A stretch of DNA of 25,663 nucleotides. It comes from Candidatus Altarchaeota archaeon. Lineage in GTDB: Archaea; SpSt-1190. The translations under genes and the position numbers were made by a program. Shown here in pieces: positions 1 to 25,663 of the stretch (positions are counted from its first letter, which is position 1; every line of letters starts with the position of its first letter). The DNA lies in NCBI GenBank assembly GCA_030590165.1, contig JAUUZA010000009.1, positions 1 through 25,663 of the forward strand. The letters are read 5' to 3'. The notes beneath the pieces are model-generated. The model was not told where the DNA came from. It saw only the letters and a list, made by a program, of their open reading frames with translations, and did not search any database.

Positions 1-733
1 AAATAAATGGGCCATCAAAAATAAAAAAAGATTTTTCGCAATTTCCATAGATGAAGGAATAAAAGGGTATAAAGAATACACTTTACTTTTTCTTAAAAAA
101 TTTTGCAAAGATAATAAAATTGAACTGTTTATTTATGATTTTAAGAAAGAAGTAGGAAAAACCCTTGATGATTTAGTGAAGATTCGTGATAGTAAAAATC
201 TTCCAGAAAAAGCATGCACTATTTGTGGAATTCTTAGAAGGTATTTTTTGAATAAATATGCAAGAGAAAGGGGTGCAACGAAAATTCTTTTTGCACATAA
301 TAGGGATGACGAGGTTCAAACTTTTATTATGAATCTTTTTGTAGGAAATCTTCCTCAAATGACAATTAAAGGGGAAGTAGGTGGAATTATTAAACACCCT
401 AAGTTTGTTACACGATTGAAACCATTAATTAATATTCCTGAAAAAGCGTTAACAGTTTATGCACTTTTGAATTATCCAAATCTTCCCGATTCTGAATGTC
501 CATATCTTAATGAAAGTGTGCGTTCAATGTCTAGAAATTTTATTAATAATTTAGAACAAAGAAAGAAAGGAGCAAAAAAAAATATATTGGAAGTGTATTT
601 GAATAAAATTCTTCCAACTTTAAAGAAGAATTCAGAAAAAATTTATTCAGAAATTAAAGAATGTTCTGAATGTGGTGAACCTTCCAGTAAAACTAAATGT
701 AATCATTGTGAATTAATCAATCTTTTTGTTTAA
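1..733 (+). CDS. ttuA: tRNA 2-thiolation protein, TtuA/Ncs6 family (5' partial)
   Basis: This is the C-terminal part of an ATP-dependent tRNA thiolase that puts sulfur on uridine. The frame is open from base 2, so the start codon, N-terminal zinc finger and PP-loop lie outside the window. Visible family features are SIDEGIKGY, a CTIC pair followed by GILRR (Cys codons at 215 and 224), HNRDDE near 297, a further Cys in SECPY (codon 497), and a C-terminal zinc knuckle of two CxxC pairs (662-709). In TtuA the CxxC pair plus the later Cys bind a catalytic [4Fe-4S] cluster, and all three are present. That suits its position beside a SUF operon. The gene converges on the downstream HTH gene and overlaps it by 21 bp. 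Family assignment is strong; the exact modified position (U34 or U54) cannot be read from the sequence. Confidence 0.88.
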   Translation, partial: NKWAIKNKKRFFAISIDEGIKGYKEYTLLFLKKFCKDNKIELFIYDFKKEVGKTLDDLVKIRDSKNLPEKACTICGILRRYFLNKYARERGATKILFAHNRDDEVQTFIMNLFVGNLPQMTIKGEVGGIIKHPKFVTRLKPLINIPEKALTVYALLNYPNLPDSECPYLNESVRSMSRNFINNLEQRKKGAKKNILEVYLNKILPTLKKNSEKIYSEIKECSECGEPSSKTKCNHCELINLFV

Positions 734-1012
734 TCTTGAAGTAACTTTCTTACAAAGTGAGCATATTTGTTTGGTCTCTTCCTCATCTTTATTCATAATT
801 GTTTTAGCAAGAATTTTTATTATTTTTTTCTCATCAGAATTTAATTTAACTTTGGCTCTCTTTCCTTTAAAATATTGATTGATTGCTGCTGGGGTGACAT
901 CAAGAAGTTTTGCGATTTCACTTTGTTTTTTGTTAAGACTCATTAGTTCAATAACTAACTCTTTTCTAATTGCAGGCAAAACTTTTCTAGAGGATATTTC
1001 ACACTCCATCAT
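713..1012 (-). CDS. HTH transcriptional regulator with three cysteines, divergent from suf operon
   Basis: A 99-residue predicted DNA-binding protein resembling the small archaeal XRE-like regulators of the COG2522 type. The opening MMECEISSRKVLPAIRKEL leads into a helix-turn-helix at about residues 27-50, where QSEIAKLL and VTPAAINQYFKGKR look like the scaffold and recognition helices. A C-terminal CSLC pair (C84, C87) and C4 could form a metal or Fe-S site. Starts at 1012 and 1009 are both possible. A TATA-like element on this strand (1032-1039) is centred 23.5 and 26.5 bp from them, consistent with a leaderless mRNA. That TATA lies inside an inverted repeat, which suggests autoregulation. 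A role in controlling the suf operon is inferred from the divergent layout and is not proved by the sequence. Confidence 0.8.
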   Translation of the reverse strand: MMECEISSRKVLPAIRKELVIELMSLNKKQSEIAKLLDVTPAAINQYFKGKRAKVKLNSDEKKIIKILAKTIMNKDEEETKQICSLCKKVTSRLNKKID

Positions 1013-1022
1013 TAAAATAATT

Positions 1023-1063
1023 AAGTTAAGGTATTATATGGTTAACTTATTAACATAGTTAAT
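1023..1063. promoter_or_regulatory. Candidate operator: nested GTTAA/TTAAC inverted repeats
   Basis: AAGTTAA (1023-1029) and TTAACTT (1042-1048) form perfect 7-bp arms around a 12-bp spacer that contains the HTH gene's TATA-like box. A second palindrome, ATTAAC-ATA-GTTAAT (1049-1063), abuts the suf-side TATA-like box at 1063-1070. GTTAAC at 1041-1046 is itself palindromic. The placement would let one dimeric protein cover both promoters. The assignment as an operator is inferred from position and symmetry. Confidence 0.6.
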
Positions 1064-1070
1064 TATTTAA
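1063..1070 (+). promoter_or_regulatory. TATA-like box of suf operon
   Basis: TTATTTAA is centred 25.5 bp before the GTG start of sufC. This is the spacing expected if transcription begins at the start codon. No Shine-Dalgarno motif precedes the GTG. Confidence 0.5.
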
Positions 1071-1091
1071 TTTATTATATTTTTCATTCCT

Positions 1092-1781
1092 GTGATTGAA
1101 ATAAAGGATTTGAATGTGTTTATTGGAGATAAACCAATTTTAGAAGAAATAAATTTAAATGTAAATGCCGGTGAAATTGTTGCTTTAATAGGTCCTAATG
1201 GTTCTGGAAAAACTACGCTTTCCAAGGCAATTATGGGTGATACGCGTCTTAAAATAAGAGGAACCATGCTCTTTGAAGGTAATTCATTAAATAAACTTTC
1301 AATTGATGAGCGTGCAAAAAAAGGAATTTTTTTAAGTTTTCAGAGTCCTCCCGAAATTGAAGGTGTTAATTCAGAATATTTTCTTAATTTAATTGGTGAA
1401 GATGCAGACAGAGTGGCTCTTTTTGAAAAACTTAAACTCAAAGATAAATTATTATCTAAAGATTTGAATCAAGGTTTTTCGGGTGGCGAACGAAAAAAAT
1501 TTGAGTTATTGCAAATTTTACTCATGAATCCAAAATTTTTGATTTTGGATGAAATTGATTCTGGATTAGATGTTGATTCTCTAAAATATATTGAAGATTT
1601 ATTGAAAACGGCTAAATTAAAAAAGAAAGGAATTCTTGTTGTTACACATTATAATAGGATTTTTTCTAAAATTAAACCAGATAAGGTTTATGTAATGATT
1701 AAAGGTAAAATTGTAAAGAAGGGCGGGGCTGAACTCTTAGATCAACTTGAAGAAGAAGGTTTTGAAAAATGGTCAAAGTGA
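1092..1781 (+). CDS. sufC: Fe-S cluster assembly ATPase SufC
   Basis: Cytosolic ABC-type ATPase that powers the SufBCD scaffold during Fe-S cluster assembly. The 229-residue length is slightly under the usual 245-260. It has Walker A GPNGSGKTT (34-42), a Q-loop in SFQSPPEIEG with the SufC-typical PPEI context, signature FSGGE (129-133), Walker B ending D153-E154, a D-loop SGLD, and switch His186 in VVTHY. There is no membrane segment, as expected for SufC rather than a transporter. The start is GTG at 1092. It is first in a tightly packed operon and overlaps sufB by 13 bp. Confidence 0.95.
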   Translation: MIEIKDLNVFIGDKPILEEINLNVNAGEIVALIGPNGSGKTTLSKAIMGDTRLKIRGTMLFEGNSLNKLSIDERAKKGIFLSFQSPPEIEGVNSEYFLNLIGEDADRVALFEKLKLKDKLLSKDLNQGFSGGERKKFELLQILLMNPKFLILDEIDSGLDVDSLKYIEDLLKTAKLKKKGILVVTHYNRIFSKIKPDKVYVMIKGKIVKKGGAELLDQLEEEGFEKWSK

Positions 1782-3175
1782 ATACCCCACTTTTAGATGA
1801 GAGAGAAAAAAAACTTTGGTTCAAATCTAAAGAAAGAAGTGAATTTCAAATTAAAGGCCCTTTAACAAAAGAAAAAGTAATTCAACTTTCGAATTTTAAA
1901 AAAGAGCCAATTTGGTTGAAAGAATTTAGACTTAAAGGATTTGAAATTTTTGAGAAAAGTCATTTACCTTCTTTTGGTCCAAAATTGAATTGGCTTAATT
2001 TTGAGGATTTGGTTTATTATTCAAAACCCTCAAAAAAAACTGAAAAATGGGAAGAGTTACCTTCTGATATGCGTGAAACTTTTGAAAAGTTAGGGCTTAG
2101 TGACAAAATGAAAAATATTTCAGGTCTTGGACTTCAGTATGATTCTGAAATTATTTTCGAAAAAGCCAAGAAGATGCTTGAAGAAAAAGGAATAGTTTAT
2201 ATGAGTATGGATGAAGCAATACTTAAACATCCTGAACTTGTTAAAAAATATTTTGGAACTATTGTTTCTTCTAATGATAATAAGTTTTCAGCTTTAAATT
2301 CAGCAGTTTGGAGTGGTGGAACCTTCATTTATGTACCTAAAAACATTAAAGTTCCTTTTCCCTTACATACTTATTTTAGAATTAATATGGAAGGCTTTGG
2401 TCAATTTGAAAGAACTTTAATTATTGTTGATGAGGGTTCTGAAGTTACTTATGTTGAAGGTTGTACTGCACCTCTTCATTCCAAGTCAACATTACATGCG
2501 GCTGTTGTTGAACTTATTGCACTAAAAAATTCTAAAGTTAAATACATTACACTTCAGAATTGGAGTAAAAATGTTTTAAATATTGGAACAAAGCGAGCTT
2601 TTGCGAAAGAAAATTCTTTTGTTCAATGGATTGATGGAAATTTTGGAAGTGGAGTTACAATGAAATATCCTGGAATTTATCTTCAAGGGAAAAAAGCCAG
2701 AGGTGAAGTTATTAGTATTGCTTTTGTATCTTCAAATCAAAATATCGATTCAGGTGCAAGAATGATTCACTTGGCACCAGAAACTACATCTAATATTATT
2801 TCAAAAACAGTTTCAAGCGGAAAGGGGGTTTCAACTTTTCGTGGAACACTTAAGATTTTTGAAAGTGCAGATGATGTGACTGCAAAGATTCAATGTGATT
2901 CACTTCTTCTCAATGATTCTATTGCTAATGCAATTCCAAATATTTTAATTCATAATAAAACAGCAAGTGTGAATCATGAGGCTAAAACTTCAAATATTGA
3001 TGATGAAAAATTAATGTATCTTATGTCTCGTGGGGTTGATAGGACTTCGGCCGAGAGTATGATTGCTTTTGGGTTTATTAGAGATTTTGTAAGAGAACTT
3101 CCTATGGAGTATGCTTTGGAATTACAGCGCTTGATTGATATTGATATGGGGGGTCACGAAAATGCAGAAAATTAA
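1769..3175 (+). CDS. sufB: Fe-S cluster assembly scaffold SufB
   Basis: Scaffold subunit of SufBCD, on which new Fe-S clusters are built. At 468 residues it is of normal family length. The C-terminal beta-helix region has GVSTFRGTLKI, QCDSLL with C376 aligning with the essential E. coli SufB Cys405, NHEAKTS with E404 near the position of E. coli Glu434, and the terminal DFVRELPMEYALELQRLI helix. The family-typical SAVWSGGTFIYVPK and VEGCTAP segments are also present. The ATG at 1769 lies inside the end of sufC, a translational-coupling arrangement. The last 14 bp overlap the preferred start of sufD. Confidence 0.95.
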   Translation: MVKVNTPLLDEREKKLWFKSKERSEFQIKGPLTKEKVIQLSNFKKEPIWLKEFRLKGFEIFEKSHLPSFGPKLNWLNFEDLVYYSKPSKKTEKWEELPSDMRETFEKLGLSDKMKNISGLGLQYDSEIIFEKAKKMLEEKGIVYMSMDEAILKHPELVKKYFGTIVSSNDNKFSALNSAVWSGGTFIYVPKNIKVPFPLHTYFRINMEGFGQFERTLIIVDEGSEVTYVEGCTAPLHSKSTLHAAVVELIALKNSKVKYITLQNWSKNVLNIGTKRAFAKENSFVQWIDGNFGSGVTMKYPGIYLQGKKARGEVISIAFVSSNQNIDSGARMIHLAPETTSNIISKTVSSGKGVSTFRGTLKIFESADDVTAKIQCDSLLLNDSIANAIPNILIHNKTASVNHEAKTSNIDDEKLMYLMSRGVDRTSAESMIAFGFIRDFVRELPMEYALELQRLIDIDMGGHENAEN

Positions 3176-3872
3176 GAGATTTAGGGGAAGCCCCGCACAA
3201 GATTATTTTTCTGGATTTAATTCAGTTAAGAAATTTGAACCAACTTCGTCTTTTATAAATAAAAATATTCTTTATACTGGGAGTTTTAGTGGTAAATTAA
3301 TTACTAAAGTTAAAGATTCCTCTTTTGGTTTTCATGGGCAAGCAAAAGGAGAACTCAATTTTTGTTTTGAGGGAAAATGTATTGTGAAACGTTTTTTTAG
3401 GATACCCCCAAATGAAACTTTAAAACTTACTTATCTTTCAAATGATTCTGACTCTATAATTGAAGATTATGTGTATATGTCTGAAAATTCAAAACTAGAT
3501 TATGTCGGGAAATTTGTTTGTGAAAAAAATAAATTTAAAAATTTCGTTAAAATAATTCACGAAGAGCCAAACGCAAAAAGTGAAGTAAATATAAAAGGGA
3601 TAGTCTCGTCGAAGGTGGATATAATTACATCAGCAGAAGTTCTTGAAGGTTCGAAAGGCTCCAAAGTTTCTTTGAATTCAATTGTTTTTTTATTTGATGA
3701 AGGAAGAGTTAATGCACTTCCTGAACTTAATGTAGAAACTCCCTTTTCAAGAGTAAGTCATAGTTTTAGGAAAATAAAATTTACCCCAGAACAATTATTT
3801 TATCTTGAATCGAGAAAGGTTAAAATGGATGATATTAAAAACTTTCAAAAAAAGACGTTATTGGGTGTTTGA
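3162..3872 (+). CDS. sufD: SufD-like Fe-S assembly subunit (short form)
   Basis: Paralogue of SufB that normally forms the SufB-SufD-SufC2 complex. I chose ATG 3162 because a G-rich Shine-Dalgarno-like stretch (GGGGGGTC, 3148-3155) precedes it; the upstream in-frame ATG at 3135 would lengthen the sufB overlap. The resulting 236 residues are short for SufD (often 300-430), so the N-terminal helical part seems trimmed. The C-terminal signature survives: PELNVETPFSRVSHS followed by FTPEQLFYLESR. H200 in VSHS aligns with the functional His360 of E. coli SufD. The stop TGA is followed directly by the sufS ATG. Identification rests on that C-terminal motif and on operon position. Confidence 0.85.
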   Translation: MQKIKRFRGSPAQDYFSGFNSVKKFEPTSSFINKNILYTGSFSGKLITKVKDSSFGFHGQAKGELNFCFEGKCIVKRFFRIPPNETLKLTYLSNDSDSIIEDYVYMSENSKLDYVGKFVCEKNKFKNFVKIIHEEPNAKSEVNIKGIVSSKVDIITSAEVLEGSKGSKVSLNSIVFLFDEGRVNALPELNVETPFSRVSHSFRKIKFTPEQLFYLESRKVKMDDIKNFQKKTLLGV

Positions 3873-5033
3873 ATGGATGTAAGGAAGGATTTTCCAATAT
3901 TGAAAAGAGGAATTTATTTTGATAATTCTGCTACCTCGCACAAACCAAAACAAGTTTTAGCTGCCGTCTTTAATTATTACAATAATCATAATGCAAATAT
4001 TCATAGGGGGATTCATAGATTGAGTGAAGAATCAAGTGAAAGGTATGAAGACAGTAAGAAAACTTTATCAAAATTTATTGGGGCAAAAGACTGGAAACGC
4101 ATTGTTTATGTTAAAAATGCAACTGAAGGGTTGAATTTAGCATCACACCTTCTTAATCTTTCAAAAAAAGATAAGGTAGTAATAACCTCAATGGAACACC
4201 ATTCAAATATTTTACCGTGGAGAGTGAATTCACAAGTTTCTGTTGTTGATATTTCTTCTGAAGGTGTAATTGATATTGAGGACTTTAAGTCTAAAATTAA
4301 AGGTGCAAAAGTTGTTTCAATGCCACATGCTTCAAATGTTCTTGGAACAATTAATGAAGTTGAATTATTAACGAAAATGGCGCATGAAGAAGGCGCTAAA
4401 GTTGTAATTGACGCGGCTCAATCTGCACCTCATTTAAAAGTTGATGTGAATAAAATTGGGGCTGATTTTTTAGCAATTTCAGGACATAAGATGTTAGCCC
4501 CTGGGGGGACTGGATTATTGTATGTTAGTAAGGAATTTTCCGAAAGCACACCCTTTATGTTGGGTGGTGGAACAGTTTTTGATGTTACTAATCAAAAAAT
4601 AGAGTGGGCAGATATGCCTGAACGTTTTGAAGGTGGAACTCCTAATATTGGTGGTGCAATTGGTTTTGCAAGAGCAGCTGAATATTTGATGGAAATTGGA
4701 ATGGATAATGTTAGAAAACATGAAGTGTCTCTTCTAAAAAACTTCTTTAAACTTAATGAAGAAAAGTTGGTTGAGATTTATGGTCCTCATTCACTCAAAC
4801 TTAGGACTGGGCTGGTAAGCTTTAATCTTCCTGGAGTTCACTCTCATGATGTTGCTGACTTTTTGAATGCAAGAAATATTTTTATTCGTAGTGGTAAACA
4901 TTGTGCGCACCCCCTTCATGAAAGATTATGTATTCCTTCTTCTGCCAGGGCAAGTTTTTATATTTATAATACCCTTTCAGAAGTTGAAAACTTATTTGAA
5001 GTTCTAAATGAAATCAAAGAGGTATTTTCATGA
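3873..5033 (+). CDS. sufS: Cysteine desulfurase SufS
   Basis: PLP-dependent group II cysteine desulfurase that removes sulfur from L-cysteine to supply Fe-S assembly. The 386 residues include YFDNSATSHKP at the N terminus, the EHHSN stretch whose His109/His110 sit near the PLP ring, SGHKM with PLP lysine K206, an APGGTGLLYV strand, and the active-site loop RSGKHCAHP with catalytic C344. The family usually has GHHCAQP there, so this is a slight variant. The C-terminal SFYIYNT is typical of SufS. The ORF begins immediately after sufD and its TGA overlaps the ATG of sufU by 4 bp. SufS alone is slow, and the adjacent SufU is its expected sulfur acceptor. Confidence 0.95.
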   Translation: MDVRKDFPILKRGIYFDNSATSHKPKQVLAAVFNYYNNHNANIHRGIHRLSEESSERYEDSKKTLSKFIGAKDWKRIVYVKNATEGLNLASHLLNLSKKDKVVITSMEHHSNILPWRVNSQVSVVDISSEGVIDIEDFKSKIKGAKVVSMPHASNVLGTINEVELLTKMAHEEGAKVVIDAAQSAPHLKVDVNKIGADFLAISGHKMLAPGGTGLLYVSKEFSESTPFMLGGGTVFDVTNQKIEWADMPERFEGGTPNIGGAIGFARAAEYLMEIGMDNVRKHEVSLLKNFFKLNEEKLVEIYGPHSLKLRTGLVSFNLPGVHSHDVADFLNARNIFIRSGKHCAHPLHERLCIPSSARASFYIYNTLSEVENLFEVLNEIKEVFS

Positions 5034-5383
5034 ATTTGAATAAACTTCTTCTCATTTATAAAAAAGCAAAGTCTGAAATGGAAGAAAGAACGCACAACAA
5101 AAAAATAGAAGGTAAAAATATTAGTTGCGGTGACGAAGTTACCCTTTTTTTGAAAATTGAAGAGGGAATATTGAAAGACATCTCATTTGAAAGTTCTGGA
5201 TGTGCTGTTAGTATTTCTTCCGCTTTTCTTTTAGCTAAACAATTGAAAGGAAAATCAATTGAAGAAGTTAAACAGCTTTCAAATGAAGAATATTTAAAAC
5301 TCATAGACATGGAGGAAATTAGTACTTCTCGTAGAAAATGTGTTCTAACACCTTTTATTACATTAAGAAACAATTTAGATTAA
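5030..5383 (+). CDS. sufU: SufU-type sulfur acceptor / IscU-like protein
   Basis: A 117-residue IscU-fold protein that takes persulfide sulfur from SufS in SufU-containing systems. The three conserved cysteines and the metal-binding aspartate are visible: C33 and D35 in ISCGDE, C58 in SGCAVSISSA, and C104 in RRKC. The N-terminal helix is typical of the fold. The IscU-type LPPVK loop is absent, which favours SufU over IscU. It is the last gene of the operon and starts on an ATGA overlap with sufS. Only 28 bp separate it from prs, which has its own TATA-like element. Confidence 0.88.
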   Translation: MNLNKLLLIYKKAKSEMEERTHNKKIEGKNISCGDEVTLFLKIEEGILKDISFESSGCAVSISSAFLLAKQLKGKSIEEVKQLSNEEYLKLIDMEEISTSRRKCVLTPFITLRNNLD

Positions 5384-5384
5384 T

Positions 5385-5394
5385 TTTTATATTA
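5385..5394 (+). promoter_or_regulatory. TATA-like box of prs
   Basis: TTTTATATTA is centred about 22 bp before ATG 5412 in the short gap after sufU. The start has no Shine-Dalgarno motif, so a leaderless transcript is likely. Confidence 0.4.
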
Positions 5395-5411
5395 CCATTT
5401 TCAAAATAAAT

Positions 5412-6275
5412 ATGCAGATTATTGGAGATAAATTAGGAAAAGATGTCGCAGAATATTTAGGTGTTGAATATCATGTTATAGACCATAGAATTTTTCCAGA
5501 TGGAGAAATAAATTTCAAAATTCCTTTGGATAAGTTAGAAAAAAATATTGTGTTAATTTCAAGAAAACGTCCAGATGAAAATGTGAATGAATATCTTGCT
5601 AGGTTATATTTTACAACAAGAACTCTTCATGATGCGAAACATGAAATTTCCTTAGTCATGCCATATTTTGTTTATGCGCGTCAAGATGATGTGTTTAGAA
5701 AGGGGGAACCTCTTAGTTCACAATATGTTGCAGATTTGTTTGACCCTTACATTTCGAATTTTTTTACTGTAACGGCACATACACATAGGAGAGATAGTAT
5801 TCAGCCCCTGTTTAAACATGCAAAAGCAAAAAACATTTCAGGTATTCCAGCTCTTGCTGAAGCACTTCCAAAAATTGAAGATGCTTTTGTTCTTGGTCCA
5901 GATACAGAATCAATTATTTGGTCAAAAGAAATGGCAGACATTCTTGGTTTAGATAATTTTGGCGCATTCAAAAAGTTTAGGGATAAGGAAACAGGAGAAA
6001 TTACTGTGACTGCAGAAGATTTTGATTTTAAGAATAGGGATTTAATTGTGGTTGATGATATGGTTTCAACAGGAGGAACAATTGAAAGGGCTGTTCGACA
6101 CGCTAAAGAGCAGGGAGCAAAAAGAGTATATCTTACTTTTGTTCATTCTGTTTTTTCAAATGATGCATTGAAACGCCTTCAAGCATTACAACCAGTAGAA
6201 ATTATTTCAACAAATACTCTTGAAAGTTCGGTCTCTAGTGCCAGTATTCACAAACTTCTTGCGAAATATCTTTAG
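5412..6275 (+). CDS. prs: Ribose-phosphate pyrophosphokinase (PRPP synthase)
   Basis: Makes PRPP from ribose-5-phosphate and ATP for nucleotide and amino-acid synthesis. The 287 residues are close to the compact archaeal form. Motifs in order are FPDGEINFKI, YARQDDVFRKGEPLSSQYVA (the ATP-contacting flexible region), VTAHTHRR, and the PRPP-binding loop VVDDMVSTGGT with D215 and D216. The C-terminal VHSVFSNDALKRL strand-helix is typical. The gene is preceded by a TATA-like box and its end abuts the HAD-phosphatase gene, so the two are probably co-transcribed. Confidence 0.93.
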   Translation: MQIIGDKLGKDVAEYLGVEYHVIDHRIFPDGEINFKIPLDKLEKNIVLISRKRPDENVNEYLARLYFTTRTLHDAKHEISLVMPYFVYARQDDVFRKGEPLSSQYVADLFDPYISNFFTVTAHTHRRDSIQPLFKHAKAKNISGIPALAEALPKIEDAFVLGPDTESIIWSKEMADILGLDNFGAFKKFRDKETGEITVTAEDFDFKNRDLIVVDDMVSTGGTIERAVRHAKEQGAKRVYLTFVHSVFSNDALKRLQALQPVEIISTNTLESSVSSASIHKLLAKYL

Positions 6276-6288
6276 AATGGTGTTTATG

Positions 6289-6888
6289 ATGAAAGTTGCA
6301 ATATTTGATTTTGATGGGACGCTTGTTTATGCTCCAAGTTCAATAATTTGGACAAAGGAAATTCCATTTATTAAACGCCTTTTTTTTCCATTCGCTTTTT
6401 TATGGGAAAAATTGAGTAAAAAATCTTCATATCAAAAGAAAGCTTTTGAGTGGTTAGTTGGTCTTCGTGTCTCAGAAACTGCTAAAGATTTATGTGAATT
6501 ATCTGAAGTTACAAAGGTTGTTGAAAAATTTCATGAGCTTCAGTCAAAAAAATACAGAGTTATTGTAATGAGTTTTTCACCAGCCTTCTTTGTTAAAAAA
6601 TGGCTTGGGTCGCATGGTTTGAAAGCTGAAGTGATATGTCCTGATATTATAGTGAATAAAAAAGGAGTAGTCGAAAAAGTATCTGATGATTGGGTAACTA
6701 AAATTTATCTTAAAGAGCCGATTTATGCAAAAAAAATAGTTCTTGAAAAACTTCATATTTCTCCTTTTGTGTCTATTGGGGATAATACTATTAGGGATAA
6801 ATTATGTGATAATTATATTGATGTTAAAAAATTTCAACCAAATTATAAACATAAAATTATTCAAGTTTTAAATTTAATTTTTAAGTAA
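6289..6888 (+). CDS. HAD-superfamily phosphatase (HAD-IB-like)
   Basis: Soluble hydrolase of the haloacid dehalogenase superfamily, 199 residues from the preferred ATG 6289, which follows a GGTG motif at 6279-6282. In-frame ATGs at 6277 and 6286 are alternatives. A longer frame starting within prs is unlikely. All four HAD motifs are visible: DFDGT with nucleophile D7 and acid/base D9, S95 in VMSFS, K148/K149 in YAKK, and IGDNTIRDK with D165. The spacing and SFSPAFF motif resemble phosphoserine-phosphatase-like HAD-IB enzymes, but the substrate cannot be told. It lies 13 bp after prs and converges with the nre gene, overlapping it by 8 bp. Confidence 0.82.
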   Translation: MKVAIFDFDGTLVYAPSSIIWTKEIPFIKRLFFPFAFLWEKLSKKSSYQKKAFEWLVGLRVSETAKDLCELSEVTKVVEKFHELQSKKYRVIVMSFSPAFFVKKWLGSHGLKAEVICPDIIVNKKGVVEKVSDDWVTKIYLKEPIYAKKIVLEKLHISPFVSIGDNTIRDKLCDNYIDVKKFQPNYKHKIIQVLNLIFK

Positions 6889-7990
6889 ATTCAATTAATC
6901 TGGCTTGTTTAGAAATTTGAGACCAAACCGTACTTTTCTTTTTCCATTCATCCCATTTCCATACTGTTTTCAATCGAAGTTCTAAGTCGGAAAGTGAATT
7001 GTATTTTTCTGGTTTTAATTGCAAGGCTTTTTCTACTGCTTCTCGTAAGTGCCAAACCCCAACAGGGTATATGTATTTATCCCCAATCTGTCTTAAAATG
7101 ATGCAAGCGGCTAATTTATTCTTTTTATTGAGGTGTTTTAAAACTTCAAGTCGTGTTGCATAATATGCTCCAGTAATGTTTGTGGCATATTTCTTTTTTA
7201 ATTGTCCATATTCGTTGTCGTGAATAATTTCACCTTCAAACCATCTTTCCATCATTTCAAAGGCCCAACCCCAAGGAAGTAAAATAATTAAAAAGTGATT
7301 GTCCCAATGTTCAATTTGGTAAAGTTCGAAATTTTGAAGTTGAGGTTTACTTCTAATTTTTACAAAATAATCTTTTGCTAAGATTGAATCAACTGCTGTG
7401 ATTGCCCACCGTGTTGGAACAAGTTTTTTTTGAGTTGGTATCCCCAGATTCCCTGTGCTTAATGTTTGAACCATATATTCAAAACCATAATTTTTTATTT
7501 TTAATAAGGCGTCTTTTGTTTTAATATCATAATTATCAACGAGTGAATAAATTTTTCCAGGAACTTTTACATCACCATGTGTAATTTTTTCAATTGAGGC
7601 AATAATACCTCTTGGATCTGAACTTTGACCTGTTATTGATTTGAGTTTGACATCAAAATCTACAGGTTTTACACTCAGGGCTGTTTCTTCCTTTGTTCTA
7701 ATTCCTTTCATCTGAAAAGTTCTGAGTTGATTAGCTCTAACGCCAACAAATTCTTCAAGTGTTAAACCATATGCATCTTTGGGCATTCCGTTTAATGCTA
7801 AATTTGGTCCAATTGCTACGCGTGGATAATTTTTCCATGAAATTAAAAAATTAGGAGGGGAAGGTGCTTCAACTTCTTTTTTGAGTTTTAACTCTTTGAA
7901 TTTTTTTATTCTATTATAAAGGGGGCAATGTTTTAGCCCACAAAGTAGTTTACCCTTACAACGAATACAAAGTTTGGAGTCTATAAACAC
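6881..7990 (-). CDS. nre: Archaeal Nre DNA-repair protein
   Basis: A 369-residue member of the archaea-specific Nre family, linked to DNA repair with PCNA. The N-terminal zinc-finger-like element has C8, C11, C17 and C22 in CIRCKGKLLCGLKHC. The family core shows PRVAIGPNLALNG, QSSDPRGIIASIEK and VPTRWAITAVDSIL. The last eight residues, QARLIEFT, fit most of a PCNA-interacting box (Qxx-hydrophobic-xx-aromatic), with Thr where a second aromatic is usual. The start is GTG at 7990; TTTATAAT at 8011-8018 is centred 24.5 bp upstream, supporting a leaderless start. It diverges from the TFS gene. Confidence 0.9.
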   Translation of the reverse strand: MFIDSKLCIRCKGKLLCGLKHCPLYNRIKKFKELKLKKEVEAPSPPNFLISWKNYPRVAIGPNLALNGMPKDAYGLTLEEFVGVRANQLRTFQMKGIRTKEETALSVKPVDFDVKLKSITGQSSDPRGIIASIEKITHGDVKVPGKIYSLVDNYDIKTKDALLKIKNYGFEYMVQTLSTGNLGIPTQKKLVPTRWAITAVDSILAKDYFVKIRSKPQLQNFELYQIEHWDNHFLIILLPWGWAFEMMERWFEGEIIHDNEYGQLKKKYATNITGAYYATRLEVLKHLNKKNKLAACIILRQIGDKYIYPVGVWHLREAVEKALQLKPEKYNSLSDLELRLKTVWKWDEWKKKSTVWSQISKQARLIEFT

Positions 7991-8010
7991 TAAAAACCAT
8001 GTTTTTTTGA

Positions 8011-8018
8011 TTTATAAT
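8011..8018 (-). promoter_or_regulatory. TATA box of nre
   Basis: TTTATAAT (ATTATAAA on the gene strand) is centred 24.5 bp from the GTG start at 7990, the spacing seen at several other genes in this window. Confidence 0.55.
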
Positions 8019-8047
8019 TGTCTTGATGAGCCTGCCATTTTCGAAAC

Positions 8048-8074
8048 TTTTTTATTTGGGAGCCTCCTTAGGAG
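8048..8074 (+). promoter_or_regulatory. TFS promoter: T-rich TATA-like box plus CTCC-TTA-GGAG palindrome
   Basis: TTTTTTATTT (8048-8057) is centred 25.5 bp before ATG 8078. Between them lies the short palindrome CTCCTTAGGAG (8064-8074). AGGAGAT ends one base before the ATG, too close for a normal Shine-Dalgarno motif, so a leaderless start is likelier. A regulatory role for the palindrome is only a possibility. Confidence 0.4.
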
Positions 8075-8077
8075 ATA

Positions 8078-8413
8078 ATGGCAATTAAATTTTGTCCGAA
8101 ATGTGGTTCTATGATGGTTCCAGTGAAACAAGAAGATGGAATCGGTTGGAAATGTCGAAAATGTGAGCATATTCAAGCTGTTGTGAATAAGAAAGAAGTG
8201 GTCATTAAAGAGAAAATTAAAGAAATTGTTGAAATTCCTGTATTTGATGCAGATAAAACAAGAGACGAACTTTCAACTATTGAAATAGATTGCAGTAAAT
8301 GTGGTGGAAAAAAAGCAATTTGGTGGATTCAACAGACCCGTTCTGGTGATGAACCTGCAACCCGATTTTATAAATGTATAAAGTGCAATCACACTTGGCG
8401 TGAATATGCTTAA
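8078..8413 (+). CDS. tfs: Transcription factor S (TFS, TFIIS-like cleavage factor)
   Basis: A 111-residue factor that stimulates RNA cleavage by stalled archaeal RNA polymerase. It has two zinc ribbons: an N-terminal one resembling the RPB9 N-domain (C6, C9, C26, C29) and a C-terminal TFIIS-type one (C72, C75, C100, C103). The catalytic acidic hairpin RSGDEPATRFYKC carries D91 and E92, so it should be cleavage-competent and not an inhibitory TFS4-type variant. A lysine-rich linker joins the ribbons. The length is typical. Confidence 0.95.
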   Translation: MAIKFCPKCGSMMVPVKQEDGIGWKCRKCEHIQAVVNKKEVVIKEKIKEIVEIPVFDADKTRDELSTIEIDCSKCGGKKAIWWIQQTRSGDEPATRFYKCIKCNHTWREYA

Positions 8414-8416
8414 GAT

Positions 8417-8422
8417 TTATAA
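8417..8422 (+). promoter_or_regulatory. TATA box of uppS
   Basis: TTATAA within ATTTATAATTT is centred 24.5 bp before ATG 8444, directly after the TFS stop codon. Confidence 0.55.
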
Positions 8423-8443
8423 TTTGTTTTGCTGAATTAGAGT

Positions 8444-9178
8444 ATGCCAAAAAAGGATTTAATAGAAACAGGTATACTTCATTTGGCCATAGTTCCAGAC
8501 GGTAATAGAAGATATGCAAAGAAAAGAGGACTGCCAGAAAAATTTGGTCATTATCAAGGCATTAAAAATGCCAAGAAAATTGTAAAGTTTATTTTTAATA
8601 AAACTGACATAAAATATTTGACTATGTATGGATTTTCAAAATATAATTTCAATAGGGATGAAGAAGAAAAATCAAATCTTTTTTATAAATTAGCTGAAAT
8701 TGTGGAGAAGGGGAGTGAATGGATTCCTGATGATGTGGGTCTTATTCCTGCTGGGGACCTTTCAAAGTTTGAACAATACAAAATTATAGATTCAAAAGAA
8801 GGAGAACCATCAAATTTGAAACAATTATTTGAAAGCGTTTCAAAAATAAGTAAGTCAGATAGATATTTTACTGTTTTAATTGGGTATGATGGTATTGACG
8901 AAATTGAACTTGGTGTGGAGAAATTACTTGAAGCCCAAAAAGCAGGAGAAAAGATTTCAGGTAAAGACATCCAAAAATATACATATACTTCATTTTTACC
9001 GCCAGTCGATTTAATGATAAGAACTGGAAATGAACAAAGAATTTCAGGATTTATGCCATATTTAATATCTTATGCTGAATTACATTTTGATAAGAAGATG
9101 TGGCCTGCTTTTGGAGTAAATCGCTTGAGTAAAATTATTAAAAAATATAGTAAGAGACAAAGGCGTTTTGGTAAATGA
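8444..9178 (+). CDS. uppS: cis-Prenyltransferase (undecaprenyl/polyprenyl diphosphate synthase family)
   Basis: Condenses isopentenyl diphosphate into long cis-polyprenyl diphosphates, the precursors of the lipid carrier for archaeal glycan assembly. The 244 residues include the catalytic-Asp motif VPDGNRRYA (D19), GHYQGIKNAKKI, the YGFSKYNFNRDEEE segment corresponding to the family's TFSxxNxxR, and the C-terminal DLMIRTGNEQRISGFMPY followed by SYAELHF, where the Arg and Glu bind the diphosphate. The variant DGNRR (bacterial enzymes have DGNGRW) is seen in archaeal members. The gene converges on the GPT-family transferase with a 4-bp gap, and the two probably act in one pathway. Confidence 0.92.
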   Translation: MPKKDLIETGILHLAIVPDGNRRYAKKRGLPEKFGHYQGIKNAKKIVKFIFNKTDIKYLTMYGFSKYNFNRDEEEKSNLFYKLAEIVEKGSEWIPDDVGLIPAGDLSKFEQYKIIDSKEGEPSNLKQLFESVSKISKSDRYFTVLIGYDGIDEIELGVEKLLEAQKAGEKISGKDIQKYTYTSFLPPVDLMIRTGNEQRISGFMPYLISYAELHFDKKMWPAFGVNRLSKIIKKYSKRQRRFGK

Positions 9179-9182
9179 GATA

Positions 9183-10151
9183 TTAAACGAACCAAACAAG
9201 TATTGAGAAAAATGCTGAGATTGCCCAAGTGAATTGGACTATTTGTTTTTCAGTAAAATTTCCATTCATAAAGATGTGGGGGAGTGAATAGATTCCATCC
9301 TGTCTGTGAATTTTCCCATTTTTTAAAATTCCTATTGTTGGTTTTTTGAATCTTCCTCGAAGTTTTAGTAAACCTTCAATGATAAAGGGTATTGAGATAA
9401 TGATGGCTGCTTTTTCTACATTTCCAACTATGGCAATTGTTGCAAGTGTCGCACCTAAGAAATATGTAATACTGTCTCCTGGTAAAAATTTAGAGGGAAA
9501 TTTATTAAATAAGAAAAATCCAGATATTGCTCCAAGGGCACCAAATGCAATTATTTTTGCTGCTAAATTTGAATAAAAATAAGTGTAGAGGCTTAGGGAG
9601 GTAAGATAAATTATTGCCATGCCAGATTCAAGACCATTGAAACCACCCAAAAGATTTACCATATTTGAAGCGCCCATAAAGGCAATTGGAATTATAAAAA
9701 GCGGATAGATAAAACTTAGATTAATATTTCCAATAAAAGGAAGCATCATTTTTGGCGTTCCAAGTCTTAGTGCCATTAAAGGAAGCGCCGCCCAAATTGT
9801 CATTAATGGTTTTTGCCATTGCTTCAGTCCTGTTCTTTTTCCTTCTGCTGAATTTACATCATCAAGGAAACCCACAAAGGTTACAAGCGCAATTGAAAGT
9901 ATGCTTGCCAGAATTTCTAATAAGAAATTAAATTCACCATAAATATATGTCCTTAAAAAAATGTAAAGCATCGCAGCGACATAGAATCCAAAAAAAACTG
10001 GGATTCCTCCGCTAGTTGGTAATTTAGGCTTGTTTTTCTTATGTACATCTAAACCAACGAGTCCTGCCTTTTTAAAATAAGATTTGAGCCAATTTGACAA
10101 TAAAAAACTTGAAACGAAGGCTATTATCATTTCAACTATGAAAGTCTCCAC
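9183..10151 (-). CDS. GPT/MraY-family sugar-1-phosphate transferase (AglH/DPAGT1-like)
   Basis: Polytopic membrane enzyme of 322 residues that moves a sugar-1-phosphate, typically GlcNAc-1-P, from a UDP-sugar to a polyprenyl phosphate as the first step of lipid-linked glycan assembly. Family motifs are VHKKNKPKLPTSGG (about 36-49), the Mg-binding DD97-98 in GFLDDV, NMVNLLGGFNGLESG, and LPGDSITYFLGA. About ten hydrophobic segments surround them. The FNGLESG and IHRQDGI segments look closer to the archaeal/eukaryotic GPT group than to MraY, fitting an N-glycosylation or surface-polymer role. The start is GTG at 10151 with ATTTATAAAT centred 24.5 bp upstream. The sugar specificity is unknown. 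Confidence 0.88.
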   Translation of the reverse strand: METFIVEMIIAFVSSFLLSNWLKSYFKKAGLVGLDVHKKNKPKLPTSGGIPVFFGFYVAAMLYIFLRTYIYGEFNFLLEILASILSIALVTFVGFLDDVNSAEGKRTGLKQWQKPLMTIWAALPLMALRLGTPKMMLPFIGNINLSFIYPLFIIPIAFMGASNMVNLLGGFNGLESGMAIIYLTSLSLYTYFYSNLAAKIIAFGALGAISGFFLFNKFPSKFLPGDSITYFLGATLATIAIVGNVEKAAIIISIPFIIEGLLKLRGRFKKPTIGILKNGKIHRQDGIYSLPHIFMNGNFTEKQIVQFTWAISAFFSILVWFV

Positions 10152-10170
10152 TATAGCCCATACTTTTTGG

Positions 10171-10180
10171 ATTTATAAAT
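10171..10180 (-). promoter_or_regulatory. Palindromic TATA box of the GPT-family gene
   Basis: ATTTATAAAT is perfectly palindromic and centred 24.5 bp from GTG 10151 on the minus strand. In the plus direction it would start transcription near 10201, just before the alternative ATG 10214 of the next gene, so it may be bidirectional. Confidence 0.55.
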
Positions 10181-10236
10181 TATGATGACGTTTTTTCTTT
10201 AATCCGTTAATAAATGAGATTAAAAGAACAAATCTT

Positions 10237-10246
10237 AATATATAGA
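10237..10246 (+). promoter_or_regulatory. TATA-like box of the TIM-barrel operon
   Basis: TAATATATAG is centred about 24 bp before GTG 10265. This is the main reason for preferring the GTG over the upstream in-frame ATG 10214. Confidence 0.4.
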
Positions 10247-10264
10247 ACCTGCAGGCATAATCTT

Positions 10265-12202
10265 GTGGCAGATAAGAGAAAACCGACAGTAGGTTCTACA
10301 GTTGCGCCTCCGAGTGAGAAGGCTGACTTTTTGAGTCAATTACAGAATACTTTTGAGCGTGGTGTTGTCAGTGCTGAAGTTGACATTGGGGGATTGCTTA
10401 ATCAACAACAAGGAGCTGGAGGAAGTGTTAAAACCTTGTTTGGAGAGGCCGTAAGAACTACAACGGGTCCACAAGGAGTATCAGATAGTTTAATTAGCAA
10501 AATGAAAAATATTGCTAGTGTTTATAATGGGCAATTTAGAACTCATGCACCGATGCAAGCTAATCCAGCAGGATTAACTGAGATAGGAAGGACACAAGCT
10601 GCTCTTTTGCTTAAAAAAAGTTTGGATTATACTACTAAGCTTGATGGAAAACATATGACCGTTCATCCAATTGGTCAAATGAGTTATTATTTTGTTGAAC
10701 CCTTTGTTGGAATGCCTTTTCAAGTTAGTAATCCTTTTATGCTTTCTAAAAATAAAGAAGAACTTACAAATTTAATGAATGAGTTTGGAGTTAAAGACCC
10801 AGTGTTAAAAGATCAAATTGAGAGTGAATGGAGAAATTTTGTAAGAGTACTTCCTTTGAATTTTGCAGAAAAATATGGTGCAGTAGCTATTCAAGAAGTT
10901 CAAAAATTTAAAGGTGAACTTGGTGCGTGTAGGGCAGGAAAATTGATGGAGAAATATGAAAATAATCCAGAAGGACTATTAAAAAGAACTCAAGAACTTG
11001 AACACAAATTAGACCCACAAGTTTTTCAAGCTATGATGAACAATTTAGATTCCGCTAAAAACCCAAGTGACAAAAAACAATTAATAGACATGATAGATTT
11101 TCATAAAGAACGTGCAAATGAAGGTTGGAAAAAAGCTGCACTTGCAATGTTAGACCCAATGACTCGTGATGGAGAAATTGTTTCTGCTTCAAATGAATTA
11201 AGAAAACTTTATAATAAAAAAAATAAAAGCGGGAGTGAAGAGAATAGGCTTAATCAACTTTTAAAGGAACATCGCGATAAGATTGATAAAATAAGGTTTG
11301 ACGCTTGGGGAAGCGTAATGGAGTCAGGTAGATTTGGTCCATTTAAAGATTCACAAGAAACGACCATGAAGCATGTTGTTGATACTTTTGATAGGATTTT
11401 CAAAGGAATAGTGCAAGAAAAAGGTGCAACATATAAACGTCTTAAGGCAAAAAAAATGACCATAGGTTTGGAAAATCTTTTTCCGATGGTACCTGAAAAA
11501 GGGTATATGCAAGGATTTGCTCACTTTTACAAACCAGAACATATGATTGAATTAATAAAAAAAGTGAAAGCAAAAGCAAAGGTCAATGGGCTTCCTGAAG
11601 ATGTTGTTACAATTACATTTGATATCGGTCATGCTGCAGCAAGTGGAATAAAACCGAGTGACTTCTTAAAAAAATTAAAGAAAGGCGGAATTGACCCAAA
11701 ATATATTCACTTAGTTGGTGGTCCGGGATATGGTCATGGTCATATTGCTTGGGGTGATTGGCTTGATGAAGTTAGTAAAATGGACCCAGGAATTTTAACT
11801 AAATTAATGGATGTTGGTGCAATTAATATTGAAGGTGGACAAGGTTTGTATGATACTGAAGTTACTCTTAATACTATGTGGAATGATGGTTTGCCTATGG
11901 AAGCTATGATGGCAATGGCAGGTGGACCAGAAAATTTTTCTCCACAATTTATAGACAGGGCAGGTTATGCTTCTAGACCAAATGAGCAAATGGCTAGAGG
12001 TTATTTTGGGACTCAAATGCCTGTTCGTTCTTTCTATTCATTCCAAAACGAAACGTCACTTCAACCGATGAAGGGCGCCTTTGGGAGTTATTCTATGCCA
12101 GGTAGGTATGCAGGAGGATATACAATAGGTCCGAGCCGAACCTCAAATGTTTGGGCAAGTTCGCAACCATTATTGTATTCATCAAAACGAGGAAAGGATT
12201 AG
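10265..12202 (+). CDS. Large endonuclease IV-like TIM-barrel metalloprotein with big insertion
   Basis: A 645-residue protein from GTG 10265; ATG 10214 would add 17 residues. It resembles endonuclease IV and xylose-isomerase-like TIM barrels. Most Nfo metal-ligand positions occur in order: H94 (RTHAP), H134 (VHPIG), E403 (GLEN), D453 and H456 (FDIGHA), H482 (IHLVG), H493 (HGHIAWG) and E523 (INIEGG). H491 stands where Nfo has the Asp of DRH. Between H134 and E403 lies a charged, helix-rich insertion; the corresponding gap in E. coli Nfo is 36 residues. A Gly/Met/Tyr/Ser/Arg-rich tail of about 65 residues follows the barrel. It heads an operon with two nucleotidyltransferases. Function could be AP-site or other phosphoester cleavage, or sugar isomerisation; I cannot decide which. 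Confidence 0.72.
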   Translation: MADKRKPTVGSTVAPPSEKADFLSQLQNTFERGVVSAEVDIGGLLNQQQGAGGSVKTLFGEAVRTTTGPQGVSDSLISKMKNIASVYNGQFRTHAPMQANPAGLTEIGRTQAALLLKKSLDYTTKLDGKHMTVHPIGQMSYYFVEPFVGMPFQVSNPFMLSKNKEELTNLMNEFGVKDPVLKDQIESEWRNFVRVLPLNFAEKYGAVAIQEVQKFKGELGACRAGKLMEKYENNPEGLLKRTQELEHKLDPQVFQAMMNNLDSAKNPSDKKQLIDMIDFHKERANEGWKKAALAMLDPMTRDGEIVSASNELRKLYNKKNKSGSEENRLNQLLKEHRDKIDKIRFDAWGSVMESGRFGPFKDSQETTMKHVVDTFDRIFKGIVQEKGATYKRLKAKKMTIGLENLFPMVPEKGYMQGFAHFYKPEHMIELIKKVKAKAKVNGLPEDVVTITFDIGHAAASGIKPSDFLKKLKKGGIDPKYIHLVGGPGYGHGHIAWGDWLDEVSKMDPGILTKLMDVGAINIEGGQGLYDTEVTLNTMWNDGLPMEAMMAMAGGPENFSPQFIDRAGYASRPNEQMARGYFGTQMPVRSFYSFQNETSLQPMKGAFGSYSMPGRYAGGYTIGPSRTSNVWASSQPLLYSSKRGKD

Positions 12203-12210
12203 GTGTTAAA

Positions 12211-13044
12211 ATGAGTATGAGAAAAAAAGAAGAAGTATTAACAGACATTCAAAAAACAAAAATGAGGATGGAAGAAGTTGATAAGGTTTATGACTTTACT
12301 TCAACTGTAGTTAAAAAATTTGGAACTTTCATTAAGGCAGTTGCAGTATTTGGTTCATTTGCTAAAAAGACAGAAAGTGAATCAAGTGATGTTGATGTTG
12401 TTGTGATTGTGGATGATTCCTTTGGTCCAATGGATAAGGCACTTTATATTGCCTTTCAGTCTGAAATGAATTCATTAACAAAATTATATCCAAAATTACA
12501 TTTGAATACTGTAAGTATAAGTCAGTTCTGGGATTCGGTAAGGAGGGGAGACCCACTTGCAATTCAAATGCTTAGGGATGGGGTGGCGTTATATGACTTA
12601 GGTTTTTTTGTACCACTAAAAAGACTGTTGATTCAAGGAAAGATTCGTCCAACGACTGAAGCAGTGAATGCAGCATTAAGTCGTGCATTTTTTAATGCGA
12701 ATAATTATACTAATGTTTTGCTTAGTGGGGTTCACACTCTTTATTGGGCGACTGTTGAGGCGGCACATGCAGGTGTTATGAAATATGGAAAAATTTCTGG
12801 TTCTCCCTATGAAATGGCAGATTTGTTAAAAGAAACTTTACTAAAAGATAAAATAATTACAGTTGAAGATGTCAAAATATATGAAAGAATATTTTCAATG
12901 GAAAAAGAAATTGAGAAAGGCGAATTAACATATATTGAAGCAGAAAAATTAGAAGAAGTTCATAAAGCGGTAATTAAATTTGTAACAAAAATTGATGCTT
13001 GGATAAATATGGAAGGTATAAAAAAGACTTTAGGAGATAAGTAA
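12211..13044 (+). CDS. Nucleotidyltransferase-fold protein 1
   Basis: A 277-residue protein. I chose ATG 12211 because GGTG at 12202-12205 lies 5 bp upstream; a frame starting at 12151 would run far into the preceding gene. The polymerase-beta-type core has an exact GSx10DxD motif: G48, S49, D60, D62. The position expected for the third catalytic acid (LHLNTVSI) carries N99. A helical C-terminal region of about 150 residues (PLKRLLIQGKIRPTTEAVNAAL onward) aligns by eye with the next gene and resembles the helical substrate-binding or HEPN-like domains often joined to such cores. No Rx4-6H HEPN nuclease motif is evident. The substrate is unknown. Confidence 0.75.
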   Translation: MSMRKKEEVLTDIQKTKMRMEEVDKVYDFTSTVVKKFGTFIKAVAVFGSFAKKTESESSDVDVVVIVDDSFGPMDKALYIAFQSEMNSLTKLYPKLHLNTVSISQFWDSVRRGDPLAIQMLRDGVALYDLGFFVPLKRLLIQGKIRPTTEAVNAALSRAFFNANNYTNVLLSGVHTLYWATVEAAHAGVMKYGKISGSPYEMADLLKETLLKDKIITVEDVKIYERIFSMEKEIEKGELTYIEAEKLEEVHKAVIKFVTKIDAWINMEGIKKTLGDK

Positions 13045-13045
13045 T

Positions 13046-14302
13046 ATGCCTAAAAAAGCTTCAATTAGACCTGTTAAGCAGGAAAAAACTAAACTTAAAA
13101 AAATAAATAAAAAAGATAATAAAGAAGAAAAAGCAACATCAAAAACCTTTGAAAAAGCAAAGAAGAGGCGTCAAGTTTTTCTGAGAGCAAAAGTTAAGGC
13201 AGCAGAACGATTTTCAGCTGTTGCTCGTCAAAAACTTGGCAATATGGTTAAAAGTGTAGTTTTAATTGGGAGCTTAGCAAGAAATGATTTCAAACCCGGT
13301 TCGGATATTGATATGCTTGTGATTCTTGATGATACGCAACGAGACGTTCCAGATGAATTGAAGGAAAAACTTTTAGCAATGCTTAATGACCTTGGTAAAA
13401 AAATTGATAAAAAAATGCAAGTTCAGATTCATACAATTACTGAAATGTTTCAGTTTGCGAAAGAGGGCGACAATATTATTTACAATTTTCTCAGACACTC
13501 AAAATTAATTTATGATGGTGGTATTATGAAGCCACTTAAGAATTTGCTTAAAGCAGGTGAAATTAAACCGACGAAGGAATCAGTAATGCGTTCCATGGAA
13601 GGGGCAGATTTTTATATGAAAAAAGTGAATCAATACATTGAATGGATTTTAGAAAGATATTATCGTTCAATAACTTGGGCAGGAAATGCATTCATTATGT
13701 CAATGGATGGTCAACCAGCTTCAGTTCCTGAACTTCCAATTGTTTTGAAAGCACATGCGGATAAGGGAGTCATACCTCAAGAAGTACCTTTAATTGCTGC
13801 TGAAGTGATTAAACTTTTCAAGTCAGTTGAGCACGAAGAAAGTAAGGCAACAATGGAAATAATTTACAAACTTCATCCAAAGGTAATAAAATATCTTGAC
13901 GCTCTTAGAAAAGATGTAATTGGTTCAATTGTTGAAGATAGTTTGAAAGGTACAATGAAAGCTAAGATTAAAACAATGCCAAAAATGATATTTGAATTTA
14001 CTAAGGGACGTGCCTTTGTTTGGCTTTTAGGTGACGGAGTTTATGTTGCAAATTATGAGAATGATAAACTTAGTAAGGTTTACAAATCAAAAGTTGAAGG
14101 AGGGAAGGTTGCTAGTTTTAAAAGTATTAAAAGTGAAAAACTTTTCCAAGCAATGGAAGCCAGTGATTTGAAGCCACTAATTAATATTGACCTTTTGAAA
14201 ATGATATATGCTGCATTGCCCACTGGTGTTAAGAAACCTTTGAAAAAAATTGCAATTGAATATCCTGGGCGTGCAATGATAGACTTGGGTAAAATAATTT
14301 AG
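13046..14302 (+). CDS. Nucleotidyltransferase-fold protein 2 (paralogue)
   Basis: A 418-residue paralogue of the preceding gene, starting 2 bp after its stop with an AGGAGAT motif 7 bp upstream of the ATG. A very lysine-rich N-terminal tail (1-50) precedes the core, which has an exact GSx10DxD motif: G75, S76, D87, D89. The expected third acidic position (VQIHTI) is Q127. The helical domain begins with PLKNLLKAGEIKPT, parallel to the neighbour's PLKRLLIQGKIRPT. An extra C-terminal domain of about 120 residues (FEFTKGRAFVWLLGDGVYVA to the end) is absent from the neighbour and I do not recognise it. The two proteins may work as a heteromeric pair with the TIM-barrel protein. Confidence 0.72.
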   Translation: MPKKASIRPVKQEKTKLKKINKKDNKEEKATSKTFEKAKKRRQVFLRAKVKAAERFSAVARQKLGNMVKSVVLIGSLARNDFKPGSDIDMLVILDDTQRDVPDELKEKLLAMLNDLGKKIDKKMQVQIHTITEMFQFAKEGDNIIYNFLRHSKLIYDGGIMKPLKNLLKAGEIKPTKESVMRSMEGADFYMKKVNQYIEWILERYYRSITWAGNAFIMSMDGQPASVPELPIVLKAHADKGVIPQEVPLIAAEVIKLFKSVEHEESKATMEIIYKLHPKVIKYLDALRKDVIGSIVEDSLKGTMKAKIKTMPKMIFEFTKGRAFVWLLGDGVYVANYENDKLSKVYKSKVEGGKVASFKSIKSEKLFQAMEASDLKPLINIDLLKMIYAALPTGVKKPLKKIAIEYPGRAMIDLGKII

Positions 14303-14306
14303 GTAC

Positions 14307-14741
14307 TTAGTTGTCTTCTTTTTTGTATTTTTTTAAGAGTTCATTGCTTTTTTTACATCCCGGACAAATAAAGTGTTCAAGTGGTAGTAACTTTTTTGGT
14401 TTTTCTTTTTTTTCACCCATTATGAATTCTGAAAAATATTTTGAACAACAATTTGGGTAACCGAAGGCAAGTCCGAGTTGATAAATTCTTTCTTTTCCTT
14501 TTAGTGAATTTGCCATCTTGTATTTTGTCATTCCTTCACTTGTTCCAAAAAGTATGTCACTTCTACATCCAGTTTTTTTTATTTTAACTTCAAGTCCAAG
14601 TTTTTCCAAAATTTTTTTCACTACTTCATCTGGGCCTTCAAATCCATCAATTTTACTAACTTGTTTTATTTTTTTAAGAGCTAAAGTAACAAGTAAAGCC
14701 AAGCGTTCGTCAAGTTTCTTAAGCTTTAGGACTGATTCCAC
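14307..14741 (-). CDS. DUF483-like cysteine-containing protein
   Basis: A 144-residue protein that resembles the archaeal DUF483 family of unknown function. The diagnostic stretch is LAFGYPNCCSKYF (C98, C99), followed by HFICPGCKKSNELLKKY with H123, C126 and C129, which together could form a metal site. C59 lies in KKTGCRSD. I chose GTG 14741 over GTG 14762 because TTATAA at 14763-14768 is centred 24.5 bp from 14741 and almost touches 14762, so a transcript from that promoter would begin at 14741. The gene converges on nucleotidyltransferase 2 with a 4-bp gap and diverges from rpl40e. Confidence 0.62.
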   Translation of the reverse strand: MESVLKLKKLDERLALLVTLALKKIKQVSKIDGFEGPDEVVKKILEKLGLEVKIKKTGCRSDILFGTSEGMTKYKMANSLKGKERIYQLGLAFGYPNCCSKYFSEFIMGEKKEKPKKLLPLEHFICPGCKKSNELLKKYKKEDN

Positions 14742-14762
14742 AAAAAACAAGTTTAGCAACAC

Positions 14763-14768
14763 TTATAA
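14763..14768. promoter_or_regulatory. Single bidirectional TATA box between DUF483-like gene and rpl40e
   Basis: The palindrome TTATAA is centred 24.5 bp from GTG 14741 on the minus strand and 26.5 bp from ATG 14792 on the plus strand. It is the only TATA-like element in the gap at correct spacing for either gene, so one TBP site probably serves both leaderless genes. Confidence 0.6.
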
Positions 14769-14791
14769 ATCTTCTAAATTTCTTCGTTATA

Positions 14792-14965
14792 ATGAGCGAT
14801 CCATCTACGGCAAGATTATTTGATAGGGTTTTTATTTGTATGAAATGCAATGCTAAACTTAGAACGGATGCTGACAAGGTTCGAGCAGGAAAAGTTAAGT
14901 GCCGTAAGTGTGGTTATAAAGGTTTACGAGCCAAAAAACGAATGAGGAAAGGTAAGGGAAAATGA
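14792..14965 (+). CDS. rpl40e: 50S ribosomal protein L40e
   Basis: A small zinc-ribbon protein of the large ribosomal subunit, 57 residues. It matches archaeal L40e: FDRVFICMKCNAKLR followed by KCRKCGYKGLRAKK, with zinc ligands C16, C19, C37 and C40, and a basic tail of Lys/Arg/Gly. The linker between the two CxxC pairs is a few residues longer than in the compact archaeal L40e I recall. The start ATG lies 26.5 bp from a TATA centre with no Shine-Dalgarno motif. The stop overlaps the next gene's start in ATGA, so the ribosomal protein and the membrane protein are translationally coupled. Confidence 0.9.
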   Translation: MSDPSTARLFDRVFICMKCNAKLRTDADKVRAGKVKCRKCGYKGLRAKKRMRKGKGK

Positions 14966-15708
14966 TTCAGGCTTTCAAGCCGAAGCGTCTTGGTTTCTAT
15001 ACTATGTTTATACTTTTTGTAGTTTTATTTTTTGGTCAGAATTTGGCCATACTTCTACCAGCAATTTTACTCCTTATTTCAATTAATGGATTTGAATCTT
15101 TCTATAGTGCAGATATAGATAAAATTTATAATAGGGTCTTACTTAGCGAGGTAGAAAAAGTTTCTATTTTTAAGAGTTCCCTCTTCTTTGGGATTTTTGC
15201 AATTCTTTCAGCATTTTATTTTGGATTTCCAATTTGGTATATTTCTTTCTTGATTATTGCAATTTTTGGCGCGAGTCTTGTTCACCATTACCATTTTATT
15301 AGTGATTTCATTCTTTCACTCATTATGCCTTTATTATTAATGGTTCACTCTCTTGAATTGATTTCAATTTCACCAGTTTATTGGTTTGTATTTTTTTATG
15401 AATTAATAATAAGGTCTAATATTCAACTTAATCGACCATTTGGAATTGAGAAATTTACACTCCCAAAAATTTTGGGTGTTGATGCCGCTAGAAAAAGCGT
15501 CATGATTTTATGTCTTTTAGGAAGTGTTTGGCCATTGTTGTTGGCTAAATATTCGGGTGGGCTTACCTTTATTTTGATGTCAGTTTCTTCCATGTTAATT
15601 GCAGCGTCAGTTTATGCGTTGAAAATTTTACATGTTGATGACTCGCGTTATTTAGTAAGAATTAGTGCCTTAGTTTTCCTTCTTGGGTTATTTTCACTCT
15701 TTATTTAA
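14962..15708 (+). CDS. Polytopic membrane protein, possibly degenerate UbiA-like prenyltransferase
   Basis: A 248-residue protein with about seven to eight hydrophobic segments. The loop after the second segment reads N42 ... SADIDKIYNR (49-58). The DxxxNR part resembles the first Asp-rich motif of UbiA prenyltransferases (NDxxDxxxDxxNR), but the first two aspartates are missing. A later loop, LPKILGVDAARKSV, could correspond to the second UbiA motif (DxxGDxxxGK), again degenerate. The shape and loop positions suggest a UbiA relative; lost metal ligands would make catalysis doubtful. The start overlaps rpl40e by 4 bp. An unrelated membrane protein remains possible. Confidence 0.5.
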   Translation: MIQAFKPKRLGFYTMFILFVVLFFGQNLAILLPAILLLISINGFESFYSADIDKIYNRVLLSEVEKVSIFKSSLFFGIFAILSAFYFGFPIWYISFLIIAIFGASLVHHYHFISDFILSLIMPLLLMVHSLELISISPVYWFVFFYELIIRSNIQLNRPFGIEKFTLPKILGVDAARKSVMILCLLGSVWPLLLAKYSGGLTFILMSVSSMLIAASVYALKILHVDDSRYLVRISALVFLLGLFSLFI

Positions 15709-15727
15709 GTGGTATTTCAGGCAAGTT

Positions 15728-15825
15728 AATCTCAAACTACATTACTTTGTGCGTCAAAGTATATTGTTGAAGCGACGGGTTGGCTCCTAGTCATTCAATT
15801 TAAAGGCCGCTTTCGCGGTCTTTTT
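15728..15825 (+). ncRNA. Candidate structured small RNA
   Basis: Three hairpins follow one another in this gap: TACTTTG/CAAAGTA (15743-15761, perfect 7 bp, 5-nt loop); TTGAA/TTCAA (15767-15798) with inner GAC/GTC; and GGCCGC/GCGGTC (15805-15820) followed by five T. On the minus strand the third hairpin has a GAAA tetraloop, and a palindromic TATA-like CTTTATAAAG (15854-15863) could drive minus transcription, so the strand is uncertain. A plain 3' UTR with a terminator is the alternative. Confidence 0.3.
15805..15825 (+). terminator. Hairpin-plus-T-run terminator
   Basis: A six-pair stem (GGCCGC with GCGGTC, one G-U pair) with a TTTC loop is followed by TTTTT. It ends either the rpl40e-membrane protein transcript or the candidate small RNA. 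Confidence 0.5.
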
Positions 15826-15888
15826 CTACTGTGAAGCGGTTTTTTATAGAAAGCTTTATAAAGACTAACCGACCAAGCATAATTAGTG

Positions 15889-15896
15889 TTTATATA
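15889..15896 (+). promoter_or_regulatory. TATA box of tfb
   Basis: TTTATATA is centred 28.5 bp before ATG 15921. It predicts a start a few bases before the ATG and argues against the long in-frame extension starting at 15831. Confidence 0.5.
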
Positions 15897-15920
15897 CTTT
15901 ATTGTAATGGAGTGGATATT

Positions 15921-16871
15921 ATGGCTTTAGTTTTAGGCAGCCCAGTGGGCATTAAAAAATGTAAGAAATGTGGATCAACTCGTATAAGCAGGGACACTAT
16001 TCGTGGTGAAATTGTTTGTATGGAATGTGGTTATGTTATTGAAGATAACCTAATAGACTTTAGTCAAGAATGGCGTGAATTTGATGGCGATAGTGCAAAT
16101 GGTCGTCGTCGAGCTGGTGCACCTATTAGTCTTGCTCGTCATGATAAGGGTGTTAGTACTGAATTGGGGATGGGTTTTAGTGATATTTTTAAATTAGCTC
16201 CAAAACTTCGACCAAAATTTTTGCGCCTGAAAAAATGGCAGCAACGAATTAGTACTGCTACTGAAAGAAATTTGAAGTATGCATTGGCGGAATTGAAAAG
16301 ATACACGAGTCAACTTAGTCTTTCTCCTGGTGTTGAAGAAACATCCGCATTAATTTATCGACGTGCAGTTGCAAAAGAACTTGTGCGTGGAAGAAGTATG
16401 GAAAGTGTTGTAGCATCTGCATTATATGCTGCATGTCGTGAACATGGAACTCCTCGAACTCTTGATGAAATTGCTGAAGTTGCAAATATTCCAAAACGTG
16501 AAATTGGTAGGACTTACAGATTTTTGTCTCGTCAATTGGGAATAAGAATTTTACCGACAGACCCGAGAGATTACATACCACGTTTTGCTAGTAATCTTCA
16601 TTTGAGTGGTAAGACTGTTACTAAAGCATTAGACATACTTCAACAAGCTAAAGAAAGAGAATTAACTTCTGGTCGCGGACCAACTGGTGTTGCTGCAGCT
16701 GTACTCTATATTTCAGCTCAACTTACTGGTGAGAAAAAGACCCAGAGAGAAGTTGCCGAAGTAGCAGGTGTAACTGAAGTAACAATTAGGAATAGGTATA
16801 AGGAATTAGTAAAGAGCCTTAAATTCAAGGAACTTGAACCAAAACCAATGGTTGCGAGTGTGGAAGCGTAA
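15921..16871 (+). CDS. tfb: Transcription initiation factor TFB
   Basis: Archaeal TFIIB homologue that binds the TBP-DNA complex and recruits RNA polymerase. It is 316 residues from ATG 15921; the in-frame GTG at 15831 would lie upstream of the TATA box. It has an N-terminal zinc ribbon (C14, C17, C33, C36), a B-reader region (SQEWREFDGDSANGRRRAGAP), and two cyclin-like repeats, each with family sequences such as VVASALYAACREHGTPRTLDEIA and GVAAAVLYISAQLTGEKKTQREVAEVAGVTEVTIRNRYKEL. The latter contains the BRE-reading helix. The length is typical. A SWIM zinc-finger gene follows after 10 bp, so the two are likely co-transcribed. Confidence 0.96.
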   Translation: MALVLGSPVGIKKCKKCGSTRISRDTIRGEIVCMECGYVIEDNLIDFSQEWREFDGDSANGRRRAGAPISLARHDKGVSTELGMGFSDIFKLAPKLRPKFLRLKKWQQRISTATERNLKYALAELKRYTSQLSLSPGVEETSALIYRRAVAKELVRGRSMESVVASALYAACREHGTPRTLDEIAEVANIPKREIGRTYRFLSRQLGIRILPTDPRDYIPRFASNLHLSGKTVTKALDILQQAKERELTSGRGPTGVAAAVLYISAQLTGEKKTQREVAEVAGVTEVTIRNRYKELVKSLKFKELEPKPMVASVEA

Positions 16872-16881
16872 GGGTCAGTTA

Positions 16882-17157
16882 ATGAATAAATTCCAAAAGG
16901 CCAAAATGTTGGTTGATACTGGAAAGGTTGAGTATAAGGGCCAGATTGGCTCTTCCTTTTATTTTTCTGTTATTTCTGAGAGCACACACCAAGTGCTATT
17001 TAGAATTAAAGCAGAGAAGTGGATGTGTGACTGTGAATTTACTTCAATAAGTGAAAAGGATTGTTCACATATACTGGCTTGTAAACATTGGCTTAATCTT
17101 AAAAAAAATTCCAAGCTTATGAATAAGAAAGAAATTAAAACAGAGAGTGTGAAGTAA
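16882..17157 (+). CDS. Small SWIM zinc-finger protein
   Basis: A 91-residue protein. I chose ATG 16882, 10 bp after the tfb stop with a GGGTCA motif upstream; an in-frame ATG at 16834 would overlap tfb. The SWIM motif CxCx(n)CxH is clear: C49, C51, C61, H63, within WMCDCEF...KDCSHILACKHW. SWIM domains bind nucleic acid or protein and occur in Swi2/Snf2 ATPases and MuDR transposases; here the domain is nearly alone. The N-terminal 45 residues look like a small beta-rich unit (IGSSFYFSVISES). The partner and function are unknown; co-expression with TFB hints at a transcription-related role. Confidence 0.75.
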   Translation: MNKFQKAKMLVDTGKVEYKGQIGSSFYFSVISESTHQVLFRIKAEKWMCDCEFTSISEKDCSHILACKHWLNLKKNSKLMNKKEIKTESVK

Positions 17158-17166
17158 TTCTTAGCT

Positions 17167-17250
17167 GCTGAGGTGGCTGAGTGGTTTAAAGCGCTAGCCT
17201 GCTAAGCTAGTTCCTGAAAGGGAGCATGGGTTCGAATCCCATCCTCAGCG
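17167..17250 (+). tRNA. tRNA-Ser (anticodon GCT)
   Basis: Acceptor GCTGAGG pairs with CCTCAGC, discriminator G. Anticodon arm CTAGC-CTGCTAA-GCTAG has GCT at 17201-17203, the T loop is TTCGAAT, and a long variable arm (class II) is present, as expected for serine. CCA is not encoded. There is no intron. Confidence 0.96.
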
Positions 17251-17258
17251 TTCTTTTT
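17251..17258 (+). terminator. T-run after tRNA-Ser
   Basis: TTCTTTTT directly follows the mature 3' end, a simple archaeal oligo-T termination signal. Confidence 0.45.
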
Positions 17259-17293
17259 CATTAGCCTTTTTTATTTGTAAATTCAAGACTAAT

Positions 17294-17722
17294 GTGTGGA
17301 AATTAAAGGGTAAGGTTATTAGTAAAAAAACAAAAATTTTAGTTTTTTTATTCTTTTTTTTGATTTTATTATCCCTTATTTTCCGTCCAGTTTTAAGAGA
17401 TATTGGGGATTATTGTATAATTGATTCTCAATGTGAATCTGGAATTTGTTTGATGCGCCTATGTAGGAGTTCAACCCTTTTTTGTGGGGACCTTTTTTGC
17501 AATAATGATGAAACTTGTGAAACTTGTCCAAGAGATTGCGGTGAGTGTTTTGATAGAATTGGGGCTTCTTGTAATGAAAATGTTACTTGTCCTTCAGGAT
17601 ATTGTGTTCACAATATTTGTAGGGAAACTAACACTCATTGTGGTGATGATTTTTGTGATGAAGGGGAAAGTAGTGAGACATGTCCAGAGGATTGTTATCC
17701 TGGGGAAGCTTGGTGGATTTAA
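17294..17722 (+). CDS. Membrane-anchored cysteine-rich surface protein with two 52-residue repeats
   Basis: A 142-residue protein that I do not recognise as a named family. A basic N terminus (1-14) and a hydrophobic segment (15-30) predict a signal anchor with the rest outside the cell. The exterior holds 18 cysteines. Eight of them recur at exactly 52-residue spacing: C41/C93, C47/C99, C52/C104, C57/C109, C64/C116, C69/C121, C78/C130 and C82/C134. Each repeat ends in CGDxFC...ETCPxDC, an acidic pattern often found in DPANN secreted proteins and probably disulfide- and metal-stabilised. The start GTG 17294 has a T-rich TATA-like box about 23 bp upstream. An ATG two bases earlier is out of frame and stops at once. 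Confidence 0.75.
   Translation: MWKLKGKVISKKTKILVFLFFFLILLSLIFRPVLRDIGDYCIIDSQCESGICLMRLCRSSTLFCGDLFCNNDETCETCPRDCGECFDRIGASCNENVTCPSGYCVHNICRETNTHCGDDFCDEGESSETCPEDCYPGEAWWI
17414..17539 (+). repeat. Cys-rich module, copy 1
   Basis: Encodes residues 41-82 of the surface protein, with cysteine spacing C-x5-C-x4-C-x4-C-x6-C-x4-C-x8-C-x3-C plus an extra C75. Confidence 0.7.
17570..17695 (+). repeat. Cys-rich module, copy 2
   Basis: Encodes residues 93-134 with the same eight cysteine positions as copy 1 and no length change, so the pair looks like an in-gene duplication. Confidence 0.7.
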
Positions 17723-17750
17723 TTTTTAAATTCAGGTAAGTTGTAATAAT

Positions 17751-18236
17751 ATGAAAAGACTAAGTAGAGATGAATATTATTTAGGTATTGCAAAATCAAT
17801 TTCAAAAAGAAGTCCTTGTACTCGTCGGCAATTCGGTGCTATTATTGTTGTAAATGATGCCATAGTTAGTACTGGGTATAATGGACCTGCTCGTGGGGTT
17901 AACAATTGTTCACTGGGTTGTTTGAAGGATAAAATGGGGTCTAAGGAATATTCAGGATATGAGGATTGTCCGGCAGTTCATGCGGAAGAGAATGCAGTAA
18001 TAAACGCGGCTCGAAATGGAACTTCAGTTCTTGGTGGAATTTTGTATATTTTAGGAGTGCGACCTGACGGAACGAGTAATAAATCTCATCCTTGTAATAG
18101 ATGTAGTAGAATAATAATAAATTCAGGTATAATTCGTGTTGTAACTGTTGATGCCGAAGGAAAACTAATTGTTTATGATCCAAAAGATTGGATAAAACGT
18201 GATAATGAGTGGTATGAGGGCGGTATGAAGAGTTAA
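17751..18236 (+). CDS. Deoxycytidylate (dCMP) deaminase
   Basis: Zinc-dependent enzyme that deaminates dCMP to dUMP, feeding dTMP synthesis. The 161 residues contain the catalytic motif HAEEN (zinc ligand H77, proton shuttle E79) and HPCNRC (zinc ligands C115 and C118). The N-terminal substrate region SPCTRRQFGAIIV and TGYNGPARG is typical of the ComEB/dCMP deaminase family. Extra cysteines C23, C53, C57 and C73 suit the second metal site known in some members. A TATA-like TTTTTAAATT lies about 25 bp upstream of the ATG, so it seems to be a single leaderless gene. Confidence 0.92.
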   Translation: MKRLSRDEYYLGIAKSISKRSPCTRRQFGAIIVVNDAIVSTGYNGPARGVNNCSLGCLKDKMGSKEYSGYEDCPAVHAEENAVINAARNGTSVLGGILYILGVRPDGTSNKSHPCNRCSRIIINSGIIRVVTVDAEGKLIVYDPKDWIKRDNEWYEGGMKS

Positions 18237-18278
18237 AAAGGAAAAATGAGAGAACCCATAGTTGAGTAATAAAAATAA

Positions 18279-18362
18279 GCCAGAGTGGCGGAGTCCGGAA
18301 AACGCGTTAGACTCAAAATCTAATCCATAGTTGGTACGCAGGTTCAAATCCTGCCTCTGGCA
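18279..18362 (+). tRNA. tRNA-Leu (anticodon CAA)
   Basis: Acceptor GCCAGAG pairs with CTCTGGC, discriminator A. Anticodon arm TTAGA-CTCAAAA-TCTAA has CAA at 18314-18316. The variable arm is long, with a CCA/TGG stem, and the T loop is TTCAAAT. CCA is not encoded and there is no intron. A TTCTTTTT run at 18371-18378 probably ends the transcript. Confidence 0.96.
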
Positions 18363-18411
18363 GACCAAAATTCTTTTTATGATATGCGATTATTAAACAA
18401 AGGTGGAAATG

Positions 18412-18786
18412 ATGACTGAATTAAAACAAATTTACAAATGCGAATTGTGTGGAAATGTTGTTGAAGTTTTACATACAGGTATGGGACAGCTCATTTGTTG
18501 TGGGCAAGCTATGGGATTATTTGAAGAAAAAAGTGAAGATGTAGGTAATGAAAAACATGTTCCAATCTTTGAACAAGTTGGAAATGAAGTTAAAGTTAAA
18601 GTTGGTTTGGTTCCTCATCCAATGGAAGCTGCTCATTACATTGAATTTATTGAACTTTTTATAGGAGATAAGATGTTTAGAAAGTTCTTGAAATCAGGCG
18701 AAAAACCGGAAGCAGTTTTCAAAGTTGAAGGAACTGTTACGAGTGTAAGAGCTTACTGCAATATTCATGGACTCTGGAAACAATAG
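18412..18786 (+). CDS. dfx: Desulfoferrodoxin (two-domain superoxide reductase)
   Basis: Reduces superoxide to hydrogen peroxide without making oxygen, a defence used by anaerobes. It is 124 residues from ATG 18412, chosen because AGGTG lies about 6 bp upstream; an ATG at 18409 is equivalent. The N-terminal desulforedoxin domain has the Fe(Cys)4 ligands C10, C13, C29 and C30. The catalytic domain has centre II ligands H49, H69, H75, C116 and H119, with the mechanistic E47-K48 in EKHVP. Both iron centres look intact, as in the two-iron form. A TATA-like TTTTTATG (18374-18381) precedes it and overlaps the tRNA-Leu T-run. Confidence 0.95.
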   Translation: MTELKQIYKCELCGNVVEVLHTGMGQLICCGQAMGLFEEKSEDVGNEKHVPIFEQVGNEVKVKVGLVPHPMEAAHYIEFIELFIGDKMFRKFLKSGEKPEAVFKVEGTVTSVRAYCNIHGLWKQ

Positions 18787-18815
18787 TTTCCACACCTTTT
18801 TATTCTTATGAATAA

Positions 18816-19163
18816 GTGAGTTTTGTGATTGACCTCTTACTTCTTTCAATTGCTGCTGGAATTTTTGGGCTTAAATTTAATGTGGCATATTTCATAACTA
18901 CAATAATTGGCCTTTTGATTGGTTTATTGTTTGGTGGGCTTTCATTATTGATTTCATTAATTCCGGCACTTTTGCTCGTTTTTGCGGTGCCTATTGGCCT
19001 TGGGTTTTATTTTAAGTGGCCGTTGGATTTATTCATTATTGCGATTAGTTCAGGTTCACTTTTTGTAGGATATCTTGCTGGTTCACTCTTGGCTGTTGTT
19101 CTTTTACCACTAACATTACTTACCAAATTTTTCAAGTTTGTTATTGGAATCTTCCGTAAGTGA
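18816..19163 (+). CDS. Small membrane protein of unknown function
   Basis: A 115-residue, very hydrophobic protein with about four membrane segments and a short basic C terminus (FKFVIGIFRK). I do not recognise a family. It has no charged residues that look catalytic and no cysteines. The start is GTG 18816 or GTG 18825; a TATA-like TTTTTATT (18797-18804) gives roughly correct spacing to the second. It stands alone between desulfoferrodoxin and a convergent hypothetical gene. Confidence 0.6.
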   Translation: MSFVIDLLLLSIAAGIFGLKFNVAYFITTIIGLLIGLLFGGLSLLISLIPALLLVFAVPIGLGFYFKWPLDLFIIAISSGSLFVGYLAGSLLAVVLLPLTLLTKFFKFVIGIFRK

Positions 19164-19197
19164 TTTTTTATAAAAAGGATTATTTAATTAACTCTAA

Positions 19198-19698
19198 TCA
19201 ATTACGATTTTCAAATGAGAAATAAGCCTCATTTATTTCATTAATTATTTTGGTCTTTTCTTCACCAATTTTGATAAGATATTTTTCAAATTGTTTAGAT
19301 GATTTAATGACTTTTTTCCCAAATTTATACATCAGTTTGCGATCAATTGTGATAGTTTCATCGGTGTTTTTTGTGAAATTTATTATAAAAGCTAGGTATT
19401 GCTTTCCGAGAGCCATTGAGATTTTGTTTGAATTTGGAAAGAGGTATGTGTGTAATATAATAGGTCCTTCGAAATATTTGTTATCAAGTAACTCTTCAAA
19501 ATGATAAGCTGAAGGTTGTTCGCTATCTTGAGATTTTAATCTAAATTCCACTTCTTTTCCTTTGAAATTTAATTTAATGTCTTTTTTTGTAGTTGATTTC
19601 TTCTTATAAGAAAACGGAATACAATTATTTTCAATCTCATTTTTTTTGTTATTGAACTTAGTTTTCCTTTTTTTATAATTAATTTTACGTTTTGCCAT
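19198..19698 (-). CDS. Hypothetical protein with basic N-terminal tail
   Basis: A 166-residue protein that I do not recognise. The first 40 residues are dominated by Lys, Arg and Asn (MAKRKINYKKRKTKFNNKK), followed by an apparent alpha/beta domain of about 120 residues. It has one cysteine (C27), no membrane segment and no obvious catalytic motif. The ATG at 19698 is the plausible start. It is convergent with the small membrane protein and followed on its own strand side by tRNA-Lys. The basic tail suggests nucleic-acid or ribosome contact, but that is a guess. Confidence 0.55.
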   Translation of the reverse strand: MAKRKINYKKRKTKFNNKKNEIENNCIPFSYKKKSTTKKDIKLNFKGKEVEFRLKSQDSEQPSAYHFEELLDNKYFEGPIILHTYLFPNSNKISMALGKQYLAFIINFTKNTDETITIDRKLMYKFGKKVIKSSKQFEKYLIKIGEEKTKIINEINEAYFSFENRN

Positions 19699-19760
19699 GT
19701 CTTTTATTATTATCAGAAAGTTATAGAATTATTTATTTTTTGAAATTGTTTAATTAAATG

Positions 19761-19766
19761 AAAAAA
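19761..19766 (-). terminator. T-run after tRNA-Lys
   Basis: Six T on the minus strand start 3 bases beyond the mature 3' end of tRNA-Lys. Confidence 0.45.
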
Positions 19767-19768
19767 TG

Positions 19769-19841
19769 TGGGTCCGACGGGATTCGAACCCGCGACCGCC
19801 GGGTTAAAAGCCCGGCGCTCTACCAACTGAGCTACGAACCC
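19769..19841 (-). tRNA. tRNA-Lys (anticodon TTT)
   Basis: Acceptor GGGTTCG pairs with CGGACCC (one T-G pair). Anticodon arm CCGGG-CTTTTAA-CCCGG has TTT at 19806-19808. The D arm contains AGCTCAGTTGGTAGAGC and the T loop is TTCGAAT. Discriminator A; CCA is not encoded and there is no intron. A TATA-like stretch in GCTTAAAAAAGC (19872-19883, minus strand) lies about 36 bp upstream of the mature 5' end, implying a leader of about 10 nt. Confidence 0.97.
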
Positions 19842-19927
19842 ATCATAAGCTCTATACCTTCTCATCTCTTCGCTTTTTTAAGCATTTTCTATAGTAAAGA
19901 TTTTAAGCACATTCTTTTACCTAAGAC

Positions 19928-20809
19928 ATGGCCCAAAAAAAGAAAATAAATTCTGGGAAAAAGAAAATAACTTCCGTGAAAAAGAAAACAGTTTCTAGGA
20001 AAAAGAAATCTAATTGTCAGAAAAAAATGGCCAAATTCAATAAGAGTGTAAGAAAATTCTTGAAGAGAAATGATGTGATGTCAACACTTCTAATTATCAA
20101 TATGTTATTGATAGGTGGAATTATAGTGATGACAGTAGGTATGAGTGATAGTATAAATGTTCAAAAAAGTGCCGAGTGGCAGCCAGTCGATGGACCAACC
20201 GCCAACGCTTTTATTATGTCATACTGTCCATACGGACTTCAATTCTTGAAAGCTTATGTTCCTGTTATTGAACTGCTTGGAGACAAAGCAAATGTAATGG
20301 TAAACTTTGTTAGTTACATTATGCATGGTGAAACAGAAATCTTAGAAAATAGTCGTATGTATTGTATTCAATATGAACAGAACGACAAATTTACAGATTA
20401 CTTAAGATGTTTTGTTGAAGCTGGTGACTTTACAGGTTGTATAGAATCTGTTGGAATAGATACTAAAAAACTTGATACTTGTATGGAAAATCTTGATACT
20501 GAATATAGTATTTCAGAACTTTTTGCTGATAAGGAAACATGGAGTAATGGAAGATATCCACAATATCCTGTTGAAGCAAGTTTGAATGCCCAATATAGTG
20601 TTGGTGGTTCACCGTCCTTTATTCTTGAAGACCAACAAGTTCAGGTGGCTCGTTCTCCTGAATCCATCAAACAAGCAATTTGTAATGCGTTTGATATGAT
20701 GCCAGAAGAGTGTAACACTATTCTTAGTTCAGTTGCAGAATTACCAAGCTTTGGACCAATTGGCGCAGGTCAAGAAGGTGCAGCAGCATCTGATGATTTG
20801 TCGTGTTAA
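19928..20809 (+). CDS. Membrane-anchored thioredoxin-fold (DsbA-like) protein with CPYG site
   Basis: A 293-residue protein. A lysine-rich cytoplasmic tail (1-48) is followed by one membrane segment (about 50-70) and an exterior thioredoxin-like domain. The active-site-like motif is C100-P-Y-G, so the second cysteine of a CxxC is replaced by Gly. The cis-proline loop GGSPSF (P229) is present, and the long helical insert between them resembles DsbA. Other cysteines (in MYCIQ, LRCFVE, FTGC, DTC, AIC, EEC and the terminal LSC) could form structural disulfides or a resolving partner. Likely roles are thiol exchange or disulfide isomerisation outside the cell. The start ATG is weakly supported by promoter signals. 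Confidence 0.72.
   Translation: MAQKKKINSGKKKITSVKKKTVSRKKKSNCQKKMAKFNKSVRKFLKRNDVMSTLLIINMLLIGGIIVMTVGMSDSINVQKSAEWQPVDGPTANAFIMSYCPYGLQFLKAYVPVIELLGDKANVMVNFVSYIMHGETEILENSRMYCIQYEQNDKFTDYLRCFVEAGDFTGCIESVGIDTKKLDTCMENLDTEYSISELFADKETWSNGRYPQYPVEASLNAQYSVGGSPSFILEDQQVQVARSPESIKQAICNAFDMMPEECNTILSSVAELPSFGPIGAGQEGAAASDDLSC
19937..20020 (+). repeat. Four tandem 21-bp repeats encoding KKKxxSx heptads
   Basis: Four in-frame units encode KKKINSG, KKKITSV, KKKTVSR and KKKSNCQ. The DNA units share AAAAAGAAA at the start, so the repeat exists at both DNA and protein level. Confidence 0.75.
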
Positions 20810-20810
20810 T

Positions 20811-20837
20811 CCCTGAATGTAGGGGTTTCCTTTTTTT
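20811..20837 (+). terminator. Hairpin-plus-T-run terminator
   Basis: CCCT/AGGG stem with a 6-nt loop one base after the stop codon of the DsbA-like gene, followed by seven T (20831-20837). Confidence 0.5.
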
Positions 20838-20884
20838 ATTTTTTCATTTCTATATGTAATTTTTGTCATTCTAGCGAAGAAAAC

Positions 20885-20892
20885 TATTTAAA
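20885..20892 (+). promoter_or_regulatory. TATA box of the RNA polymerase operon
   Basis: TATTTAAA is centred 100 bp before the rpoB'' ATG. It predicts an untranslated leader of about 75 nt, unlike the leaderless genes elsewhere. A GGTG motif (20976-20979) near the ATG supplies the ribosome site. Confidence 0.45.
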
Positions 20893-20988
20893 CCCCCTAT
20901 TGGAATTTAACAAGTGCTTAGTCTTAACTTTCCTGTTAATTTTGGATTTTTTCGGGCAAGTTCTATTAAAAAAAGGTGTGATATATAA

Positions 20989-22494
20989 ATGAAAGATGCA
21001 ATTTCTTCACTGGCCAGGGCATTTTTTGACGAATACGGAGTTTCTCGTCACCATATAGATTCTTACAATACTTTCCTCAAAGAAGGAATGCAAAGGGTTG
21101 TAAAAGAAGTTGGTGCGATGGAACCTTTAATTGTGCCCCCGGGATTCGAGAGCTATAAACTTCTCTTTGGAAAAATTAGGATTTTACATCCTTTGGCTCG
21201 CGAGGCTGATGGTTCTAGTAGTCTTTTGTATCCAATAGAGTCCAGAATTAGAAAATTGACTTATTCTGCTCCTATTCAATTAGAAATAATTCCTGAAAAA
21301 GACGGAATTAAGGCTGAGTCAATTTGGGCAGATATAGGAAATTTACCAATTATGGTTCGAAGTAATAAGTGTTTACTTCATGGATTGAGTAGTGAAGAAT
21401 TGGTCGAGGTTGGTGAAGACCCCTACGACCCTGGAGGATACTTCTTGATTAGCGGAACTGAAAGAGTGCTTATGAGTATTGAGGATCTCGTTCCAAATAT
21501 TCCATTACTTGAAAAACCACGTTCAGGAAGTGCTCAGGAAGCAGCCCGATTATTTAGTGAAGTTCCTGGTTTTAGAATTCCTCATTTATTTGAGAGAATG
21601 AAGGACGGGGTAATTAGTGTTTCATGGGCGAGAGTTCCAAGAATTCCTTTAGCTGTTGTTTTGATGGCTTTGGGCATAGAAGATGACCAAAAACTTGTTG
21701 AACAAATTTCAGAAGATGAAGCTTTTACTGAAGACATATTAGTGAATATTGAGGCAATGGAGGGCGTTTTAAACCAAGAAGAGGCACTTGATTTTATTGG
21801 AAAGAAATTGAAAATAGGTCAAGGAACTGAATACCGAGTTGAACGTTCAGCATACTTAATGGATAATTATCTTTTACCACATATTGGAAAGGGTAAAAAA
21901 TTCCGTAACCTAAAGGCTTTGGCTGTCGGTTCAATTGCTGAAAAAATTTTGAAGTTTCATCATGGTGAATTAGGAGGAGATGACAAAGACCATTATGGAA
22001 ATAAAAGATTGAAGCTTGCTGGAGAACTTATGGAGCAACTTTTTAGGGCTGCATTTAAGACTTTAGCAAATGATATGAAGTATAGTTTTGAAAGAATTGT
22101 TAAGCGTGGTCGTGAACCAAGTTCTACTACAATAATTAGAAGTCAATTACTGACAAGCAGAATTGAGAGTGCAATGGCTACTGGATATTGGATTGGTGGA
22201 AGAAGTGGTGTAGCACAACATCTACAGAGATTAAATTTCTTTGATACTATGAGTCATTTGAGAAGAGTTATGAGTCCTTTGACGAGTAGTCAGCCTCATT
22301 TTGAAGCAAGAGAGTTACATCCAACTCATTGGGGTAAACTTTGTGTTGCAGAAACACCAGAAGGGTCAAACATTGGTTTACGAAAGAACTTAGCGTTATT
22401 TGCAAAGCTTAGTTATCGAACACCAACTAAAGATATCGAGAAACATTTGAAAAAAATTTTGGAGGAGACAGTGAATGATAAGCGTAATGATTAA
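20989..22494 (+). CDS. rpoB2: DNA-directed RNA polymerase subunit B'' (N-terminal half of split RpoB)
   Basis: N-terminal half of the second-largest RNA polymerase subunit, 501 residues. Typical segments are PLIVPPGFESYKLLFGKI, DPGGYFLISGTERVLMSIED, and the fork/rifampicin-pocket region SSTTIIRSQLLTSRIESAMATGYW followed by GGRSGVAQHLQRLNFFDTMSHLRR and ARELHPTHWGKLCVAETPEGSNIGL. It stops just after LFAKLSYRTP, the break point found in archaea with split B subunits. The last 20 bp overlap the start of rpoB', so the halves are translationally coupled. There is no rpoH gene upstream, although it heads this operon in many archaea. Confidence 0.96.
   Translation: MKDAISSLARAFFDEYGVSRHHIDSYNTFLKEGMQRVVKEVGAMEPLIVPPGFESYKLLFGKIRILHPLAREADGSSSLLYPIESRIRKLTYSAPIQLEIIPEKDGIKAESIWADIGNLPIMVRSNKCLLHGLSSEELVEVGEDPYDPGGYFLISGTERVLMSIEDLVPNIPLLEKPRSGSAQEAARLFSEVPGFRIPHLFERMKDGVISVSWARVPRIPLAVVLMALGIEDDQKLVEQISEDEAFTEDILVNIEAMEGVLNQEEALDFIGKKLKIGQGTEYRVERSAYLMDNYLLPHIGKGKKFRNLKALAVGSIAEKILKFHHGELGGDDKDHYGNKRLKLAGELMEQLFRAAFKTLANDMKYSFERIVKRGREPSSTTIIRSQLLTSRIESAMATGYWIGGRSGVAQHLQRLNFFDTMSHLRRVMSPLTSSQPHFEARELHPTHWGKLCVAETPEGSNIGLRKNLALFAKLSYRTPTKDIEKHLKKILEETVNDKRND
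22461..22467 (+). promoter_or_regulatory. Shine-Dalgarno motif of rpoB'
   Basis: GGAGGAG within the end of rpoB'' lies 7 bp before ATG 22475 and selects that start over ATG 22487. Confidence 0.65.
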
Positions 22495-24283
22495 TGGTAA
22501 GGTTCTTTCAAGAGTGAATCATAAGGAAGCTCAAGAAATAGTTAGTAAATTAATAAATTTAAGGAGAAAGGGGAAAATTCACTCCGAGGTCACTATTGCA
22601 TATATTCAAGAGAGAGATGAAATTCGAATTGACACTAGTGAAGGGAGGGTATTGAGACCTTTGATTATTGTAACTGAGAAAAAACCTCAATTTAATAAGA
22701 TTGATCTTAAAAAGCTCAAAAAAGGTGAAATAGTTTGGAGAGATTTGATTGACGCTGGAAAAATTGAATTTTTAGATGCTGAAGAAGAAGAAAATGCGTT
22801 AATTGCAATTGATGAAAAACATATTAGGAAGGGAACTACACATTTGGAGATTCATCCAATTACACTTTTGGGCGTGCCAGGTTCATTAATTCCTTATGCA
22901 AACTTTTCTCGTGGTGACCGTGTTAATTATGGTACTAGTAAAGGAGTTAAACAAGGAGTTGGAATTTATTCACTGAATTATCCTATTAGATTTGATACAT
23001 TCACTAATATTTTACATTATCCTCAGGTACCAATAGTGAATACAAAACTTCACAAAGTATTAGGATTTGAACATCATCCGGCAGGTCAAAATGTAGTTAT
23101 TGCTATGATGACTTGGGGTGGATATAATATGGAAGATGGTATGGTTGTGAATAAAGCTAGTTTAGAAAGGGGCTTTGCACGAAGTACTTATTTTAGGCCT
23201 TATACTACTATTGAAAATCGTTATCCAGGGGGACAAGAAGACCGCATAGAAGCCCCTACTAAAGATGTTACAGGGTTTAGCGAAGATTTAGATTATACTG
23301 CCCTTGATGAAGATGGAATTGTTAATCCTGAAAGTTGGGCAGAAGGTGATAGTGTACTCGTAGGAAAAACTTCACCTCCAAGATTTTTAGGTGCAATGAG
23401 TATTTTCAGAATGGGAGTTGAATCGCGTCGTGATACGAGTGAACGTGTTAGACATGATGAACGGGGATGGATTGATTCTGTTATTGTTTCTGAAAATATT
23501 GACGGTAGAAAATTAGTGAATGTTAAAGTTCGTGAAGATCGTGTTGCAGAACTCGGTGACAAACTTTCTAGTAGATATGGACAGAAAGGTATTATTGGTA
23601 TGGTTGTTCCTCAAGAAGATATGCCATTCACTGAAAGTGGAATTATTCCAGATATAATTACTAATCCACATGGTATTCCAAGTCGTATGACATTTAATCA
23701 ACTTATTGAGATTGTGGCTGCTAAGGCGGGGTCAATAGAAGGTAGATTTATGGATGGAACTTCCTTTGAAGGTGACCCAGTTAGTGAAGCTAAGGCGTTA
23801 TTAGAGGCTAATGGTTTTACATCATCAGGAAAAGAAAAAATGTATGATGGACGAACTGGTAAAGCTTATGAAGTTGAAATTTTTAATGGAGTAATTTATT
23901 ATCATAAAGTTCGTCACATGGTTGCAAACAAATTACATGCAAGAGCAAGAGGTCCTGTACAAATGTTAACTCGCCAACCAACAGAAGGTAGAAGTAAGTC
24001 TGGTGGTTTGAGAATGGGTGAAATGGAAAAGGATGCGCTCGTTTCACACGGAGCTTCACTTTTGCTTCATGAAAGATTTAGTTCTGATAAAACTAAATTA
24101 CCTGTTTGTGAAAAATGTGGAGTGACTGCAATTAATGATTTTGTAAAAGACAGAGCATATTGTCCAATTTGTGGTGGTGAAAATATTGAATTTATTGAAG
24201 TAAGTTATGCTTTCCACATTTTGTTGCAAGAATTAATTTCATTAGGGATATACCCGAGATTACAATTAGGAGATAAAGGGTGA
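22475..24283 (+). CDS. rpoB1: DNA-directed RNA polymerase subunit B' (C-terminal half of split RpoB)
   Basis: C-terminal half of the split B subunit, 602 residues. Landmarks are HPAGQNVVIAMMTWGGYNMEDGMVVNK, with the ED pair near the active centre; KLSSRYGQKGIIGMVVPQED; PDIITNPHGIPSRMT; the basic HARARGPVQMLTRQPTEGRS and GGLRMGEMEKDAL segments; and a zinc site (CEKCGVT...YCPICGG) in the clamp. All are standard archaeal RpoB. The start is ATG 22475 with a strong Shine-Dalgarno motif. The rpoA' ATG follows the stop by 4 bp, and GGGTGAT overlapping this gene's stop provides its ribosome site. Confidence 0.96.
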   Translation: MISVMINGKVLSRVNHKEAQEIVSKLINLRRKGKIHSEVTIAYIQERDEIRIDTSEGRVLRPLIIVTEKKPQFNKIDLKKLKKGEIVWRDLIDAGKIEFLDAEEEENALIAIDEKHIRKGTTHLEIHPITLLGVPGSLIPYANFSRGDRVNYGTSKGVKQGVGIYSLNYPIRFDTFTNILHYPQVPIVNTKLHKVLGFEHHPAGQNVVIAMMTWGGYNMEDGMVVNKASLERGFARSTYFRPYTTIENRYPGGQEDRIEAPTKDVTGFSEDLDYTALDEDGIVNPESWAEGDSVLVGKTSPPRFLGAMSIFRMGVESRRDTSERVRHDERGWIDSVIVSENIDGRKLVNVKVREDRVAELGDKLSSRYGQKGIIGMVVPQEDMPFTESGIIPDIITNPHGIPSRMTFNQLIEIVAAKAGSIEGRFMDGTSFEGDPVSEAKALLEANGFTSSGKEKMYDGRTGKAYEVEIFNGVIYYHKVRHMVANKLHARARGPVQMLTRQPTEGRSKSGGLRMGEMEKDALVSHGASLLLHERFSSDKTKLPVCEKCGVTAINDFVKDRAYCPICGGENIEFIEVSYAFHILLQELISLGIYPRLQLGDKG

Positions 24284-24287
24284 TTAC

Positions 24288-25663
24288 ATGGATATAATCA
24301 GAAAAGAAATAAAAGGTATAAAATTTGGATTATTTGGTCCTGACTTAATTAGAAAACTTAGTGTTATGGAAATTACTGTTCCTGAACTCTACGATCAAGA
24401 CGGTTTCCCAGTTGAAGGGGGTTTAATGGATCCAAGACTTGGTGTTGTTGACCCAGGGATGCGTTGTAGAACCTGTGCCGGAAAAGTAGGAAGTTGTCCC
24501 GGTCATTTTGGTTTAATTGAGTTGGCAAAACCCTTAATTCATGTTAGATTTGGGAAGGAAATTTTTGGGTGGCTTTATTCTAGTTGTTCACATTGTGGGA
24601 GAGTGAAGATTCCAAATGAACAGAGAAAATATTTATTCAAACTTTTCAAAAAAATTGATGATGAAGGAAATGTGAAAGCTAAAGATAATTTAATTAAGAG
24701 TATAATGAAGGGGGCACGTGCTGAAAAGACTTGTCCATTTTGTAATACTCCTCAAGAAAAAATAGTGTGGGAAAAACCAACTACATATTATGATGGGGGA
24801 AATAAAATGACCCCAATTGAAATTCGTGAATGGTTAGAAAAAATTCCAGATGAAGATTTAGAACTTCTTGGTATGGATACTGAGGTTTCAAGGCCTGAGT
24901 GGACAATTCTTACAGTTATGCTTGTTCCACCAGTGACGACAAGACCAAGTATTACACTTCAAACAGGTGAACGAAGTGAAGATGATATGACTCACAAATT
25001 AGTTGATATCATGCGTATCAATACAAGACTAAAGGAAAATATGGCGAGTGGTGCTCCTGCAGTAATAATTGAAGACTTTTGGGAATTACTCCAATATCAT
25101 GTTACAACAATGATTGATAATGAAGTCAGTGGTGTTCCCCCTGCAAGACATAGGGCAGGAAGAATTCTAAAAGGAATAGTCCAAAGAATTAAAACTAAAG
25201 AAGGAAGATTTAGAAGAAATCTCGCAGGTAAACGAGTGAATTTTTCTGCTCGAACAGTAATTAGTCCGGATAGTCGTATTGGTGTTGATGAAGTTGGGGT
25301 TCCTAGAGAAATTGCAGAAATTTTAACAGTTCCAGTTTTTGTTACTGAAGAAAATGCTGAATGGCTTAAGACTTTGATTTCAGATGGTCCTGATGGGAAA
25401 CAAAGAGCTAATTATGTAATTGATGACGAGGAAAATCGACTTAGAATTACTGATTTTAATAAGGAAAATTTAAAGGAACAACTTCAACCAGGATGGATTG
25501 TTGAGAGACATCTTTCAGATGGTGATGTTGTTTTAATGAATAGGCAACCTACATTGCATAAAGTTAGTATTATGGGACATAAGGTAAAAGTCCTTCCTGG
25601 GAGAACTTTTAGAATTAATCCAAGTGTATGTCCTCCGTATAATGCTGATTTTGATGGGGATGA
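24288..25663 (+). CDS. rpoA1: DNA-directed RNA polymerase subunit A' (3' truncated by window)
   Basis: N-terminal 458 residues of the largest subunit's A' part. The start ATG 24288 follows GGGTGAT (24278-24284), a close match to the archaeal Shine-Dalgarno. The clamp zinc site has C60, C63, C70 and H73 (CRTCAGKVGSCPGH), with a second CSHC...CPFC pair in the clamp. Further on are PPVTTRPS, GRFRRNLAGKRVNFSARTVISPD (switch 2 and lid area) and MNRQPTLHK. The window ends inside the catalytic loop: N452-ADFDGD458 is present, with Mg-binding D454, D456 and D458, and the rest is cut off. rpoA'' is expected downstream. Confidence 0.97.
   Translation, partial: MDIIRKEIKGIKFGLFGPDLIRKLSVMEITVPELYDQDGFPVEGGLMDPRLGVVDPGMRCRTCAGKVGSCPGHFGLIELAKPLIHVRFGKEIFGWLYSSCSHCGRVKIPNEQRKYLFKLFKKIDDEGNVKAKDNLIKSIMKGARAEKTCPFCNTPQEKIVWEKPTTYYDGGNKMTPIEIREWLEKIPDEDLELLGMDTEVSRPEWTILTVMLVPPVTTRPSITLQTGERSEDDMTHKLVDIMRINTRLKENMASGAPAVIIEDFWELLQYHVTTMIDNEVSGVPPARHRAGRILKGIVQRIKTKEGRFRRNLAGKRVNFSARTVISPDSRIGVDEVGVPREIAEILTVPVFVTEENAEWLKTLISDGPDGKQRANYVIDDEENRLRITDFNKENLKEQLQPGWIVERHLSDGDVVLMNRQPTLHKVSIMGHKVKVLPGRTFRINPSVCPPYNADFDGD

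Follow-up and report, generated by a model that had tools for sequence, protein, structure and literature searches.

What an endonuclease IV-like barrel does when its metal site is interrupted by a very large insertion is the question raised by positions 10265–12202 of a 25 663-nucleotide stretch of DNA from a Candidatus Altarchaeota archaeon (contig JAUUZA010000009.1; the whole stretch is referred to here as the window). An earlier note, made from the letters of this DNA, had proposed such a barrel with a near-complete set of metal ligands, an added helical domain, a Gly/Met/Tyr/Arg-rich tail and a substrate that may differ from AP sites. Here, the fold, active site, distribution and gene partners of the encoded protein are examined in turn.

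Results

The reading frame and its surroundings

The interval is an open reading frame on the forward strand encoding 645 amino acids, in which the nine residues named earlier are all found at the positions given for them. GTG at 10265 is the favoured start, homologues beginning MADK or MAER at the same point, and a longer frame from ATG 10214, produced by a mechanical ORF call, finds no support among the homologues. The host assembly (G000) is archaeal, 724 kb in size and 88% complete, and Candidatus Altiarchaeota records are among the named relatives, at 48–54% identity. Two nucleotidyltransferase genes follow, one starting 8 nt past the barrel stop and the other 1 nt past the end of the first. 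The features are as follows, with the evidence for each in parentheses.

10265..12202, +, large xylose-isomerase-like TIM-barrel protein as predicted, 645 aa, GTG start (translation, homologues, fold)
10265..10711, +, N-terminal barrel half, residues 1–149, with H94 and H134, equivalent to Nfo H69 and H109 (profile alignment to MJ1311 and endonuclease 4 chains, invariance)
10712..11452, +, predicted helical insertion, residues 150–396 (AlphaFold2; no PDB match by Foldseek or VIA)
11453..11917, +, C-terminal barrel half, residues 397–551, with E403, D453, H456, H482, H493 and E523 (Pfam AP_endonuc_2, MJ1311 alignment, invariance)
11918..12199, +, predicted disordered Ser/Gly/Tyr/Arg/Pro-rich tail, residues 552–645 (pLDDT <50, motif conservation, composition)
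12211..13044, +, nucleotidyltransferase 1, 277 aa, GSx10DxD at residue 48 (Pfam NTP_transf_2, motif, synteny)
13046..14302, +, nucleotidyltransferase 2, 418 aa, GSx10DxD at residue 75 (Pfam NTP_transf_2, alignment, motif)

Divergent from the barrel gene, window positions 9183–10151 (−) encode a MraY/WecA-like GT4 glycosyltransferase, with the same synteny in several genomes of the same family; an UppS gene (8444–9178) adjoins it. A SUF cluster occupies 1092–5383 (SufC-like ATPase, SufB, SufD-like protein, SufS-type cysteine desulfurase and SufU-like scaffold).

Fold of the barrel

An AlphaFold2 model of the 645-aa protein, built with nine homologues, has an overall pLDDT of 76, the barrel and insertion being mostly confident and residues 46–71 and 552–645 falling below 50. 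Its first Foldseek match is MJ1311 of Methanocaldococcus jannaschii (3wqo, D-tagatose 3-epimerase-like), and VIA-align gave one Z score, 24.0, for both MJ1311 (3wqo_A; rmsd 3.0 over 262 of 271 residues) and the T. maritima endonuclease IV 2x7v, followed by 4hno (23.9), D-tagatose 3-epimerase (23.5) and xylose isomerase (23.1). As these scores are tied, the structural comparison assigns the protein to the superfamily but not to a branch within it. The endonuclease IV-like barrel proposed earlier is thus recovered in the predicted model, although Nfo, which shares the fold, is not the nearest reference by sequence: in profile searches MJ1311 leads (E 4.7e-14) and endonuclease 4 comes second (E 4e-4), making MJ1311 the top sequence match and joint-top structural match. 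Against Pfam PF01261 (AP_endonuc_2) the window protein scores 28.9 bits (E 1.2e-6), below the gathering cut-off of 31.1, and its relatives L082, L085 and L096 exceed that cut-off with 65.3, 50.5 and 62.0 bits. By model and by sequence, then, the window protein is predicted with confidence to be a complete xylose-isomerase-like TIM barrel.

The HAP, HP, TFDIGHA, H and DEH motifs of MJ1311 align with those of the window barrel, whereas MJ1311, a 293-residue chain, has neither helical insertion nor tail. With endonuclease IV (Nfo; 2x7v, 4hno) the barrel shares the fold and the order of eight of nine metal ligands, and its H94–H134 and H493–E523 spacings, 40 and 30 residues, match those of E. coli Nfo (H69–H109 and H231–E261). 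It differs from Nfo in that the Asp229 equivalent is unconserved, the gap from the ligand H134 to E403 is 269 rather than 36 residues, a disordered tail is present and the nfo model is not matched. CbiR, a cobamide-remodelling phosphodiesterase (NF041277) that represents a phosphodiesterase branch of the same superfamily, gives a weak local match (E 0.029; 13.9 bits against a cut-off of 105) and has no insertion. We know of no nucleotidyltransferase partners for CbiR.

Metal site

The metal ligands of E. coli Nfo are H69, H109, E145, D179, H182, H216, D229, H231 and E261, which we take to correspond to H94, H134, E403, D453, H456, H482, position 491, H493 and E523 of the window barrel. Eight of these nine residues are invariant in all nine Altiarchaeota homologues, position 491 being H, E or F there. 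When 61 diverse large-barrel homologues were gathered and aligned for column conservation, twelve columns reached at least 80% identity, and because these are solely H94, H134, E403, D453, H456, H482, H493, E523 and four Gly, the ligand pattern is not due to chance. All eight ligands are retained in 51 of the 61 sequences, seven in 7 and four in three, and at position 491, 29 sequences have H, 13 have D and 8 have T, the remainder being varied; six aligned barrels of one group have Asp in the Endo IV/MJ1311-like DxH arrangement or a near variant. The ligand order put forward in the earlier note therefore stands, exact in position and near-invariant, as does the placing of H491 at the Nfo Asp229 position, where the residue varies among homologues. 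The three barrels with four ligands (L136, L137 and L141, from G026, G126 and G230) have Glu in the H94 column and are possibly pseudoenzymes or cases of alignment failure.

Taken with the model, the alignments lead us to infer that the eight predicted ligands form one common metal site. Much of the same metal site is common to sugar isomerases, and the Glu-Asp-His-Glu quartet of epimerase type is present in the family (E403 in 98%, D453 in 100%, H482 in 95% and E523 in 89% of the 61 sequences). The extra histidines of the second and third conserved strands, of the H94 and H134 type, are a feature of Endo IV-type sites and are dispensable in single-metal epimerases. Retention of both, in register with Nfo H69 and H109, argues for a predicted multi-metal rather than single-metal site.

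Helical insertion and C-terminal tail

The gap between H134 and E403, 269 residues in the window barrel, ranges from 190 to 504 across the 61 homologues, with a median of 301. The 247-residue insertion is confidently modelled as helical (block pLDDT about 80–97 over residues 160–400 of the full model), and residues 150–396 folded alone gave a mean pLDDT of 86. Compared with the PDB, this segment had no informative match by Foldseek (best E 0.93), and with VIA the highest Z was 5.0, for an F-BAR helix pair, which we read as uninformative rather than as proving that the fold is new. The predicted helical insertion between the H134 and E403 strands is a family-wide feature, and the large helical domain earlier expected between barrel strands 3 and 4 is borne out in the AlphaFold2 model and by the length of the gap.

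The tail proposed earlier is present and is rich in Gly, Tyr and Arg, but the claimed Met enrichment was not found (4.3% against 4.7% in the rest of the protein); the tail is better described as Ser/Gly/Tyr/Arg/Pro-rich, with Tyr at 7.4% compared with 2.4% elsewhere. Its conserved motifs are YSF, GG and W...QPLLYS, and Tyr591 and Tyr638 are invariant or near-invariant in the nine Altiarchaeota homologues. The column of W630 is aromatic in 60 of the 61 barrels (W 45, F 11, Y 4, gap 1) and lies 13–19 residues from the C-terminus in Altiarchaeota and 7 in other families; in 40 of the 61, Trp is the last aromatic residue, exactly 7 from the C-terminus, with Phe or Tyr taking that place in several of the rest. 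A conserved aromatic residue so placed suggests a docking peptide. GYYSAMDR-like motifs were also seen, at the N-terminus in one barrel group and close to the C-terminal end in the barrel of genome G007.

Distribution of the family and its gene partners

Profile searches were run on 394 archaeal genomes. With the Altiarchaeota barrel profile, 9 of the 10 genomes of that phylum yield a barrel, the tenth being 72% complete, and there are few direct matches outside it. The profile of the downstream nucleotidyltransferase has matches in 91 of the 394 genomes, and the neighbourhoods of these matches contain large barrels in which a long interruption again separates the His of the third strand from the Glu of the fourth. 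Compared profile against profile, the two barrel sets match over the first half (probability 97.8%, E 1e-12). As a joint alignment of two non-Altiarchaeota groups (A6) proved faulty over the C-terminal half, the groups were aligned separately, as A7 and A8, and their profiles find barrels in 21 and 56 genomes respectively. The large barrel is thus present in 86 of the 394 genomes, in 45 family-level groups (42 outside Altiarchaeota and three within). The window barrel is thus no lone case: the earlier note missed that its family is spread widely through small-genome archaea and is tied to nucleotidyltransferases and a helical protein.

The nucleotidyltransferase is found in 83 of the 86 barrel genomes, and 300 genomes have neither. 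Since the presence pattern is clustered by lineage, a Fisher value calculated from these counts does not give a fair probability; such co-occurrence alone is weak evidence and gene clustering is stronger: the two genes lie at most 4 kb apart in 50 of 77 non-Altiarchaeota genomes, from 26 families. Unlinked genes in a 1 Mb genome would by our estimate be that close in a few per cent of cases. Within Altiarchaeota, one family (f1) always has barrel, nucleotidyltransferase 1 and nucleotidyltransferase 2 in that order, and in another (f3) the series is interrupted by an opposite-strand gene. The G007 barrel has no flanking nucleotidyltransferase, which counts against the module. A 714-aa coiled-coil protein (L045 8224–10368) follows it in their place.

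A third partner, a helical protein of about 500 aa, adjoins the barrel in many genomes. Of 56 barrel genomes tested with its profile, 55 have a match, as does G024; there is none in 19 genomes lacking barrel and nucleotidyltransferase alike, nor in four with a nucleotidyltransferase match only. The helical gene lies at most 4 kb from the barrel in 32 of 46 genomes, from 27 families. In the window genome it is on another contig (C40: L104 6315–7922, 535 aa, E 7.7e-16), which also counts against the module. At that locus (L104 4898–9172) it has short pilin-like membrane proteins on one side and, on the other, a DUF373 gene; the latter side is conserved in other Altiarchaeota. Elsewhere, translation and tRNA genes flank the module (L082 1690–2708 and 7033–7593: a stand-alone NFACT-R RNA-binding protein, a small CRM-like protein and TYW3), and in G202 an ordinary 265-aa PF01261 barrel comes right after the second nucleotidyltransferase (L092 8369–9166).

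Both downstream proteins of the window carry NTP_transf_2 and GSx10DxD, and the motif residues G48, S49, D60 and D62 are conserved at 97% among 39 nucleotidyltransferases; nucleotidyltransferase 1 also shows a weak match to MntA. Nucleotidyltransferase 2 (13046–14302) has an extra C-terminal region with a conserved EYPGRAMIDL/EYPNRALIDL end motif. The GSx10DxD motif is common to the HepT/MntA type VII toxin–antitoxin system, where that of MntA adenylylates a tyrosine of HepT (PMC7641770). The RX4HXY motif of HEPN toxins was found in 0 of 39 nucleotidyltransferases, 0 of 8 helical proteins and 1 of 61 barrels. Unlike HepT/MntA, the present module has no RX4HXY toxin, its partner is a metallo-barrel and it is conserved across the lineage rather than patchy. 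Two other identities were rejected: a phage or mobile origin, as phage records held no relatives and a pattern scan of viral contigs, with two alignments, gave none either, and a defence system, as PADLOC has no match for the barrel or helical protein and the nucleotidyltransferases match generic MNT models only.

Discussion

Our leading reading, to which we give a little less than an even chance, is that the barrel is the metalloenzyme subunit of a three-component module, together with an MNT-type nucleotidyltransferase and the helical protein of about 500 aa, and acts as a metal-dependent phosphoesterase working with the nucleotidyltransferase. The barrel would bind two or three divalent metals and cleave a phosphoester in a substrate that contains a nucleotide; this substrate would be made or modified by the nucleotidyltransferase, which would place an NMP on a protein, an RNA end or a small molecule; the helical insertion may cap the barrel mouth and set substrate access, and the tail with its aromatic motif may dock the barrel to a partner. 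A multi-metal phosphoesterase is favoured on two grounds: the two histidines that single-metal epimerases lack are near-invariant, and the superfamily includes phosphodiesterases acting on small nucleotides, such as CbiR, itself a weak match only. The coupling to nucleotide transfer we infer from the gene association. The barrels L136, L137 and L141, with four of eight ligands, speak against this reading: they may mean that catalysis is dispensable in some places, or may be poorly aligned.

That the barrel is instead a sugar or sugar-phosphate isomerase or epimerase, whose product the nucleotidyltransferases use, seems unlikely. D-tagatose 3-epimerase (Z 23.5) and xylose isomerase (Z 23.1) are among its top PDB relatives and the quartet E403-D453-H482-E523 is complete; the near-invariant H94 and H134, however, belong, from what is known of the family, to a multi-metal site of Endo IV type, and MNT-type enzymes do not belong to the sugar-1-phosphate nucleotidyltransferases. 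Regulated protein AMPylation is improbable too, with the MNT enzymes adenylylating tyrosines of the tail or a partner, as MntA does on HepT, and the barrel serving as target or eraser. The conserved motif is that by which MntA modifies a tyrosine (PMC7641770), nucleotidyltransferase 1 weakly resembles MntA and the window tail is tyrosine-rich with Tyr591 and Tyr638 kept, but many third-group barrels end in W/F-KKEELR with no tyrosine, and a HepT-type RX4HXY partner is nearly absent (0 of 39 nucleotidyltransferases, 1 of 61 barrels).

Ranking below this is a divergent AP endonuclease or 3′ repair phosphodiesterase acting on DNA, for which we see a slim chance. Such an enzyme would explain the Endo IV-like ligands and fold, and genomes G000, G002, G004, G005 and G006 have no further PF01261 barrel. 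Against it, TIGR00587 (nfo, cut-off 129.65 bits) has no match in G000 at E 1e-5, G000 and four other same-family genomes have an ExoIII-type Exo_endo_phos protein (8.9e-27 in G000), G013 and G027 encode a genuine Nfo, above the cut-off, plus the large barrel, and the insertion replaces one loop around the active-site mouth. The lack of an nfo match, the ExoIII-type protein and the coexistence of Nfo with the barrel make a plain AP endonuclease unlikely, so that the earlier suggestion of a substrate other than AP sites is favoured, as judged from gene content. Least probable of all is a scaffold for a filament or cell-surface assembly, with a metal site for stability only: the length of both the helical insertion and the helical partner, the disordered tails and the three barrels with degenerate ligands would suit it, but metal ligands that are nearly the sole conserved residues across 61 very divergent sequences are the mark of a catalytic site.

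Returning to the phosphoesterase module, the barrel and its partners look like part of a conserved cellular machine: small-genome archaea keep few genes, and the retention of three linked families in 45 family-level groups suggests that they serve a core process. From a search on the barrel, the trio, NEQ050/NEQ484 and MJ1311, one paper alone was relevant, which describes two DPANN-specific, widespread and unexplained families in a house-keeping context, cls.004259 (NEQ050), an MNT fused to HEPN, and cls.004340 (NEQ484), an alpha-helical protein, and calls for their characterisation (PMC6393860). Compared by description only, these fit the nucleotidyltransferase and helical partner; that paper neither mentions the barrel nor links the two families (PMC6393860). 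A term search found no mention of the barrel or of the trio association in PMC6393860, PMC8204110 or PMC9258230, and no report of either was found in the main texts of the open-access papers covered.

Given their small genomes and the fit to the published description, the hosts outside Altiarchaeota are probably DPANN archaea. Membership of Altiarchaeota in DPANN has been called unresolved (PMC8204110), and a shared module bears on it. The boldest proposal, which we regard as doubtful, is a core machine of DPANN archaea and Altiarchaeota that has gone unrecognised, an essential three-part complex of trinuclear metallo-barrel, MNT nucleotidyltransferase and helical scaffold that would carry out a nucleotide-transfer or removal reaction unknown in other archaea and would be a shared derived character tying Altiarchaeota to DPANN. 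The addition of a metalloenzyme with a readable active site to two orphan-like DPANN partners makes the function of the module testable.
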